Below, in pieces: positions 1 through 64,000 of a stretch of 64,000 nt of DNA (positions are counted from its first letter, which is position 1; each line of letters begins with the position of its first letter). This stretch comes from Alphaproteobacteria bacterium (lineage in GTDB: Bacteria > Pseudomonadota > Alphaproteobacteria > Thalassobaculales > Thalassobaculaceae). The notes beneath the pieces were generated by a model that was given only the letters and a program-made list of their open reading frames with translations, did no database searches and was not told the origin of the DNA. Where the stretch lies: the NCBI GenBank assembly GCA_024742275.1, contig JANSYS010000020.1, positions 1 to 64,000 on the forward strand, read 5' to 3'. The translations under genes were made by a program, and so were the position numbers.

Positions 1-92
1 AGCCCGGTCTGTCGCGCGATCGCGCTGACGCCGAGACCCTGTCGCGTAAATTCCAGGATCATCACGATCTCCCACAGTTCTACCACCGGCAC
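1..92 (-). CDS. istA: IS21-family transposase IstA, N-terminal fragment (cut by the window edge)
   Basis: An open frame starts at a GTG at 90-92 and runs off the window, giving 30 residues. It begins MPVVELWEIVMILEF and continues with TRQGLGVSAIARQTG. The pattern hydrophobic-RQGLSVSAIARQTG is the first helix-turn-helix segment of IS21-type IstA transposases, which bind the terminal repeats and carry a downstream DDE domain. A GGGAAAGG stretch sits just upstream of the GTG. It is transcribed leftwards away from the IS tip at 230, the usual layout. Whether the transposase is intact cannot be judged. The assignment rests on a short stretch, so it is moderately sure. Confidence 0.6.
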   Translation of the reverse strand, partial: MPVVELWEIVMILEFTRQGLGVSAIARQTG

Positions 93-130
93 GCCTTTCC
101 CTTGGCATCAGCAGGGGGAATTTTGCGCCG

Positions 131-166
131 CCGATGGTCCGGGGGGCATGCCCCCCGGACCATCGG
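131..166. repeat. Perfect 36-bp palindrome in the IS21 leader
   Basis: The 36 bases equal their own reverse complement exactly, with a GGGGGGCATGCCCCCC core. The palindrome lies between the IS tip and the transposase start, so it is part of the element. As RNA it would form a very stable hairpin. It could shield the transposase from outside transcription or act as a protein site; neither is shown by the sequence. No U-run follows on either side, so it is not a standard intrinsic terminator. Confidence 0.85.
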
Positions 167-190
167 CAACAGCGCCAAACTGGGGAAATT

Positions 191-820
191 TCATCCAGCG
201 CTTTTGGGGAGATTACGTCCAGCACTCACAATCGCGCGCGGGGCGGAGCCCTCAGCGTACTCGGCAAAGATCCGGCGCACGATCCCGGCCTGTTCCTCGT
301 CGATCTCCCGCTCGCCGGTCGTGACCGACCCGTCAGCTTGGATCGATCGCACCATGCGATAGCCGTAGCTGTTGCCGCCCGGAATCTTGCCGGCCTCGAC
401 CCGGCCGCGCTGTCCGCGACGGGTCTTATCGGCGAGATCCTTCAGGAACAGCGCGTTCACGGTGCCCTTGAGCCCGACATGCAGCTCGCTCACCGGGCCC
501 TCTGACAGGGTGACGATCGATATGTCCGCATGCCGCAGACGCTTGAAGACGCCGGCGATGTCTTCCTGGTCGCGGCTGATCCGGTCGAGGGCTTCCGCGA
601 TCAGCACATCGAAGGTGCCGGCTCGCGCCGCCTCCATCAGGGCGACCATGCCGGGCCGGCTCTTGAGGTGGCCACCGCTAATCGCATAGTCGCTGAAGAT
701 CTCCACCACGGTCAGGCCATCACGCTCCGCGCGCTCTCGGCAGAGCCGGACCTGATCCTCGATCGACGCCTCGCGCTGATGGTCCGAGGAATAGCGGGCG
801 TAGATCACAGCGCGGGTCAT
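191..820 (-). pseudogene. Serine recombinase (resolvase/invertase N-terminal domain), truncated by the IS21 insertion
   Basis: The protein starts at 820 and shows a serine recombinase catalytic domain: YARYSSDHQ near residue 8 carries the nucleophilic serine, and ALDRISRDQEDI is the conserved arginine segment. The beginning of the recombinase DNA-binding region (GKIPGGNSYGYRMV, then RRIFAEYAEG) follows. At position 231/230 the frame runs into the IS21 tip, which supplies the last codons and a stop, so only about 196 native residues remain. Large serine recombinases of this type are normally around 500 aa or more, so the zinc-ribbon and coiled-coil part is lost. The catalytic domain alone is unlikely to perform site-specific integration. 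Confidence 0.85.
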
Positions 821-850
821 GGTGTTCTCCTCGCAATCTAGTTGCCTACC

Positions 851-1978
851 TTAGGCCGAATCCTGATCCGACATCCCGGCGAAATCTGGGCCGGGGCCTG
901 TCGACCTGTTTAACGGGGCGGTTGCCCCAACCTGCTGGCGGTACTTCTGGAGCAGGCCGTGATAGCGGCGCATGGCGTGGTGCTCGCGGGCGTGATTGTA
1001 GTGGGCTTCCGTCGTCCGGCCATCAGCATGGTGCAGCAGAAGCCGCCCGAGATGCACGAGCTCGGGGTCTTCCTCGCCGAGGGCGGTGACCGCGATATCC
1101 CGGAAGAGGTGCGGGCTGATCGGACGGCCGAAGGCCTGCTCTGTGTGTTGTGTGAGCCGGCCGTAGAGCGCCTCACTGGTAAACGGCCGACCGCGCGCGC
1201 CCACCAGAAACGTCGTATCCTGGCGCCCGCGCAGCAGAACTGGGCGCCAGACTGTGAGATAGCGCTCCAGCGGATCACAAAGCAGCTCCGGCAGTCGGGC
1301 CTCATATGGCCGTCCGTTCTTCATAGCCTCAGCGGGAAGCCGGATCCAGTATCCGTCCGGCTGCTCGGTCAGGCTCTCTCCCAGTCGCAGGGAGACGAGG
1401 TTTGCGCGGCGGAGTGGCCGGAAGATGAGGAGCAGGATGGTCAGCCCATCGCGATAGAGTGCCGCTCGCCAATCCCGTCGCAGCGATGTCTCTTCTTCGG
1501 CCCGTTGCATCAGAGAGGCGCCGAGAGCCAGCAGGTCCTCCACTGGAACCATCCGGGCACGCTTGTCCCGACTGGGCTGAGCGGTGCTCTTCAGCCGCTG
1601 CCGGATCCGCTTGAGCCCCGGCTCCGGGCCATCGGGATCGAGGATATGCAGGATGATATCAAGGTCCCGGATCCGGCCGGCCAGGGTCTTGGACGTGATC
1701 TGGCTTTGGAGCTCCTCGACATAGAGCCGGACCCGGTCCTGGGTCGCCCGTTCACGCGGGGATGCCTGTGGATCGAGCCATCCCCTCGACTGCAGGAAGG
1801 TCAGCCAGCGGCCATAGCTGGATGCTACGGTCCGCCTCGTGTTAGGCCGCCAGTGATGGGCGGCACCGTCAGCGGCGAAGATTTCCGGGGCTGGTGCCTG
1901 AGCCTGCTCCTAGGCGAGACGGTCCCGGTCAGGCCAGGAGGGGACAGGAAGGCATGACGCCGTGTTGTGCCAGACCAT
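851..1978 (-). pseudogene. Tyrosine recombinase/integrase with an in-frame TAG near its start
   Basis: The longest uninterrupted ATG frame (851-1552, 233 aa) has the catalytic domain only: FRPLRRANLVSLRLG holds the first arginine, AMKNG the beta-hairpin lysine, HLFRD the HxxR box, and AHYNHA the tyrosine. Reading further upstream in the same frame gives a convincing core-binding domain (RTVASSYGRWLTFLQ, then RIRDLDIILHIL) and a start ATG at 1978. That frame has one interruption, a TAG at 1910-1912 after codon 22, where a tryptophan codon (TGG) would fit. A single base change therefore seems to have killed the gene, unless the stop is read through or translation starts at a weak internal codon. 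It lies 92 bp downstream of the larger recombinase and shares its motif pattern. Confidence 0.72.
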
Positions 1979-2070
1979 CACCGAGCCCTGCGGACGCGCA
2001 GGTTGGTCGCAAGGTGCGCACCCTGTGGTCCCCGCATCAGTTCAGCCCGCCGTTCGAGGATCACGGCATC

Positions 2071-3732
2071 TTAGTGCTCGACGGCCTGCTGGTTACGCAG
2101 ACCCACATAGGCCCGGGCTGTAGTCTCCAATGACCGGTGCCCCAGAAGCTGTCGAGCCGTCTCCATCTCCGCGGGGCGATGCGAAAGATAGAAGCGGGTC
2201 GTGATCTGCCGCATCAGGTGGACGGTGATCTGCAGGCCCGTCCGTCTGTGAACGAACTTCTGGATCTGCCGCGTGACCGCCTCCGGAGACTTGTGTGCAC
2301 CAGAGCGCGTACCCGGGAAGAGATACTGACCGGAAGCGGTGCCGAAGATATGGCAGGTTCGCTCTAGGTAGGTCTTGAGCATATCGGCGGTCGGGGCCGG
2401 CAGCGTGTAATCGTGCTCGACCCCGTTCTTCACCTCCTCCGAGGGCAGCCGGATCCGAACGGGCCGGTCGCCCGCGATGTGGACGTGTATGCCGAGGCGG
2501 AGGCTTGCGAGGTTCTTCCGCCGGATCGGCCGGATCAGAAGAAGCTCCAGGGCGAGCGCGGATTGCAAATCAAGCGCCTGCTTCCGGCTCAGGCGCTCAA
2601 CGTCAGCAAGTTCCGTGAGAACCTGGACCGGGAGAAGGAGCAACCTGTCGAACGCACCCTGGTCGTCGAACTGATGCAGGAGCTTGGCCGGCCGTTCGCC
2701 CATATGGCCCCGAGGTGCTGACACACGCCCCGAGGCACGCCTGAGCCGTTCCGCGAGATCCCGATCGTCGGGATAACAGTGGCTGGTGATGCGCCGGAGC
2801 ACATGCATCACATTGCTGTCGGTGATTTTGCCCTTCACCGCACCGCGATCCTGGAAGAACCCGATGATCTTGCGCAGTCGCGGTTCGGTCAGCAGATCGG
2901 CGAGTCGCGTGAATGTCCGCAGTTCCTCTCCATCGCGAACGAGGATCCCGAGGAACTGACGTACCTTAAACCGATAGCTGCCGATCGAGCTGTCCTTCAG
3001 GGGACGCACCGGCGCCGTCTGATCGAACAGATCAGCATCCTTGGACAGGCCGGTCAGCCAAGCCTCGAGCTCCTCTAGGAAACCCGGATCACAGTCCTTA
3101 AGGTGCACGGCATAGGCATCCTGGGCAGATGGCGGCTCGACCGGCTGGAGCCCGAGGTCCGGTGCTTCGTCGGCGAGCTTGTTCCAATGCCGCGCGAGTT
3201 CTCGAACCTGCCGCTGCGGAGAGGTCTTGAGCGTCCGGTGTTCGAGGTGGCGCCGGAAGTCGCTCAGCGTGTTCGTGTCCACGCACCGAGGCGACAGACT
3301 TCGGTCGTTGCACCATGAGACGAAGCGGCCGAGCGAGACCCTGCCCTCAAATGCGGAAAGTCGCTGTTTAACCGACCGCCACTCCGCTGTGAGAGGACGG
3401 GGAGGCGGGTCGATCGGATCAGCGTATCGCTTGATGGCCGCTGATACATCGGAACGAACGGTCCGGAAACGTTTCTCCGTCATCCTGACCGACGACGGTG
3501 CGAAGCGTGCCAGCTTGGGACGCAGCGCATCGAAGGTCGCGGGCGTGCTCTTCAGAGGCAGGCCCAGCATGCGACAAAGCCGTCGGATGGAAGAGGCGAG
3601 GTTGCGCTTGCGGTTTGCGGAGATGGCCTGATCCTGCTCGATCAGGCGGACCACCTCACCGAAGGTCGGTGTGGGCCGCGTGCCTACGAAATCGAACAGA
3701 GGCAGATCAGACTGGGGCGAGTGAGCGGTCAT
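2071..3732 (-). CDS. Tyrosine recombinase (phage-integrase family), 553 aa
   Basis: Catalyses site-specific DNA strand exchange. The catalytic domain fills the last third: RPIRRKNLASLRLG (Arg about 404), SEEVKNG (Lys about 435), HLMRQ (His 505, Arg 508), GHRSLETT (His 532) and Tyr 542, so the full active set is present. The first 340 residues form an unusually long helical DNA-binding region. The start at 3732 is chosen because a GAGGAGG sequence lies 8 bases upstream; an open frame back to 3855 has no comparable signal. It is followed by a smaller paralogous recombinase (now with a stop) and a broken serine recombinase, and preceded by an excisionase-like HTH remnant. It is probably the only working recombinase of this module. 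Confidence 0.88.
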   Translation of the reverse strand: MTAHSPQSDLPLFDFVGTRPTPTFGEVVRLIEQDQAISANRKRNLASSIRRLCRMLGLPLKSTPATFDALRPKLARFAPSSVRMTEKRFRTVRSDVSAAIKRYADPIDPPPRPLTAEWRSVKQRLSAFEGRVSLGRFVSWCNDRSLSPRCVDTNTLSDFRRHLEHRTLKTSPQRQVRELARHWNKLADEAPDLGLQPVEPPSAQDAYAVHLKDCDPGFLEELEAWLTGLSKDADLFDQTAPVRPLKDSSIGSYRFKVRQFLGILVRDGEELRTFTRLADLLTEPRLRKIIGFFQDRGAVKGKITDSNVMHVLRRITSHCYPDDRDLAERLRRASGRVSAPRGHMGERPAKLLHQFDDQGAFDRLLLLPVQVLTELADVERLSRKQALDLQSALALELLLIRPIRRKNLASLRLGIHVHIAGDRPVRIRLPSEEVKNGVEHDYTLPAPTADMLKTYLERTCHIFGTASGQYLFPGTRSGAHKSPEAVTRQIQKFVHRRTGLQITVHLMRQITTRFYLSHRPAEMETARQLLGHRSLETTARAYVGLRNQQAVEH

Positions 3733-3888
3733 CGGATAGCCTCCTCGGGCTATGTGGTCGGACGTGGACACCAGCGGACAATCAGGACAACGCTCCACCG
3801 TACACTCCCGTCTTGAACGATCAGGTGTTGTCCTGAAATCACGCGGTAGGCGCACAAACGACTAAAATCATTGGGTCAGGAGCGGGGC

Positions 3889-4087
3889 TCAGGGCTCTGA
3901 TCCAGAGCGACGCTGAGCCGCCAAAAATGCAGCGAGGTCGTCCTCGCGGATGCGGATCAGACGGCCAACCCGGTAATGCGGGAGGTCTCCCGCAGCCAGA
4001 CGGCGCCGGACCGTCTTGAGGCTCACGTTCAGGGCCTGGGCGACGTCGCCCTGTGAGTCGGCGTGGGGTTTCGACGCCGATCGGCAC
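3889..4087 (-). pseudogene. Excisionase-like helix-turn-helix gene, probably frameshifted
   Basis: The frame ending at 3889-3891 encodes DVAQALNVSLKTVRRRLAAG, then LPHYRVGRLIRIREDDLAAF: a MerR/excisionase-type HTH (HTH_17) with its wing, 56 codons back to 4059. No ATG, GTG or TTG occurs in that frame nearby. In the neighbouring frame a GTG at 4085-4087 leads into GVETPRRLTG, and removing one G from the GGG run at about 4049-4051 would join the two as RLTG-DVAQAL. I therefore read it as a small excisionase/recombination directionality gene with a one-base frameshift. Its position upstream of the tyrosine recombinase fits. The exact start is uncertain, and a non-canonical start remains possible. 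Confidence 0.5.
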
Positions 4088-4228
4088 GATAAACGGTTGA
4101 TATCTCCGGGTTGCGAGGGGTCACACCACGGTGCTGTTTCACAGTCAGGCAGGCGTGGTGAGGGTCGCGCAGGTCGACCGGATGCAACGAGTACTCAGAG
4201 CCAGGAAATACACAGCAGACACATCAAT

Positions 4229-4427
4229 TGACCTGGGTCCGTGAAAGTTGTCCGGGCTGGCGGCTAGGATTTGGCGATATCGAGGTATTGAGGAGGTCGA
4301 TATGAGCCGGAAGCTTACTTGCCGGCAAAACCGCCTCTCGGGTACGGACTACCCGCCGTCCGCAATCATGTGGCCAACGTAGCCAGACTCTAACTCTGGA
4401 ACTGGACCACCTAATGGACCCCGGGTA
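4229..4427. mobile_element. Possible remnant of an IS3-type element (imperfect inverted ends)
   Basis: The left edge TGACCTGGGTCCGTGAAAG and the reverse complement of the right edge, TACCCGGGGTCCATTAGG, align as imperfect inverted repeats, each followed by GTCC a few bases further in. Inside is a good ribosome site (GAGGAGG) before an ATG at 4301 that starts MSRK and stops after 26 codons. The layout resembles an IS with almost all of its transposase deleted. This is pattern reading only and could be chance. Confidence 0.3.
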
Positions 4428-4541
4428 CCGAGACCGTCGACTCCTAAGGCGATTTTTTTTCGCGTTAGGGCTTGTCCACAAAACCCCGCCGGTAATCTGA
4501 ACCTGTCGCGCATCAATGCCACCCTCTCAAGGAGAGCCAAA

Positions 4542-5066
4542 ATGAAACCGAAAGTGACAATTACTACGGGGAACGTAATGGGACTGACCATTACAATGAT
4601 TTCAGATCACGATTTGGAACAAAAGCGGAGCATGTTTAAGTCAACACGCCTCGCAACCGGCCTCAGCATTGCGGAGGCGGCTAACCTGCTCAATGTGTCC
4701 GCAGCAAAAGTGCAACGGTGGGAGAGCGGGCAAACAATGCCAGCAAAGCGCGCCTTTCGCCAAATTCGTGAAGTTGAGCGTTTCCTGATAGCTCAAGCGG
4801 ACTTCGCCTTGAGTCGCATCCGCGCCGAGGCCGTGCAGGTCGGCTGTCTTCCGGAAGCTGTCGAGGTGTGCGTTGCGAGCACCGATGAGGAGGCTAGATC
4901 CAGGGGCTTTCCGACGGTTTCTGCCGCCCGAAAGTGCGCGAGCCTCATTACTGCCGCCATCAACGACCATTTTCCGGATGTGAAGGTCGTCACAGTTCGA
5001 CGTGGCTCAACACCTGCAAGCGCCTACCTTGTGGCCTTGCAAGAGGCCGCCGGCTCCGCTGCCTAA
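4542..5066 (+). CDS. HTH (XRE-like) transcriptional regulator, unknown target
   Basis: 174 aa. Residues about 35-75 form a helix-turn-helix: STRLATGLSIAEAANLLNVS, then AAKVQRWESGQTMPAKRA, the usual Cro/CI arrangement with the RWESG turn. The remaining 90 residues show no family I recognise; they are mixed alpha/beta with a VEVCVAST strand and a conserved-looking DVKVVTVRRG. A GGAG ribosome site precedes the ATG by about 8 bases. Its base composition is lower in GC than the chromosomal genes to the right, in keeping with its place in the island. It stands alone with a terminator downstream at 5198. It could regulate the island or be an antitoxin-like protein, but no toxin partner is visible. 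Confidence 0.7.
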   Translation: MKPKVTITTGNVMGLTITMISDHDLEQKRSMFKSTRLATGLSIAEAANLLNVSAAKVQRWESGQTMPAKRAFRQIREVERFLIAQADFALSRIRAEAVQVGCLPEAVEVCVASTDEEARSRGFPTVSAARKCASLITAAINDHFPDVKVVTVRRGSTPASAYLVALQEAAGSAA

Positions 5067-5197
5067 AGATCGACAGACGGGAGAGGCCCGAGCGGATCGT
5101 CGGCGGAGTGGTAGCCACCGCGCACAACACAGGCCGACAGCCCTGCCGTTGGGGTGCTTTCGAGCAGGGTGACCACGCCCGTCAGGACGACGACACG

Positions 5198-5228
5198 AGC
5201 CCGGTCCACTTCGGTGACCGGGCTTTTT
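5198..5228 (+). terminator. Intrinsic terminator
   Basis: A 9-bp stem (AGCCCGGTC at 5198-5206 with GACCGGGCT at 5216-5224) closes a 9-base loop and is followed by TTTTT. It ends transcription from the HTH gene. The rest of 5067-5462 holds no gene that I can support. Confidence 0.8.
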
Positions 5229-5462
5229 CGTGATCGCGCATGGTCTCAATGCGCTAGTCCGCCGGGCCACCTCTAGTGGTGGTCTTCGGTATCCGGTCTA
5301 TGAGACTCTAGGCGTTGAGGTGTGTTTTTCGGTCAGCAATGTCGCCTTAGAAGCTGACTATGACGGTCTGGTTGACCCGTCTTTGTAAACCGCTCGATCC
5401 CCAGGGCGACCATCTTCCAGGGGCTTGCTTGACAGTCAAATCCTCACTAAACCCATTGCTGT

Positions 5463-5536
5463 GCGGGCGTAGCTCAATGGTAGAGCGAGAGCTTCCCAAG
5501 CTCCAGACGAGGGTTCGATTCCCTTCGCCCGCTCCA
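5463..5536 (+). tRNA. tRNA-Gly (anticodon CCC)
   Basis: A complete cloverleaf: acceptor GCGGGCG pairs with CGCCCGC, D arm AGCTCAATGGTAGAGC, anticodon loop TTCCCAA giving CCC, T arm GAGGG-TTCGATT-CCCTT, discriminator T and an encoded CCA at 5534-5536. The 5' and 3' halves match each other well (one mismatch at the edge of the anticodon stem), so this looks like a genuine working gene rather than a patchwork. It lies inside the accessory region, 400 bp before a second tRNA-Gly half gene. Confidence 0.95.
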
Positions 5537-5943
5537 TAGATGGTTCCTTCCCTGAGTAAGCTTTGCCCGGTTTCTCGCTTTAGGCGCGCGGAGATGTTGA
5601 GCAATGAGCAACATGACGACCCGCGCACGCCTGTACAAGTCTCACAGTATCCTGGCTGGGGGAGTGGTTGTCATGCCCACGGTCACACCTGCTAATCACG
5701 TGGGTCAACAGACTCCTTCAGTATACCGGTATGCAAAGGTGTCGCCGCTATCCGAGCACTTGCTTCTTACGCCAGGATCGCCGCATATAGACAGTTTTGC
5801 CACTATACAGAGATTATTTCTCAGCTCATGGGTATTTTATCAATCTACACCTTGATGGTGTATCAGGTAGAATTCTGCAGCACTCTTCTTCAGATTAATA
5901 CACCTGAAAATACGTTGAACCAACACTTTAGAGTATCTTCAAG
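5537..5943. other. AT-rich stretch without genes between tRNA-Gly and the tRNA-Gly half gene
   Basis: The composition drops to AT-rich, especially 5790-5940, in sharp contrast to both sides. The short open frames here have no good ribosome site or recognisable protein, and I do not call them. It is probably the terminal non-coding part of an integrated element. Confidence 0.6.
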
Positions 5944-5993
5944 ACAGCTTCCCAAGCTGTATGTCGTGGGTTCGATTCCCATCACCCGCTCCA
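5944..5993 (+). other. 3' half of a tRNA-Gly(CCC) gene; likely attachment-site scar (att)
   Basis: The sequence supplies one strand of the anticodon stem, the TTCCCAA loop, the other strand (ACAGC/GCTGT, perfect), variable region, T arm with TTCGATT, 3' acceptor strand CACCCGC and CCA. The D arm and 5' acceptor strand are missing; AT-rich sequence stands in their place. It shares AGCTTCCCAAGCT and GGGTTCGATTCCC with the complete tRNA at 5463 but differs in the variable region, T stem and acceptor stem, so it comes from a different tRNA-Gly gene. Integrases often recombine in the anticodon or T loop and leave such a 3' half at one island end. Its full partner should lie left of the window. Confidence 0.75.
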
Positions 5994-6127
5994 TCTATTG
6001 TTTCAAGGCGTCTGCGGTCCTTCGGATTGCGGCTGTTGCATGGCTGCAACGCTGACCCAGAATTGATCTGCGTTGGAACGTATGGCGTGGTTAGGTTCGG
6101 CCTCCGACCGATAGACGGGAGCCGACC

Positions 6128-7357
6128 ATGGCCATCAGGCGCCTCTTTTTCCTTCTTGCCTTATCCGCGCTACTGTCGGCGCCGCTGCAGACCGCTGGCG
6201 CCGAGACCCGACCGTGGAGCGAGATCGTCGCCACTGCCGGCGGACAGACGGTTCACTTCAATGCATGGGGCGGGGACGACAGGGTCAACGCTTACATAGA
6301 CTGGGTCGGCGAACGGGTGGACGCGCTCTATGGCATCGAGTTGGTGCATGTGAAGTTGTCCGACACCGCCGACGCCGTCAGTCGAGTGCTGGCGGAAAAG
6401 GCCGCTGGACGGACGGCGGACGGGTCGATCGACCTGATCTGGATCAACGGCGAGAACTTCGCGGCGATGAAGGCGAACGACCTTCTGCACGGTCCCTGGG
6501 TCGCCGGGGCGCCGAGCTTCGCGTTGGTGGATGTTGATGGCAAGCCGACGACCGTCGTGGATTTCTCGGTCCCCACGGACGGGCTCGAAGCCCCCTGGGG
6601 CATGGCCCAGTTCACCATGATGTACGACAAGGCCTATGTGGAGAGCCCGCCACGCAACGCGACCGCGCTGCTCGATTGGGTGCGGGCCAACCCGGGACGG
6701 TTCGCCTATCCGCAACCGCCGGACTTTCTGGGGACGACGTTTCTCAAGCAGGTCTTGGCCATGACGACCGACAGACCGGACCTGCTCGCGGGCCCGCTGG
6801 ACGTGACGGGCGGCGATGCGGCGGCGCTTTCGGTTACGGAGCCGCTCTGGGCGTATCTGGACTCTCTCCACCCGCACCTTTGGCGCGACGGCCGGGCGTT
6901 TCCTACGGATGAGGCCGCGCTCCGGCGGTTGCTGGGCGACGGAGAGGTCAGTTTCGCCCTTGCGTTCAACCCGGCCCGGGCCAGCGCGGCGATAGAGGCC
7001 GGTGAACTGCCGGATACGGTGCGCACTTTCGTCTTCGATGGCGGCACCATCGGCAACACGCATTTCGTCGCTGTTCCCTTCAATGCTGCGGGTAAGGAGG
7101 CGGCCATGGTCGTCGCCGACTTCCTGATGTCGCCCGAGGCGCAGCTCCGCAAGCAGGACCCGCGGGTCTGGGGCGATTTCACCGTTCTGGATGTGGCCGC
7201 CCTGGCGGATGGCGATCGCAGGGCTTTCGCGGCGCTGCCGCTCGGTGTGGCCACTTTGTCTCCCGAGGAACTCGGTCCGGTTTTGCCGGAACCGCATCCG
7301 AGTTGGGTCGGATGGTTGGAGGCTCAATGGGAACGGCGCTACGCGGCGGGGCGATGA
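6128..7357 (+). CDS. ynjB: ABC transporter substrate-binding protein, YnjB type
   Basis: A periplasmic solute-binding protein of 409 aa. A signal peptide is clear (MAIRRLFFLLALSALLSAP, cleavage near AGAE). The mature part has VHFNAWGGDDRVNAYIDWV, DGSIDLIWINGENFAAMK and EAPWGMAQFTMMYDKAYV, the pattern of the YnjB subfamily of extracellular binding proteins. A GGGAG ribosome site lies 6 bases before the ATG. The next gene encodes a fused double permease of the YnjC type, 59 bp downstream, so the two form an importer. In E. coli the ligand of YnjBCD is not firmly known. The usual ATPase gene (ynjD) does not follow here. Confidence 0.85.
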   Translation: MAIRRLFFLLALSALLSAPLQTAGAETRPWSEIVATAGGQTVHFNAWGGDDRVNAYIDWVGERVDALYGIELVHVKLSDTADAVSRVLAEKAAGRTADGSIDLIWINGENFAAMKANDLLHGPWVAGAPSFALVDVDGKPTTVVDFSVPTDGLEAPWGMAQFTMMYDKAYVESPPRNATALLDWVRANPGRFAYPQPPDFLGTTFLKQVLAMTTDRPDLLAGPLDVTGGDAAALSVTEPLWAYLDSLHPHLWRDGRAFPTDEAALRRLLGDGEVSFALAFNPARASAAIEAGELPDTVRTFVFDGGTIGNTHFVAVPFNAAGKEAAMVVADFLMSPEAQLRKQDPRVWGDFTVLDVAALADGDRRAFAALPLGVATLSPEELGPVLPEPHPSWVGWLEAQWERRYAAGR

Positions 7358-7416
7358 CTCACGGTGCGTCGCATGGGCGCCGCTGAACCCGTTGCCGCCG
7401 TCCAAATGGAACCACG

Positions 7417-9078
7417 ATGATTCGTACCGCTCCGGCATTGACGTTGCTGGTGATGATCGGGCCGATCGCCGCCGGCCTGGTCGGTACGATCCTGCCTGCG
7501 CTCGGCTGGCTGCCGGTCCTCGGCGGCGAAACGTTGAGCCTGGAGGTCTTCCGGGCCCTGTTTGCCGAGCCCGGTCTCAAGGTGAGCGTCTGGCTTTCCT
7601 TCTCGGTCGGCCTCGGGTCGACGCTGGTAGCGTTCATCCTCGTTGTCGGCTTCGTCGCGGCGGCCGGAGAGACGGCCCTGTTTCGCCTGGCGTCTCGCCT
7701 CATATCGCCGCTTCTGTCGGTACCCCATGTCACCTTGGCCATTGGCCTCGCCTTTCTGATCGCCCCGAGCGGATGGGCGGCCCGTTTGATCTCGCCATGG
7801 GCGACGGGATGGGAGCGTCCACCTGATCTGCTCATCGTCCAGGACCCACATGGCCTCTCGCTGGCCGCCGGGTTGATTCTCAAGGAGACGCCGTTTCTCT
7901 TCCTGATGCTCTTGGCGGCCTTGGACAGTCTGCCGGTCCGGCAAACCGTGGCGGCGGCGCGATCGATGGGCTACGCGCCGATGACCGCGTGGTTCAAGGC
8001 GGTGCTTCCCCAGGTCTATCCGCGTCTGCGGCTGCCGATCTTCGCGGTGCTGGCCTTCGCCACCTCGACGGTGGACATGGCGATCCTGCTTGGTCCCACG
8101 ACCCCGGCGCCGTTGGCGGTGCGGGTCGTTCAGTGGTTGGGAGACCCCGACCTAGGGCGCCGGTTCGTCGGGTCGGCGGGCGCGGTGCTGCAGGCGCTGC
8201 TTGCGCTTTCGGCCATCACGACCTGGATCGTCGGCGAGCGGTTGATCGCGATGGCGGGACGGCGTTGGATCCGCGCCGGAGGAAGGGGCGAGAGCGAAAG
8301 CCTGGTGCGGCGGGCTTTCTCCACGGCCATGGGGGCCGTCTGTCTGCTGGCCGTTCTGTCCCTCGCCGCGTTGGTCGCCTGGTCCGTGGCCGGTCCGTGG
8401 CGTTTTCCCGACGCGCTTCCCGACCGGCTTGCGATCGAGGGATGGCGCCGCGACGGCGGCAGCCTGATCGATGCCGCGTTCGCCAGCGCCTCCGTCGCCC
8501 TCGCCTCGACCGCGGTCGCTATTGTTCTCGTCGTTGCGTGCCTTGAGGGCGAGACGCGATCCGGTCGGACGCCAGGACGGTCGGCGGATTGGCTCCTGTA
8601 CGTCCCGCTCATCGTGCCGCAGGTCGCGTTTCTGTTCGGTGTTCAAGTCCTGCTGGTCGTCGCGCGGCTGGACGGGCATTGGGTGGCGGTGGTGTGGAGC
8701 CATCTGATCTTCGTGCTGCCCTACGTGTTCCTGTCGCTGGCCGGGCCCTGGCGGCGGTTCGACACCCGCTACGTCGCTGTTGCCCGCAGTCTCGGGCGCT
8801 CGCCCGCCTCGGTGCTTTTCTCCGTCACGCTGCCGATGCTGGCGCGACCGGTTCTGACGGCCGCTGCGGTCGGAGTCGCAGTTTCGACCGCGCTTTACCT
8901 ACCGACGTTGTTCGCCGGGGCCGGTCGCCTCGAAACCTTGACCACCGAGGCGGTTTCGCGCGCTGCCGGCGGCGACCGGCGGGTGATTGCCGCATATGGC
9001 ATCCTGCAGATCGCACTGCCGTTGGCTGCTTTCATGTTGGCCGGATTGCTTTCGCGTCGCTTGTCGCGGCCGCGTTAA
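7417..9078 (+). CDS. ynjC: ABC transporter permease, fused double domain, YnjC type
   Basis: A 553-aa inner-membrane protein with two binding-protein-dependent permease domains in one chain, each of about six membrane segments. The first domain contains KETPFLFLMLLAALDSLPV and RSMGYAPMTAWFKAVLP; the second has FVLPYVFLSLAGPWRRFD and ARSLGRSPASVLFSVTLP, both matching the EAA coupling loop that docks an ATPase. It probably works with the preceding binding protein. The expected ATP-binding subunit is not next door: the following gene is a DJ-1-like protein on the same strand after 213 bp. An ATPase encoded elsewhere must complete the transporter. Confidence 0.85.
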   Translation: MIRTAPALTLLVMIGPIAAGLVGTILPALGWLPVLGGETLSLEVFRALFAEPGLKVSVWLSFSVGLGSTLVAFILVVGFVAAAGETALFRLASRLISPLLSVPHVTLAIGLAFLIAPSGWAARLISPWATGWERPPDLLIVQDPHGLSLAAGLILKETPFLFLMLLAALDSLPVRQTVAAARSMGYAPMTAWFKAVLPQVYPRLRLPIFAVLAFATSTVDMAILLGPTTPAPLAVRVVQWLGDPDLGRRFVGSAGAVLQALLALSAITTWIVGERLIAMAGRRWIRAGGRGESESLVRRAFSTAMGAVCLLAVLSLAALVAWSVAGPWRFPDALPDRLAIEGWRRDGGSLIDAAFASASVALASTAVAIVLVVACLEGETRSGRTPGRSADWLLYVPLIVPQVAFLFGVQVLLVVARLDGHWVAVVWSHLIFVLPYVFLSLAGPWRRFDTRYVAVARSLGRSPASVLFSVTLPMLARPVLTAAAVGVAVSTALYLPTLFAGAGRLETLTTEAVSRAAGGDRRVIAAYGILQIALPLAAFMLAGLLSRRLSRPR

Positions 9079-9291
9079 CGGTTCCGTTACCGTTGCGTTG
9101 CACAATTTGGTGTGACAGCGCTCTTGAATTATTCACTGGGGAGCGTTAAGTGACGTCCACGACTTTCCACAACGTCTAACGCGCTAGCGGCAGTCCGAGT
9201 TTTCGGGCGCCGGCGCGTTTCGTCCGCCGAGCAGTTCTGCAAGTACAGGCGCCGGGCGGGCTGACACAGTGTCATCAAAGAGGAGGACCGC

Positions 9292-9861
9292 ATGGCAGAC
9301 AAGCCGCTCGCCGGACGTACCATCGCCATTATGCTCGCCAACGGGTTTGACGAGATCGAGTTCACCGAACCCCAGAAGAAGCTGATCGAGGCCGGAGCGA
9401 CGACGAAAGTCGTGTCGCGTGCCAATGGCCTGGTCAACGGCTGGTACGAGGGTTCCTGGGGCCACTTCTTCCCGGTTGATGTCGATCTGGCCGAGACCCT
9501 GGCGGTCGACTATGACGGTCTGGTGATCCCGGGGGGCATGCGCGCCGTCGATAAGATGGCCGAAGATCCGCATAGCCAGCGCGTGCTGAAGGCGTTCATG
9601 CGCGCGTCGATGCCGGTTGCGATCGTTGGCGACGCCGGCAAGCTGCTGGCGCAGACCGAAACCGTGAAGGGCCGGACCGTGACCTCCAGCGAGGACGTCC
9701 GCGCCGAGCTTGAGGCCGCCGGGGCCAGCTGGGAGCCGACGCCGTTCGTCGTCGAAGGCTCGCTGGTCACCGCCAACGGTGCCGAGGGCGTGCGCGACGC
9801 GATGGATGCGTTCGTCGCCGTGGTCGAAGCCTACGAGGGCGAGAACGCCCAGGCCGCCTGA
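9292..9861 (+). CDS. DJ-1/PfpI-family protein lacking the usual nucleophile cysteine
   Basis: 189 aa, class I glutamine-amidotransferase-like fold: IAIMLANGFDEIEF at the N-terminus carries the conserved acidic residue, and VDYDGLVIPGGMRAVDKM is the typical PGG region. The nucleophile elbow, normally A-I-C-H/G-G, reads PVAIVGDAGKLL at about 108-119, so the cysteine is replaced. Members of the family act as proteases, chaperones or deglycases and need that cysteine; this one is probably not catalytic or uses other chemistry. A GGAGGA ribosome site precedes the ATG. It is a single gene, followed by a terminator at 9917. Confidence 0.85.
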   Translation: MADKPLAGRTIAIMLANGFDEIEFTEPQKKLIEAGATTKVVSRANGLVNGWYEGSWGHFFPVDVDLAETLAVDYDGLVIPGGMRAVDKMAEDPHSQRVLKAFMRASMPVAIVGDAGKLLAQTETVKGRTVTSSEDVRAELEAAGASWEPTPFVVEGSLVTANGAEGVRDAMDAFVAVVEAYEGENAQAA

Positions 9862-9916
9862 GTCGGCACTGACGCCGCTGTCGGCGGCATACCGCCGGCG
9901 CGCAGAAAAGTCTGGG

Positions 9917-9955
9917 AGCGACGTTGATGGATGCATCGGCGTCGCTTTCGTTTTT
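9917..9955 (+). terminator. Intrinsic terminator
   Basis: AGCGACG at 9917-9923 pairs with CGTCGCT at 9940-9946; the stem extends inwards to 12 bp with two G-U pairs, and TTCGTTTTT follows. It closes the DJ-1-like transcription unit. Confidence 0.75.
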
Positions 9956-9987
9956 GCAGAGCAGTCTGTGACCGATAGAGTGCCGCT

Positions 9988-10236
9988 ATGACCAGTCCTT
10001 CCTCCCCCGTCGCGGCGACCGTCGCCAGCCCGTGCGTCGGCGTCTGCTCGATCGATCGAGAAACCCGGTTCTGCCTCGGTTGCTGGCGGTCGATGGAGGA
10101 AATCGCCCACTGGTCGCGCTACGACGATCCCAGGCGCCTGGAGGTGCTGGAGACTCTGCGTCAGCGTCAGACCGAGGCCGGCGTCAACCGCCGGCGGACA
10201 ACCAAGCGCCGCCGCATGGCGGAGTCTTCGGAATAG
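9988..10236 (+). CDS. DUF1289 domain-containing protein
   Basis: 82 aa. The core SPCVGVCSIDRETRFCLGCW, then RSMEEIAHWSRY, is the DUF1289 signature: four cysteines in two CxxxC/CxxC pairs followed by R-x-x-E-E-I-x-x-W, probably a small metal-binding fold. The basic tail RRRTTKRRRMAE is typical. Function is unknown in the family. The stop lies only 11 bp before the GTG of the methyltransferase gene, so it is probably co-transcribed with it. Confidence 0.85.
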   Translation: MTSPSSPVAATVASPCVGVCSIDRETRFCLGCWRSMEEIAHWSRYDDPRRLEVLETLRQRQTEAGVNRRRTTKRRRMAESSE

Positions 10237-10247
10237 GAGACCGCCGC

Positions 10248-11294
10248 GTGTCGAATGCCCTGCTTGACCTGCTCGCAGAGCGTGGTCACCTGATCGCCGA
10301 CGGAGCCATGGGTACCAACCTCTTCGCCCTCGGGCTGGAGACAGGAGACTCGCCGGAGCTCTGGAACGTCGAGGCCCCGGAGAAGGTTGCCAAGGTCCAT
10401 CGCGGGTTCCTGGAAGCCGGCTCGGACATCGTGTTGACGAATAGCTTCGGCGGCACCGCGCATCGGCTCAAACTCCATGGCGCCCAGGATCGGGTCCGCG
10501 AATTGAACGCCGCCGCCGCGCGGGTGTGCCGCGCGGAGGTCGATCGGTGGCGAGAGGAAACCGGGAAGACGTGCCTGGTCGCCGGATCCATGGGGCCGAC
10601 CGGAGAGCTGTTCGAGCCCCTGGGCGCGCTGACGCCTGAGGTCGGCGAAGCCGCTTTTGCGGCTCAGGCAGAGGGTCTGGCCGAAGGCGGGGTCGACGTT
10701 CTCTGGATCGAGACGATTTCCGCGGCTGACGAAATGGCAGCGGCGGTTGCCGGTGCCGCCCGCACGGGCCTGCCGATCGTCGCCACCATGACCTTCGACA
10801 CCAATGCCCGCACCATGATGGGACTGACGCCCGCCGATTTTGCCGCGCTCGCGCCGACCCTGGCGGCTGTGCCGAGCGCCATCGGCGCCAATTGCGGCGT
10901 CGGTCCGGCTGAGCTGGCGCAGACGGTGCTCGACCTGACAGACGCCGATCCGCAGGCGGTGGTCGTCGCCAAGGGTAATTGCGGCATTCCCCAGTATGTC
11001 GACGGCGAGATCGTCTACAACGGCTCGCCCGAGGCGATGGCGGCCTATGCCCGTATTGTTCGCGACGCCGGGGCCCGGATCGTCGGCGGCTGCTGCGGCT
11101 CTAAGCCGGACCATGTCCGGGCGATCGCCGAGGCGCTGGTCGGCTATGTGCCGGGCGACCGGCCGACGCTCGAGCGGATTGCCGCCGAACTCGGCGCGCC
11201 CTGGTCGAAGGGCGGCCGGCTGGCCGCGCACACGGCCGAGGACATCGAAGACGAGGGCGGTCGCCGCCGGGGCCGCCGCCGGCGGGCCGGTTGA
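10248..11294 (+). CDS. bmt: Homocysteine S-methyltransferase family protein, betaine-homocysteine methyltransferase type
   Basis: 348 aa, cytoplasmic TIM-barrel enzyme that moves a methyl group to homocysteine to make methionine. Near the N-terminus, LIADGAMGTNLFALGLETGD and IVLTNSFGGTAHRL bind homocysteine; the zinc cysteines are in IGANCGVGP and IVGGCCGSKPDH. The size fits stand-alone bacterial Bmt proteins that use betaine, not MetH. The GTG at 10248 is chosen because AGGAGA lies 7 bases upstream and the conserved region begins at once. The C-terminus has a basic tail (RRRGRRRRAG). The methyl donor is inferred from family; S-methylmethionine is another possibility. Confidence 0.82.
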   Translation: MSNALLDLLAERGHLIADGAMGTNLFALGLETGDSPELWNVEAPEKVAKVHRGFLEAGSDIVLTNSFGGTAHRLKLHGAQDRVRELNAAAARVCRAEVDRWREETGKTCLVAGSMGPTGELFEPLGALTPEVGEAAFAAQAEGLAEGGVDVLWIETISAADEMAAAVAGAARTGLPIVATMTFDTNARTMMGLTPADFAALAPTLAAVPSAIGANCGVGPAELAQTVLDLTDADPQAVVVAKGNCGIPQYVDGEIVYNGSPEAMAAYARIVRDAGARIVGGCCGSKPDHVRAIAEALVGYVPGDRPTLERIAAELGAPWSKGGRLAAHTAEDIEDEGGRRRGRRRRAG

Positions 11295-11319
11295 CCGCAT
11301 CGGATCCGGGAGAGCAGGA

Positions 11320-11718
11320 ATGAGCGCACCGATCTTTCACATGCTGGCGGGCGCCCCTGCGCCTGTCGCGCCGTACAGCCACGCGGTCGAGGTCGACGGC
11401 TGGATCATGGTCACCGGCCAGCTCGCGACCGATCCGGACGACGACGCGACGCCGCTGCCCGAGGGCGTCGAGGCGCAGACCGAGAAGACCATGGACAACC
11501 TGAAGCGGGTGCTCGCCGGTCTCGGTCTCGGCTTCGAGCATGTGGTTCAGGCCCGCGTCTTCATCACCGAGTTCGAGCGCGACTACGCCGCCATGAACGC
11601 GGTCTACGCCCGGTACTTCGCCGAGGACCGCCGCCCGGCCCGCACCTGTATCGGCGTGACCGGGCTGGCGAGAGGGGCGCTGGTCGAGATCGATTTCGTG
11701 GTCAAGCGGCCGGGGTGA
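11320..11718 (+). CDS. RidA family protein (YjgF/UK114)
   Basis: 132 aa. VAPYSHAVEVDGWIMVTGQL near the N-terminus, MDNLKRVLAGLGLGFEHVVQ in the middle, and RPARTCIGVTGLARGALVEI at the end are the RidA pattern; the arginine of RPARTC is the residue that holds the substrate carboxylate in active deaminases. RidA proteins hydrolyse reactive enamines and imines made by PLP enzymes. It begins 25 bp after the methyltransferase and is probably in the same operon. Its last 17 bp overlap the end of the convergent gene at 11702. Confidence 0.88.
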   Translation: MSAPIFHMLAGAPAPVAPYSHAVEVDGWIMVTGQLATDPDDDATPLPEGVEAQTEKTMDNLKRVLAGLGLGFEHVVQARVFITEFERDYAAMNAVYARYFAEDRRPARTCIGVTGLARGALVEIDFVVKRPG

Positions 11719-12304
11719 GCGCGGTCAAGTCGAGAACGAGTCCGTCCAGGAGCTCGAGTATCAGGTCGTTGGTCAGCCCGGCTCCCGGGCGACCGCAGAC
11801 ATAACCCTGGACGCGCCGGTCGCCCTCGCCGGTGAGCTCAATCTGCGCCATTCCCCAGTATCGAACGAAGGCGAAACAGCCGACCTGGGCGAATGAAAAC
11901 CGGCGGATCGTGAAGCGTCGGTTGCGCGAGACCAGATCACTCCGCTCGCCGAATTTTGGCGATACCGTTTCGATCCGCTTCATTCGGCGGATCATCGCTT
12001 CGGGCTCGGTTGTCACCTCGTACTTGTAGCCCGGCAACAGGGCGTCGTAGAGGATGACCGCTCGATGCGGGTGGTAATCATCGGTCGCATAGACCGCTAG
12101 GTGCCGGTTGGCTGAGTAGTCCTGAGTCTGCATGCGCGCAAACGTCACAGCGGCGGAAGCGACGAGGCCATGCTCCAGGCGAACGTCGGTATCAGCCGCG
12201 GTGACTGCCTTCCATTCGCCGCTCGCCAGGGTCGCCGGTCCGCCAAGCAGGATTGGCGAGACGAGCGCCAGTACTCCGAGTAGGCGAATGGTCCAGCCTG
12301 TCAT
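11702..12304 (-). CDS. Secreted hypothetical protein
   Basis: 200 aa from the ATG at 12304. A hydrophobic signal peptide is visible (TIRLLGVLALVSPILLGG, cleavage near TLASGE). The mature part of about 170 aa contains YATDDYHPHRAVILYDALLP, NRRFTIRRFSFAQVGCFAFV and RYWGMAQIELTGEGDRRVQG, with two cysteines that could pair. I do not recognise the family. The frame is open 17 codons further upstream, but the signal peptide fits the later start. It lies directly beside the broken LysE gene and overlaps the end of ridA convergently by 17 bp. Confidence 0.65.
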   Translation of the reverse strand: MTGWTIRLLGVLALVSPILLGGPATLASGEWKAVTAADTDVRLEHGLVASAAVTFARMQTQDYSANRHLAVYATDDYHPHRAVILYDALLPGYKYEVTTEPEAMIRRMKRIETVSPKFGERSDLVSRNRRFTIRRFSFAQVGCFAFVRYWGMAQIELTGEGDRRVQGYVCGRPGAGLTNDLILELLDGLVLDLTALTPAA

Positions 12305-12306
12305 GA

Positions 12307-12908
12307 TCACGTCCGCCTCAGCGCTGCCGTCATCAGGCCCGCCCCGATCAGGCAACCCGCTCCGAACCGGTTCATCCAGCGCAGGGCCCGGGCGCTGCGC
12401 AAGCGGTCCCGGGCGGCGCTCGCGGCGAGGACGTAGAAGCCGTTGGTGAGAATCGAGATCGCCAGGAAGGTCGGGGCCAACACCAGAAGCTGGTTCAGGA
12501 CCGGGCGGTCCGGCGTCATGAACTGCGGCAGGAAGGCGACGAAGAAGGCGATCAGCTTCGGGTTGAGCGCTGTCACGATGAAGCCGTGCAGAACCCGTTT
12601 CCGTCCCCCGCGGCGGCCGGATCCACGGGGGCCCGCCACATCCTGATCCCGAGCCAGATCAGATAGGCCGCCCCCGCCAGCTTCATGACGGTGAACACCG
12701 TCGCCGAGCTCGCGAGAATGGCACCGAGGCCGACGGCGGACACGATCAGCGCGACCATGTCGCCGGCGAGGACGCCGCCCATGGCGCCAAACGCCGCCTT
12801 GCGTCCTGCCCCCAGCGCATAGCCGATCACCAGGAAGACCGTCGGCCCCGGCAGTAGAAGAATGGCGAAGGACGCCGCGACGAAGGCAAACCAGAGGTCG
12901 AGTTGCAT
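12307..12908 (-). pseudogene. LysE-family amino-acid exporter, frameshifted
   Basis: The first half reads MQLDLWFAFVAASFAILLLP, then GPTVFLVIGYALGAGRKAAF: the start of a LysE/RhtB exporter. It stays in frame to WLGIRMWRAPVDPAAAG and then stops. The second half is in another frame: GRKRVLHGFIVTALNPKLIA and FFVAFLPQFMTPDRPVL, which is the typical middle of the family, on to the end at 12307. The break lies in the run of five G on the coding strand near 12604-12609; one more G would restore about 200 aa. It is either a true loss by slippage or a sequencing error at a homopolymer. The ATG at 12908 has GGAG 9 bases upstream. Confidence 0.78.
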
Positions 12909-13194
12909 CGGAGGCTCCACGGCCGGAAGTATAAGGCAAAGTCAGCCCTCAGACATGCATCCGGGTCAAGTCCGCTATGCCGTCGGAACACGCACGAAAA
13001 TCCTTGACCTCTCCGGCCATGAGCCTCATCTTCCGCCTCAGAAACGGCCGGGAAACGGCGGGGCGGGTGCTCCACGGATCCGGGCCTTTCTTTTTGGGCC
13101 GATGGTGGAGACCGGAGGCTCGAGAAATAAGCGTCAGGGGCGATGGCCCCCATGGAGGTGAACTCGACGCACTGCCTGCACGATGATCGCCATG

Positions 13195-13266
13195 CTCCCG
13201 CGAGGGAGTGGGGTCCAAACCGGCGAAAACTCGTGACGCCCGCTCCTCGTGGAGTGGGTTTTCTTG
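13195..13266 (+). promoter_or_regulatory. Attenuator-like leader upstream of speD-speE
   Basis: Two hairpins lie in the 456-bp gap before speD. The first is CTCCC-GCGA-GGGAG at 13195-13208. The second, CCCGCTCC-TCGT-GGAGTGGG at 13239-13258, has an 8-bp stem followed by TTTTCTT and looks like an intrinsic terminator 99 bp before the speD start. The segment GAGGGAGTGGG at 13202-13212 could instead pair with CCCGCTCCTC at 13239-13248, which would break both hairpins. That is the geometry of a transcription attenuator. No known SAM or polyamine RNA motif is recognised. The rest of 12909-13364 shows no supported gene. Confidence 0.45.
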
Positions 13267-13364
13267 TCTGCCCATTCCGCTCGTCCCGTAGGGCTCATCG
13301 TGGTCCATGGGGGTGGAGGGTCTAAGGGTAGCTGGGTCAATCTTCTGGTTAGGAGGAGTGAGAG

Positions 13365-13871
13365 ATGAAACTCACCGCCGAATTGGGGATGGACTCGGCC
13401 ACTCAGCCGAGCGAATTCCAGAACGAATCCGCCCGTCGTCATGACGACGACAATGTTATCCGGCTTCCCTCCACGGGTTTCAGTAGTTCGGACGAACGTT
13501 TCGACCATTTCGTCAAGCGCGACGGTCTGACCTTCGCGGGCACCCACCTGATCATCGACCTCTGGGGCGCGTCCCGGCTCGACGATATCGAGCATATCGA
13601 GACGGCGCTGAAGAAGTGTGTGACCGAGGCCGGCGCCACCCTGCTGCACATCCACCTGCACCACTTCTCGCCGAACGGCGGCGTGTCGGGCGTGGCCGTG
13701 CTCGCCGAGTCCCATATCTCCGTCCACACCTGGCCGGAATGCGACTACGCCGCGTTCGACGTGTTCATGTGCGGCGACGCCCAGCCGCACAAGGCGATCG
13801 ACGTGCTCAAGGCGGCGTTCGAGCCCGAGCGCGTCAATGTCGGCGATCACCGTCGGGGCATGGTGGTATGA
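13365..13871 (+). CDS. speD: S-adenosylmethionine decarboxylase proenzyme
   Basis: 168 aa. It decarboxylates SAM to supply the aminopropyl group for spermidine. The processing site AESHISVHTWPE is present: the chain is cut between Glu115 and Ser116 and the serine becomes the pyruvoyl cofactor. HLIIDLWGASRLDDIEHIE and CVTEAGATLLHIHLHHFSPN match bacterial class 1B SpeD. About 45 residues precede the conserved part, longer than the usual 120-140 aa family length. GGAGGAG lies 8 bases before the ATG, which supports this start. The stop overlaps the start of speE (ATGA), so the two are translationally coupled. An attenuator-like leader lies upstream. Confidence 0.93.
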   Translation: MKLTAELGMDSATQPSEFQNESARRHDDDNVIRLPSTGFSSSDERFDHFVKRDGLTFAGTHLIIDLWGASRLDDIEHIETALKKCVTEAGATLLHIHLHHFSPNGGVSGVAVLAESHISVHTWPECDYAAFDVFMCGDAQPHKAIDVLKAAFEPERVNVGDHRRGMVV

Positions 13872-14716
13872 CGGAGTGGTTCACGGAGACGCTGCACCCC
13901 TGGCTGGCGCAGCGCCTCCGCTTGGACCGCGTGCTCTACCGCGAGAAGACCGAGCACCAGGACCTGATCATCTTCGAGAACGAGAAGTTCGGCCGGGTGC
14001 TCACCCTCGACGGCGTGGTCCAGACGACCGAGGGCGACGAGTTCGTCTATCACGAGATGCTGACCCATGTGCCGCTGACGGCACACGGCGACGCCAAGCG
14101 CGTCCTGATCATCGGCGGCGGCGACGGCGGCATGGCCCGCGAGGTGCTGAAGCATCCGGAGGTCGAGCATCTGACCATGGTCGAGATCGACCGGTCCGTG
14201 GTCGACATGAGCGCCGAACATCTGCCGTCGCTCAGCGCCGGAGCGTTCGACGACGCACGGTTCAATCTCGTGATCACGGACGGCGCCGCCTACGTGGCCG
14301 AGACGGACGACCGCTTCGACGTGATCATCGTCGACAGCACCGATCCGATCGGTCCGGGCGAGGTGCTGTTCACCGCCGAGTTCTATGCCGACTGCAAGCG
14401 CTGCCTGACCGAGGGCGGCATCGTGGTGACGCAGAACGGCGTGCCCTTCGTCCAGGGGACCGAGGTCACCAACTCCTGGCACCGGCTCGGCAAGAGCTTC
14501 GCGGATGTCTGGTTCTTCGTCGCGCCGGTCCCGACATACCAGGGCGGTTTCATGGCCTTCGGCTGGGCGACCGACGACAAAGCCAAGCGCAGTACCGACC
14601 TGTCCGTCCTGGAAGAGCGGTTCGAGCGTGCCGGGATCCGAACGCGCTACTACACGCCGGCGGTTCACCAAGGCAGCTTCGCCCTGCCGCGCTTCATTCT
14701 AGATCTGCTCAAGTAA
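13868..14716 (+). CDS. speE: Spermidine synthase (polyamine aminopropyltransferase)
   Basis: 282 aa. Transfers the aminopropyl group of decarboxylated SAM to putrescine. The nucleotide-binding motif RVLIIGGGDGGMAREVLKH, the acidic MVEIDRSVVDMS, and VIIVDSTDPIGPGEVLF (catalytic aspartate) are all present, as is TQNGVPF and the YTPAVHQGSFALP end. EFVYHEMLTHVPL at the N-terminus forms the amine site. The ATG overlaps the speD stop by four bases, making a speDE operon in which the decarboxylase feeds this enzyme. A strong terminator follows at 14731. Confidence 0.95.
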   Translation: MTEWFTETLHPWLAQRLRLDRVLYREKTEHQDLIIFENEKFGRVLTLDGVVQTTEGDEFVYHEMLTHVPLTAHGDAKRVLIIGGGDGGMAREVLKHPEVEHLTMVEIDRSVVDMSAEHLPSLSAGAFDDARFNLVITDGAAYVAETDDRFDVIIVDSTDPIGPGEVLFTAEFYADCKRCLTEGGIVVTQNGVPFVQGTEVTNSWHRLGKSFADVWFFVAPVPTYQGGFMAFGWATDDKAKRSTDLSVLEERFERAGIRTRYYTPAVHQGSFALPRFILDLLK

Positions 14717-14730
14717 GTCCACAGGTTCGG

Positions 14731-14761
14731 CCCCGCTCCGCCAAACGCGGAGCGGGGTTTT
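14731..14761 (+). terminator. Intrinsic terminator of speDE
   Basis: An 11-bp perfect GC-rich stem (CCCCGCTCCGC at 14731-14741 with GCGGAGCGGGG at 14747-14757), loop CAAAC, then TTTT. It lies between the convergent speE and M14-family genes and ends speDE transcription. Confidence 0.9.
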
Positions 14762-14776
14762 CGCCTCGTTGCGCGG

Positions 14777-15907
14777 TCAGTCCGTCAAGTGCGTGGTTCT
14801 CGAGGTCACTGGCCGGCTGCTGGCCACCTTGGCCACCGTAGCGCCGGTATGGGCGAAACGTTGCGCCCGCCGGGCGTAAAGCAGTCCGTCGCACCCCGCC
14901 GTCAGCTCGATCCGGCCTTCCGCCGGATCGTCGGCGGTCGGATCGACGAGATCGGCGATCGGCTGGCCGGCGGTCACTTCGGCGCCAAGCGGGACGCGAA
15001 AGCTGATGATCCCCGGCGTGGGCGCGATGATCCGTTCCATCCCTTCGACCGGCCCCGCCCGCACCGGTGTTTCGTCCTCGATCTCGACTTCTTCGGCGCC
15101 GGCGACGATGCCGCGGTGTTGCAGGATCTGGTAGAGGCCGTCCGCATCTTCCTCGGCGAGGGCGTCGCCGACATCGGCGGCGCCGCGGAGTTCGATGGTC
15201 GATGTGAGGCACCCGGCCTCCACGCCCTCCGCCTGAAGTTTGCGCCAAGGGGCGGTCATCGCCTCGTCGAAGGACATGGCGGCGGTCGGGCTGGTGAGGA
15301 GTGTGACGTGGCTTTTCAGCAACCGGTCGATATCCGACGCGCCGGGCCAATGCATGGCGTCGACGTAGAGATGGACCAGCCCTTCCTCTTCGCAATGCAA
15401 ATCGAGGGCAAGGTCGGCATCGCAGGCGAGGCGCAACAGGGTGATGCGGAGATAGTCGATCTCGGTCGCCGCCATCCCGGCCCGATCGGCCAGGACCTCT
15501 CCGATCGCCTCGCGCACCAGGGTCACGTTGGCGGCCGCGTCGCGTGTCATCGCGCCGCGCACGGACGCTGCGACGTCCTCGGATATGTCCGGAAAACCCC
15601 GGTTGAAGTTCGAGCCGTCCGACTCGGCGAATCGACCCGACATTGTCCCGCGCATGACCTGAGACTGGCCGATCGGGTTGGCGACGGGAACGATCATGAC
15701 GTGACCGAGAATCTCGTGCTCGCCCGCGTCCAGCCGCCGGATCAGATGGTGGAGCGCGAGCGATCCGGCCAACTCGCCCGCGTGCAACCCCGCCTGCAGA
15801 TAGGCTTTCGGCGCGGCGTCCGGGTCGCCGTAGCTATGAACGGTCAGGTGACGTTCCGTGCCGAGGCTCATCGGCGGAAGCGGGAAACGCGAAACGATAC
15901 GGGTCAT
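14777..15907 (-). CDS. Succinylglutamate desuccinylase/aspartoacylase family protein (M14-like)
   Basis: 376 aa. A zinc-dependent deacylase/carboxypeptidase fold: AYLQAGLHAGELAGSLALHH carries the zinc His and Glu, VPVANPIG and SGRFAESDGSNFNRGFPD shape the site, and DLALDLHCEEEGLVHLYVD gives the third zinc ligand. The last 90 residues (IIAPTPGIISFRVPLGAEVT, AGQPIADLVDP) form a small beta-rich lid domain seen in this subfamily. The substrate is not known; relatives cleave N-acyl amino acids or ectoine precursors. It is divergent from the glycosyltransferase gene at 16040. Confidence 0.85.
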   Translation of the reverse strand: MTRIVSRFPLPPMSLGTERHLTVHSYGDPDAAPKAYLQAGLHAGELAGSLALHHLIRRLDAGEHEILGHVMIVPVANPIGQSQVMRGTMSGRFAESDGSNFNRGFPDISEDVAASVRGAMTRDAAANVTLVREAIGEVLADRAGMAATEIDYLRITLLRLACDADLALDLHCEEEGLVHLYVDAMHWPGASDIDRLLKSHVTLLTSPTAAMSFDEAMTAPWRKLQAEGVEAGCLTSTIELRGAADVGDALAEEDADGLYQILQHRGIVAGAEEVEIEDETPVRAGPVEGMERIIAPTPGIISFRVPLGAEVTAGQPIADLVDPTADDPAEGRIELTAGCDGLLYARRAQRFAHTGATVAKVASSRPVTSRTTHLTD

Positions 15908-16039
15908 TGCGGTAAGCGTCCGGTTCTTGGGGATGCCGCATTGGTCCGGTCGTCGCCGGACCTGTCAAGATCGACGACGCTCGCCAGAGCAATTCATCAT
16001 GGTAGGGTGGGGCTCTGATCCCGCAACCTGATCGAGACC

Positions 16040-17941
16040 GTGTCCGCGCCGCCGCCCCTCGCTTCCATCCTCATCGTCGCCTATCAGTCGGGGCCGGATC
16101 TTGGGCGTTGTATCGACGCGCTGGACAGCCAAACCTGCCGCGACTTCGAGGTGGTGCTTGTCGACAACGGATCGTCGGACGGTGCGGTGCAAGCCGTTGC
16201 GCCGCGGCCCTGGCTGACCGTCGTCAGCAGCCCCGAGAATCTCGGTTTCGCCGGGGGCAACAATCTGGCGGCGCGGACGGCGCGCGGGCGCTACCTGGTC
16301 ACCCTGAATCCGGACGCTTTTGCCGACCCCGGTTGGCTCGACGCTCTGATCGCCGCCGCCGACCGGCATCGAGACGCGGGAAGCATCGCGTCCGTTCAAT
16401 TGCTCGAGAGCGATCCCGATCGCCTGGACGGTCTCGGCGATCCCTACGCGCCCTGGGGAGGCGCTTGGCGCGGCGGCAGAGGCGGTCTGGCCGTGCCGGT
16501 TTCGGAAAGTGGCGTCTTCGGCCCATGCGCGGCGGCGGCCCTCTATCGGCGCGAGGCGTTCGAGGCGGTGGGCGGCTTCTGCGACCGGTTCTTCTGCTAT
16601 TACGAGGACGTGGATCTGGCTTTGCGGCTTCGTCGGGCGGGATGGCGCTCGGTCGTGACGCCCTGGGCGGTTGTCCGGCATGTCGGTTCCGGGTCCACAG
16701 CATCGGATTTCGTCCTGCGCCACGCGACCCGGAACCGCGTTTGGACATATGTCCGGGGCATGCCCGCGGCGGCCGCGCTCTGTTTCGCGCCGATGATGGC
16801 GCTTCTAGCGTTGGGCGCCCTGCTCGCGGCGCTCGTCCGGGGAGGCGCCCAGACGCGGGCTCGGGCCTTGAAGGAAGCGCTCCAAGGGCTGCCGCAGGCG
16901 GTGAGGGATCGGTCAGCGATCTCGGGTTACGCCCGCAGCAGCGCTCTTGGAGCGATGACATGGTCGCCCTGGCGCTTCTTGCGACGCGCGGTCGATGTCC
17001 GGCCGCTGCCCGGTCTTGCGCGTTTGCTGCCCGGTCCGCGCGAGGAGGCCGCGAAGGTCGCCGCTGTGATCGTCAGCCACGAGCCGGATGCGCGACTGGA
17101 CGCCGTCCTCGACGCCGCGCTCGCCCAGTGCGCGCGGGTGGTCCTGGTCGACAATGCCAGTGGCGCCGAAACCCGCGAGCGTCTGCGTGGAAAAGCCAAG
17201 GCGTCGGCGGCATTGACCCTGATCGAGAACGATCGAAACGTCGGTCTGGCGGCGGCGCAGAACCAGGGACTCGATCTGGTCCGCCGAGAGGATGTCGACT
17301 GGATTCTGCTGCTTGACGATGACAGCGTTCCGGCGCCCGACATGGTCGCCCGAATGATCGACGGTTGGGGCAGACTGTCGGATCGGCGGCAGGTCGGACT
17401 GCTTGCGCCCCGGCTGACCGATCCGGAGGGGACCCTGAAACCCTATCTGCTCTGCGCTGAGGCCGGCTGGCACCTGCGGCGCGGCCCGATGGTACCGGGC
17501 GCCGTGGTACGGCACGGTATCTTCGCGATCGCCTCCGGCAGCCTGCTTCGCCGCGACGTGCTGGATGTTGTCGGACCGATCGCGGCGCCCTTCTTCATCG
17601 ACTATGTGGATATCGAGTTCTGTCTCAGACTTCGTCGCGCGGGGTTCGAGATCGTCGGCATCGGCGACGCCGTCCTGACACATCGCCTCGGCGAGTTCGA
17701 GGAGGCCGAACTGCTCGGCCGAAAGGTGGCGCTCAATACCCATCCCGCCTGGCGTCGGCGGCTCATCCATCGGAACCGTGTGCGGGTTTGGCGCCGGTTC
17801 TGGCGCGACGTACCGGGTTGGGTGGCGTGGGATATGGCCGCCGCGCTCTACGATATTTGGAAAGCCGCCGCCTACGAGAGCGACAAGCGCGCTAAACTCG
17901 GCGCGATCGCCGTCGGGTTTTTTGACGGATGGCGGGAATGA
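16040..17941 (+). CDS. Glycosyltransferase with two fused family-2 domains
   Basis: 633 aa. Residues 1-260 are a complete GT2 domain: ASILIVAYQSGPDLGRCIDA, VLVDNGSSDG, ENLGFAGGNNLA, VTLNPDAFADP, then GFCDRFFCYYEDVDLALRLR. A hydrophobic stretch (AAALCFAPMMALLALGALLA) follows. Residues about 335-610 are a second GT2 domain: VAAVIVSHEPDARLD, VVLVDNASGAE, NDRNVGLAAAQNQGLDLV, DWILLLDDDSVPAP, FFIDYVDIEFCLRLRRAGF. Both resemble rhamnosyltransferase-type enzymes that use dTDP-rhamnose, which the neighbouring rfb genes make. The chain could add two sugars in succession to a polysaccharide. The GTG start fits the domain boundary; no strong ribosome site is seen. Confidence 0.88.
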   Translation: MSAPPPLASILIVAYQSGPDLGRCIDALDSQTCRDFEVVLVDNGSSDGAVQAVAPRPWLTVVSSPENLGFAGGNNLAARTARGRYLVTLNPDAFADPGWLDALIAAADRHRDAGSIASVQLLESDPDRLDGLGDPYAPWGGAWRGGRGGLAVPVSESGVFGPCAAAALYRREAFEAVGGFCDRFFCYYEDVDLALRLRRAGWRSVVTPWAVVRHVGSGSTASDFVLRHATRNRVWTYVRGMPAAAALCFAPMMALLALGALLAALVRGGAQTRARALKEALQGLPQAVRDRSAISGYARSSALGAMTWSPWRFLRRAVDVRPLPGLARLLPGPREEAAKVAAVIVSHEPDARLDAVLDAALAQCARVVLVDNASGAETRERLRGKAKASAALTLIENDRNVGLAAAQNQGLDLVRREDVDWILLLDDDSVPAPDMVARMIDGWGRLSDRRQVGLLAPRLTDPEGTLKPYLLCAEAGWHLRRGPMVPGAVVRHGIFAIASGSLLRRDVLDVVGPIAAPFFIDYVDIEFCLRLRRAGFEIVGIGDAVLTHRLGEFEEAELLGRKVALNTHPAWRRRLIHRNRVRVWRRFWRDVPGWVAWDMAAALYDIWKAAAYESDKRAKLGAIAVGFFDGWRE

Positions 17942-17957
17942 CCCCGCCGGATCGACG

Positions 17958-18989
17958 TCACTTCGGCAGCTTGCGGTTCTCGCCGGAACCGCTTCGCAAG
18001 CGCTCGGCTATCCAGGCGATCGTAATCGGCACCGCCCGGTAGGCCAGGCGGGCGAAGGTCGCCAGACTGATGATCCGCAGGATCAGGTCGGGGTATTGCG
18101 GTCGGAAATGCTTGCGGAAGTACTTCGTCGCACTCACCGACTTGTGCCATTCAACAGTAAGGGGCGAAACCCGGCTTGTCCCCTTCACGTGGGTAACGGA
18201 GGCGTCCGGAATGTAGAGGATCGGGCGCCCCGCTTTCGCCACGCGCATGCAAAGGTCGACATCCTCGACATGCAGGAAGTAGTCCTCGTCCATGCCGCCG
18301 ATCTCGGTATAGGTCTCGGCCGGGATCATCATGAAGGCGCCGGAGATGCACTCGACCGCTGTCACTGTCTCGAGGGGTTCCGTTTCGTTCAGGTTCAGTC
18401 GCTGAAAGTGCGGATGATCGGGCATCAGTTTGTCGAGGCGGAACAACTCGACGAGGCAGGTCCACGGGGTCATCAGATTTCGACGGCCACCGCGCTGCTC
18501 GCTGCCATCAGGGTTTTCGATCCGGACCGTCGCCACCGCTGTAGCCGGAGTTTCGTCGAACACGGAAAAGACCCGGTTGACCACCCCGTCACGCAGAATA
18601 CAGTCCGGATTGAGCAGCAGGACATAGGCGGACCGGGCGTAGCGGACGCCTAGATTGCAGCCTCTCGAGAAGCCGATGTTTCCGTGGCCGCGCAGCACCA
18701 AGAGCCTCTTGTCGGATGCGGCCAGAGAGTCGACCGCGTTCCGCGTTTCCGAGGAATTGCCATTGTCGACCAGCACTACGCCCACGACGCCCTCTTGCCT
18801 CAGCGCGGCGCCGATGCTCTCCAGCAGGACGATACCGGTGCGATACGAGACGATGATGACTGTGCATTCGTGCGCGCGCACCGGGACCCGAGACACCGAC
18901 TCGGCTTCGACCGCGCCGACCGAGTTCGGACGCAACGGCACGACCCGCCGGTCGGAGGGGTCGGAGAGTGGATCGATCGTCAGGCTCAT
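17958..18989 (-). CDS. Glycosyltransferase family 2 (rhamnosyltransferase-like)
   Basis: 343 aa. TVIIVSYRTGIVLLESIGAA, VGVVLVDNGNSSETRN, GHGNIGFSRGCNLGVRYA, YVLLLNPDCILRDG and IGGMDEDYFLHVEDVDLCMR are the WbbL-type GT2 pattern; the last holds the general-base aspartate of the ED motif. The C-terminus ends in a hydrophobic amphipathic part (LATFARLAYRAVPITIAWIA), probably for membrane contact. It is convergent with the double glycosyltransferase and divergent from rfbC, so this locus probably builds a rhamnose-containing surface glycan. The acceptor is unknown. Confidence 0.88.
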   Translation of the reverse strand: MSLTIDPLSDPSDRRVVPLRPNSVGAVEAESVSRVPVRAHECTVIIVSYRTGIVLLESIGAALRQEGVVGVVLVDNGNSSETRNAVDSLAASDKRLLVLRGHGNIGFSRGCNLGVRYARSAYVLLLNPDCILRDGVVNRVFSVFDETPATAVATVRIENPDGSEQRGGRRNLMTPWTCLVELFRLDKLMPDHPHFQRLNLNETEPLETVTAVECISGAFMMIPAETYTEIGGMDEDYFLHVEDVDLCMRVAKAGRPILYIPDASVTHVKGTSRVSPLTVEWHKSVSATKYFRKHFRPQYPDLILRIISLATFARLAYRAVPITIAWIAERLRSGSGENRKLPK

Positions 18990-19234
18990 CTGATCCCGAG
19001 TGTCGCCTTGTTCCGTCGCCTGGCCCGCTGTCTCAGCTTCACGAGAATGGGGTCATCAGCGGGTGATGAAAACTACGTCAGCAAATCAGACTAGCATACT
19101 GCGGACGTTCCCCGAAACGCGCTTCCCCTGCGCGGTTGTGGGCGTCGCTTGCCACATGCTATCACCCGCCTCATTCCGGGCCGCAGGGCGCGCAGCAGAA
19201 CCGCAGGCCGGAAATCGTCATCTGGAGGGGTACC

Positions 19235-19792
19235 GTGCGGATTGAGGCGCTTAAGATCCCGGACGTCAAAATTCTGACTCCGCAGCGGTTCGGAGATGCA
19301 CGCGGGTTCTTCTCCGAGACCTATAGCAAGGCGACCTTCGCGGAGCATGGTTTAGACCTCGCCTTCGTCCAGGACAACCACTCCATGTCCCAGGCGGTGG
19401 GCGTGTTGCGCGGCTTGCATTTCCAGACGCCGCCCTTCGCTCAGGACAAGCTGGTTCGGGTGGTCAAGGGCCGGATCTTCGATGTGGCGGTGGATATTCG
19501 CCACGGTTCGACGACTTTCGGCGAATGGGTTGGAGCGGAGATTTCTGCCGACGCGTGGAACCAGATCCTCGTTCCGGTGGGTTTCGCCCATGGTTTCGTC
19601 ACGCTGGAGCCGGATACCGAGGTTATCTACAAGGTTACGGCGCCCTATGCTCCCGACCACGACCAGGGCATCGCCTGGAACGACCCGGCGATCGGGATAG
19701 ACTGGCCTCTCAACGGGATCGAGCCGACCTTGTCGGGCAAGGATACCAAGCATCCAGCGCTGGCCGATCTACCGCCCTACTTTACGGTCTGA
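19235..19792 (+). CDS. rfbC: dTDP-4-dehydrorhamnose 3,5-epimerase
   Basis: 185 aa cupin enzyme, third step of dTDP-L-rhamnose synthesis. PRESENT motifs: RFGDARGFFSETYSKATF, FVQDNHSMSQAVGVLRGLHF (catalytic His), KLVRVVKGRIFDVAVDIRHG and ILVPVGFAHGFVTLEPDTEV (Tyr/His region). The GTG at 19235 is chosen because GGAGGGG lies 4 bases upstream and the known N-terminus starts there; an open frame further upstream is not conserved. First gene of rfbC-rfbB-rfbD-rfbA. Confidence 0.95.
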   Translation: MRIEALKIPDVKILTPQRFGDARGFFSETYSKATFAEHGLDLAFVQDNHSMSQAVGVLRGLHFQTPPFAQDKLVRVVKGRIFDVAVDIRHGSTTFGEWVGAEISADAWNQILVPVGFAHGFVTLEPDTEVIYKVTAPYAPDHDQGIAWNDPAIGIDWPLNGIEPTLSGKDTKHPALADLPPYFTV

Positions 19793-19813
19793 TCGCGGAC
19801 CAGGAGACGACAC

Positions 19814-20902
19814 ATGGCGACACCTAAAACGGTTCTGGTTACCGGCGGGGCGGGATTCATCGGCTCCGCCGTCGTCCGGCTGTTGATCGAGGAAACCGAC
19901 GTCCAGGTCGTGAATCTGGACAAGCTGACCTACGCCGCCAGCGGGACTGCCCTCCGTTCGGTCGAGGACAGCGACCGCTACGTGTTCGAGCGGGCCGATA
20001 TCGTCGACGCGGCGGCGCTGAAGCGGATTTTCGAGGCGTACGATCCGGTTGCCGTGATGCACCTGGCGGCGGAGTCCCATGTGGACCGATCGATCGACGG
20101 GCCCGAAGACTTCATCCAGACCAATATCGTCGGTACCTTCCGGCTCCTGCAGGCCGCGCGCCAGCATCTGGATACTCTGGACGGGGCGCGTCGGGCCGAT
20201 TTCCGCTTCCACCACATCTCGACCGACGAGGTGTTCGGTTCGCTCGGCGACGATGGCATGTTTACCGAGGAAACGGCCTACGATCCACGGTCGCCCTATT
20301 CCGCGTCGAAAGCGTCGTCCGACCATTTGGTGCGTGCCTGGGGCGAGACCTTCGGCCTGCCCATCGTCATTTCCAACTGCTCGAACAACTACGGCCCCTA
20401 CCATTTTCCCGAAAAACTCATTCCCTTGATGATCATCAAGGGACTTCGAGGCGAACCGTTGCCGGTCTACGGGGACGGCCAGAACGTCCGCGATTGGCTC
20501 TACGTCGAGGATCATGCGCGCGCGCTCTGGACCGTGTTGTCTAAAGGCGCGGCCGGAGAGAGCTACAACATCGGCGGCCATAACGAGATGTCGAATCTCA
20601 CCGTCGTCGAGACGATCTGCGATCTGCTGGACCGCCACGCGCCGCCGCTGTCGGGTGGGCGAAGCCGTCGGGAGCTGATTTCCTTCGTCACCGATCGGCC
20701 CGGTCACGACTTCCGGTATGCCATCGATGCCGCAAAGATCGAGCGGGAACTGGGTTGGACCCCGCGCGAAACCTTCGAGAGTGGCATCGAGAAGACCGTT
20801 CTGTGGTATCTGGAAAACGAGGCTTGGTGGGGTCCTTTGGCCGTGCGTACGGGTCTGTCGCGCGTCGGCACCGGATCGGCCGCCACCGGAAAAACGGGTT
20901 GA
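19814..20902 (+). CDS. rfbB: dTDP-glucose 4,6-dehydratase
   Basis: 362 aa short-chain dehydrogenase/reductase enzyme, second step of dTDP-rhamnose synthesis. The NAD site [18 protein letters not shown] is at the N-terminus; [37 protein letters not shown] (Thr-Asp-Glu catalytic set) and [15 protein letters not shown] (Tyr/Lys) follow, then [25 protein letters not shown] site precedes the ATG. It follows rfbC by 21 bp and is 2 bp from rfbD. Confidence 0.96.
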
Positions 20903-20904
20903 CC

Positions 20905-21807
20905 ATGCGGGTTCTCGTTACCGGAGTTACCGGTCAGGTCGGCGGCGCGCTGGTTCGTCTGTCCGGCGACGCGGCCTCCGATGGGATCGAGATCGTCGGT
21001 GTTGGCCGCGACCGCCTGGACCTGGGTCAACCGGGCCGGATCGATGGGGCGCTCGACGCGGTGCGGCCGGATCTGGTCGTCAATCCCGCCGCGTATACTG
21101 CAGTGGACAAGGCGGAGCAGGAGTCCGATCTCGCCTTCACGATCAACCGCGACGGCCCGGCGGCGCTCGCGGCGAGCTGCGCCGAGCGGGGGATCGGTCT
21201 GATCCACGTCTCCACCGACTACGTGTTCGACGGTACCGGGACGCGGCCTTACCGTCCCGAGGATCCGGTGGCGCCGCTGGGGGTCTACGGCGCATCCAAG
21301 GAAGCCGGAGAAACGGCGATCCGCCATGCGCTGGAGGATCACATCATCCTGCGGACCGCCTGGGTTTACGCTGCGCGCGGCGGCAATTTCATGAACACCA
21401 TGCTGCGGGTCGGCAAGGAGCGGGACGAACTCAAGGTCGTGGCCGATCAACACGGTACGCCGACGGCGGCGGTCGACATCGCCGGTGCGATCCTGGCCGT
21501 GATCCGGGCTCGCCTCGCCGGCGCTCCCGTCGCGTCCGGCACCTACCACTATACCGCGGACGGACAGACCACTTGGCATGGGTTCGCCGAGGCGATCTTC
21601 GATCGGGCCGAGACCGTGTGGGGGCGGCGGCCGATCGTGCACGCCATTACGACGGACGAGTATCCGACACCGGCGAGGCGTCCGGCCTATTCGGTGCTCG
21701 ACACCGCTGCGCTGGTCGCTGCCTTGCCGTCCCTGCCGCACAGATCATGGCATACGGCACTCGACGAGATCATCGACGCCCGCATGGCGGCAGAGGAGAC
21801 GGCCTGA
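20905..21807 (+). CDS. rfbD: dTDP-4-dehydrorhamnose reductase
   Basis: 300 aa, last step to dTDP-L-rhamnose. [20 protein letters not shown] is the nucleotide site (the more NADPH-like G-x-x-G-x-x-G). [38 protein letters not shown] and [15 protein letters not shown] (Tyr-x-x-x-Lys) are conserved. The start lies 2 bp after the rfbB stop and its stop overlaps the rfbA start in TGATG, so the genes are tightly coupled. Confidence 0.95.
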
Positions 21808-22685
21808 TGAAGGGGATCATTCTGGCGGGAGGTTCGGGAACCCGGCTCTACCCGTTGACCATGGTAGCGAGCAAGCAGCTCCTGCCGGTCTATGACAAGC
21901 CGATGATCTACTATCCGCTGACCACCCTGATGCTCGCCGGTATCCGCGAGATCCTAGTGATCACCACTCCGCAGGATCAGCCCGCGTTCCAGCACCTCAT
22001 GGGCGACGGCAGCAAATGGGGCATCGAGATCACCTACGCGGTCCAGCCCGAGCCGAACGGCCTGGCCGAGGCATTCATTATCGGACGGGAATTCGTCGGC
22101 AGCGACACGGTCGCCCTCGTTTTGGGCGACAACATCTTCTACGGCCACGGCCTCACCGATATTCTGCAGAACGCGAAGGATCAGGCGTCGCAGGACGGCG
22201 GAGCAACGGTCTTCGGCTACTATGTCAGCGATCCCGAGCGCTATGGCGTGGTGGATTTCGACGAGAACGGCAGGGCGATATCGATCGTTGAAAAGCCGTC
22301 CAATCCGGCTTCCAACTGGGCCGTCACGGGGCTGTATTTCTACGGCAACAGCGTGCTGGACATCGCCGCCGCCATCGAACCGTCGCCGCGCGGCGAGTTG
22401 GAGATCACGGACGTCAACCGAGTGTATCTGGACCGTGGCGACCTGCGTGTGGAGCGGATGGGGCGTGGCTACGCCTGGCTGGATACCGGGACCCATGCAA
22501 GCCTGCTGCAGGCGTCGGAGTTCGTCCGCACGGTCGAGGACCGCCAGGGCTTGAAGATCGCCTGCGTCGAGGAGATCGCCTATCACATGGGCTATATCGA
22601 CGCCGATCAGGTTCTCGAACTCGCGGCCCCCCTAGCGAAGTCGGGATACGGTGAATACCTTCAGCATCTGGTCCGCGCCCGATAG
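21807..22685 (+). CDS. rfbA: Glucose-1-phosphate thymidylyltransferase
   Basis: 292 aa, first step: joins dTTP and glucose-1-phosphate. [20 protein letters not shown] is the nucleotide signature, followed by [35 protein letters not shown] (metal Asp), [17 protein letters not shown] and [20 protein letters not shown]. Length and motifs are standard. It is the last rfb gene; the M23 peptidase starts 33 bp later and may be co-transcribed. Confidence 0.96.
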
Positions 22686-22718
22686 ATTCGCGGTGCGGGC
22701 TGACGCGGGAGCAAGCCG

Positions 22719-23891
22719 TTGATAATGCGTGTTGTCATCGTTCTGGCCTTCCTCGGCGCCTTGTCGTCGTTCGGGTACGGCTTCTGGCTGGTTCTTTCGC
22801 CGGAGGGCCACAACTGGCATGTCGACATTCCCCTCAATCTCGAGAATGAGCAGGCTCGCCAGGACGCCGCATCGGCAACGGCATCCGCATCCGCGCCTGC
22901 AACCGCGACAGTAGAAACCACCGCAAGCGACCTTGGCGCTCCACCGATCTCTCTGGGTCTGCCGATCGCTTGCGAGCCGGGTGTCGACTGCTGGATCGTG
23001 AACTACGTAGATGTCGATCCCAGCGAAAACCGGCGGGACTACCGCTGCGGACAGATGTCCTATGACGGGCACAAGGGAACGGATATCGGGCTGGCGAACG
23101 AGGCTCTCATCAGGGACACGGTACCCGTTCTTGCCGCAGCGGCCGGGACGGTCGTCGGGGTCCGAGATGGTGAGCCCGATGCCGGGGCGTCGGGCATCGC
23201 CGCCGCCAAGGCAGCGGGCAGGGAATGCGGCAACGGTGTCAGGATCGATCACGGAGACGGCTGGGTCACCCAGTATTGCCACCTCAAGGAAGGCAGCGTT
23301 CTTGTTCAAAGCGGCCAGCGGATCGAGGCCGGGCAAAGTCTCGGGGCCGTCGGTCTCTCCGGCATGACAGAGTTCCCTCACGTTCACGTCACCCTCTCTC
23401 GAGAAGGGGAGGTGGTGGACCCTTTCCGAGGCATAGAAGGCGGTCCCGAATGCGGTCTTGGCCGTCAGCCGCTCTGGGACAACACGACGCTGGCCGCGCT
23501 CGCCGCCCAGCAGGCTCCGGTCCTGCTCGACGCGGCGTTCTTCGACGGGATCCCGGAGAGCGCCGCCGCCGCCGCAGGCACAGCCGCCCGAACCGAGCTT
23601 TCCCCGGATGCGAGCGCGATCGTCGTCTGGTTCCGGGCCGCCGGGGTGCAACCGGGCGATACTGGGCGCGTGGTCATCACCGCCCCCGACGGAAAGGCCG
23701 TGATCGACCAAACCGCGACCTTCGACCGATACCAGTCGGCGGTCTACCGGGCTTTCGGGCTGCGAAACTCTCCGGAGCGATTCCCGGACGGCCTGCCTTT
23801 GGGCGAGTGGCGCGGCCGCATCACCACGGCACGCGACGGCGTGGCCACCGGAGAGCGGACGATCGTCGTCAGGGTTGCGGTCTCCGGCTGA
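22719..23891 (+). CDS. M23-family peptidase (LytM domain), membrane-anchored or secreted
   Basis: 390 aa. An N-terminal hydrophobic segment (VVIVLAFLGALSSFGYGFWL) acts as signal or anchor and is followed by an Ala/Thr-rich linker. The LytM domain has SYDGHKGTDIGLANE (zinc His and Asp) and EFPHVHVTLSREGEVVDP (HxH), the full metal set of active glycyl-glycine endopeptidases that cut peptidoglycan cross-links. Residues from about 250 on form a C-terminal beta-domain (SAIVVWFRAAGVQPGDTG) of unknown role. The frame opens at a TTG at 22719 and an ATG lies at 22725; GGGAG is better spaced for the TTG. It follows rfbA closely, consistent with an envelope role. Confidence 0.85.
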   Translation: MIMRVVIVLAFLGALSSFGYGFWLVLSPEGHNWHVDIPLNLENEQARQDAASATASASAPATATVETTASDLGAPPISLGLPIACEPGVDCWIVNYVDVDPSENRRDYRCGQMSYDGHKGTDIGLANEALIRDTVPVLAAAAGTVVGVRDGEPDAGASGIAAAKAAGRECGNGVRIDHGDGWVTQYCHLKEGSVLVQSGQRIEAGQSLGAVGLSGMTEFPHVHVTLSREGEVVDPFRGIEGGPECGLGRQPLWDNTTLAALAAQQAPVLLDAAFFDGIPESAAAAAGTAARTELSPDASAIVVWFRAAGVQPGDTGRVVITAPDGKAVIDQTATFDRYQSAVYRAFGLRNSPERFPDGLPLGEWRGRITTARDGVATGERTIVVRVAVSG

Positions 23892-24069
23892 CTCTCTCTC
23901 GGCCCCCGTTGCGATGTGTCCGGAGGGTTGTTAATGCTATCGGCAGGATTTTGTTAATGCACGGGAGGCAGCTATCCGCGCGCGGCACCGACTGCTTGAA
24001 AACTATGATCCTGACGGATTCTTTTGCGAGTATCAGGGCGATACAGACCGCAAGAACGTTCTCTCAGCC

Positions 24070-25416
24070 TTGCTCAAGAGGCTGAACGCGACGACGCCGA
24101 AGGAACTCAGCCGTCTTTCAAAGGCCGTCGACCGTGAGCTCTTCAATCTCGGGATCACCTTCACGCTGTATCACGAGGGATCCTCGGTCGACCGGGTCCT
24201 TCCCTTCGATCTCATTCCGCGCGTGCTGACCCCTGCTGATTGGGAAACGATCGAGACCGGGTCGATCCAGCGGGTACAGGCTCTGAATCTGCTTCTGGCG
24301 GACATCTACGGTGACCAGAAGGTCATCAAAGACGGGGTGCTTCCGGCCGATCTCGTCTTCAAGAACCCGAATTACCGCCCTGAAATGGTCGGGCTGAAGG
24401 TACCCGAGAACAGCTACGTCAATGTCTGCGGCGTCGATGTGGTGCGCGGCGGAGACGGTCAGTTCGTGGTGCTGGAGGACAACGCGCGCAGCCCGTCCGG
24501 CGTCTCCTATGTCGTCGAAAACCGACAGCTCATGCGACGCACGATGCCGAACCTCTTCGAGGGCATGAATGTGCGGCCTGTCCTCGACTACGGTCTGCGC
24601 CTGCATCAGGCCCTATGCGAGTCCGCGCCCGCCGGCGTCAGCGATCCGCAGGTTGTCCTGCTGTCGCCGGGCCCGTTCAACTCGGCCTATTTCGAGCACG
24701 TGTTCCTGGCGCGGGAGATGGGCATTCCGCTCGTGACCGGTCAGGATATGGTGGTCGAAAACGACAAGGTCTGGATGCGGACCACCGGTGGCTTGATGCC
24801 GGTCCACGTGATCTATCGTCGGATCAACGACGACTTCCTGGATCCCGAGGTGTTCCGCGAGGACAGCATGCTCGGCGTCCCCGGGGTTATGCGGGCCTAT
24901 GCCAAGGGCAACGTCACCATCGCCAACGCCGTGGGTACGGGCGTTGCGGACGATAAGGGGGTCTACGCGTATCTTCCGCGATTGATTAAGTACTATCTCG
25001 ATCAGGACGCGATCCTGCCGAACGTGCCGACGAACCTTTGCCGCGAGAAGGATGGGCTGCAGTACACGCTCGACAACCTCGACAAGCTGGTGACCAAGCC
25101 GGTGGGCGAAGCCGGCGGATATGGCGTTGTGATCGGTCCGCGCGCCTCTCAGCGGGAGCTGGAGGTGACCCGAAAGGCGATCGAGAAGGACCCCGCCAAC
25201 TACATCTCCCAGCCGATGGTCGAGCTCTCCGTGTCGCCGACGCTCATCAGCGGGAAAGTGGAGCCGCGCCATGTGGATCTCAGGCCGTTCTGCGTCACCG
25301 GCAAATCGACCTGGGTCCTTCCCGGCGGTCTGACCCGCGTCGCCCTCAAGAAGGGCTCTCTGGTGGTGAATTCCTCCCAGGGCGGCGGATCCAAAGACAC
25401 CTGGGTATTGGAGTAG
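24070..25416 (+). CDS. Circularly permuted ATP-grasp type 2 family protein (DUF404/DUF407)
   Basis: 448 aa from a TTG at 24070. RELFNLGITFTLYHEGSSVD, RVLPFDLIPRVLTPADWETI, QVVLLSPGPFNSAYFEHVFL and DKLVTKPVGEAGGYGVVIGP are the family pattern; KPVGEAGGYG binds ATP. Members are thought to be peptide-forming ligases, product unknown. Homology-like coding continues upstream in frame (LLENYDPDGFFCEY) as far as 23974 with no ATG, GTG or TTG, and GGGAGG lies 5 bases before an ATC there, so the true start may be that ATC. The gene heads a trio with an alpha-E protein (6 bp gap) and a transglutaminase, a common set in proteobacteria. Confidence 0.85.
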   Translation: MLKRLNATTPKELSRLSKAVDRELFNLGITFTLYHEGSSVDRVLPFDLIPRVLTPADWETIETGSIQRVQALNLLLADIYGDQKVIKDGVLPADLVFKNPNYRPEMVGLKVPENSYVNVCGVDVVRGGDGQFVVLEDNARSPSGVSYVVENRQLMRRTMPNLFEGMNVRPVLDYGLRLHQALCESAPAGVSDPQVVLLSPGPFNSAYFEHVFLAREMGIPLVTGQDMVVENDKVWMRTTGGLMPVHVIYRRINDDFLDPEVFREDSMLGVPGVMRAYAKGNVTIANAVGTGVADDKGVYAYLPRLIKYYLDQDAILPNVPTNLCREKDGLQYTLDNLDKLVTKPVGEAGGYGVVIGPRASQRELEVTRKAIEKDPANYISQPMVELSVSPTLISGKVEPRHVDLRPFCVTGKSTWVLPGGLTRVALKKGSLVVNSSQGGGSKDTWVLE

Positions 25417-25421
25417 CCGCC

Positions 25422-26375
25422 ATGCTGTCACGCTATGCAGAGAACGTGTACTGGCTCGGACGCTACATCGAGCGGGCCGAGAACCTCGCCCGTCTGCTCG
25501 ACACTCACGGGTCTTTTGCCCGGGATCCGCGGGCGACCGGCGACTGGGAGGCAGTCATCCGCATCAACGCGGACGAGGATCTGTTCTTCAGCCGCAACAA
25601 GGAAGCCACCGCCGCCGCCGTCCTGTACTTCTATCTGATCGATCCGAAGAGCCCGACCTCGATATTGAACTCGGTCGGCTATGCCCGGGAGAATGCCCGG
25701 ACGGTGCGACACCTGATCTCGACGGAACTGTGGGCGCATCTGAACACCTTCTTCGGCGAGATGCATGACCTCAAGCGCCGGGATATCAGCCTGCCCCGGC
25801 TGGCGAAGGTTGCCGCCTACATCAAGACGAACTGCCAGACCCATACCGGCATCGCCGAGGGAACGCTGTACCGCGATCAGGCGTACCGCTTCTACCAGCT
25901 CGGCAGGCATATCGAGCGGGCCGACCAGACGTCGCGTCTGCTGGACGTCAAATACCGGCAACTGCAAAGCGTCGAGGAGGACCCGGGGTCGCCGATCGAT
26001 ATCAGCCAGTGGAACGCGTTGCTGCGATCCGCCGCCGGATACCAGGCGTACCGCCGGACGCGGCCCGGAAGCATGAACACCAGCGACGTCGCCCGTTTCC
26101 TGATGTCGGACAGTGAGTTTCCGCGCTCGATCGGCTTCTGCCTCTACCGGATCAAGTACGATCTGGCCTGCCTCGAGAGCGAGCACGGGCTGGAATTGGG
26201 GGATGGGCTGCGCGACGCTCTCGACAGAGTGATGGAGATTTCGGGCCAGACGCCAACGGAACGTATCGACCCGGCTTGGTTGCACCGCTTCGCCGATGCC
26301 GTCCAGGACGGCTTGCTGGGCTTGGGCGGCGCGCTCGGGACCCGGTTCTTCGGGTTTGCCGAAGCGGCGGAATGA
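25422..26375 (+). CDS. Alpha-E domain-containing protein
   Basis: 317 aa, nearly all helical. MLSRYAENVYWLGRYIERAE at the N-terminus and a second copy of the pattern, FYQLGRHIERADQTSRLLDV, around residue 155 mark the family (DUF403). Members almost always accompany a circularly permuted ATP-grasp protein and a transglutaminase-like protein, as here, and probably form a complex with the ATP-grasp. The biochemical role is unknown. The start lies 6 bp after the stop of the ATP-grasp gene. Confidence 0.9.
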   Translation: MLSRYAENVYWLGRYIERAENLARLLDTHGSFARDPRATGDWEAVIRINADEDLFFSRNKEATAAAVLYFYLIDPKSPTSILNSVGYARENARTVRHLISTELWAHLNTFFGEMHDLKRRDISLPRLAKVAAYIKTNCQTHTGIAEGTLYRDQAYRFYQLGRHIERADQTSRLLDVKYRQLQSVEEDPGSPIDISQWNALLRSAAGYQAYRRTRPGSMNTSDVARFLMSDSEFPRSIGFCLYRIKYDLACLESEHGLELGDGLRDALDRVMEISGQTPTERIDPAWLHRFADAVQDGLLGLGGALGTRFFGFAEAAE

Positions 26376-26441
26376 CAAGCAACGGTTTGTTCATCAATCG
26401 TCGATAGTAGTGACGGCGTTCAAGGTTGTGGGCAGACCGCT

Positions 26442-27338
26442 ATGCAGGTCCTGAGCATCGTTCACAGAACCGAGTATACCTACCGTCAGCCGGTACGCTT
26501 CGGGGAGCATCGGCTGCTGTTCCGGCCGCGCGACAGCCACGACATGAGACTGGTCGACAGCCGATTGCACATACACCCCGCCTCCCAGGTGTGGTGGATG
26601 CACGACGTCTTCTCGAATTCCGTCGCGGTGGCCCGGTTCGAGGACATGGCGGACCGACTGTTCTTCGAGAGTGTGATCGTCGTCGAGCACTATCCTGCCA
26701 GAAACGCCGCTTTCGGTGTGGCTGAGTACGCCCGCTATCTGCCATTCGCCTACGGGCTCGACGATCTTCAGGATCTCGGTCGCACGACGGCGCGCCATCA
26801 TCCGGACGACGGCGCGATCGAGTCCTGGGCCCGGTCTTTCTTCACCGGAGAGCGTACCGAGACGATGGCGCTGCTCCGCCGGATGACCGAGAGCGTGCGG
26901 GTGGACTTCGTCTATCGGCCCCGGCACGAGGAGGGGGTGCAGAGCCCGGCGGAAACCCTCTCTCGCAGGCGTGGGACGTGCCGCGACTTCGCGTTGCTGA
27001 TGATGGAGGCCGTCCGCTCGCTCGGTCTCGCCGCCCGGTTCGTCACCGGCTACGTTTTCGATCCGGCTGTGGAGTCGGGCGCTGGCCAACCCATCCAGGG
27101 GGCCGGCGCGACCCATGCCTGGCTGCAGGTGTACCTGCCCGGCGCGGGGTGGGTGGAATACGACCCGACGAACGGGATCATCGGCGGCGAGAACCTGATC
27201 CGTGTCGGCGTCGCCCGGGATCCGAGCCAGGCGATCCCGCTCCAGGGCAGCTATTTCGGACCCGAGGGCGCCTTCGCGAAGATGGATGTCGCTGTCGACG
27301 TCCTGCCCGGCAACGTCTTGGAGAGTCGGGCCGCCTGA
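26442..27338 (+). CDS. Transglutaminase-family cysteine protease-like protein
   Basis: 298 aa. The N-terminal part (LSIVHRTEYTYRQPVRFGEH, then RLLFRPRDSHDM) is the bacterial transglutaminase-like N-terminal domain. The core has RRRGTCRDFALLMMEAVRSL (Cys180), GATHAWLQVYLPGAGWVEYD (His225, Asp241): the papain-like triad is intact. Proteins of this group are found with ATP-grasp and alpha-E partners and are thought to be peptidases or amide-forming enzymes; the substrate is unknown. It lies 66 bp after the alpha-E gene in the same direction. No signal peptide is seen, so it acts in the cytoplasm. Confidence 0.9.
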   Translation: MQVLSIVHRTEYTYRQPVRFGEHRLLFRPRDSHDMRLVDSRLHIHPASQVWWMHDVFSNSVAVARFEDMADRLFFESVIVVEHYPARNAAFGVAEYARYLPFAYGLDDLQDLGRTTARHHPDDGAIESWARSFFTGERTETMALLRRMTESVRVDFVYRPRHEEGVQSPAETLSRRRGTCRDFALLMMEAVRSLGLAARFVTGYVFDPAVESGAGQPIQGAGATHAWLQVYLPGAGWVEYDPTNGIIGGENLIRVGVARDPSQAIPLQGSYFGPEGAFAKMDVAVDVLPGNVLESRAA

Positions 27339-27347
27339 TCGTGCTGC

Positions 27348-27539
27348 CTACGTCGACTTCAGGACGAACTCCATGCCGCCCCGGTTGCCTACGTAGAGCC
27401 CGGGCTTGGTGCGGCGCAGGGAGAGGGTGAGGCCGGAAACCATCACGTCCACCCGGTCGCCCTGCATCCGGATCACCTGGGCTTCCATCGTCTGGTCGGT
27501 GTCCGTGCATTCGACCGTTACCGTGTCGTCCAGGCGCAT
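27348..27539 (-). CDS. Small conserved hypothetical protein
   Basis: 63 aa: MRLDDTVTVECTDTDQTMEA, then a beta-rich part QVIRMQGDRVDVMVSGLTLS and LRRTKPGLYVGNRGGMEFVL. The alternation of short strands suggests a small beta-barrel. A GGGAG site 7 bases before the ATG at 27539 supports this start over the upstream one at 27572. It lies convergent to the transglutaminase gene with a 9-bp gap. I do not recognise a named family. Confidence 0.6.
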   Translation of the reverse strand: MRLDDTVTVECTDTDQTMEAQVIRMQGDRVDVMVSGLTLSLRRTKPGLYVGNRGGMEFVLKST

Positions 27540-27701
27540 CTCGGCGCTCCCTGATGGTTCGATTCCGGCCACGATACCCGATTCTCGCCGTCGCCGCCCG
27601 AATCCCGTATCGCCAAGAAAGGTCGCCGATCTCGGATTTAACCGCTTCTAGAGCTCGCCATCGACGGTTAGCGTCGGCGGGAGACCGAACAGGAGGCCGC
27701 G

Positions 27702-28766
27702 GTGCCCGTATCGAATGCGTTGATGGAGCGTCTGGGGATGGATCACCCGATCATCCAGGCGCCAATGGCCGGTGCCGACTCGCCGGCGCTTGCCGCCGCT
27801 GTTTCGGAGGCAGGCGGCCTTGGGACGATGGGAACCACCTATCTGCCGGTCGAGAAGATGGCAGAGGCGGCGGAAACCGTGCGTAGCCGGACCAACCGGT
27901 CTTTCGGAATCAACCTGTTCGTTCCGCTACCGGTTCCCGACATGCCGGCGGACGCCGCGTCCGAGGTTGAACGAATGGCGGCGTATCACCGCGATCTGGG
28001 CCTCGAGGCGCCGTCCCTGCCGGAGGGGCTCCAGGATCCTTTCGAGGCCCGCTTCCCGGTGGCCCTCGGGAGCGGCGCGAAGGTGTTCAGCTTCACGTTC
28101 GGAATCGTCCCGCCCGAGGCCATGGCCGCCGCCAGGCAGCGCGGCATGGTGATCATGGGCACCGCGACGACGGTTGCCGAGGCGGTCGCGCTGGATCGGG
28201 CCGGCGTGGATGCGATCGTCGCCCAGGGGGCGGAGGCCGGGGGGCACCGCGGCACCTTCGCCGGGCCCGTAGAGGCGTCGCTGGTCGGCACCATGGCCCT
28301 GGTGCCGCAGGTGGTGGACGCGGTCGGTGTGCCCGTGGTGGCGTCCGGCGGAATCATGGACGGGCGCGGGATCGCTGCCGCCCTGGCGCTCGGAGCGAGC
28401 GCGGTGCAGATGGGAACGGCGTTTCTGACCTGCGATGAGGCTGGCGTCGTGCCGGCGTACCGGGACGCGCTGCTTGCCGCGAACGAGACCGACACCGCGC
28501 TGACCAGCGCCTTCTCCGGCCGGATGGCGCGGGGCGTGCGGAACCGCTTCCTGTCCGAGATGGCGGATCACGATCCTCTGCCCTTCCCGATCCAGAACGC
28601 GCTGACGCGACCGATGCGGACGGCGTCAGCGGCTGCGGGAAACGCCGAGTTCCTCTCGCTTTGGGCTGGCCAGGGCGTGCCCATGGCCCGGCGCCTGAGC
28701 GCCAGGGAGTTGATGGTGCAGCTGGTAGGCGAGACGGAGGCCGCGATCGCCGGCTTGCGCGCCTAG
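27702..28766 (+). CDS. Nitronate monooxygenase (2-nitropropane dioxygenase family)
   Basis: 354 aa FMN-binding TIM barrel. MDHPIIQAPMAGADSPALAA at the N-terminus, VDAIVAQGAEAGGHRGTF (catalytic base His), PVVASGGIMDGRGIAAALAL and GASAVQMGTAFLTCDEAGV are the class I NMO motifs. Such enzymes oxidise alkyl nitronates such as propionate 3-nitronate, releasing nitrite. The GTG start has AGGAGG 6 bases upstream. It stands between the transglutaminase and the second sugar-transfer cluster with no evident functional link. Some relatives act as enoyl-ACP reductases (FabK), but the AGGHRG form favours NMO. Confidence 0.87.
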   Translation: MPVSNALMERLGMDHPIIQAPMAGADSPALAAAVSEAGGLGTMGTTYLPVEKMAEAAETVRSRTNRSFGINLFVPLPVPDMPADAASEVERMAAYHRDLGLEAPSLPEGLQDPFEARFPVALGSGAKVFSFTFGIVPPEAMAAARQRGMVIMGTATTVAEAVALDRAGVDAIVAQGAEAGGHRGTFAGPVEASLVGTMALVPQVVDAVGVPVVASGGIMDGRGIAAALALGASAVQMGTAFLTCDEAGVVPAYRDALLAANETDTALTSAFSGRMARGVRNRFLSEMADHDPLPFPIQNALTRPMRTASAAAGNAEFLSLWAGQGVPMARRLSARELMVQLVGETEAAIAGLRA

Positions 28767-28865
28767 CTGGAGCGGACGGCGACGGTTTCCAAAGCCGACC
28801 TTGTGCCGGCGCTCTGGCCGGCGGCATAGTGCGGCCCCGTTCACCAGCGACGCGGAAGCAGCGAC

Positions 28866-29897
28866 GTGCGCATTCTCTCCACCCTCGCCGGTGCCGCCGA
28901 CGGCGGGGCCGAAACCTTTTTCGTCACGCTGGCGCGAGCGTTCGCCGATGCGGGCGAGGACTCGCGGGCCGTCATCCGTCCGAATCCAGCGCGTCGGGCC
29001 GATTTGGAAGCCGGCGGGGTAGCGGTGTCGGAGGCGCCGTTCGGCTCGTGGCTCGACTTTCGCACCGGTCCGGCTCTCCGCCGCGCCGTCGCCGACTTCC
29101 ATCCCGATGTCGTGCTCTCCTACATGAGCCGTGCCAGCGCCTGGATGCCGAATGGCCCGCATCTGAAGGCGGCCCGCCTGGGCGGCTTCTACGATCTCAA
29201 TTACTTCCGCAGATGCGACTATCTGATCTGCATCACCGAGGGGATCCGCCGGCACGTCGTTGCCGGAGGATGGCCCGAAGCGCGGTGCAGTGTGATCGCC
29301 AACTTCGCTGAGTGCGATGGCAGCCCGCCCGCGGACCGGACGGCGCTCGGGGTGCCGGAGGGTGCGACCGTCGTTTTTACACCCTCGCGCCTGCACAAGG
29401 TGAAGGGCTTCGACGTCCTGATGCGGGCGGCTGTCGATCTGCCGCAGGTCTATCTCTGGATCGCCGGCAGCGGGCCGGAAGAGGCGTCGCTCAAGGCGTT
29501 GGCCTCGGAACTGGACATCGCCGACCGGGTGCGGTTCCTCGGCTGGCGGCGCGATACGGGCGCGTTCTTCAGGAGCTGCGATATCGTTGCCTTCCCGTCG
29601 CGGCACGAACCCTTCGGGACCGTGACCCTCGAGGCCTGGGCCTACGGCAAACCGCTGGTCACCACCGATGCCGACGGTCCCGCCGAGTTCGTGCGCGACG
29701 GTGAGGATGGGCTGGTGGTGCCGAGAGGCGAGGCGGCGCCGCTGCGCGAGGCCCTACGCCGTTTGATGGATGAGCCCGGTCTCGCCGACCGATTGGTGGC
29801 GCGCGGGACGGCCCGTCACGAGGCGGAGTTCACACAGGCGGCCTGCGTCACCAATTATCAGACGCTGTTCCGCCGGTTGCGGGGCGAAGCGTCCTGA
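28866..29897 (+). CDS. Glycosyltransferase family 4
   Basis: 343 aa. An N-terminal Rossmann half (RILSTLAGAADGGAETFFVT, VVLSYMSRASAWMP) and a C-terminal half with VVFTPSRLHKVKGFDVLMRA, LWIAGSGPEEASLKALASEL, RVRFLGWRRDTGAFFRSCDI and PSRHEPFGTVTLEAWAYGKP. The last is the E-x7-E nucleotide-sugar motif of retaining GT4 enzymes. The donor and acceptor are unknown. It is followed by a GT2 and an ArnT-like gene, all the same way round, so it probably belongs to a lipid- or surface-glycan pathway. The GTG start precedes the conserved N-terminus directly. Confidence 0.88.
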   Translation: MRILSTLAGAADGGAETFFVTLARAFADAGEDSRAVIRPNPARRADLEAGGVAVSEAPFGSWLDFRTGPALRRAVADFHPDVVLSYMSRASAWMPNGPHLKAARLGGFYDLNYFRRCDYLICITEGIRRHVVAGGWPEARCSVIANFAECDGSPPADRTALGVPEGATVVFTPSRLHKVKGFDVLMRAAVDLPQVYLWIAGSGPEEASLKALASELDIADRVRFLGWRRDTGAFFRSCDIVAFPSRHEPFGTVTLEAWAYGKPLVTTDADGPAEFVRDGEDGLVVPRGEAAPLREALRRLMDEPGLADRLVARGTARHEAEFTQAACVTNYQTLFRRLRGEAS

Positions 29898-29986
29898 TCC
29901 CGGACGGAAAGACCTCCGGGTTCATCATCGCTTTGGTCCCGCGTATCTGCTAGGAGAGGCGCCGTAACTGTCCGCGCGACCGGTCG

Positions 29987-30781
29987 ATGTCCGATACCCA
30001 GACTTCCAGCACCAAACCGACCGCCTTGCCTCCGCTGAGCGTGATCGTGCCCGTTTGCGACGAGGCGGGCGCGATAGGGCCGCTGCTGCGCGAAGTGCTC
30101 GACAAGATCGGCGCGGCCTATCGGGTCGAAGTGGTGGTCGTCGACGACGGCAGTCGGGACGGGACCGACCGGATCGTCGCCGATCTGGCGGAGGAGGACG
30201 AGCGGGTCACGCTGATCCGCCACGCCGCCCGGTCGGGCAAGAGCGCGGCTTTGCGGACCGGGGCGATGGCCGCGGGCGCGCTTTGGATGGCGACGATCGA
30301 CGGTGATGGAGAGAACGATCCGGCGGACGTGGTGGCCATGGCGTCGCGGATCGATCCGGCACGGGTGGGGCGGGTCGGCCTGGTCGCCGGGATCCGGCGC
30401 CGGCGCACCGCCGGTCTCCGGCGGCTTGTCGCGTCGCGGATCGGCAACGGCGTGCGCCGCCTGCTGCTGCGCGACGACTGTCCGGACACCGCCTGCGGCC
30501 TCAAGGTTGTGCCGCGGCCTTTGTTTCTGGCCTTCCCCTATTTCGACAGCCTGCATCGCTATCTGCCGGCTCTGACCAAGCGCTACGGCTTCGAGACGGT
30601 CCACGTCTCCGTGGACGACAGGCCGCGAGCGGCCGGTCAGTCCAAGTATACGAATATAGGCCGCGCCCTGGTTGGTATCGTCGACCTGCTTGGGGTTGTT
30701 TGGCTGCTGAGGCGCACGAGCGTCGGAGTGAATCCCGTTCCTCGCTCGGTCCGCGTACCCGACGGAGATGAAGCGACATGA
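29987..30781 (+). CDS. Glycosyltransferase family 2 (dolichyl-phosphate-mannose-synthase-like)
   Basis: 264 aa. LSVIVPVCDEAGAIGPLLRE, VEVVVVDDGSRDGTDRIVAD, RSGKSAALRTGAMAAGALWM, ATIDGDGENDPADV (DxD) and DDCPDTACGLKVVPRPLFLA are the DPM1/ArnC-like GT2 signature; no C-terminal membrane segments beyond a weak one (ALVGIVDLLGVVWLLRR). Such enzymes load a sugar onto a polyprenyl phosphate. The next gene, an ArnT-like transferase that uses such donors, overlaps it by four bases (ATGA), which supports a donor-and-transferase pair. Confidence 0.9.
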   Translation: MSDTQTSSTKPTALPPLSVIVPVCDEAGAIGPLLREVLDKIGAAYRVEVVVVDDGSRDGTDRIVADLAEEDERVTLIRHAARSGKSAALRTGAMAAGALWMATIDGDGENDPADVVAMASRIDPARVGRVGLVAGIRRRRTAGLRRLVASRIGNGVRRLLLRDDCPDTACGLKVVPRPLFLAFPYFDSLHRYLPALTKRYGFETVHVSVDDRPRAAGQSKYTNIGRALVGIVDLLGVVWLLRRTSVGVNPVPRSVRVPDGDEAT

Positions 30782-32457
30782 TGCCCGACCTCCCGCAGTC
30801 GCCGACGGCGCTGTCGCCGCGTCAATGGCTGATCGTCATGGTCATCGCCGTGGCGGCCTTGTTGCCGGGGATCTTTCAGGTACCGGTCATGGACCGGGAC
30901 GAGTCGCGATACTCTCAGGCGTCGCGGCAGATGCTGGAGACCGGCGATTTCGTGGATATCCGTTTCCAGGACGTTCCGCGCCACGTCAAACCGGTGGGTA
31001 CCTACTGGTTGCAGGCGGCGAGCGCGCAGATTCTCGGCGGCGGTCCCGATGCAGGCGTTTGGGCCTATCGGGTACCGTCCTTGCTGGCCGCGCTCGGCAT
31101 CGTCGCGATGACCGCATGGTTCGCGGCCCGGCTTGGCGGGGCCACCGCGGGGATGGCGGCGGGAATTCTGATCGCCCTGGCTCTCATAACGAGCGTCGAG
31201 GCGCGAACGGCGAAGACCGACGCCCTTCTGGTCGCGGCGATCCTGGCGGGTCAGATCGCGCTGCACCGGATCGCAACCCACCCGGAGCGTCCGGTGGGAT
31301 TCTTCGGTGGCGGAGTGCGCTCGCCGGCCGCGTTCTGGCTGTTCCACGGCCTCGGCGTCCTGATCAAGGGGCCCATCATCACCCTTGTCGCCGGAACCAC
31401 GATACTCGCCTGGTGCCTCTGGAACCGGGACCGGGAGTTGCTGCGTCGGCTGTACTGGTTGCCGGGCGTGGCTTTGACCTTGGCGGTCATCGCTCCCTGG
31501 ATCGTGGCGATCAGCATGAAGGTCGGACCGGCATTCCTCGAGGAGGCGGTGGGCCACGCGCTGCTTGGCAAGGTCGCGACGGGCGATGATTCCCACGGCG
31601 CCCCTCCCGGCTATCACACGCTTGCGTTCCTTGTGACGTTCTGGCCGGGAATGGCGCTTGCGGCGGGGGGAGCGGTTCTTGCCTGGACCCGCCGAAACTC
31701 CTCGGACATACGCTTCCTGATCTGCTGGATCTTGCCGACCTTCCTGGTCTTCGAAGCGGTCGCGACGAAACTGCCGCATTATACCTATCCGACATATCCG
31801 GCGCTGGCGGTGCTGGCCGGTCTGTTTCTCGCCGGTGGGCTCGATCTCGTCGCCGACGGCAGAGCGCGGATCGCCCATCGCGTGATCGCGGTCCTGGCCG
31901 TGCTGGTCAGCCTGGTTGTGGCGGCGGTTCCGATCGGCGCAAAACTGCATCTGACCGGTATGGTGACACCAGCCGCGGTAGTGGCCAGCGTGGCCGGCCT
32001 TGTCGTGGTCGCGCTGATGGTTCGCTTCCTACAGTCCTTGTCGATCTCCCGCTTGGTGCAGTTGGCGGTTGGCGTGTGCGTTTTCTATGGGCTGACCTTT
32101 GCCGTGGTGGCGCCTTCTCTGGACCGCCTCTGGATCGCCCGGTCCCTGGTGCCGGTGGTTGCTGAAGCGCGGACGTGCGAGACGGGTCCGCTTGTCAGCG
32201 CCGGGTTCTCCGAGCCCAGCATGGTCTTCACCTTCGGCACTGGAACCCGTCTGAGCGACGCCGACGGTGCGGTCGACGCGCTTGCCGTCGATCCCGCCTG
32301 CACGGTTGCCGTCGTCGAACGCCGGCAGTCGGAGGCGTTCTTGGCGGCGGTTGCCGCTCGCGGCCTTGCGGTCGAAGCGGCGGGTCAGGTCCAGGGACTG
32401 AATTACTCCCGCGGCCGCGACATCGATATCACCGTGTATCGGGCGGCGGCGCAGTAG
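30778..32457 (+). CDS. ArnT-like glycosyltransferase (GT39/GT83, PMT family)
   Basis: 559 aa integral membrane protein with about 12 hydrophobic segments and a periplasmic C-terminal part. VPVMDRDESRYSQASRQMLE near residue 38 holds the acidic Asp-Glu pair of the family, and HVKPVGTYWLQAAS follows. LFHGLGVLIKGPIITLVAGT and FEAVATKLPHYTYPTYPALA are also typical. ArnT itself moves aminoarabinose from undecaprenyl phosphate to lipid A; here the aminoarabinose genes are not nearby, so the sugar is unknown. Coupled to the preceding GT2, which may make its lipid-linked donor. Confidence 0.9.
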   Translation: MMPDLPQSPTALSPRQWLIVMVIAVAALLPGIFQVPVMDRDESRYSQASRQMLETGDFVDIRFQDVPRHVKPVGTYWLQAASAQILGGGPDAGVWAYRVPSLLAALGIVAMTAWFAARLGGATAGMAAGILIALALITSVEARTAKTDALLVAAILAGQIALHRIATHPERPVGFFGGGVRSPAAFWLFHGLGVLIKGPIITLVAGTTILAWCLWNRDRELLRRLYWLPGVALTLAVIAPWIVAISMKVGPAFLEEAVGHALLGKVATGDDSHGAPPGYHTLAFLVTFWPGMALAAGGAVLAWTRRNSSDIRFLICWILPTFLVFEAVATKLPHYTYPTYPALAVLAGLFLAGGLDLVADGRARIAHRVIAVLAVLVSLVVAAVPIGAKLHLTGMVTPAAVVASVAGLVVVALMVRFLQSLSISRLVQLAVGVCVFYGLTFAVVAPSLDRLWIARSLVPVVAEARTCETGPLVSAGFSEPSMVFTFGTGTRLSDADGAVDALAVDPACTVAVVERRQSEAFLAAVAARGLAVEAAGQVQGLNYSRGRDIDITVYRAAAQ

Positions 32458-32574
32458 GAGAGCGCGGCGCCGTCGGTCGGTCGGGGGGGCTGCGCCCGTC
32501 TTTTCCTCGACCCCGTCCTTCCGTAAGGTCTGCTCCCCATACTTTCCGGTATCCATCCCAGTGGGAGACCGTCC

Positions 32575-33789
32575 GTGTACGACCTTCTCGACCGCCTCAG
32601 CATCGTGGAGGCCTCCGCTTTCGTCGCCGCCCCGCTCGCTGCCATGACACTGGCCCAACTCGGCGCGGAGGTCATCCGGGTCGACATGATCGGTGGCGGG
32701 CTCGACTACAATCGCTGGCCACTGTCGACGGAAACCGGACGCAGCCTGTACTGGGCCGGGCTGAACAAGGGCAAGAAGTCGGTCGCGGTCAACCTGCGCG
32801 ATCCGCGCGGCCGCGAGCTTGTACAGGCACTGGCGACCCGACCCGGCGACGACGCCGGCATCCTGCTGACCAACTTCGCCGGCCTGCCGTGGCTGTCCCA
32901 GGAGGTGCTGGAGGAGCGTCGGGCCGACGCCATTTCCGTCGCGGTAAAGGGCAGTCCGGACGGCTCCCCCGCTGTCGACTACACGATCAACTGCGCCGTC
33001 GGTTACCCACATCTCACCGGGCCGGACACCACGCCGGTCAACAACGTCCTCCCGGCCTGGGACGTCGGCTGCGGGCTGCATGCGGCCCTCGCGATCGTCG
33101 CCTCGGTCGACCGCCGCAGGCGGACTGGCGAGGGCGGTCGGGCCGAGGTGGCGCTGAGCGACGTTGCCATGGCGATGGTCGGCAATATGGGCCAGATCGG
33201 CGAGGTGCAGCGCAATGGCGTGGACCGCGGCCCGATCGGCAACGATCTCTATGGGGCTTTCGGCCGCGACTTCGCTACGTCGGACGGGCGGCGGGTAATG
33301 ATCTCCGCCATCACCGTCAAGCAATGGAAGGGGCTTTGCCGGGTTGCCGGGATCGAAGATACGGTGACCGGGTTGGAAGCTGCGCTCGGTGCCGATTTCA
33401 CCGATGAGGGCCAGCGCTTCGAGTGGCGAAAGGTCCTGTTCGCGCTCATCGAGAAGTGGACGGGCGCCCATACACTGGACGCGATCGGCGCCGCTTTGAG
33501 CGAAGCGGGCGTCACCTGGGGCCCGTATCAAACGGTCGGTCAGATGCTGGCCGAGGATTGGCGGGCGTCGGAGAAGAACCCGCTGTTCCAGACGGTCGTC
33601 CACCCCGAGGTCGGCGCGGTCCTGACCCCCGGCTCGCCGATCGATTTCCGCGGCCTGTCGCGGTTGCCGGTCGCGCCCGCCCCCGCGCTCGGCCAGCACA
33701 CGGACCAGGTCCTGGCCGAGGCGCTTGGCCTCGACAGCGGCGCGATCGGCAAGCTGCACGACGACGGGATCGTGGCGGGGGCGGCCTGA
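32575..33789 (+). CDS. CoA transferase family III, resembling 2-methylfumaryl-CoA isomerase (Mct)
   Basis: 404 aa CaiB/BaiF enzyme. SIVEASAFVAAPLAAMTLAQ, LGAEVIRVDMIGGGLDYNRW, LYWAGLNKGKKSVAVNLRDP and DYTINCAVGYPHLTGP are conserved; NNVLPAWDVGCGLHAALAIV carries the aspartate that forms the acyl anhydride. The N-terminal wording is closest to Mct, which shifts CoA within mesaconyl-CoA in the 3-hydroxypropionate bi-cycle. No other genes of that cycle lie here, so the true substrate is open. The GTG is preceded by a GGGAG site. It is a single gene after the sugar cluster. Confidence 0.83.
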   Translation: MYDLLDRLSIVEASAFVAAPLAAMTLAQLGAEVIRVDMIGGGLDYNRWPLSTETGRSLYWAGLNKGKKSVAVNLRDPRGRELVQALATRPGDDAGILLTNFAGLPWLSQEVLEERRADAISVAVKGSPDGSPAVDYTINCAVGYPHLTGPDTTPVNNVLPAWDVGCGLHAALAIVASVDRRRRTGEGGRAEVALSDVAMAMVGNMGQIGEVQRNGVDRGPIGNDLYGAFGRDFATSDGRRVMISAITVKQWKGLCRVAGIEDTVTGLEAALGADFTDEGQRFEWRKVLFALIEKWTGAHTLDAIGAALSEAGVTWGPYQTVGQMLAEDWRASEKNPLFQTVVHPEVGAVLTPGSPIDFRGLSRLPVAPAPALGQHTDQVLAEALGLDSGAIGKLHDDGIVAGAA

Positions 33790-33828
33790 GGCGCAACCCC
33801 GTCCCGATCCGTCTCCTCGCTCGCACAG

Positions 33829-33920
33829 GTCATCCCGGCCGCAACCGTCATCCTGGACTCGATCCAGGATCATGCGACGGATCCGTCAGCGGCTTGATCC
33901 CGAAACGAGTTCGGGATGAC
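33829..33920. repeat. Composite intergenic palindromic repeat
   Basis: Outer arms GTCATCCCG (33829-33837) and CGGGATGAC (33912-33920) are inverse complements. Inside are two hairpins, ATCCTGG-ACTCGAT-CCAGGAT at 33850-33870 and ATCCCGAA-ACGAG-TTCGGGAT at 33897-33917. Repeats of this wording recur between genes in many alphaproteobacteria. It lies between two convergent genes and may serve as a terminator or mRNA stabiliser. Confidence 0.75.
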
Positions 33921-33934
33921 GGGGTGGGCTGGGG

Positions 33935-35125
33935 CTAGCCGGTCAGCAGTTTTGCAAATTCTCCGAGAGCACGGCGGCTCCGGCCCTCGTGTCCGGTGCG
34001 CGGCTCGGCGGCCAGGAGGGCGTTGAGGATCGCCTCCTCGGTCGCTTCGATGGTGGCGCGGAAGAACCGGTCGATGGCGTCCTCGTGGAGCGTGCGGCGG
34101 GTCATGACCTTCGTTTTGCCCGGCACGTGCGGGATCGTTTCCGCTGTTGAGACGGCGAGCGCGATATCGCCGCTACCGGATCCGAGATGGGAGCCTGTGC
34201 GCCCGATGCCGGCGCCGGCCCGCGTGGCGATTCGGTGAAGCTGCCGGGAGTCGAACGGTGCGTCGGTGGCGATCAGGACAATGATGGAGCCGGTTTCGGG
34301 CGGCGCCGCTTCGGCCGCAATCCGGGCGGCAAGTGCGGCTCCGACAGGACGTCCGTCGATCCGCAGATCCGGCAGGCGGCCCATATTGCACAGCGTCAGA
34401 ACGCCGAGTGTGTAGTCGTATCGGCTGACGCGGACCCTTCGGGACGCGCTGCCGATACCGCCGGCAAGGCCGTAGCAGCTCATTCCCGTGCCAGCGCCAA
34501 CATTGCCTTGGACGACGTCGGAGCAGGCGCTTTCCAATGCGGCACGGACATGGCGCTCCTCGACGTGAAACCCGCGGATGTCGTTCAGCCAAGAGCCGTC
34601 GTTGCACTCCATAACGACCGGGTTCACGGTTCCCGTCGTGGCGCCGATCTCCGGCGTGATATCGAGCATGTGCCGGACCAGAGCCGTCGCCGCCGTGCCG
34701 ACCGAGAGGGTGTTGGTCAGCACCACGGGCGTCTCCAGCACACCCAACTCGTCGATCTGGAGCAGGCCGATGCTCTTGCCGAAACCGTTCAGGACGTGGG
34801 CGGCGGCCGGCAGCTTGTCCCGAAACGGATTTCCGCCGTGGAACCGAACGGCGGTGACGCCGGTCTGAACCCCACCGTAGGAAAGGGTCTCATGGCCGAC
34901 CGCCACGCCAGCCACGTCGGCAAGCGTGTTCGCGGGGCCGGGGGTCAGATCGCCGATTTCGATCCCGAGGGCGCGGGCGGTTGTGGGATGGAAGGACACA
35001 GCTGCGCTCTCGGTTGGGACGTCGAGCGGCAGCATACAGGAAGCGGCCGAGGGAAAAACCACTCCGCAGGGCCGCATGGGCATATGGCCGAGCGTGCCGG
35101 CAAGCCGGCGCTCCATGCGGAACAC
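33935..35125 (-). CDS. P1-family peptidase (DmpA/BapA type, autoprocessing aminopeptidase)
   Basis: Up to 396 aa. ARALGIEIGDLTPGPANTLA, DVAGVAVGHETLSYGGVQTG, VLNGFGKSIGLLQIDELGVL and NVGAGTGMSCYGLAGGIGSA are the family motifs. In GGIGSASRRV the chain is expected to cut before the serine, which becomes the N-terminal nucleophile of the beta chain. Members release N-terminal amino acids or D-residues or beta-peptides. The start is uncertain: conservation begins near residue 47, and ATGs at 35035, 35077 and 35083 are alternatives; none has a strong ribosome site. The usual length (about 360-370) favours 35035. Confidence 0.85.
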   Translation of the reverse strand: MFRMERRLAGTLGHMPMRPCGVVFPSAASCMLPLDVPTESAAVSFHPTTARALGIEIGDLTPGPANTLADVAGVAVGHETLSYGGVQTGVTAVRFHGGNPFRDKLPAAAHVLNGFGKSIGLLQIDELGVLETPVVLTNTLSVGTAATALVRHMLDITPEIGATTGTVNPVVMECNDGSWLNDIRGFHVEERHVRAALESACSDVVQGNVGAGTGMSCYGLAGGIGSASRRVRVSRYDYTLGVLTLCNMGRLPDLRIDGRPVGAALAARIAAEAAPPETGSIIVLIATDAPFDSRQLHRIATRAGAGIGRTGSHLGSGSGDIALAVSTAETIPHVPGKTKVMTRRTLHEDAIDRFFRATIEATEEAILNALLAAEPRTGHEGRSRRALGEFAKLLTG

Positions 35126-35334
35126 CTGGAGACTGTTCGGTATCCCAAGAGCAAGAGGAGTGCTAATATTTTCGGGTTAACCGTATGGGGATTGAAAAAT
35201 TCAATCCTTGTTTCTGAGATTTCAGTTCGCATTTGCAGTGCGCGATACCCATGACCGTTGGACTCTCATAGCGCCCGCGATCGGGTCGGCGCGGAGTTCC
35301 GCATGACACTTGACGCTTAAGAGGTGACCTCGGA

Positions 35335-35835
35335 ATGAATGCCGGGTCGAATAGAGAGAACGGACCGGGAGCCGAAGAGCGCCGGTCGGCCGGAGAGTTT
35401 TTGCGCAACTACGATTCCGACAGCCTGTCGGCGCATCTGATCGAATGTCGCGGCCGGGCGCGCAAGATCATGTTCGAGTTCAACATCCCGATGGGGCACA
35501 TCTGCGAGATGGCCCGTTTGGCGGATGAGCGCATTTCCGACACGGCGCTGCGGGCCGGGTTCTTGCGGGCCCTTATCGACGTTCACGAATTCGGCCGCGA
35601 GGCGAAGCGCCGCGGCGCTACAGTCGTCGAGAAGGGTGGATCGGGCAAGGACAGCGGCTCGGACGCGCGCGGCGGTGAGCCGGACGGCGCCGCGGCGACC
35701 CCGGAGACCTCGCTCTTCGCGACCAGCCGGGACTCGTCCGACAGCGTTGCCGAGGAAGCGTCTCGCGACTTCTTCTCGTCGCTCGATATTCCCAGGCGCC
35801 CGCAGCCTGCAGCCCGCAAGCGTCCTTCTTCATGA
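35335..35835 (+). CDS. Hypothetical protein, coupled to the metallopeptidase
   Basis: 166 aa, no recognised family. The first 100 residues look helical and conserved (GEFLRNYDSDSLSAHLIECR, RKIMFEFNIPMGHICEMARL); the remainder is a low-complexity Ser/Asp/Glu tail ending in RRPQPAARKRPSS. A GAGGTG lies upstream of the ATG. Its stop overlaps the start of the zinc-binding peptidase gene by four bases (ATGA), so the two are translated together and may act together. Confidence 0.65.
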   Translation: MNAGSNRENGPGAEERRSAGEFLRNYDSDSLSAHLIECRGRARKIMFEFNIPMGHICEMARLADERISDTALRAGFLRALIDVHEFGREAKRRGATVVEKGGSGKDSGSDARGGEPDGAAATPETSLFATSRDSSDSVAEEASRDFFSSLDIPRRPQPAARKRPSS

Positions 35836-36881
35836 AGCTTTTTGAATGCCAGAGTTGTGGTCAACTCCTCTACTTCGAGAACACGGTTTGCGTCCGCTGC
35901 GGTCATAGCCTCGGCTATCTACCGGGCCAGGCACAACTAAGTGCGCTCAAACCTTTGGGGAACGACCGCTGGCAGGCGCTCGGCGACCTCGATCACGAGT
36001 ATCGAGCTTGCGCCAATGCGGATCTCGGCGCCTGCAATTGGCTGGTTCCAGCAGAGAATCATGATGCATTCTGCCGCGCCTGTCGGCTCAACCGCACGGT
36101 GCCGAACCTCAACGATCCGGATCGAGCGGCCCATTGGCGGCCGCTGGAAGCGGCGAAGAGACGCCTGATCTACAGCCTGATGCGCCTCGGTCTCGACGTT
36201 CGGAGCAAGGACGACGACCCGGAGGGCGGACTCGCGTTCGACTTTCTGTCGGCGGAGGACTCGGAGGAGCCGGTGATGACCGGCCATGCCAACGGCGTGG
36301 TCACCATCGATCTTGCCGAGGCGGATCCGGTGGCGCGGGAGCGGATGCGCAGCGACATGACGGAGCGCTACCGAACCGTGCTCGGTCACTTCCGACATGA
36401 GGTCGGTCACTATTACTGGATGACCCTGGTCGCCGGGACGGCTTGGCTGGAGCCTTATCGGACCTTGTTCGGCGACGAGCGCGCGGACTACGGCGAAGCG
36501 CTGAAGCGCCACTACGAGGTCGGACCACCCGCCGATTGGGCGCACCGTTTCATCAGTTCATACGCGACGGCCCATCCCTGGGAGGACTTCGCCGAGAGCT
36601 GGGCGCACTATCTGCATATCGTCGACACGCTGGAGACGGCCCAGGCATTCGGAATGACGGTGCGGGCACGGGCCGGGACCGATCCGGTGCTGTCGATGGA
36701 GATCGAAGTCGACCCCTACCGCACGTCCGACTTCGATACGCTGGTCAAAGCGTGGGTGCCCCTGACGGCGGCGGTGAACAGCCTCAACGGCAGTATGGGG
36801 CAGCCGGATCTGTACCCGTTCGTGCTGGCCCATGAGGTCATCGAGAAGCTGCGTTTCATACACCGGCTGGCGCGCGGGTAG
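35832..36881 (+). CDS. Putative zinc-binding metallopeptidase with N-terminal zinc ribbon (DUF2248)
   Basis: 349 aa. The first 60 residues hold a zinc ribbon: MKLFECQSCGQLLYFENTVC, VRCGHSLGYL, then ADLGACNWL and AFCRACRLNRTVPNL. The rest is a metalloprotease-like domain with TVLGHFRHEVGHYYWMTLV, where HEVGH is the zinc site, and HPWEDFAESWAHYLHIVDTL, with a glutamate and histidine as possible further ligands. The substrate is not known; the family is common in proteobacteria and thought to be cytoplasmic. It overlaps the preceding unknown gene by four bases. Length matches the family. Confidence 0.87.
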   Translation: MKLFECQSCGQLLYFENTVCVRCGHSLGYLPGQAQLSALKPLGNDRWQALGDLDHEYRACANADLGACNWLVPAENHDAFCRACRLNRTVPNLNDPDRAAHWRPLEAAKRRLIYSLMRLGLDVRSKDDDPEGGLAFDFLSAEDSEEPVMTGHANGVVTIDLAEADPVARERMRSDMTERYRTVLGHFRHEVGHYYWMTLVAGTAWLEPYRTLFGDERADYGEALKRHYEVGPPADWAHRFISSYATAHPWEDFAESWAHYLHIVDTLETAQAFGMTVRARAGTDPVLSMEIEVDPYRTSDFDTLVKAWVPLTAAVNSLNGSMGQPDLYPFVLAHEVIEKLRFIHRLARG

Positions 36882-36927
36882 CCCGAACGCCGGGAGGTCT
36901 CGCCCGCGCTTTCGAGGAAGCCGCGGC

Positions 36928-37113
36928 CTAGCCGGCGTGGCTGGTGCCGGGAATGCCTTCCCGCCAAGCCGAGGTGCCTTTACAGCGCTTGCAGATGCGT
37001 TCGCCGGCCCATTCGCTCTGAAAGTCCGATCGACACCGAAGGCAGGAACGGGTCCTGGGCGGAGCGGACACCGGTTCGTCAAGCTGTTCGAGCTGGGAAG
37101 AAACCGAAGCCAT
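36928..37113 (-). CDS. Small zinc-ribbon protein
   Basis: 61 aa. RTRSCLRCRSDFQSEWAGER, then ICKRCKGTSAW contains two CxxC pairs 17 residues apart, a minimal zinc ribbon found as a short stand-alone protein in alphaproteobacteria. A GAGAGGA site lies 8 bases before the ATG at 37113. Function unknown. It is convergent to the DUF2248 peptidase gene. Confidence 0.72.
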   Translation of the reverse strand: MASVSSQLEQLDEPVSAPPRTRSCLRCRSDFQSEWAGERICKRCKGTSAWREGIPGTSHAG

Positions 37114-37148
37114 AGGGCGTCCTCTCTATTGAAGTAACGGGCAGGTAG

Positions 37149-37170
37149 AACAGGCCCGATCGGGCCTGTT
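37149..37170. terminator. 22-bp perfect palindrome, possible bidirectional terminator or operator
   Basis: AACAGGCCCGA joined to its exact reverse complement TCGGGCCTGTT. There are only short T runs on either side, so termination would be weak. It lies just upstream of the zinc-ribbon gene and 374 bp before the ThDP enzyme gene, so an operator role is also possible. Confidence 0.5.
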
Positions 37171-37543
37171 TCCGAAAATCGCGTCGATTGCGTTGACGGA
37201 CCACCTTCTGGTTCAACCGAGTTGCGGCAAAAAAATTCACCGCGGCGGGGTGTATTCCGCATCGTTCGAATTTTCAGGTGCGTCGGCAATTATATGGGAA
37301 GCCGATGAAGAATTGCGATTCAATATATTAAATTTCACCAGGATTATTTCCTGGCCGAGAATCAAATCGATGGAATCGGCGCCGCTGATTCTGAGGCACG
37401 GGGCACCCGGACCGCCTTGGCTCGCGGTTGAGTGGCCGCATCGGGCGGGTTTATCGGCGGGCCGACTCTCCCCCTCTTGCCCCCACCGTGTCCGTCCGGC
37501 CATGATCGCGCCGCTTTGCTCAACCCGTCGAGGACGGAAATCA
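37171..37543. other. Gene-free region upstream of the ThDP enzyme, with an AT-rich patch
   Basis: No supported gene. Positions 37225-37370 are clearly AT-rich against the high-GC surroundings, including AAAAAAATTC at 37229-37238 and the stretch around 37320-37350 with a small CCAGG-ATTATTT-CCTGG hairpin. It probably holds the promoter and control region of the following gene. Confidence 0.45.
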
Positions 37544-39106
37544 ATGAACAGCCCCAAGATGAACGGCGCGGAATCCCTGGTCCGAACGCTGGTCGCTTCC
37601 GGCGTGGAAGTCTGCTTCACCAACCCTGGCACCTCGGAGATGCACTTCGTCGCCGCGCTCGACCGCGTCGACGGCATGCGCTGCGTGCTCGGCCTGTTCG
37701 AGGGCGTGGTGACCGGCATGGCCGACGGCTACGCCCGGATGGCCGACAAGCCGGGCTCCACACTGCTGCATCTGGGCCCCGGGTTGGGCAACGGCCTGGC
37801 CAACCTGCACAACGCGAAGAAGGCGTTCACGCCGATCGTCAACATCGTCGGCGAGCACGCGACCTACCATATCGAGCATGACGCGCCGCTGACCGCGGAT
37901 ATCGAAGGGATCGCCCGACCGGTGTCCGGTTGGGTGAAGACCTCGCGCTCGGCGAAGGACGTCGCAGCCGACGGCGCCGCGGCCGTCGCGGCGTCCATGG
38001 GGCCTCCGGGTCAGATCGCTACCCTGATCCTGCCGGCCAACACCGCCTGGGATGAGAGCGACGGCCCGGCATCGCCCGTCGCTCCCGCTGCCCGGTCCGG
38101 CCCGGACGGCGACGCGATCAAGGCCGCCGCCGCCGCCCTCAGCTCCGGCAAGGAGACCATGATCCACATGACCGGCGACGCCCTGCGCGGCGACGTGCTG
38201 GAGATTGCCGGTCGGATCCAGGCCAAGACCGGCTGCCGCCTCTCCTGCATGACCTCCAACGGCCGTTGGCAGCGGGGCGCTGGCCGCGTCTCTATCGAGC
38301 GCATCCAGTATCCGGTCGACATCGCCCTCAAGCAGCTCGAAAGCGTCAGCAACCTTGTGCTCCTGGGTGCCAAGGTACCGGTCGCGTTCTTCGCCTATCC
38401 GGACAAACCGAGCGTCTTGATTCCGGAGGGCTGCAACGTGGTCGAACTGGCCGATATCGCAGCCGACCACAGGGCCGTTCTGACCGCGCTCTGCGACGAG
38501 TTGGATGCCTGGGGCAGCGAACCCGCGATCCAGTCCACCAAGACGCCCGATCTGATCTCCGGTGGCGCCATCACACCGGACTCGGTCGCCGCCGCACTCG
38601 GCCACTACATGCCCGAGAACGCCATCATCGCTGACGAGAGCGTGACGTCGGGGCGCGGCTTCATGCCCTTTACCCAAGGCGCGGCCCCGCATGATTGGCT
38701 GTCACTGACCGGAGGATCGATCGGCATCGGTATGCCCTATGCGACCGGTGCGGCGATCGCCTGTCCGGACCGCAAGGTCATCTGTACCGAGGGCGACGGT
38801 TCCGGCATGTATACCCTGCAGGCGCTGTGGACCCAGGCACGCGAAGGCTGCGATGTCGTGAACGTGATTTTCGCCAACCGGTCCTATGCCATCCTGCGCC
38901 ACGAGCTGACCAACGTCGGCGCGCTCAACCCGGGACGCAAGGCGATCGATATGCTCACCCTGGACCGGCCGACCCTCGACTGGGTGGCGCTGGCCAAGGG
39001 AATGGGTGTCGACGGTGTGCGGGTCGATGACGCCGACGGCTTCAACAAGGCGCTCGCCCGCGCCATCGAGGAGCCGGGTCCGCACCTGATCGAAGCGGTG
39101 ATGTAG
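37544..39106 (+). CDS. ThDP-dependent enzyme, acetolactate-synthase-like large subunit
   Basis: 520 aa with the three-domain layout of the family. The PYR domain carries the catalytic glutamate in CVLGLFEGVVTGMADGYARM; the middle domain is degenerate; the PP domain has EGDGSGMYTLQALWTQAREG and VVNVIFANRSYAIL, the GDG-N ThDP/Mg motif. The N-terminus NGAESLVRTLVASGVEVCFT, NPGTSEMHFVAAL is typical of the IlvB-like group that also includes benzoylformate decarboxylase-like enzymes. No small regulatory subunit lies nearby, so true acetolactate synthase activity is doubtful. The ATG at 37544 matches the conserved start. Confidence 0.85.
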   Translation: MNSPKMNGAESLVRTLVASGVEVCFTNPGTSEMHFVAALDRVDGMRCVLGLFEGVVTGMADGYARMADKPGSTLLHLGPGLGNGLANLHNAKKAFTPIVNIVGEHATYHIEHDAPLTADIEGIARPVSGWVKTSRSAKDVAADGAAAVAASMGPPGQIATLILPANTAWDESDGPASPVAPAARSGPDGDAIKAAAAALSSGKETMIHMTGDALRGDVLEIAGRIQAKTGCRLSCMTSNGRWQRGAGRVSIERIQYPVDIALKQLESVSNLVLLGAKVPVAFFAYPDKPSVLIPEGCNVVELADIAADHRAVLTALCDELDAWGSEPAIQSTKTPDLISGGAITPDSVAAALGHYMPENAIIADESVTSGRGFMPFTQGAAPHDWLSLTGGSIGIGMPYATGAAIACPDRKVICTEGDGSGMYTLQALWTQAREGCDVVNVIFANRSYAILRHELTNVGALNPGRKAIDMLTLDRPTLDWVALAKGMGVDGVRVDDADGFNKALARAIEEPGPHLIEAVM

Positions 39107-39237
39107 GGCGGGGATGGCTGTCGTGCCGAGCTGATCGGATGGCTTGACGTTGGCTCGCGACGACGAGGCGAACCTGGCAGATCGCAAGATCTCTTGTATA
39201 TAGTCGGCTTCCGCATGCCTTAAGGAAGTGCCGGTCT

Positions 39238-40374
39238 ATGCTGGATTCGTCGAAACTCGTGGACAGCGACAAGCTCGCGGCCTCCTATCTGGCGAGCGAA
39301 CTGAATTCCGGGTCCACGCGGGTCTTCAACGTCGACCGGCTGCACCGGGCGATCATGGTCGATGGGGCGCCGCGGGACGAGCAGTTGTTCCGCCACCCCG
39401 AGCTTCATCGCATCATCTTCATCAAGCAGGCTCTGCTCGATCCAGACTACCAGAAGGACCGGCACAACCGCGTCGGAACGAAGCTCTACTTCGCCTTCAA
39501 CGAGGCCAACGCCTTCGAGGGCGGGAAATCGATTTTCGCGGGAGACCCGAAATTCGACGAGGCGATGTCCTTCCAGCTCGGTTTCGACCGCAGCCGGAAT
39601 ATGGCGAACTACATTCACGACCGCGACATCATCCAGATCCTGGACAGCTTGCCGTCCCTCGACCCGTTTCTGATGCGGGACCGCCTGGAAGCGGAGGGGA
39701 TCACGCCGCATCTGGGGTATTTCGAGATCGAAGAGGAAGAGTGGCAGAAGATCCGCGAGCACGTTATGCGGCGCTTTCGGCCGATCGTCGAATTCGCCTT
39801 CGGAGGAGCGGATGCGACGAAGACCCAGGCGCGGGTCCGCTCGCTGGTGCAGAAGATCTGGGAAGCCAAGGACATGGATGGCCTCAGGCCGATCCTGGAC
39901 GCCATGGAGCTTTCGATCGAAGAGGCGCCGAAGGCGCTTCATGCCTGGAAGGGCGTCATCTACTACGACTATCGCCTGAGCCGGCTGGAGAAGCGGGTTC
40001 GCGAACTGGCCACCTGGCTTACCCATTCCGCCACGCCGACGGACATGGTTCCGCCGGGGCACCGCAAGATTGTCGAGGAGATCCGCGACGGGGTTCGCCA
40101 CAAGGTCCGCGACCGCTGGCAGCACGCACGCGGTCGGCTCCTGGAGTACAACGACGCCTATACCGCGCTGTTCATCGAGAAACGCAGCCCGGGGCCGTTC
40201 ATCGCGTTCCTCGGCAACGCCTCCGACATCTTCAACGAGTTGGGCGAGGAGCTGTCGCGCCTCGACCACGCCTCCGAGGTCCGCCGCTTTATCACCGACC
40301 GGCATTTCGGCGGCCGCCTCAAATACGATCCGCTGCACGAGCTACTGTCGCTGATCTACCGCATCCTCGAATAG
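39238..40374 (+). CDS. Conserved hypothetical protein, mostly helical
   Basis: 378 aa, no recognised domain. It is rich in charged and aromatic residues, with segments such as STRVFNVDRLHRAIMVDGAP, KLYFAFNEANAFEGGKSIFA, LGYFEIEEEEWQKIREHVMR and HLLSLIYRILE-like ends. No signal peptide or membrane segment is seen, so it is cytoplasmic. AAGGAAG lies 9 bases before the ATG. It is a single gene 131 bp after the ThDP enzyme and 123 bp before cystathionine beta-synthase. Coding quality is good and the length is substantial, so it is surely real. Confidence 0.75.
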   Translation: MLDSSKLVDSDKLAASYLASELNSGSTRVFNVDRLHRAIMVDGAPRDEQLFRHPELHRIIFIKQALLDPDYQKDRHNRVGTKLYFAFNEANAFEGGKSIFAGDPKFDEAMSFQLGFDRSRNMANYIHDRDIIQILDSLPSLDPFLMRDRLEAEGITPHLGYFEIEEEEWQKIREHVMRRFRPIVEFAFGGADATKTQARVRSLVQKIWEAKDMDGLRPILDAMELSIEEAPKALHAWKGVIYYDYRLSRLEKRVRELATWLTHSATPTDMVPPGHRKIVEEIRDGVRHKVRDRWQHARGRLLEYNDAYTALFIEKRSPGPFIAFLGNASDIFNELGEELSRLDHASEVRRFITDRHFGGRLKYDPLHELLSLIYRILE

Positions 40375-40497
40375 GGCTGGCGATCGGCCTTCCCGACCTG
40401 CTGATGACGGTCGGGAACGGTTCTCGAGCGGCGTTTTCGCTTTCGGGATCGGGTTCTTATATGGCGCAGGGTGGTTAATGCGGACCGGGAGGATTCA

Positions 40498-41868
40498 ATG
40501 ACGCCTGCGACGTCGGTATTGTCGATGATCGGCAATACCCCGATGCTCGAACTCACGAGGACGGACACCGGCCCGTGCCGATTGTTCGTGAAGCTGGAGA
40601 ACCAAAATCCGGCCGGCTCGATCAAGGACCGGATCGCGCTGTCGATGATCGAGGCGGCCGAGCGTGACGGAAGGCTCAAACCCGGCGGCACCATCGTCGA
40701 GGCGACGGCCGGCAATACCGGGCTCGGCCTGGCGCTCGTTGCCGCTCAGAAAGGGTATCGGCTCGTCCTGGTGATCCCCGACAAGATGAGCGCCGACAAG
40801 ATCCGCCACCTGCGGGCCCTCGGCGCGGAGGTCCTGCTGACACGCTCGGATGTTCCCAAGGGCCATCCTGAATACTATCAGGACATGGCGGAACGCATCG
40901 TCAAGGAGACGCCCGGGGCCTTCTGGGCAAGCCAGTTCGACAACCCGGCCAATCCGCTAGCCCACGAGACCACGACCGGCCCCGAGATTTGGGAGCAGCT
41001 CGGCGGGAAGGTCGACGCCTTCGTCGCCGGCGTGGGGTCCGGCGGCACGATCTCCGGCACCGGCAGGTTTCTGAAGTCCAAGAATCCAAACCTCAAGGTC
41101 GTCGTCGCCGATCCCGAGGGATCCGTCGTCGCCCCGGCGGTGGAGACCGGCGAGGTGAAGTACGACGGCGGATCCTGGCTGGTCGAGGGAATCGGCGAGG
41201 ACTTCATTCCGCCGAACCTGGATCTCTCCGTAATCGATGACGGCGTCGTCGTGAGCGACGCCGAGGCTTTTGCCGCCGTGAACGAGTTGCTGCGGACCGA
41301 GGGCATTCTGGGTGGCAGTTCGAGCGGCACGCTTCTCGCCGGCGCTCTCAAATGGTGCCGGCGCCAGACCGAGCCGAAGACCGTCGTGACCTTCGTCTGC
41401 GATACCGGCAACAAGTACCTGTCAAAGGCTTTCGACCAGGCATGGCTGGTCGAACAGGGATTGGTCGACCGCGAGGAGGCCGGGGACCTGCGCGACCTGA
41501 TCATGTTCCGCGCCGACCAGGGGCGGGTGATCTCGGTCGGTCCGGAGGACACGATGAACACCGCCTACAACCGGATGCGGGCCAACGAAGTCAGCCAGGT
41601 TCCGGTGATGGACGAGGGGAGCGTCGTCGGTATCCTCGACGAGGAGGACATCCTGCTGGCGGTCTACGACAAGCCGGAGGTCTTTGGAGAACCGGTTTCG
41701 AAACACATGACCGGGCAACTCGACGTCATCGCCGCCGACCGGCCGATCGACGAGGTGCTTGACCTCTTCCGCCGCAACGAGGTCGCCATCGTGATGGACG
41801 GGGACACGTTCCTCGGCATGATCACAAAGGTCGATCTGATCAACCACATCCGCCGATCCGTCGGCTGA
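40498..41868 (+). CDS. Cystathionine beta-synthase (PLP domain with two CBS domains)
   Basis: 456 aa. The PLP part has IGNTPMLELTRTDTGPCRLF, KLENQNPAGSIKDRIALSMI (PLP Lys43), EATAGNTGLGLALVAAQKGY and VAGVGSGGTISGTGRFLKS. From about residue 340 a pair of CBS domains follows (TMNTAYNRMRANEVSQVPVM, VFGEPVSKHMTGQLDVIAAD), a regulatory module. It condenses serine with homocysteine. The ATG at 40498 has GGGAGGA 5 bases upstream and is preferred to the GTG at 40471. The gamma-lyase gene follows after 16 bp, giving the complete reverse transsulfuration route to cysteine. Some relatives are cysteine synthases. Confidence 0.9.
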   Translation: MTPATSVLSMIGNTPMLELTRTDTGPCRLFVKLENQNPAGSIKDRIALSMIEAAERDGRLKPGGTIVEATAGNTGLGLALVAAQKGYRLVLVIPDKMSADKIRHLRALGAEVLLTRSDVPKGHPEYYQDMAERIVKETPGAFWASQFDNPANPLAHETTTGPEIWEQLGGKVDAFVAGVGSGGTISGTGRFLKSKNPNLKVVVADPEGSVVAPAVETGEVKYDGGSWLVEGIGEDFIPPNLDLSVIDDGVVVSDAEAFAAVNELLRTEGILGGSSSGTLLAGALKWCRRQTEPKTVVTFVCDTGNKYLSKAFDQAWLVEQGLVDREEAGDLRDLIMFRADQGRVISVGPEDTMNTAYNRMRANEVSQVPVMDEGSVVGILDEEDILLAVYDKPEVFGEPVSKHMTGQLDVIAADRPIDEVLDLFRRNEVAIVMDGDTFLGMITKVDLINHIRRSVG

Positions 41869-41884
41869 CGCACGGAGCCTTTTG

Positions 41885-43063
41885 ATGACCAGCCCAAAGA
41901 CCACCGGCCGCAACCGGCCCGGCTTCGCCACCCGCGCCATCCATGCGGGCCAGAGCCCCGATCCGACGACCGGCGCGATCATGACCCCTATCTATGCGAC
42001 ATCGACCTATGTCCAGGAGAGTCCGGGCGTCCACAAAGGCTTCGAGTATTCGCGTAGCCAGAACCCGACGCGGTTCGCGCTGGAGGCGTGTATCGCCGAT
42101 CTTGAGAACGGAGAGGCCGGTTTCGCCTTTGCGTCAGGCCTCGCCACCATCGGGACCCTCTTGGAGCTGCTGAACAGCGGCGACCATGTGATCGCGATGG
42201 ATGATCTCTACGGCGGCAGCTACCGGCTTTTCGAAAACGTGCGCCGCCGGTCCTCCGGTCTCGATTTCAGCTTCGTCGATCTGTCCGATCTCTCCGCCCT
42301 GGAGGCAGCGATCACGGAAAAGACGAAGATGATCTGGGTCGAGACTCCAACGAATCCGCTGTTGAAGCTGGTCGACCTGGCTGCCATCGCCGCATTCGCG
42401 AAGAAACACGACCTGATCACTGTCTGCGACAACACCTTCTCCTCACCCTATGTCCAGCGGCCGCTGGATTTCGGCATCGACATCGTCATGCATTCGACGA
42501 CGAAGTACCTGAACGGCCATTCCGACGTCGTCGGCGGCGTCGCTGTGGTGGCGGAAGGCAGGGAGTTGATCCGCGACAAGCTGGCCTTCCTGCAGAACGC
42601 CGTCGGTTCGATCGCCGGTCCGTTCGACAGCTTCCTGGTGTTGCGCGCGCTCAAGACCTTGCCGGTCCGGATGGAGCGGCACTGCGACAACGCCGAGCGG
42701 ATCGCCGCCTTCCTTGAGGCGCACCCCAAGGTCGAGACGGTCTACTATCCCGGCCTTGCCAGCCACCCCCAGCACGACCTCGCCAAACGGCAGATGACCC
42801 GCTTCGGGGGCCTGGTCACAGCAGTCCTCAAGGGGGGACTCGACGACGCCAGATCATTCCTGGAGCGCTGCGAGCTGTTCGCTTTGGCTGAGTCGCTCGG
42901 CGGCGTCGAGAGCCTCATCGAACACCCGGCGATCATGACCCATGCCAGTGTGCCGAAGGACATTCGCGAGGCGCTGGGGATCTCCGATGGTCTGGTACGC
43001 CTCTCGGTCGGCATCGAGGACGGCGACGATCTGGTCGCTGAGTTGGAGCAAGCGCTGGGGTAA
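41885..43063 (+). CDS. Cystathionine gamma-lyase (Cys/Met metabolism PLP enzyme)
   Basis: 392 aa. GFATRAIHAGQSPDPTTGAI, YSRSQNPTRFALEACIADLE, AFASGLATIGTLLELLNSGD, WVETPTNPLLKLVDLAAIAA and DIVMHSTTKYLNGHSDVVGG (PLP lysine) are the family signatures. SLGGVESLIEHPAIMTHASV near the C-terminus is typical. It splits cystathionine into cysteine, 2-oxobutanoate and ammonia, taking the product of the preceding enzyme. The ATG at 41885 has GGAG 9 bases upstream. Cystathionine gamma-synthase is an alternative reading, but the neighbour favours the lyase. Confidence 0.9.
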   Translation: MTSPKTTGRNRPGFATRAIHAGQSPDPTTGAIMTPIYATSTYVQESPGVHKGFEYSRSQNPTRFALEACIADLENGEAGFAFASGLATIGTLLELLNSGDHVIAMDDLYGGSYRLFENVRRRSSGLDFSFVDLSDLSALEAAITEKTKMIWVETPTNPLLKLVDLAAIAAFAKKHDLITVCDNTFSSPYVQRPLDFGIDIVMHSTTKYLNGHSDVVGGVAVVAEGRELIRDKLAFLQNAVGSIAGPFDSFLVLRALKTLPVRMERHCDNAERIAAFLEAHPKVETVYYPGLASHPQHDLAKRQMTRFGGLVTAVLKGGLDDARSFLERCELFALAESLGGVESLIEHPAIMTHASVPKDIREALGISDGLVRLSVGIEDGDDLVAELEQALG

Positions 43064-43111
43064 CGGAGGCTCCAGCCGCAAATCGTCGGGGCGCGGCGGG
43101 TCCGGAAATGA

Positions 43112-43137
43112 AAAGGGCGGGATTTCTCCCGCCCTTT
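43112..43137. terminator. Bidirectional intrinsic terminator
   Basis: An 11-bp perfect stem (AAAGGGCGGGA with TCCCGCCCTTT) around a TTTC loop. A-rich on one side and T-rich on the other, it serves both the gamma-lyase gene and the convergent chemotaxis receptor gene. Confidence 0.85.
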
Positions 43138-43160
43138 CGCGTCTTAACCGTTGAAAGGCG

Positions 43161-45821
43161 TCAGCTCTGACCGCCGCCCCGGACCTGATTGAGGAAGCCC
43201 TCGACCTCGCGGTTCAGGACGGAGGAGTCCTCTGCCAGTACGTTGGCTGACGAGAGAACCTCTTCGGCTTGGTTGCCGGTGTCGTTGGCGACCGTGGACA
43301 CCATCTCGATCGTGCGGGTGACCTCGTCTGTACCGCTGGCCGCCTCCTGGCTGGATCTGGCGATCTCCTGGGTGGACGCGCCCTGCTCCTCGACGGCGCC
43401 GGCGATCGCGGTGACGTGGCTGTCGATCTCCCGGATCGCCTCGGAGACTTCGCGGATCGCCGTCACGGCGTCGGAGACGCCGTCCTGCACGGCCTTGATC
43501 TGCACCGTGATCTCCTCGGTCGCCTTGCCGGTCTGGCTGGCGAGCGACTTGACCTCGGACGCCACCACCGCGAATCCCTTGCCCGCTTCGCCCGCTCGCG
43601 CCGCCTCGATGGTAGCGTTGAGCGCGAGAAGGTTGGTCTGCTCGGCGATGTCCTGGATCAGGGTGACGACGGTGCCGATGCGATTGGTCGCCTGTTCCAG
43701 GGTCTCCACGGTTCGGTTGGTCGCCTCGGCCTGGTCTGCCGCCTCGCGGGCCCGGGCCGAGCTTTCGCTGACCTTGTTGGAGATCTCCACGATCGAAGCG
43801 GAAAGCTCCTCCGCCGCGGCGGCGACCGTCTGCACGTTCGAGGATGTTTGCTGGGCGGCCCCAACGCCTGCGGTGGAGCGCTCGCGCACGTCGCCGGCAC
43901 CGGCTGCCATCTTCTGAGCCGTCTCGGCCATCCCGCGGGAGGCCGTGCCCAGCCGGTCGACGATGCCCTTGACCCGGCTCTCGAAAGAGTCGGCGAGCTC
44001 GACCCTCTGGCGCTGACGCTCTTCCGACGCACGGCGCTCGGACTCGAGCTGATCCGCCCGCAGCTTCTCCACTTCCCGGGCGTTGTCCCGGAAAATCTGA
44101 ACCGTTCCCGCCATGGCGCTGATCTCGTCGCTTCCTTTGGAGTCGACGTCGACATCGAGCTCGCCGTCGGCGAGCCGGCGCATCACGCCCGCGAGGTTCG
44201 TCAGACGCAGCACGACACCCCGCCAGACCACAACAATACCGATGACGAGGGCGGCGACGACGCTGGCGGCGGTGAGGGTGGCGATCAGCAGCCGGCTGTC
44301 GCCGATCGTGGCCTTGGCTGCGTCAGCCGTCGCCTTCGCCGAGGCGGTGGCCGACGCGACGAGATCGTCCACCGCGCTGCCGAAGGAGCTGGACACGTCT
44401 CTGGAGCGAACAAGGGAGGAGTTGGCGTCGGCCTCGGCCATGAGCATAGCGGCGCGCCGCTCGAAGACACCGTCGCCGTTGTTGGTCAGATCGAGAATGC
44501 TGGTGAGGCTTGGCACCAGGGCCGCCAACCGTTCGATCTCGGACGCCTGACCGCGCAGCTCCTCAAGGGTCGAGACCGCGGCCAGGAAAGATAGCTTGAT
44601 CGAGTCGAGATGGCTGATCGACTCGGCGCCGGCCGCGGCGCTCAATTTTCCAATGATCAGGTTGGCGGTCGCTGCCGCCTCGAGCATGAGCTGGAATTCC
44701 TTGAAGTCTTTCTGCACCAGCCCGCCGATGGTGTTGCGGGTACCGATCGCGAGGTCGCGCCCGGCAATGGCCATGCTCCTCTGGGCATCGGTGACCAGCG
44801 GCGTCAGGGCTTTGTCGAACGCCTCCGCGATTTGCGGCAAGGCGGCGTCCAGCTCCTCACGATCGCGCTGAACCTGTTCATACTGATCCGTGGTCAGCTC
44901 GACCCAGTTGATCTCCCGGCGGCGAATGTCGAAGGCGGAGTTCTCGCCGGTGCCACGTCCGATCAGCTCGAGCGTGGCTTCGCGGAAGCGGTTTCCGTTC
45001 TCGTTGTCCGGCGCGCTGGTGACCGAGAACTGCACCTCGGTAGCCAAGTCCTTGAACGCCTTTTCGTCCGCCTTGATGCGATCCAGATCGGAGGTATTGG
45101 CGACCCGTGCGAGGATGCCGAGCATCTTCTGTCCGTTGCTCGCCAGGATGAGGATGTCCTTCAGTTCCGTCAGATTGGTGCCCAGCAGCGTTCCGATTGT
45201 CGAGGATGTCTGCTGAATGGCATCATCGCCGGTCTTCACCATCCGATCGCTGGCGTCGTCGATCATCGGCTGAACGTCTTCCTGGAACTGGGTGTTGACG
45301 TTCGCTACGGTTTGGATGGCCTCGCCCAGCGCGTCCCTTGCGGCAACCCGGCGAGCAACCGCGGAGTCGAGGTCCGCCATGGCCTGGGAAAGAGTCGAGG
45401 CGAGTTCCGTCAGTGCCGATGTGTCCGCACCGGTGCTGCGAAGACTATCCAGGTGGCGCTGCAGGTCCTCCTGCTTGGTGGCCAGCTCCTGGCGAATGGC
45501 TTCGCGCTCTTGCTCCGTTTTGGCTGAAACGAGGCTTGGCGCGGCGGCGGCCACTTCAGAGCTGTTGACGGCGAGTTGCAGGCTGCTCGCGACCGCGGGC
45601 ATCGCTTCGTCGGTCACCGTCGTCAGAGTGCTCTCGACGTTGGAGAAGGCGAACCATGCAACTCCTGCGGTTAGGACCGTCAGCAGGGTCGTCGCGGCAA
45701 AGGCTGTTCCAAGCCGGCCCGCTATTCCAAAGCCGCTGGATCTGTTGGCTGCCGTTCCGGCTTCCGCTGTCGCCATCGAAATACTTGAGCTTTCGAGCTG
45801 GGCCGTTTGCGTAACGGACAT
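43161..45821 (-). CDS. Methyl-accepting chemotaxis protein with large periplasmic sensor
   Basis: 886 aa. A first membrane helix ([20 protein letters not shown]) at about 33-52, then roughly 460 residues of helical periplasmic sensor, then a second helix ([20 protein letters not shown]) and a HAMP domain ([20 protein letters not shown]). The cytoplasmic hairpin tip [40 protein letters not shown] is almost the consensus that binds CheA and CheW. The sensor is far longer than the common 150-aa four-helix type and holds two similar helical halves; the ligand is unknown. No CheW-binding pentapeptide end is seen. A single gene between terminator and divergent TPR gene. Confidence 0.92.
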
Positions 45822-45910
45822 AAATCAACTCCTGGTAAGAACGATCTCGGGAATAACCCTGGTTTAATAAAGCTAATAAAGGATTCCGTAGCAAAAGTGG
45901 GAGAACAATA

Positions 45911-46480
45911 ATGAATGGTATTTTTCATATATTTATTCGGATTTCTCCGATGCTCGCGTTGGTCGGCTGGTTGACTGTTCCGGCCGCCGCGGACCAGACC
46001 GATCCCCGGCTCGCCCCATTGTTCGATAAGTTGAAATCCGCCGAGGCGTTCTCGATTGCCCATGCAACAGAACGGCAGATTTGGGAGATCTGGCTGGAAT
46101 GGCCGGGTGGACCGGAAGTCTCGGACGCGATGGAGCGTGGTCTACGCGCGATGCGGGAGGCGAACCACGAGGCGGCTGTTGCCGCCTTCAGCGCTGCGGT
46201 CGGACTGGCGCCCAACTTCGCCGAGGCGTGGAACAAACGCGCGACGGTCCTCTACATGCAGGGCGAGTACGCCAAATCGATCGCCGACGTTCGGCAGACA
46301 TTGGCGTTGGAGCCGCGCCATTTCGGCGCGCTGGCAGGGTTGGGGCTGATCAATCTGCAACTCGATCGCAAGGCGGAAGCCCTCGAAGCTTTCGAGGCGG
46401 CGCTCGAGGTTCACCCGTATCTGCCGGTCCGTTTTCAGATCGATGCTTTGCGGGAAGCGGTGGCGGGGGAGAAGATCTGA
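45911..46480 (+). CDS. Secreted TPR-repeat protein
   Basis: 189 aa. An N-terminal signal (FIRISPMLALVGWLTVPAAA) leads to about 165 mature residues with three tetratricopeptide repeats from about residue 80: ALRAMREANHEAAVAAFSAA-like, EAWNKRATVLYMQGEYAKSI, HFGALAGLGLINLQLDRKAE. GGGAGAA lies 7 bases before the ATG. Periplasmic proteins of this size act as scaffolds; the partner is unknown. Divergent from the chemotaxis gene and convergent with the M48 gene (13 bp apart). Confidence 0.82.
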   Translation: MNGIFHIFIRISPMLALVGWLTVPAAADQTDPRLAPLFDKLKSAEAFSIAHATERQIWEIWLEWPGGPEVSDAMERGLRAMREANHEAAVAAFSAAVGLAPNFAEAWNKRATVLYMQGEYAKSIADVRQTLALEPRHFGALAGLGLINLQLDRKAEALEAFEAALEVHPYLPVRFQIDALREAVAGEKI

Positions 46481-46493
46481 CGCGGACGACGCC

Positions 46494-47633
46494 TCAAGGG
46501 CACATTCGCTTCACCGCCGCCAGGTCTTCCTCCGTCAATCCTGGATCATCGCCGGTGTCGGCGACGGCGAACAGCTCCGCCCGATCGGCGGCGCCGGGAT
46601 GCGTCTCCATGAGGCTCAAAAGCGAACCGACGGCGTTGTCACGGCCCTCGCGCCGAAGTCGCTCGAAGAACGCCCGGCCGCCCTCCGCGCTGATGCCTGT
46701 GGCTGCGAGCAGGTCGAGGGCGGTGCGGTCGGCCCGGTCCTCCTGGTCCCGCGTGTAGGTGGCGTTGAGCAGGCTGCCGGTCAGGGTCGAGGCGATCGAG
46801 CCCGCCGCCTCCTGGCCGAACAGGACAGCCAGAACGAGGCTGACCCCTTCCTGTCGGATCCAGGCGGTCATCGGGTCGCGATGGATCACATGGGCGATTT
46901 CGTGGGCCATGACGGCCGCGATCTCCGACCCGTCCTCCGCCTCGCGGATCAGGCCATCGGTCAACACGACCCGGCCGCCGGGCAGGGCGAAGGCATTCAC
47001 CAGTTTCCAGTCGATCACGGTCAGCTGCGGTGGATTGATCTCCGCCGCCCGCGCGAGCCGGACATTGAGTGCCTCAAGCGCCTTTAGACCCTCCTGGCCG
47101 ACGCAGCGGCGGTGCGCCGCGGCCAGGGTCTGGATCACCGCATCGGAAGAGGCGGCGCCGGTATCGGCGGGCAGGAGCCGGGCGGCGAGGCCGCTCAAGG
47201 GCGCGAGCGCGAGCAAGGCGATGGCGAGCATCAGGCCGGTCAGCCCGATGGCCACGGCCGCACTCGGCCGTCGGGTCAGGCCGAAAACCTGACGGCCGGA
47301 CCGCCGCTCGTCGCCGGTCGCCCTGTCCCGGATCGCCCGGGCATGGTCGGCTCCGTCCGGCGTGAGCCGGGCGTCCTGGGCGTCGAGCATCGCGAAGACC
47401 ATGCTCTCTCCCGCCGACGCCGGCCGATAGACCTTGCTCCAGGGCCACAGGAGCGGGCACTGGGGTTCCGCGGCGCTCGGGTCGGCGGGCAGGATCCGCA
47501 GGCCCCGCGCCTCGACCAGGATCGCGACCCGATGGTCGACGCCGGTCACGCCGTCGAGCAGATGGGCGTTGCCGCGCGGGCCGGCGGGCGATGCATCCTC
47601 GGGGGATCTTTCTTCAGGCGATATCGAAGTCAC
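46494..47633 (-). CDS. M48-family metallopeptidase, membrane-anchored
   Basis: 379 aa. About 110 N-terminal residues are cytoplasmic, then a membrane helix (IGLTGLMLAIALLALAPLSG). The zinc site AAVMAHEIAHVIHRDPMTAW is HExxH, and NATYTRDQEDRADRTALDLL gives the third ligand glutamate (ExxAD). PPQLTVIDWKLVNAFALPGG, RVVLTDGLIREA are the usual strands. It resembles BepA/Oma1-like periplasmic quality-control proteases. It overlaps the upstream DUF898 gene by 20 bp, a pair seen in many alphaproteobacteria, so they are co-expressed and probably work together at the membrane. Confidence 0.88.
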   Translation of the reverse strand: MTSISPEERSPEDASPAGPRGNAHLLDGVTGVDHRVAILVEARGLRILPADPSAAEPQCPLLWPWSKVYRPASAGESMVFAMLDAQDARLTPDGADHARAIRDRATGDERRSGRQVFGLTRRPSAAVAIGLTGLMLAIALLALAPLSGLAARLLPADTGAASSDAVIQTLAAAHRRCVGQEGLKALEALNVRLARAAEINPPQLTVIDWKLVNAFALPGGRVVLTDGLIREAEDGSEIAAVMAHEIAHVIHRDPMTAWIRQEGVSLVLAVLFGQEAAGSIASTLTGSLLNATYTRDQEDRADRTALDLLAATGISAEGGRAFFERLRREGRDNAVGSLLSLMETHPGAADRAELFAVADTGDDPGLTEEDLAAVKRMCP

Positions 47634-48738
47634 CGGCCAATCCCTCTCCGCCGACCGAGCTCTCGTCCTCGCCGACCTGACGCAGGTCGGCCGGGTCCGG
47701 CATGTCGTACACGACCACGTTGGCCGCTAGATACCGGATCTTGCGCTCCCAGGTGACCGGCGCGAGCAGACCGACCGAGAAGATCAGGATCAGCCAGTTG
47801 CCAAGGGTCAGCCACGTATAACCGATCGCCTTACCGGTGAACGCGACGCGAACGGGTCCGACGCTGGAGGCTTTGCTGACGAATCGCCAGAAGGCGACAC
47901 GGTAGACGCACAGAAGATGAATCCCGAGAACCGTCACCAGGAAAACGACTACGAACGTGCCGACCACGCTCTGGGAGCCGGTGTCCAGACCCAGCCCGGA
48001 GAACGCTGTCCTGGTGAAGAAGTACACGGCGGCACCCACGATGGCCGCGCCATAGACCAGCCAGATCGCGAACCAGATGCCCAGCAGCCGCAGTGTTCCG
48101 CCCACGTATCGGCCGCGCAGGCCCCCCAGGTTCAAGGCGCCGATCACCATCTGAGCGCGATACAGATCGACGATCGGCTTCAGGAGCCAGCCGGACAGGA
48201 TGATCATAAGCGCCGAGGCCACGGCGACTTGCAGGTATTTCGACGCGGACAGTTCGATCCGTCCCCGGATGCCACGCCACCGGGTCCGCGAGATCCGGTA
48301 GCGCCAGCTCAGGAAACGCCCCATCTCGATCAGCATGAGAATGACCATCGCATAGCCGAAACCGAGAATATCCAGCGTGTTCGGATCGGTGGCCGAGGCA
48401 CTCCTCTCCACCATCAGCTCGATCAGCATATAGATGATGCCGAGCGGCAGCAGGACGATCAGGAACACCCGCAAGAAGCCGAGAAAGATCTCCAGCCCGG
48501 TGCCGGTGTATTCCAGCGGCTGACCCGCGAGGCGGATGCGCCGCCATAGGATCTGCCGCATCTTGGTGATCGCCCAGAACCGGTAGAGGCCCAGGGTCAG
48601 GATCATCAGCCCGACATTGAGCAGGTGCCGGCGGATGAGCGGCCACGTTCCTCCCTCCGCATACTCGATCTCTGAGCCGGGGACTGCGGCCGACCCGCGT
48701 TGAGCTGCGGCCGGGTCGAACTGCGGGACGGACAACAC
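47614..48738 (-). CDS. DUF898 (YjgN-like) membrane protein
   Basis: 374 aa from the GTG at 48738 (or 399 from an ATG at 48813). After a soluble N-terminus comes EYAEGGTWPLIRRHLLNVGL, MILTLGLYRFWAITKMRQIL, the family hallmark, then about six further membrane helices (FLIVLLPLGIIYMLIELMV, IWLVYGAAIVGAAVYFFT). RISRTRWRGIRGRIELSASK and LNLGGLRGRYVGGTLRLL are typical loops. Function unknown. It is translationally coupled with the M48 protease. The GTG is chosen because the conserved part starts soon after; a GAGG lies only 2 bases upstream, so the start remains uncertain. Divergent from dihydroorotase. Confidence 0.82.
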   Translation of the reverse strand: MLSVPQFDPAAAQRGSAAVPGSEIEYAEGGTWPLIRRHLLNVGLMILTLGLYRFWAITKMRQILWRRIRLAGQPLEYTGTGLEIFLGFLRVFLIVLLPLGIIYMLIELMVERSASATDPNTLDILGFGYAMVILMLIEMGRFLSWRYRISRTRWRGIRGRIELSASKYLQVAVASALMIILSGWLLKPIVDLYRAQMVIGALNLGGLRGRYVGGTLRLLGIWFAIWLVYGAAIVGAAVYFFTRTAFSGLGLDTGSQSVVGTFVVVFLVTVLGIHLLCVYRVAFWRFVSKASSVGPVRVAFTGKAIGYTWLTLGNWLILIFSVGLLAPVTWERKIRYLAANVVVYDMPDPADLRQVGEDESSVGGEGLAGDFDIA

Positions 48739-48896
48739 GGTCCTCGGGGTGGGATGACAGACGACCGGACTATCGCAGGTTGCGCCGCCCGGCTCCACCG
48801 CCACAATTCGCATCCGACGCGACCGGTCGGAGTCCGTGACCGGTTGCCGCGCGCCGTCACCCGGCTATGCTGGCGCCGTCACGAGCGGAGGCAGGT

Positions 48897-50234
48897 ATGG
48901 CGCGATACGATCTGGTGGTGCGGGGCGGGGAGGTGTTCACCCCGTCGGGTTTGGAACGTGTGGATCTCGGCGTGTCCGGCGGCAAGATCGTGGCGATCGG
49001 CGATCTGGCGACGGCGGATGCGGGCACCGCGATCGACGCGTCCGGCCTGACCGTGCTGCCCGGCGTGATCGATACCCAGGTCCATTTCCGCGAGCCGGGT
49101 CTCGAGCACAAGGAGGACATCCACCACGGCACCCGCGCTGCGGCCAAGGGTGGCGTGACGTCGATTTTCGAGATGCCCAACACCTCGCCGCTGACCCTGA
49201 CCGAGGTCGAACTGAACGACAAGCTGGCCCGATCCAAGGGGCGAGCATGGTGCGACCACGCCTACTTCGTCGGTGCGACTGAGGAAAACCTGCACCTGCT
49301 GGAGGGACTCGAGCGCCAGCCGGGCTGCGCCGGTGTGAAGGTGTTCATGGGCTCGTCCACGGGGTCGCTGCTGGTTGAGAAGGACGAACTGCTGGCCAAG
49401 GTCCTTGCGGCCGGACGGCGCCGGGTGGCGGTTCACGCCGAGGACGAGGACATGCTGCGGGAGCGTCAGCACATCGCCAAGGAGGCGGCCCACCCGCGCG
49501 CCCATCCGGTCTGGCGCTCGCCCGAGTGCGCGCTCAAAGCCACCCAACGGATCGTGCGCCTGGGCCGTGCCGCTGGGCGGCCGGTCCATGTGCTGCACAT
49601 CACCTCGGCCGAGGAGATGGCATTCCTGGCCGAGAACAAGGACGTGGCGACGGTCGAAACGACGCTGAACCACCTGACGATGGCGGCGCCCGAGTGCTAC
49701 GAGCGGCTCGGCAGCCTGGCGCAGATGAACCCGCCGGTGCGCGAGCAGCATCATCAGGACGCCCTGTGGCGGGCGATCACCGACGGCACGGTCGACGTGA
49801 TCGGTTCCGACCACGCGCCGCATACCCTTGAGGAGAAGCAGCGCCCCTATCCGTCGAGCCCCTCGGGCATGCCGGGGGTGCAGACCCTCCTGCCGTTGCT
49901 GCTCGACCACATGAACGCCGGCAGACTTTCGCTGGCAAGGCTTGTCGATCTCACGTCGGCCGGGCCGCACCGGATCTTCGGCATCGCCGGCAAGGGCCGG
50001 ATCGCCAAGGGTTGGGACGCGGATCTGACGCTGGTCGACCTGAAGGCGAAGCGCGAGATCACCAACAAGTGGATCGCCAGCAAGTGCGGCTGGACGCCGT
50101 TCGACGGGAAGACGGTGACCGGCTGGCCCATCGCGACCCTGGTGCGCGGCAACGTGGTGATGCGCGACGACGAGTTGATCGGCGACGCGGTCGGCGAGCC
50201 GGTCCGCTTCTGGTCGACCCTGCGCGGGAGCTGA
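48897..50234 (+). CDS. pyrC: Dihydroorotase (amidohydrolase family)
   Basis: 445 aa. TVLPGVIDTQVHFREPGLEH carries the HxH metal pair; KVFMGSSTGSLLVEKDEL holds the carboxylated lysine; RVAVHAEDEDML and PVHVLHITSAEEM give metal histidines; DVIGSDHAPHTLEEKQRPYP has the catalytic aspartate. It closes carbamoyl-aspartate to dihydroorotate in pyrimidine synthesis. The size is that of class I enzymes. The ATG at 48897 has GGAGG 5 to 6 bases upstream. No other pyr genes lie in the window. The wording is closest to dihydroorotase, but other cyclic amidases (allantoinase) are possible. Confidence 0.87.
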   Translation: MARYDLVVRGGEVFTPSGLERVDLGVSGGKIVAIGDLATADAGTAIDASGLTVLPGVIDTQVHFREPGLEHKEDIHHGTRAAAKGGVTSIFEMPNTSPLTLTEVELNDKLARSKGRAWCDHAYFVGATEENLHLLEGLERQPGCAGVKVFMGSSTGSLLVEKDELLAKVLAAGRRRVAVHAEDEDMLRERQHIAKEAAHPRAHPVWRSPECALKATQRIVRLGRAAGRPVHVLHITSAEEMAFLAENKDVATVETTLNHLTMAAPECYERLGSLAQMNPPVREQHHQDALWRAITDGTVDVIGSDHAPHTLEEKQRPYPSSPSGMPGVQTLLPLLLDHMNAGRLSLARLVDLTSAGPHRIFGIAGKGRIAKGWDADLTLVDLKAKREITNKWIASKCGWTPFDGKTVTGWPIATLVRGNVVMRDDELIGDAVGEPVRFWSTLRGS

Positions 50235-50252
50235 GCGGAAGGAAGACTGCTC

Positions 50253-52136
50253 CTAGGTCTGGCGGACGATCCGGTCGATCAGATCGTCCGCCCCGTCGTT
50301 GCGGCCGAACAGTCGGCCCGCGCCGTTCTCGATCCGCCGGCGCACGTCTTCGGCGCGCTCGGGGTCCGTCGCCAGGGAGGCGACGAGATCGATGTAGGCG
50401 TCGCTGGTCGAGGCTACAGTTTCCGTCACGCCTGCCTCTCGCAACAGGGCCGCCGTCTGGCGTCCCCGGTAGAACGCGCCCTGCCGGGTGACGATCGGCG
50501 CGCCGACGGCGAGCGCGGAGAGCGAACTGTCTCCGCCGGAGAAATACCAGGTGTCGAGAACGACATCCGCTCCTCTCAGCCAGCCGAGGTAGTGCGGCAG
50601 TTGCATGCGCGGCAGGAACCTGACCCGCCGGTCGACGTCGATTCCGGCAGTAGCCAGACGGCGCCGGAACCGATCGGTCAAGGGTTTTAAGCCGATGGGC
50701 AGATCGACGAAGTACAGCAGGGCGTCCGGAACGCGGGCCAGAATTTCCTGAAAGGCTGCATCCATGTCCGGGTGGATCTTGAACAGGGATTGGACGCAGA
50801 GCAGGGCGGGACGCGACAGGTCGCGATCCGGCGCAGGCAGCGTGGCCGGATCCGGCCCGGACCGAACATACCCGAGAGGCCAGAAAGGCGCGTGGATCAA
50901 CGGCTCCGTATAGTGCGCCGCACAGTCCTCGGGTTCGAAGATCGGGGACGTGACGTAGCCGTCGAGCCCCCGGATCCCGGTCGTGACCGGGTGCCCGGAG
51001 AGGGCGATCCGGCGCGCCGCGAGGTCGGTATGGGCGAGGGCGGCGGATAACGGCTCCATGCCGATATCGGCGAAGATGAGAACACTCAGACGCATCTCTC
51101 GGATCTGCGCCGCCGCGCGCGGGTAGTCGCTTGAAACCGGGGCGACCGCTGCACCGAGGCTTTCAAGATGGCGCCGGGCCTCTGGCGGGATCGAGGCTGT
51201 CGGGATGGCGATCGCCTCCAGATCCGGCCGAGCCGCCATGGCCCTTATCAGCCCCTGCGTGTAGCGCAGGACCGTGTGCGCATTGAAAAAGCTCGAGAAG
51301 ATGCCGACCCTGGCCCGACCGCCCTGACCGGCGCCTTCCCCGGACGCACTCGCTTGGCGCGGCTCCAGAAAGGCCGGTGTCGCCGCCCGCAGAAGATCGT
51401 TGAAGCGTTCCGCCAGCGGCCGGTCGTCCAGGCCATGGAATGCCAGATAGAACGGAACGCGCCCGAGCTGGTTTACGGGTTCTTCGAGCCGAAGGCGGCC
51501 TTCTCCGGCCCGGTCCAAGGCGTCCGACAGCCGTTGTCGCGCCTCCGCGATCTGGTCGCGATCTACCGGGATCGGCGGCAGCATCAGGCCCGATTTGAGG
51601 TCCGCGAGCGGATCGTATTCGCTGGTCTGCCGCGCCGCCCGGTCGGCCAGCGGCCAGGCCGTCTCCACGTCGCCGAGACGTGCTAGAATTTCCGCATGGG
51701 CCGTTGTGCCGGTGCCATCGCCTGAGAGGTGTCGACCCAGGCGGGCGACGCGCTCTGCCGCGGGAAGATCGCCGAGCTGCTCCTTGCGTCCCCGAAGCCA
51801 TGCCCAGGCGGCGGCATGAGCCGGGTCGCAGAGAACGGATCTCCTGAACGCCTGCTCAGCTTCTGCAAACTGTTCGTTGGACAGGAGGACTTCCGCCAGC
51901 CCCTGCTGGTAGCTCGGATTGAGTGGCGCTATGCGCACGGCCAGCCTGGCATGGGGGAGAGCGGCCTCGACCTGCTGCGTCGACCGCAGGATCATGCTCA
52001 GGAGGAAATGGGACGGCGCATTGCCGGGATCGCGGGCGATCACCGCCGTGTAGATCCGTGTCGCGGCGGTGAGGTTTCCCTGTCGGTGGGCGTCGAGGGC
52101 GTTCCGAAAGAGGGCGGTGGTCTCAACGATGGTCAT
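50253..52136 (-). CDS. TPR protein with GT41-like (O-GlcNAc transferase/SPINDLY-type) glycosyltransferase domain
   Basis: 627 aa. TPR helices fill about residues 1-160 (FRNALDAHRQGNLTAATRIY, FAEAEQAFRRSVLCDPAHAA). The C-terminal half has VGIFSSFFNAHTVLRYTQGL, LSVLIFADIGMEPLSAALAH, RRIALSGHPVTTGIRGLDGY and DTWYFSGGDSSLSALAVGAP, the two-Rossmann GT41 pattern with the nucleotide-sugar loop. Bacterial relatives glycosylate proteins such as flagellins or adhesins, or secreted factors. No signal peptide, so it acts in the cytoplasm. It is a single gene; the protein substrate is not evident nearby. Confidence 0.85.
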   Translation of the reverse strand: MTIVETTALFRNALDAHRQGNLTAATRIYTAVIARDPGNAPSHFLLSMILRSTQQVEAALPHARLAVRIAPLNPSYQQGLAEVLLSNEQFAEAEQAFRRSVLCDPAHAAAWAWLRGRKEQLGDLPAAERVARLGRHLSGDGTGTTAHAEILARLGDVETAWPLADRAARQTSEYDPLADLKSGLMLPPIPVDRDQIAEARQRLSDALDRAGEGRLRLEEPVNQLGRVPFYLAFHGLDDRPLAERFNDLLRAATPAFLEPRQASASGEGAGQGGRARVGIFSSFFNAHTVLRYTQGLIRAMAARPDLEAIAIPTASIPPEARRHLESLGAAVAPVSSDYPRAAAQIREMRLSVLIFADIGMEPLSAALAHTDLAARRIALSGHPVTTGIRGLDGYVTSPIFEPEDCAAHYTEPLIHAPFWPLGYVRSGPDPATLPAPDRDLSRPALLCVQSLFKIHPDMDAAFQEILARVPDALLYFVDLPIGLKPLTDRFRRRLATAGIDVDRRVRFLPRMQLPHYLGWLRGADVVLDTWYFSGGDSSLSALAVGAPIVTRQGAFYRGRQTAALLREAGVTETVASTSDAYIDLVASLATDPERAEDVRRRIENGAGRLFGRNDGADDLIDRIVRQT

Positions 52137-52332
52137 GGGTTGGGAGATCCATCGCCGCTGTTTGAAGGGGCCCTGCCGAACGGCCGGCTCTCAGCGACCG
52201 GCCGAACCGTCGACCCTGCCAGTTTGCAGACTTCGCCGCTCCACGCAATTCGTATGGGCAGATCTAGCTTTCCGTTTGACGGCGCGGTGCCGACGGGTCT
52301 GCGCAGGAAGGTCCGCCCGTCCCGCGTGGACT

Positions 52333-52599
52333 CTATTTCTCGCGCTTGTCGCCGGTGACCATCGGTCCGACCTTGCCCGCCAGGATCGGAAACCGCACGC
52401 TGCCGTCCGAAGCATCGTAGATCCACTCCTCGATCGGTCCGGCCTTGTTCAACTCGTCGGGTTCGCCGAGCGCCGCGCGCAGGTCGTCGACGGTCGAAAC
52501 GTTCTCAGCCTTCTTCGCAATTTCGGCCTTGCTGTCCTGAAAGCAGGCCGAAAGCAGCAGGGCGGCGCCGAGCGCAAGGGCGGTGGCGAGGCGAGGCAT
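52333..52599 (-). CDS. Small lipoprotein
   Basis: 88 aa. LATALALGAALLLSAC is a lipoprotein signal with lipobox LSAC, cysteine at about 19. The mature 70 residues (FQDSKAEIAKKAENVSTVDD, LRAALGEPDELNKAGPIEEW, IYDASDGSVRFPILAGKVG) resemble the beta-rich fold of small outer-membrane assembly lipoproteins, with the LGEPDELN pattern reminiscent of BamE-like SmpA proteins, though this is weak. AGGAG lies 6 bases before the ATG at 52599. No gene is seen in 52137-52332. Confidence 0.75.
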   Translation of the reverse strand: MPRLATALALGAALLLSACFQDSKAEIAKKAENVSTVDDLRAALGEPDELNKAGPIEEWIYDASDGSVRFPILAGKVGPMVTGDKREK

Positions 52600-52703
52600 T
52601 GGAGGCTCCTGAAAGCGGTGTCGGAAACGGAAGTCTAGCCGAATTCGGCGGCAGGGTATTGCGGCAGGGTATAGCGGCAGGGTTTGGAGCGGCCTGAACC
52701 TCG

Positions 52704-53705
52704 CTACTCCCCGCCGACCGTCACCACGGCACGACCGCGCACCTCGCCCTTGAGGATCGCCTTGCCGAGTGCCGGCAACTCGTCGAAGGCGTGGACATGG
52801 CTGATCGCGTCCAGCTTCTCCATCGGCAGGGTAGCGGCGATCATCGACCACACACGTGCGCGGCGGTCGGCCGGGCACATGACGCTGTCGATGCCGAGCA
52901 GGTTCACGCCGCGCAACAGGAACGGCAGGACGGTGGTCGTCACCTCGTTGCCGCCGGCGAGCCCCACCGCCGCAACCGACCCACCGTAGGAGACCTGGGT
53001 GAGCAGGTTGGCCAGCGTGGTTCCGCCGACGTTGTCGATCGCCGCCTGGAACCGTTCCTTGTTCAGCGGCCGGCTCGGCGCCTCGGAAAGCTCCGCCCGG
53101 TCGACCAGTACGCCGGCGCCAAGCTCCTGGAGATAGTCGTGAGTCTCCGCCCGCCCCGTCGCGGCGGCGACCGTGTAGCCCTTGGCCGCCAGCAACGCGA
53201 CAGCGACGCTCCCGACGCCGCCGGCCGCCCCGGTAACCAGCACGTCGCCCTTGGACGGCTGCATTCCTGCCGCTTCCAGCGTGTCGACCGCCAATCCTGC
53301 GGTGAACCCTGCCGTACCGAGCGCCATGGCGCGGGACAGTGAGAGTCCGTCCGGCAGCTTCACGAGCCAGTCGCCCTTGACCCGAGCCAGTTCTCCGTAG
53401 CCGCCCCAATGCATCTCGCCGACCCGCCAGCCGGTCAGCACCACTTTGTCGCCCGGCGCGAAACCGGGATTGTCGGAGGCTTCGACCACGCCGGAAAAGT
53501 CGACCCCAGGCACATGCGGGTAGGTGCGCACAAGCCGGCCGATGCCGTTCATCACCATGCCGTCCTTGTAGTTGACGGTGGAGTAGGCGACGCGAACGGT
53601 CACATCCCCGTCCGGCAGGTCGCTGACCGCGACGTCCTCGTACGCGCCGCTGACCTTCCGGTCGTCGTTCTCGCGCAGCAGGTAGGCCTTGAAGGTATCG
53701 GTCAT
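52704..53705 (-). CDS. acuI: MDR-family oxidoreductase, acrylyl-CoA reductase type
   Basis: 333 aa zinc-free quinone-reductase-like enzyme. DVTVRVAYSTVNYKDGMVMN, YPHVPGVDFSGVVEASDNPG, DVLVTGAAGGVGSVAVALLA (NADPH site) and GGNEVTTTVLPFLLRGVNLL, GIDSVMCP are the YhdH/AcuI motifs. AcuI reduces toxic acryloyl-CoA to propanoyl-CoA, for example in DMSP or 3-hydroxypropionate breakdown. The ATG at 53705 starts the conserved part, with GGGAGCGA upstream. The GNAT gene follows in reverse order on the same strand at 98 bp upstream. Confidence 0.87.
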   Translation of the reverse strand: MTDTFKAYLLRENDDRKVSGAYEDVAVSDLPDGDVTVRVAYSTVNYKDGMVMNGIGRLVRTYPHVPGVDFSGVVEASDNPGFAPGDKVVLTGWRVGEMHWGGYGELARVKGDWLVKLPDGLSLSRAMALGTAGFTAGLAVDTLEAAGMQPSKGDVLVTGAAGGVGSVAVALLAAKGYTVAAATGRAETHDYLQELGAGVLVDRAELSEAPSRPLNKERFQAAIDNVGGTTLANLLTQVSYGGSVAAVGLAGGNEVTTTVLPFLLRGVNLLGIDSVMCPADRRARVWSMIAATLPMEKLDAISHVHAFDELPALGKAILKGEVRGRAVVTVGGE

Positions 53706-53802
53706 CGCTCGCTCCCGGATCCGGTCCCGTCCCGTCAGGTAGGAAGCCATGGATCTGCCCGTTTCCGCAACTGCTTGGGAAGGCCAGGCTGAGCCGCTCG
53801 GC

Positions 53803-54330
53803 CTAGGTTGCCAGCATCCGCTGCATCGCCACCCGCGAGCCCTTCGGCACGTTCCAGCCCTCCTCCTTCTCTATCTGGGCCGCCAGGAACGGCTCGGCGC
53901 TGAGGTCGTCGATCACCGAGAAGCCGAGCCGCGCGTAGTACGGCGCGTTCCGCGGCACGTCGCGGAAGGTCGTCAGCGTCACGCGCGATATGCCGCGCGG
54001 CCCGTAGAAGCCAGCAGCCTTGTCGATCAGCGCGGCGCCGAGCCCCCGGCGGTGGTGGTCGGGATGCACCGACAGCTCGCCCAGCCATATTTGGCCGTCC
54101 TCCGGTGCGAAGGCGGCGAACCCCACCGGCTCACCCGCCGGGTCCGTCGCCACCCACAGGCACCAGGTATCTTGGCAGCGCTCGAAAAGCGCCATGTCCA
54201 TGCCGTTCGGCCCGTCGGCGATCCAGGGATAGTCTGAATTCCGAAAAAGACCCGACGCCGCCGTCTCGATGGCGGGGAGCAGGGGCAGTTCGTCCGGCCG
54301 GGCCTGACGGATGCGATAGGTCGAGGCCAA
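53803..54330 (-). CDS. GNAT-family N-acetyltransferase
   Basis: 175 aa. IRQARPDELPLLPAIETAAS starts the fold; IWLGELSVHPDHHRRGLGAA carries the acetyl-CoA loop R-R-G-L-G-A; YGPRGISRVTLTTFRDVPRN and APYYARLGFSVIDDL finish the domain. The acceptor is unknown. A TTG at 54330 is the only visible start; a GGGAGG stands unusually close to it. It lies 15 bp after the thiolase gene and may share its transcript. Confidence 0.82.
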   Translation of the reverse strand: MASTYRIRQARPDELPLLPAIETAASGLFRNSDYPWIADGPNGMDMALFERCQDTWCLWVATDPAGEPVGFAAFAPEDGQIWLGELSVHPDHHRRGLGAALIDKAAGFYGPRGISRVTLTTFRDVPRNAPYYARLGFSVIDDLSAEPFLAAQIEKEEGWNVPKGSRVAMQRMLAT

Positions 54331-54345
54331 GCCTCCCGTTATGCC

Positions 54346-55512
54346 TTATCGCAGCGGCTCGAGGATCGAGACGAAATTGGCGACCGCGGCCCCGCCCATG
54401 TTGAAGATGCCCGCCGTCTTCGCGCCCTTGACCTGCATGTCACCGGCTTCGCCGCGCACCTGCATTGACGCCATGATATGCATCGAAACGCCGGTAGCGC
54501 CGATCGGGTGGCCCTTGGACTTCAGGCCGCCGGACGGGTTCACGGGGAGCTTGCCGTCCTTCTCGACCCAGCCCTCCAGAATGGCACGGGCGCCTTGTCC
54601 CTCCGGCGTCAGGCCCATGGCCTCGTACTCGATCAGCTCGGCGATGGTAAAGCAGTCGTGGGTTTCAACCAGATCTAGATCGTCGAGCGATAGACCGGCC
54701 TCGGCAAACGCCTTCTTCCAAGCGACCGCGCAGCCGTCGAACTTCAGGATGTCGCGCTTCGACATCGGCAGGAAGTCGTTCACTTGCTGGGCGGCTCGGA
54801 AGATCACCGCCTTGTCCATGGCCAGCGCTGTATCCACGTCGGTCAGGACGAGGGCGGCGGCGCCGTCGGAGACCAGCGAGCAGTCGGTCCGCTTCAGCGG
54901 GCCGGCGACATAGGGGTTCTTCTCGCTCTCGGCACGGCAGAATTCGTAACCGAGATCCTTCCGCATCTGCGCATAGGGGTTGGCCACGCCGTTCTTGTGG
55001 TTCTTGGCCGCGATCCGGGCGAGGGCGTCCATGCTGTCGCCGTGGCGCTGGAAATAGGCCTGGGCGATCTGCGCGAAGACGCCGGCAAACCCGCCGTCGA
55101 TGCCGGCTTCCTCCTTGAGGTAGCTGGCCTTCAGCAGGGTGTCGCCGATCTCCTTGCCGCCGAGCGCGGTCATCTTCTCGACGCCGACGACCAGCACCCG
55201 CTTCGCTTTCTTGGCCTCGATCAGATGAATGCCCTGGTGGACGGCGGCCGAACCCGTGGCACAGGCGTTCTCGACCCGCGTGGCCGGCTTGAAGCGGAAC
55301 CGGTCGTCGGCCTGGAAGACGAGGGAGGCGGTGAAGTCCTGCGGCTCGAACCCGGCATTGAAATGGCCGAGATAGACGGCGTCGATATCATCCGGAGTAA
55401 GGCCGGCGTCTTCCAGGGCGGCGGTCGCGACCTGGACGATCATGCTCTCGGCGTCGTCGTCGCTGCGCTTACCGAAGGGCAGGTGGGACCATCCGACGAT
55501 GCAAGCGGTCAT
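54346..55512 (-). CDS. Thiolase / acetyl-CoA acetyltransferase (SCP2-type)
   Basis: 388 aa. RVENACATGSAAVHQGIHLI carries the nucleophile Cys84; VETHDCFTIAELIEYEAMGL and GGLKSKGHPIGATGVSMHIM provide the other cysteine/histidine residues. LIEYEA and the single-chain arrangement are those of the SCP2-like group, which cleaves or forms 3-oxoacyl-CoA. The ATG at 55512 has GAGGAGA 6 bases upstream, better than the ATG at 55527. No beta-oxidation partners lie next to it. Region 55513-55754 contains no gene that I can support. Confidence 0.88.
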   Translation of the reverse strand: MTACIVGWSHLPFGKRSDDDAESMIVQVATAALEDAGLTPDDIDAVYLGHFNAGFEPQDFTASLVFQADDRFRFKPATRVENACATGSAAVHQGIHLIEAKKAKRVLVVGVEKMTALGGKEIGDTLLKASYLKEEAGIDGGFAGVFAQIAQAYFQRHGDSMDALARIAAKNHKNGVANPYAQMRKDLGYEFCRAESEKNPYVAGPLKRTDCSLVSDGAAALVLTDVDTALAMDKAVIFRAAQQVNDFLPMSKRDILKFDGCAVAWKKAFAEAGLSLDDLDLVETHDCFTIAELIEYEAMGLTPEGQGARAILEGWVEKDGKLPVNPSGGLKSKGHPIGATGVSMHIMASMQVRGEAGDMQVKGAKTAGIFNMGGAAVANFVSILEPLR

Positions 55513-55754
55513 GGGTTCTCTCCTCATCCTGGTGCCGCGCCGAGTCCTCGAAAGGGGCGCAGGCAATTGACAGAAGGCGGGCGTTCAGGGGCGGAAATCC
55601 CCGATAGAACCGCCGCTCGAAGTCACGGATAGGGCGCGTGCGGCCCCAGTGCAAGATCACGCAGGGTCAACTTTGGCTGGACTGTGCCCTCCGCCGCTTT
55701 GGCACTTCCCGGACTTGTTCCGGCGCATGAGGGTGGGCAAAGCCGCAGAGGAAC

Positions 55755-56270
55755 TCAGTCGTCGTACTTCAGCAGGCTCTCGAACGGGATGTCGAGCTTC
55801 TCGCGGCCTTTCAGGAAGGTCAGTTCCATGATGCAGGCGCCGCCCGCTACCTCGCCGCCGACCTTGCGCAGCAGTTCCACCGACGCGCCCAGCGTGCCGC
55901 CCGTGGCGAGCAGGTCGTCGAGGATCACCACACGCTGACCGGGCCGAACCGCGCCTTCCTGGATCTCCACGGTGTCGGTGCCGTATTCCAGATCGTAGGT
56001 GTAGGGAACGGTCGGCCCCGGCAGCTTGCCTTTCTTGCGAACCATCAGGAACCCAAGGCCGAGTTCCAGGGCCAGCGGGGCGGCGGTCAGAAAGCCGCGG
56101 CTCTCGATCCCCGCCAGCAGGTCCGGCTCGAAGGGTCTGATGATCTCGGCCAGGCGGTCCACCGTCTCTTTCCAAGCCGCCGGATGCGCCAGCAGTGTGG
56201 AAATGTCGTAGAACAGAATGCCGGGCTTTGGAAAATCCGGTACCTCGCGAATATGCGCTTTCAGATCCAC
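55755..56270 (-). CDS. apt: Adenine phosphoribosyltransferase
   Basis: 171 aa. [20 protein letters not shown] is the family N-terminus; [20 protein letters not shown] and [20 protein letters not shown] follow; [20 protein letters not shown] is the PRPP-binding loop. It salvages adenine to AMP. The GTG at 56270 is chosen because the known N-terminus starts there and GGAGG lies 8 bases upstream; the longer open frame is not conserved. Divergent from the mla operon. Confidence 0.93.
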
Positions 56271-56554
56271 GGGGTCGTCCTCCGCTCGGGTTGGCCATCG
56301 GGTCTCGATTGTGGCCTTTCCCTTAGAGGAAACCATCGCCGGTGAGAAGGGTTGGGGTGTGGGAGACGACGGCCGGCTGTATTGGTCTCCGGTGTACTGT
56401 CGATACAAAGGACCGCTCTTTTGACGCACGGCGGCCTCCATCCGACGGCCGCGGTGCCGAGTGGCCGCTGCGACCCGCGGCGCCCTTTGAGCCCGGCTGG
56501 TCGATCGCTGCGTAACCATCTAAGCTCGTTGCGGTTTCTCGAATGGGAGGTTGC

Positions 56555-57703
56555 GTGACCGACGCCGCACACCCTGGGGCGCAGCCCTTGATCGTCGATA
56601 CGGACGGCGGCGGATCCCTGGTCCTGCGTCTGGCGGGGCGCTGGACGCTGGACACCGTCCGCCTCGTGGATCGCGACCTGCGCGCCGTCGCCGAACGGCC
56701 GGCGGAGCGGATCGTGGTCGATGTCGGCGGGCTCTCCGGCCTCGATAGCGCCGGTGCCTGGGCGATCCGGCGGACCTTGGACCGGGCGGAGGCGCGCGGG
56801 GTAGCGACGGACCTTAAGGACCTGCCGGACGCCTACAGGCCGATCCTCGACAAGGCCATCGTGCCGGATCCGCGCGCGCGCGTCGCTCCGCCTTCGGACA
56901 ATCCGCTGCTGGCCCCGCTCGAGCACGCCGGACAGGCGGTCGTCGAGGCCGCGCAGGTCGCACGCAACCTGGCGGGGTTCTTTGGCTACACCCTGGTCTG
57001 TCTCGCCGGCGTGATCGTCCGGCCATGGAGGCTGCGAGTCACAGCGACGGTGGCGCAGATGGAGGCGACGGGGCTCAACGCCCTCCCGATCGTCGGCCTC
57101 CTCTGTTTCCTCGTCGGTATCGTTCTCGCCTACATGGGCGCTCTTCAGCTCAAGCAGTTCGGAGCATCGATCCTGACCGTGAACCTCGTCGGCGTCGCGG
57201 TGCTCCGGGAAATCGGCATTCTGTTGACCGCGATCATCGTCGCCGGTCGGTCAGGGAGCGCGTTCGCCGCCCAAATCGGCACGATGAAGGTAAATCAGGA
57301 AGTGGACGCGTTGGAGACGATGGGACTGTCCGCGGTCGAGGTGCTCGTGCTGCCGCGGGTGATCGCGCTGATCGTGGTGATGCCCCTGCTGACGGTCTGG
57401 GCCGACGCGGCAGGGCTGCTCGGCGGCGCGGTGGTGGCGTTGTTTCTGCTCGACCTGTCCTTCGCCCAGTTCCTGATCCAGTTGAAGGCGGCGGTCCAGT
57501 TCTGGGACTTCGGCACCGGCATGCTGAAGGCGCCGATCTTCGCCCTCGTGATCGCGCTGGTCGGCTGCAACGACGGTTTGCGCGTCTCCGGCAGCGCCGA
57601 GAGCGTCGGCCGTTACACCACCCGAGCGGTGGTCGAATCGATCTTCCTGGTCATCGTGCTCGATGCCGCCTTCGCGGTGGCCTTCGCGGAGATCGGCATA
57701 TGA
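56555..57703 (+). CDS. mlaE: MlaE-family lipid ABC transporter permease with N-terminal STAS (MlaB-like) domain
   Basis: 382 aa. Residues 1-110 are a STAS domain (RIVVDVGGLSGLDSAGAWAI), the MlaB-type function fused to the permease. The rest has about five membrane helices and MlaE hallmarks: GLNALPIVGLLCFLVGIVLA, LKQFGASILTVNLVGVAVLR, EIGILLTAIIVAGRSGSAFA, AQIGTMKVNQEVDALETMGL. It moves phospholipid between the membranes. The GTG at 56555 has GGGAGG 4 bases upstream; an ATG at 56543 overlaps that site and is less likely. It is coupled to mlaF by ATGA. Confidence 0.9.
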   Translation: MTDAAHPGAQPLIVDTDGGGSLVLRLAGRWTLDTVRLVDRDLRAVAERPAERIVVDVGGLSGLDSAGAWAIRRTLDRAEARGVATDLKDLPDAYRPILDKAIVPDPRARVAPPSDNPLLAPLEHAGQAVVEAAQVARNLAGFFGYTLVCLAGVIVRPWRLRVTATVAQMEATGLNALPIVGLLCFLVGIVLAYMGALQLKQFGASILTVNLVGVAVLREIGILLTAIIVAGRSGSAFAAQIGTMKVNQEVDALETMGLSAVEVLVLPRVIALIVVMPLLTVWADAAGLLGGAVVALFLLDLSFAQFLIQLKAAVQFWDFGTGMLKAPIFALVIALVGCNDGLRVSGSAESVGRYTTRAVVESIFLVIVLDAAFAVAFAEIGI

Positions 57704-58500
57704 GTATGGGGCCGGCGGATCGGAGCGGGCCTGCCATCGAGGTGCGGGGGGTCGTCACGCGGTTTGGGGCCCATGCCGTTCACGACGGGCTGGATCTGAC
57801 CGTCGAGCGGGGGGAGATCGTCGGTATCGTCGGCGGGTCCGGTACCGGAAAGACTGTTCTGCTCAGAACCATCATAGGTCTGCAGCGCCCAGCCGAGGGG
57901 TCGGTCACGCTGCTTAGCGAACGGGTTTCCTGGGACGGGACGTCGACAGCGGCGCTGGCCGGACGGTTCGGTATGCTGTTTCAGGACGGCGCCCTGTTCA
58001 GCGCGCTCACGGTCGGCCAGAACATCCAGGTGCCGATGCGCGAGCGGGGCGGCATTCCGGCGGCGTTGATGGACGAGTTGTCGCGCCTCAAGGTGTCCCT
58101 GGTCGGCCTTCCACCGGAAGCCTGCGGCAAATTTCCGTCGGAGCTTTCCGGCGGGATGAAGAAGCGTGCGGGTCTCGCCAGGGCGCTCGCTCTGGACCCG
58201 GAGGTGGTGTTTCTCGACGAACCGACGGCGGGACTCGATCCGATCGGCGCGTCCGATTTCGACGAGTTGATCCTGGACCTTCGCCGCGCGCTCGGGCTCA
58301 CTGTGGTGATGGTGACCCACGATCTCGACAGCCTCGCTCGGATCTGCGACCGCATCGCCGTCCTTGTCGACAAGAGAATTGTCGTCGGCACGATGGAGGA
58401 ACTGACACGCAGCGATCACCCCTGGATACGCAGCTACTTTCACGGTCCAAGGGCGCGGGCTGCGTTCGAACGTCCGGCTGCTGCCGGCGCGCAGGGGTAG
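57700..58500 (+). CDS. mlaF: MlaF-type lipid transport ABC ATP-binding protein
   Basis: 266 aa. IVGIVGGSGTGKTVLLRTII is the Walker A, FPSELSGGMKKRAGLARALA the signature, EVVFLDEPTAGLDPIGASDF the Walker B, MVTHDLDSLARICDR the switch histidine. LFQDGALFSALTVGQNIQVP is the Q-loop wording of the Mla group. It powers the permease encoded just before, whose stop it overlaps, and is followed by the MCE protein after 9 bp. Confidence 0.93.
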   Translation: MSMGPADRSGPAIEVRGVVTRFGAHAVHDGLDLTVERGEIVGIVGGSGTGKTVLLRTIIGLQRPAEGSVTLLSERVSWDGTSTAALAGRFGMLFQDGALFSALTVGQNIQVPMRERGGIPAALMDELSRLKVSLVGLPPEACGKFPSELSGGMKKRAGLARALALDPEVVFLDEPTAGLDPIGASDFDELILDLRRALGLTVVMVTHDLDSLARICDRIAVLVDKRIVVGTMEELTRSDHPWIRSYFHGPRARAAFERPAAAGAQG

Positions 58501-58509
58501 AAGGCGACG

Positions 58510-59487
58510 ATGGAGACCAAGGCCGCATATGTAACCGTCGGCGCCTTCGCCATCCTGCTCCTGGCGGGCGGATTGTTTCTGGCGATTTGGTTCGGCGGTG
58601 TAAGCATCGACCAGGAAACCCGGCCGTTCCGGATCGAGTTCGAGGGGTCGGTCGACGGGCTCAGCACTGGAAGCCCGGTACGGTATCGCGGTGTCCCAGT
58701 GGGTACGGTGAGCGATATCGGTATTGATCCAGACAACGTCGAGCTGATCCGCGTCGATATCGATGTGGATGCCGACGTGTCGATCAAGACGGACATGTAC
58801 GCCGTGCTGGAGGCTCAAGGGTTGACCGGCATCGGCTTCATTCAGATCGAGGGGGGAACCGTTGCCGCCGCGGACCTGCTGCCGACGAAAGACCAGCCGA
58901 TACCACGTATTCCGGCCCGCTCCTCCGCTCTCAGCCAGGTGTTCGAGACCGCTCCACGGATCGCCGATCAACTCATCGTGCTGATCAACCGCCTGCAGTC
59001 TTTCCTGAGCGAGGAGAACGAACGGACGGTGCAGGCCATTCTCTCGGATCTGGCGGTGGTCAGTTCTACGGTCGCCGGACGGGCGAATGAGATCGACGCG
59101 ACGATCGTCGGAGCCTCCGCCAGCGTGGATGAACTCCACCGCGCGGCGGTCGCTTTGCGGCCGTTGCTCGAAGAGGCTTCAGCCACCCTGGCGACGATCC
59201 GCGGGACGTCGGTCGGTCTCGACAGCGAGATCACCAAGCTGGCCGGATCGATGGGCAGGGCGAGCGACAACATCGCGGCGACGGCGGCCCAGCTCGAAGG
59301 CATGCTCGCGGAGGCCCGTCCGGGGATGAAGGATTTCTCGAACACCGGCCTCTACGAACTCACTCAATTCCTGGTCGAGGCGCGCGTTCTGGTGTCTAAC
59401 ATCGACCGCGTGCTGCGTCAGATCGACCGCGACCCCTCGCAGTTCCTGTTCGGGGATCGCGATGGACAGGTGGAGGCGCAACAATGA
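58510..59487 (+). CDS. mlaD: MlaD family protein (MCE domain)
   Basis: 325 aa. A single N-terminal membrane helix (GAFAILLLAGGLFLAIWFGG) anchors a periplasmic MCE domain: FRIEFEGSVDGLSTGSPVRY, RGVPVGTVSDIGIDPDNVEL, EAQGLTGIGFIQIEGG. After about residue 150 comes a long helical tail (LIVLINRLQSFLSEENERTV) that could form a hydrophobic tunnel, as in longer MCE proteins. It binds lipid for the transporter. Its stop overlaps the lipoprotein gene start by four bases. Confidence 0.92.
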   Translation: METKAAYVTVGAFAILLLAGGLFLAIWFGGVSIDQETRPFRIEFEGSVDGLSTGSPVRYRGVPVGTVSDIGIDPDNVELIRVDIDVDADVSIKTDMYAVLEAQGLTGIGFIQIEGGTVAAADLLPTKDQPIPRIPARSSALSQVFETAPRIADQLIVLINRLQSFLSEENERTVQAILSDLAVVSSTVAGRANEIDATIVGASASVDELHRAAVALRPLLEEASATLATIRGTSVGLDSEITKLAGSMGRASDNIAATAAQLEGMLAEARPGMKDFSNTGLYELTQFLVEARVLVSNIDRVLRQIDRDPSQFLFGDRDGQVEAQQ

Positions 59488-60095
59488 CCCAAATTCCGCG
59501 CCGGACGTTTCTGGCTGTCGGGCTCGCAGGGTTGACGGCGGCCTGCGGTCAACTGCCGATCGGCAAACCACCCCCTCAGCTCTATACGCTCACACCGAAA
59601 AGCACCTATCCGTCGGATCTGCCTCGGGCGCCCTGGCAACTCGCCATCGAGCGGCCGACCGCGCCGGCGGGCCTGTCCACCGTTCGGATCGCCGTGGCCC
59701 GGCAGCCGCTGACCCTCGACTATTATTCAGGCGTCGCCTGGGTCGACGATGCCCCCAACATGGTTCAGCGACTGTTGATCGAGTCCTTCGAGAACTCGGA
59801 CAGGATCGTCGGTGTCGGACGCGATGGGGTTACCTTCCGCTCGGATTTCACACTCAAGGTCGAACTCCGCGAGTTTCAGGCGGAGTATTTCGACGGCGCC
59901 GAGGTCCCTGTCGTCAACGTGCGCATCAACGTCAAGCAAGTGCAGATGCCGCAACGCATCATCGTCGCGTCCGCGGATTTCGAAACGAGGCGGACGTCTC
60001 CGACCAACCGGATGTCCGACATCATTCGCACCTTCGACGACGCCCTCGGCTCGGTTCTTCGGGACATCGTGGTTTGGACCCTGACCCAGGGGTGA
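59484..60095 (+). CDS. ABC-type transport auxiliary lipoprotein (PqiC-like)
   Basis: 203 aa. PRRTFLAVGLAGLTAAC is a lipoprotein signal with lipobox LTAAC (twin arginine-like RR near the start). The mature part (RPTAPAGLSTVRIAVARQPL, NMVQRLLIESFENSDRIVGV, TLKVELREFQAEYFDGAEVP) matches the ABC_trans_aux family of outer-membrane or periplasmic helpers for MCE transporters. It takes the place of MlaC/MlaA in the four-gene operon mlaE-mlaF-mlaD-lipoprotein. It overlaps the end of mlaD. Confidence 0.87.
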   Translation: MTQIPRRTFLAVGLAGLTAACGQLPIGKPPPQLYTLTPKSTYPSDLPRAPWQLAIERPTAPAGLSTVRIAVARQPLTLDYYSGVAWVDDAPNMVQRLLIESFENSDRIVGVGRDGVTFRSDFTLKVELREFQAEYFDGAEVPVVNVRINVKQVQMPQRIIVASADFETRRTSPTNRMSDIIRTFDDALGSVLRDIVVWTLTQG

Positions 60096-60236
60096 ATGTG
60101 GGCCTGATCCGATATGGAGTTCGGGCCAACGGGTGTAATTCCGAACGGGCGGGGTTTTCGCGACGCGTTCCTGCGCTAGCATCTTTCAACGGCTTTCGTC
60201 GGCCCGCCACAATTCGAGCAGAAGAGGTAAGCGGAC

Positions 60237-62567
60237 ATGAACGTCCTGCATGAGAGCGATCTTGCGACCATGAAGTTCGGTGTTGGCCAGTCGGTTCCGC
60301 GTGGCGAGGATCCGACGCTGCTCAAGGGGCGCGGCGAGTACACCGACGACGTGAACCTGGACGGTCAGGCATACGGCTATGTCGTCCGCAGCCAGGTACC
60401 GCACGGCAGGGTCCTCGGCCTCGACTTGGACGGCGCACTGGCGATGCCGGGCGTCCTCGCGATCTACTCTGCCAAGGATCTGGACGGGTACGGCGGAATT
60501 CCCTGTGTCGTGCCGTTCAAGAACCGCGACGGCTCCGAGATGCTGAAGCCACGGCGTCCCGGTCTCGCCGGCGACGTGGTCCGGTTCGTCGGCGATCCGA
60601 TCGCGATGGTGGTTGCCGAGACGTACCTCCAGGCCAAGGACGCGGCGGAAGCGGTCGTGGTCGACATCGAGGAGTTGCCGGCCGTCACCGACCCTGTCGA
60701 AGCGGCGAAGGACGGCGCGCCGCAGCTCTACGAGGATGTGCCGAACAACGTCTGCCTTGACTACCACTACGGCGACGCGGCGGCCGCGGACAAGGCGTTC
60801 GCCGAGGCCGCGCACGTGACGAAACTGAACCTTGTCAACAACCGGGTCGTCGTCGCCTCGATGGAGCCGCGCTCGGCGATCGCAACCTACGATCCGGCCG
60901 ACGAGCGATACACGTTCATCGCCGGGAGCCAGGGCGCCTTCGGGCTGCGCAATGCCCTTGCCAACGCGGTGCTCAAGGTGCCGACCGACAAGGTCCGGGT
61001 CATCACCAAGAACGTTGGCGGCTCCTTCGGCATGAAAGGTGGGCCCTATCCCGAGTACTTCCCGCTCCTTCATGCCGCCAAGCAGCTTGGCCGGCCGGTG
61101 AAATGGCTGGATGAGCGTTCCGGTGCTTTCGTGTCAGATCACCAAGGACGTGGCCATGTGGTCGAGGCCGCCATGGCCTTCGACAAGGACGGGCATATCC
61201 TGGCGCTGCGCGCCAACATACACGCCGATATGGGGTCCTATCTGAGCCCCGTCGGTCCGCAGCCTGCGACGCTCAATGCCGTCAAGAACCTGATCTCGGT
61301 GTACCGGACGCCGGTGCTCGATCTGAACACCAAGTGCGTGTTCACCAATACGTCGACTATAGGTCCGTATCGCGGCGCCGGCCGCCCTGAGGCGAACTAC
61401 TACGTCGAGCGACTGCTCGATACCGCCGCCAGGGAGATGGGCATCGACCGGCTCGAGATTCGTCGCCGCAACCAGATTCAGGCGGCGCAGATCCCATACA
61501 GCGCGCCGTCCGGCATGACCTACGACAGCGGCGATTTCCCTGCCGTCTTCGCCAAGGCGGTCGCCTTCTCCGACTGGGACGGTTTTCCGGCCCGCAAGGC
61601 GGAAAGCGAGGCCCGGGGCAAGCTGCGCGGCATCGGCATGAGCGACTATCTGGAGGTCACAGGCCCTCCTGGCAAGGAAATGGGCGGTCTCCGTTTCGAG
61701 GACGACGGCACCGTCACCATCATCACCGGCACTCTGGACTATGGCCAGGGGCACTGGACTCCCTTCGCCCAGGTGCTGCACCAGCGCACCGGCATTCCCT
61801 TCGATCGCATCCGGCTGCTCCAGGGCGACAGCGACGAATTGCTGGTCGGCGGCGGCACCGGCGGGTCGAAATCGATGATGTCGTCCGGCGGGGCGATCAT
61901 CGAGGCCGGCGACGTCATGATCGAGAATGGCCGGAAGATCGCCGCCCACGTTCTGGAAACCGCGGTTGCCGATATCGAGTTCGCCGGCGGGTCCTTTATC
62001 GTGGCCGGAACGGACCGGTCGATCGGCATCATGGACCTTGCCGAGCAGATCCGGGCTGGGTTGCAGCTTCCGGAGGACGTACCGCAGAGCCTCGACGTCA
62101 GTCTGGCGCATGAAACAGGACCCTCGGCCTTCCCGAACGGCTGTCATGTGGCCGAGGTCGAAATCGATCCCGACACGGGGGTCGTCGAGGTCGTGCGTTA
62201 CTCGATGGTCAACGATTTCGGCGTGGTGGTGAATCCGATGCTGGTCGAAGGCCAGGCTCACGGCGGAATCGTCCAGGGGATCGGTCAGGCCCTGATGGAG
62301 CATGTGCGCTACGACGACAGCGGTCAGCTCATCACGGGCTCGTTCATGGACTACGCCATGCCGAGGGCGAGCGACGCACCGATGTTCCGCTACGACAGCC
62401 ACCCGGTGCCCTGCACCACCAACCTGGTCGGCGCCAAGGGATGCGGCGAAGCTGGCTGCGCCGGGGCGCTCGGCTCGGTGATGAACGCGGTGGTCGATGC
62501 GCTTGGCGGCAAGCATATCGACATGCCGGCGACCCCCGAGAATGTATGGCGGGCACTTAACGGCTAG
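60237..62567 (+). CDS. Xanthine dehydrogenase-family molybdopterin-binding subunit (CoxL-like, form II)
   Basis: 776 aa large subunit. [40 protein letters not shown] at the N-terminus; [20 protein letters not shown] and [20 protein letters not shown] around the molybdopterin; [20 protein letters not shown] near the end has the active-site glutamate. The AYRGAGR-type loop marks form II enzymes rather than the true CO-oxidising form I (which has AYXCSFR). The usual FAD and iron-sulfur subunits are not adjacent: upstream is the lipid transporter and downstream a convergent GST. Substrate unknown. Confidence 0.9.
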
Positions 62568-62587
62568 AGAGTGGAAAGCCCTGGCGA

Positions 62588-63214
62588 TTAGAGGTCGGAG
62601 AGGTCCTCGTACTCGGTGGCGGTCATCGACGGCCGCTCGCGGAAGACGTCGACCCACCAAGCCAGGTTGGGATGGGGCGAGACGTAGCGGTCGAGCCCCC
62701 GGAACTCCAGCCAGTCTAGGGCCGTCGCCAGGGCGATCACGCCGATATCGGCCACCTGGTCCGGTGGTACCTTCCCCATGGCCGGGCCGCTTTCGAGAAT
62801 GTCGTAGGCGGCATCGAGCTGGGAGATCAGATCCTCGCGCAGTCCCGGAATGCTGATGCCCATCTCGTTCTGCTGAAGTTCCCACCGCAGGTCGGCGCCC
62901 AGTTCGCACAGGCCCGACGCGAGATGCTGCAGGGTCAGCGTTGCCTGTCGCTCGCCGCTTTCCTTGGGGACGAGGCGCCCGCCGGAGAACTCGTCGATAT
63001 AGAAGCAGATCTCTTCGCTATCGAAGACTCCGCGGCCGTCCTGAAGGATGAGCAAGGGGGCGGTGTTGAGCGGGTTCTCGGGATGCGCCGGCTCGTCTCC
63101 TTGACGGACGTGGCTCGCAAGATGGCGCACCTCCACGCCCGTCACTCCGGCCTCCAGAAGAGCGACCTCCGCTTTGCGGGCGAAGGGTGAGTGGCGCTGC
63201 GAGAACAGAATCAT
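62588..63214 (-). CDS. Glutathione S-transferase family protein
   Basis: 208 aa. MILFSQRHSPFARKAEVALL is the thioredoxin-like N-terminus with the SPF site in place of the usual S/C; HPENPLNTAPLLILQDGRGV and FDSEEICFYIDEF bind glutathione (DSEEI, like DSxxI). The rest is helical (QVADIGVIALATALDWLEFR). The ATG at 63214 begins the fold; the frame is open further upstream without a conserved part. Substrate unknown. Divergent from the aminotransferase gene; convergent with the CoxL-like gene at 21 bp. Confidence 0.87.
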   Translation of the reverse strand: MILFSQRHSPFARKAEVALLEAGVTGVEVRHLASHVRQGDEPAHPENPLNTAPLLILQDGRGVFDSEEICFYIDEFSGGRLVPKESGERQATLTLQHLASGLCELGADLRWELQQNEMGISIPGLREDLISQLDAAYDILESGPAMGKVPPDQVADIGVIALATALDWLEFRGLDRYVSPHPNLAWWVDVFRERPSMTATEYEDLSDL

Positions 63215-63388
63215 CGCCGCAGTATCCACCGAGCGGGCCGACACGCCAACAATGCTGTGCTCCGATCCCATCGCACCGAGACGTGAGCGCTGCAGCGGGA
63301 TACCGACAGGCGGCGCCCGACTCGAACGCTTGACGCTTCGGCCATCGGGGCGTTCGATACGGCACGTCCCCGCGCCTGGAGCGATCCC

Positions 63389-64000
63389 ATGTCCGCACGC
63401 AAGAGCCATGTCTTCCATCGCAATGCCCGCGCCGTCCCGCCGGTCGCCGTCAAAGGCGACGGTGTCTATATCGTCGATGCGGACGGCAAACGCTATCTTG
63501 ACGGCTCCGGCGGCGCGGCGGTGTCGTGCCTCGGGCACAGCCATCCCAAGGTGATCGAGGCGATCAAGCGTCAGCTCGACGCCATTCCCTACGGCCATAC
63601 CGGCTTCTTCACGAACGAGCCGATGGAGAAGCTCGCGGCTTATCTCGCGAGGGAAGCGCCGGGCGAGCTCGACATGGTCTATTTCGTCTCCGGCGGGTCT
63701 GAAGCGGTCGAGGCGTCGCTGAAGATGGCCCGCCAGTACTTCATCGAGATCGGTCAACCCAAGCGTCATAGGATCATCGCCCGGCGGCAGAGCTACCACG
63801 GCAATACCCTCGGAGCCCTCGCCGTCGGCGGCAACGAGATGCGGCGCGAGCAGTTCCGCCCGATGCTGATCGATGCGGAGCACGTTTCGCCCTGCTTCGC
63901 GTATCGGGACAAACGGGCCGAAGAGAGCGACGAGGAGTACGGATTGCGGGTCGCCGACGAACTCGATGCGACGATCCGCAAGGCCGGGCCTGATACCGTC
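63389..64000 (+). CDS. Class III aminotransferase (PLP-dependent), partial at the right edge
   Basis: The frame from the ATG at 63389 stays open to the end of the window (204 codons). KGDGVYIVDADGKRYLDGSG, GAAVSCLGHSHPKVIEAIKR, MVYFVSGGSEAVEASLKMAR and RRQSYHGNTLGALAVGGNE are class III aminotransferase motifs: GGSEA binds the cofactor phosphate and SYHG is the aromatic stacking region. The PLP lysine lies beyond the window. Typical amino donors are omega-amino acids or polyamines. The gene is not complete here, so the product cannot be refined. Confidence 0.88.
   Translation, partial: MSARKSHVFHRNARAVPPVAVKGDGVYIVDADGKRYLDGSGGAAVSCLGHSHPKVIEAIKRQLDAIPYGHTGFFTNEPMEKLAAYLAREAPGELDMVYFVSGGSEAVEASLKMARQYFIEIGQPKRHRIIARRQSYHGNTLGALAVGGNEMRREQFRPMLIDAEHVSPCFAYRDKRAEESDEEYGLRVADELDATIRKAGPDTV

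Follow-up and report, generated by a model that had tools for sequence, protein, structure and literature searches.

Among elements that integrate into tRNA genes, the tRNA-dependent lysogeny described by Guerrero-Bustamante & Hatfull (2024) is distinguished by short cores of 8-17 bp, by junctions at which no tRNA is rebuilt, and by a foreign tRNA of the same isotype carried on the phage (PMC10865867). Integration of this kind becomes lethal once the phage tRNA is lost; its targets in Table 2 of that study are tRNA-Lys-TTT, Ile2-CAT and Leu-CAA, and the phages listed there at tRNA-Gly-CCC rebuild the gene (PMC10865867). To date the demonstrated cases of tRNA-dependent integration are a few temperate phages (mycobacteriophages), while others have been suggested elsewhere, and its prevalence outside Actinobacteriophages needs further work according to the authors (PMC10865867). 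For prophages and islands of Sinorhizobium meliloti it has been described that an inactivated tRNA is replaced by one of the same isoacceptor, which is closer to the tRNAs of unrelated bacteria (PMC11476347, PMC12429752). GInt islands, another type considered below, bear the ginABCD operon (three integrases and a small HLH protein) at one end and are AT-rich at the other.

Here we describe a locus at the start of contig C70 (75,937 bp) in a draft genome of 4.69 Mb and 88 contigs; the whole stretch of 64,000 nucleotides that was analysed is called the window. Our results point, with a probability of about 0.87, to an element that integrated through a 14-bp core into the single native tRNA-Gly(CCC) gene, rebuilt none, and supplies a foreign tRNA-Gly(CCC) of its own.

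A split native tRNA-Gly(CCC) gene and its exact empty site

The part of the window which concerns the tRNA sequences and the native flank contains the following features.

5463-5536, plus strand: complete tRNA-Gly(CCC), borne by the element (ARAGORN; Rfam 69.5 bits)
5943-5993, plus strand: attR, holding nt 25-75 of the native tRNA-Gly(CCC) as its displaced 3' part, 100% identical to G002, G003, G004 and G009
5943-5956, plus strand: attachment core GACAGCTTCCCAAG, common to attR and to attL on contig C60, the longest common string of the junctions
5994-7357, plus strand: native right flank, made of a spacer and an ABC-transporter substrate-binding gene (6128-7357, NF008633), which continues the intact tRNA in G002, G003 and G004

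The 3' part comprises 51 nt, namely positions 25-75 of the 75-nt native gene, and when it is aligned with the complete tRNA the two differ in 12 columns, eight of which form four compensated stem pairs (by position 6/67 in the acceptor, 11/24 in the D, 27/43 in the anticodon and 49/65 in the T stem). These four compensated pairs indicate two separately evolved, well-formed tRNAs rather than a gene and its decayed copy, and to judge from the pairing selection has acted on each of them as a separate, working tRNA. The first-pass annotation had reported a complete tRNA at 5463 together with a 3' half that is not its copy, and both observations are confirmed, with the correction that the 3' part starts at 5943, one base before the 5944 it had given; its claim that the half is not a duplicate of the gene at 5463 agrees well with the 12 differing columns and the four compensated pairs. 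Decay of a duplicate was also considered as a candidate, and is ruled out by the sequence of the 5' half as well as by the location of the native 5' half on C60.

In the three congeners G002, G003 and G004 and in the family member G009, an intact tRNA-Gly(CCC) matches the 3' part at all 51 of its positions, and to the right of this intact gene the DNA of the three congeners is syntenic with the window from 5994 onward, at 74.7-78% DNA identity. A pattern search of the window's own genome found the native 5' half (the first 25 nt) exactly, 25/25 and in a single occurrence, on the minus strand of contig C60 at 5329-5353, and from 5354 to about 15.6 kb the same contig is matched by the sequence that adjoins the intact tRNA on its left in G002 and G004. 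The 51/51 match to the native gene of the relatives, taken together with the unique and perfect 25/25 match of the 5' half, excludes chance. The longest string common to both junctions is GACAGCTTCCCAAG, 14 bp on the 5' side of the anticodon stem and in the anticodon loop, and a script joining the native flanks over this core yields a 75-nt gene which is found letter for letter in all four relatives (L063, L064, L065, L066); the empty attB site is thus an intact tRNA-Gly(CCC) in each of them. Since the halves rejoin exactly over the core, the split is explained by site-specific integration in the anticodon arm, and this integration would be recent enough for both orphaned halves to be still free of substitutions.

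In the first reading of the letters, an island was proposed to have split a second tRNA-Gly gene, the 3' half being the native end of that gene, with AT-rich DNA ahead of it and with the complete tRNA as possible island cargo. The identical intact gene in four relatives, the syntenic flank and the 5' half on C60 uphold the first part of this view, the DNA between the two tRNA sequences (5537-5942) is AT-rich as described, and the complete tRNA lies inside the element; it moreover belongs to the isoacceptor of the broken gene, of which no other intact copy was found. The comparison with an empty site, which had also been proposed, turned out as reported above, and a half gene without an island, as simple decay would leave it, is not what is seen. 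On the other hand, a tRNA-Gly to the left with a matching 3' half had been expected and does not exist; only the 5' half does, and it lies on another contig.

The element, its ends and its junctions

From the complementary halves and the synteny we infer an element which consists of C60:1-5314, an unassembled middle and C70:1-5956, and which is integrated in the anticodon arm; no overlap of the contig ends that would link C60 with C70 was found. The visible features of its two ends are listed below, in window coordinates unless C60 is named.

191-820, minus strand: truncated serine recombinase near the contig end (Pfam Resolvase 1.7e-24; PHROG 95 integrase 3.8e-46, profile 87-283 of 651)
851-1552, minus strand: second tyrosine recombinase, of 233 aa when read from the first ATG, frame open upstream (PHROG 216 integrase 5.7e-8; frame translation)
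2071-3855, minus strand: 594-aa tyrosine recombinase (Pfam Phage_integrase 8e-11)
3892-4086, minus strand: HTH_17 excisionase-like small protein (Pfam HTH_17 1.6e-13)
4542-5066, plus strand: 174-aa helix-turn-helix protein (Pfam HTH_31 1e-7)
5537-5942, no strand: right end of the element, AT-rich and bearing CTACACC/TACACC motifs at 5845, 5857 and 5899
C60 (L071) 3119-5173: 684-aa tyrosine recombinase with a Phage_integrase domain, ending about 140 bp from attL

Ahead of the 684-aa recombinase, the end of C60 encodes a further tyrosine recombinase, which is cut by the contig end, as well as an HTH_17 protein and two proteins with no family assignment. The 684-aa recombinase adjoins attL and is probably the integrase of this event. 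CTACACC-like motifs cluster near both ends of the element, recurring near attL, and the number of 7-mers shared by the two ends exceeds chance only weakly (it is reached in 11 of 300 shuffles); the CTACACC/TACACC motifs are possible, if weak, candidates for integrase arm sites. On C60, the attP-derived side of attL (5297-5316) begins with GTGTAGT and has the matching ACTACAC 13 nt on, and an 18-nt inverted repeat (78%) is located at 5191-5208, about 90 bp away; these are perhaps integrase binding sites as well.

In about 11 kb of visible element ends, where recombinases and DNA-binding proteins are found, there are no structural phage genes, and the element may be a prophage, an ICE or an integrated plasmid. 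At the extreme start of the window, the frame 3-107 resembles by eye the start of an IS21-type transposase, with no match in Pfam; an insertion sequence at 1-190 could be the cause of both the truncation of the serine recombinase and the contig break. Beyond the element, directly left of the integration site, C60 encodes at 5502-6722 a glycine-rich repeat protein, by eye of the RTX calcium-binding type.

As for the junctions, the hybrid at attL scores 19.1 bits as a tRNA and the half at attR 23.6 bits, with the cut-off at 29 bits and with intact scores of 69.5 bits for the gene at 5463 and 74.3 bits for the intact gene of G002. ARAGORN finds no tRNA in the attL stretch of C60, the 3' side of attL shows no pairing with the acceptor stem of the native gene, and attP is without a tRNA 3' half and does not regenerate the target. 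Neither junction is predicted to encode a functional tRNA.

These features would fit a scenario in which an element with a tyrosine recombinase crosses over in the 14-bp core of the sole native tRNA-Gly(CCC) gene, the short core in the anticodon arm probably being all that the integrase requires, so that the native 5' half would be left at attL on C60 and the native 3' half at attR (5943-5993). Because attP resembles the gene only in the core, integration would rebuild no tRNA; the carried tRNA-Gly(CCC) at 5463-5536 would then replace the lost isoacceptor during the integrated state, and the native gene would be restored upon precise excision.

The carried tRNA and the competing explanations

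The complete tRNA is found on the element side of attR, about 406 bp away, and in the whole genome tRNA-like CCC anticodon arms (TTCCCAA) occur only at the two junctions and in the gene at 5463, which is the only intact one found. Its identity is 82.7-84% to the native gene and at most 89.2% to tRNA-Gly(CCC) genes of the host family, and rises to 95.9% for other families in the class; to an enterobacterial tRNA it is 94.6%. As it is closer to tRNAs outside the family than to any family member, it was acquired from outside. Moreover 5 of the first 27 positions distinguish its 5' half from the native one, in matched stem pairs, and by these sequence comparisons both halves of the tRNA are foreign. 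The carried tRNA is presumably expressed and needed for the fitness of the integrant; against this, a sigma-70-like promoter was looked for immediately upstream of 5463 and not found.

How strong this need might be is a question of codon reading. In a crude set of ORFs from the window, about 16% of the glycine codons are GGG. The genome also has genes for tRNA-Gly(TCC), which could read GGG by wobble. In the same genus, two single-contig genomes of 1.5 Mb (G001 and G005) give best matches of only 75-77% to the native tRNA-Gly(CCC), and as they have no close CCC match, the loss may be tolerated; the need for the carried tRNA may accordingly be partial, given the TCC genes and these congeners. 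It can be added that the two 1.5-Mb genomes share their genus with genomes of 4.7-5.6 Mb.

Such considerations give some room to the explanation that integration took place through the short core as above, with the carried tRNA-Gly(CCC) being just one of several cargo tRNAs and the loss being covered by tRNA-Gly(TCC). In fact the CCC tRNA-Gly can be missing in reduced relatives, and the unseen middle of the element could hold other tRNAs; however, the intact tRNA in the visible ends is of exactly the disrupted isoacceptor, its gene is intact at 69.5 bits, and a CCC gene is retained by the full-size members of the family, and we regard this explanation as unlikely while ranking it first among the alternatives. 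Simple decay or a chromosomal rearrangement with its breakpoint in the tRNA, involving no mobile element, would account for halves lying on different contigs, as they do after a translocation, but it is very improbable in view of the duplicated 14-bp core, the recombinase genes inside both ends, the AT-rich ends and the absence of any lost base of the gene, all of which argue for site-specific integration. Finally, the order of a complete tRNA and then a 3' fragment in the same orientation is the usual signature of a classical tRNA island (PMC4383910), in which the gene at 5463 would be the regenerated target (native 5' half with the 3' half of attP), 5943-5993 the displaced fragment and the 400 bp between them the remnant of the element, but this is scarcely credible, being contradicted by the true native 5' half, which sits on C60 beside the native left flank and a recombinase, by the 5 differences between the 5' half of the 5463 gene and the native one, and by the DNA left of 5463 (recombinases, serine recombinase), which is unlike the left flank of the relatives.

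Relatives of the element and comparison with described systems

We return to the reading of an element which splits the native gene and brings its own tRNA-Gly(CCC). No relative of its 684-aa recombinase was found in genome contigs, viral contigs, plasmids, phages or 290 whole genomes, and an exact search for related elements with the 21-bp attL/attP pattern gave no match. Proteins distantly related to the 594-aa recombinase (25-43% identity) occur on alphaproteobacterial plasmids and in five further genomes of the order; those checked in the order have no tRNA-Gly nearby. The gene order of HTH, large recombinase and small recombinase is seen again on plasmids of two Alphaproteobacteria, Roseomonas and Pukyongiella. 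With paired tyrosine-recombinase modules that resemble those of alphaproteobacterial plasmids and a 684-aa integrase without a detected relative, the element might be a plasmid- or ICE-like one using tRNA-dependent integration, and replacement of the target by a carried isoacceptor might then be a general strategy which is not confined to phages; we consider this extension tentative, and rather doubtful than probable.

Among other records with a complete tRNA-Gly(CCC), the one of Enterobacter from the plasmid/phage screen adjoins chromosome-type genes, and a Pseudomonas phage record appears to contain chromosomal flank. In the 77-kb plasmid NZ_CP073666.1 of Burkholderia contaminans, about 2.6 kb separate a complete tRNA-Gly(CCC) from a gene of the phage-integrase family, and other B. 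contaminans plasmids give similar matches; this plasmid could be another element bringing its own target tRNA. Elsewhere in the genome of the window, contig C15 (27,804 bp) has, in the region of 3.8-12.8 kb, some 20 closely packed tRNA genes representing many isotypes, a number of them low-scoring; the array is of phage or organelle type. Contig C8 is also rich in tRNA genes.

Compared with known systems, the locus shares with Prochlorococcus tycheposons, as these are described second-hand (PMC10872708), a tRNA at the border and a tyrosine recombinase. As for a possible relation to the GInt islands, the locus has several tyrosine recombinases and its right end is AT-rich, but the recombinases lie at both ends. 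The tRNA islands of Islander have in common with it a tyrosine recombinase, a tRNA gene and a crossover in the anticodon arm, a known sublocation (PMC4383910); unlike them, attP here is without the tRNA 3' half and the target gene is not regenerated. This matters in practice for programs that detect islands by matching a tRNA to its own fragment, as they would misplace such an island by giving it a wrong left end.

With the Sinorhizobium meliloti elements, the locus shares a host that is probably alphaproteobacterial, as the relatives of its recombinases and of its flanking transporter gene suggest, and a foreign replacement of the same isoacceptor; as far as tRNA and origin are compared, those elements differ in using other tRNAs and in being phage-derived. 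The sequence-level features of tRNA-dependent lysogeny that were tested are all present. As in the actinobacteriophages (Fionnbharth, LeBron, Gaia and others), there are a tyrosine integrase, an attB in a host tRNA gene and a short core, 14 bp here, and likewise a foreign cognate tRNA of the same isotype is carried on the element and no tRNA is rebuilt; unlike in those cases, the host belongs to another group, the target is tRNA-Gly(CCC), and the element is known from its two ends. The locus thus extends the picture to an alphaproteobacterium-like host and a new target, with exact empty-site evidence, and illustrates how a single step can exchange a host tRNA gene for a foreign one. Altogether it is a well-supported case of the known tRNA-dependent strategy, in which the target, tRNA-Gly(CCC), is new and the element unusual.
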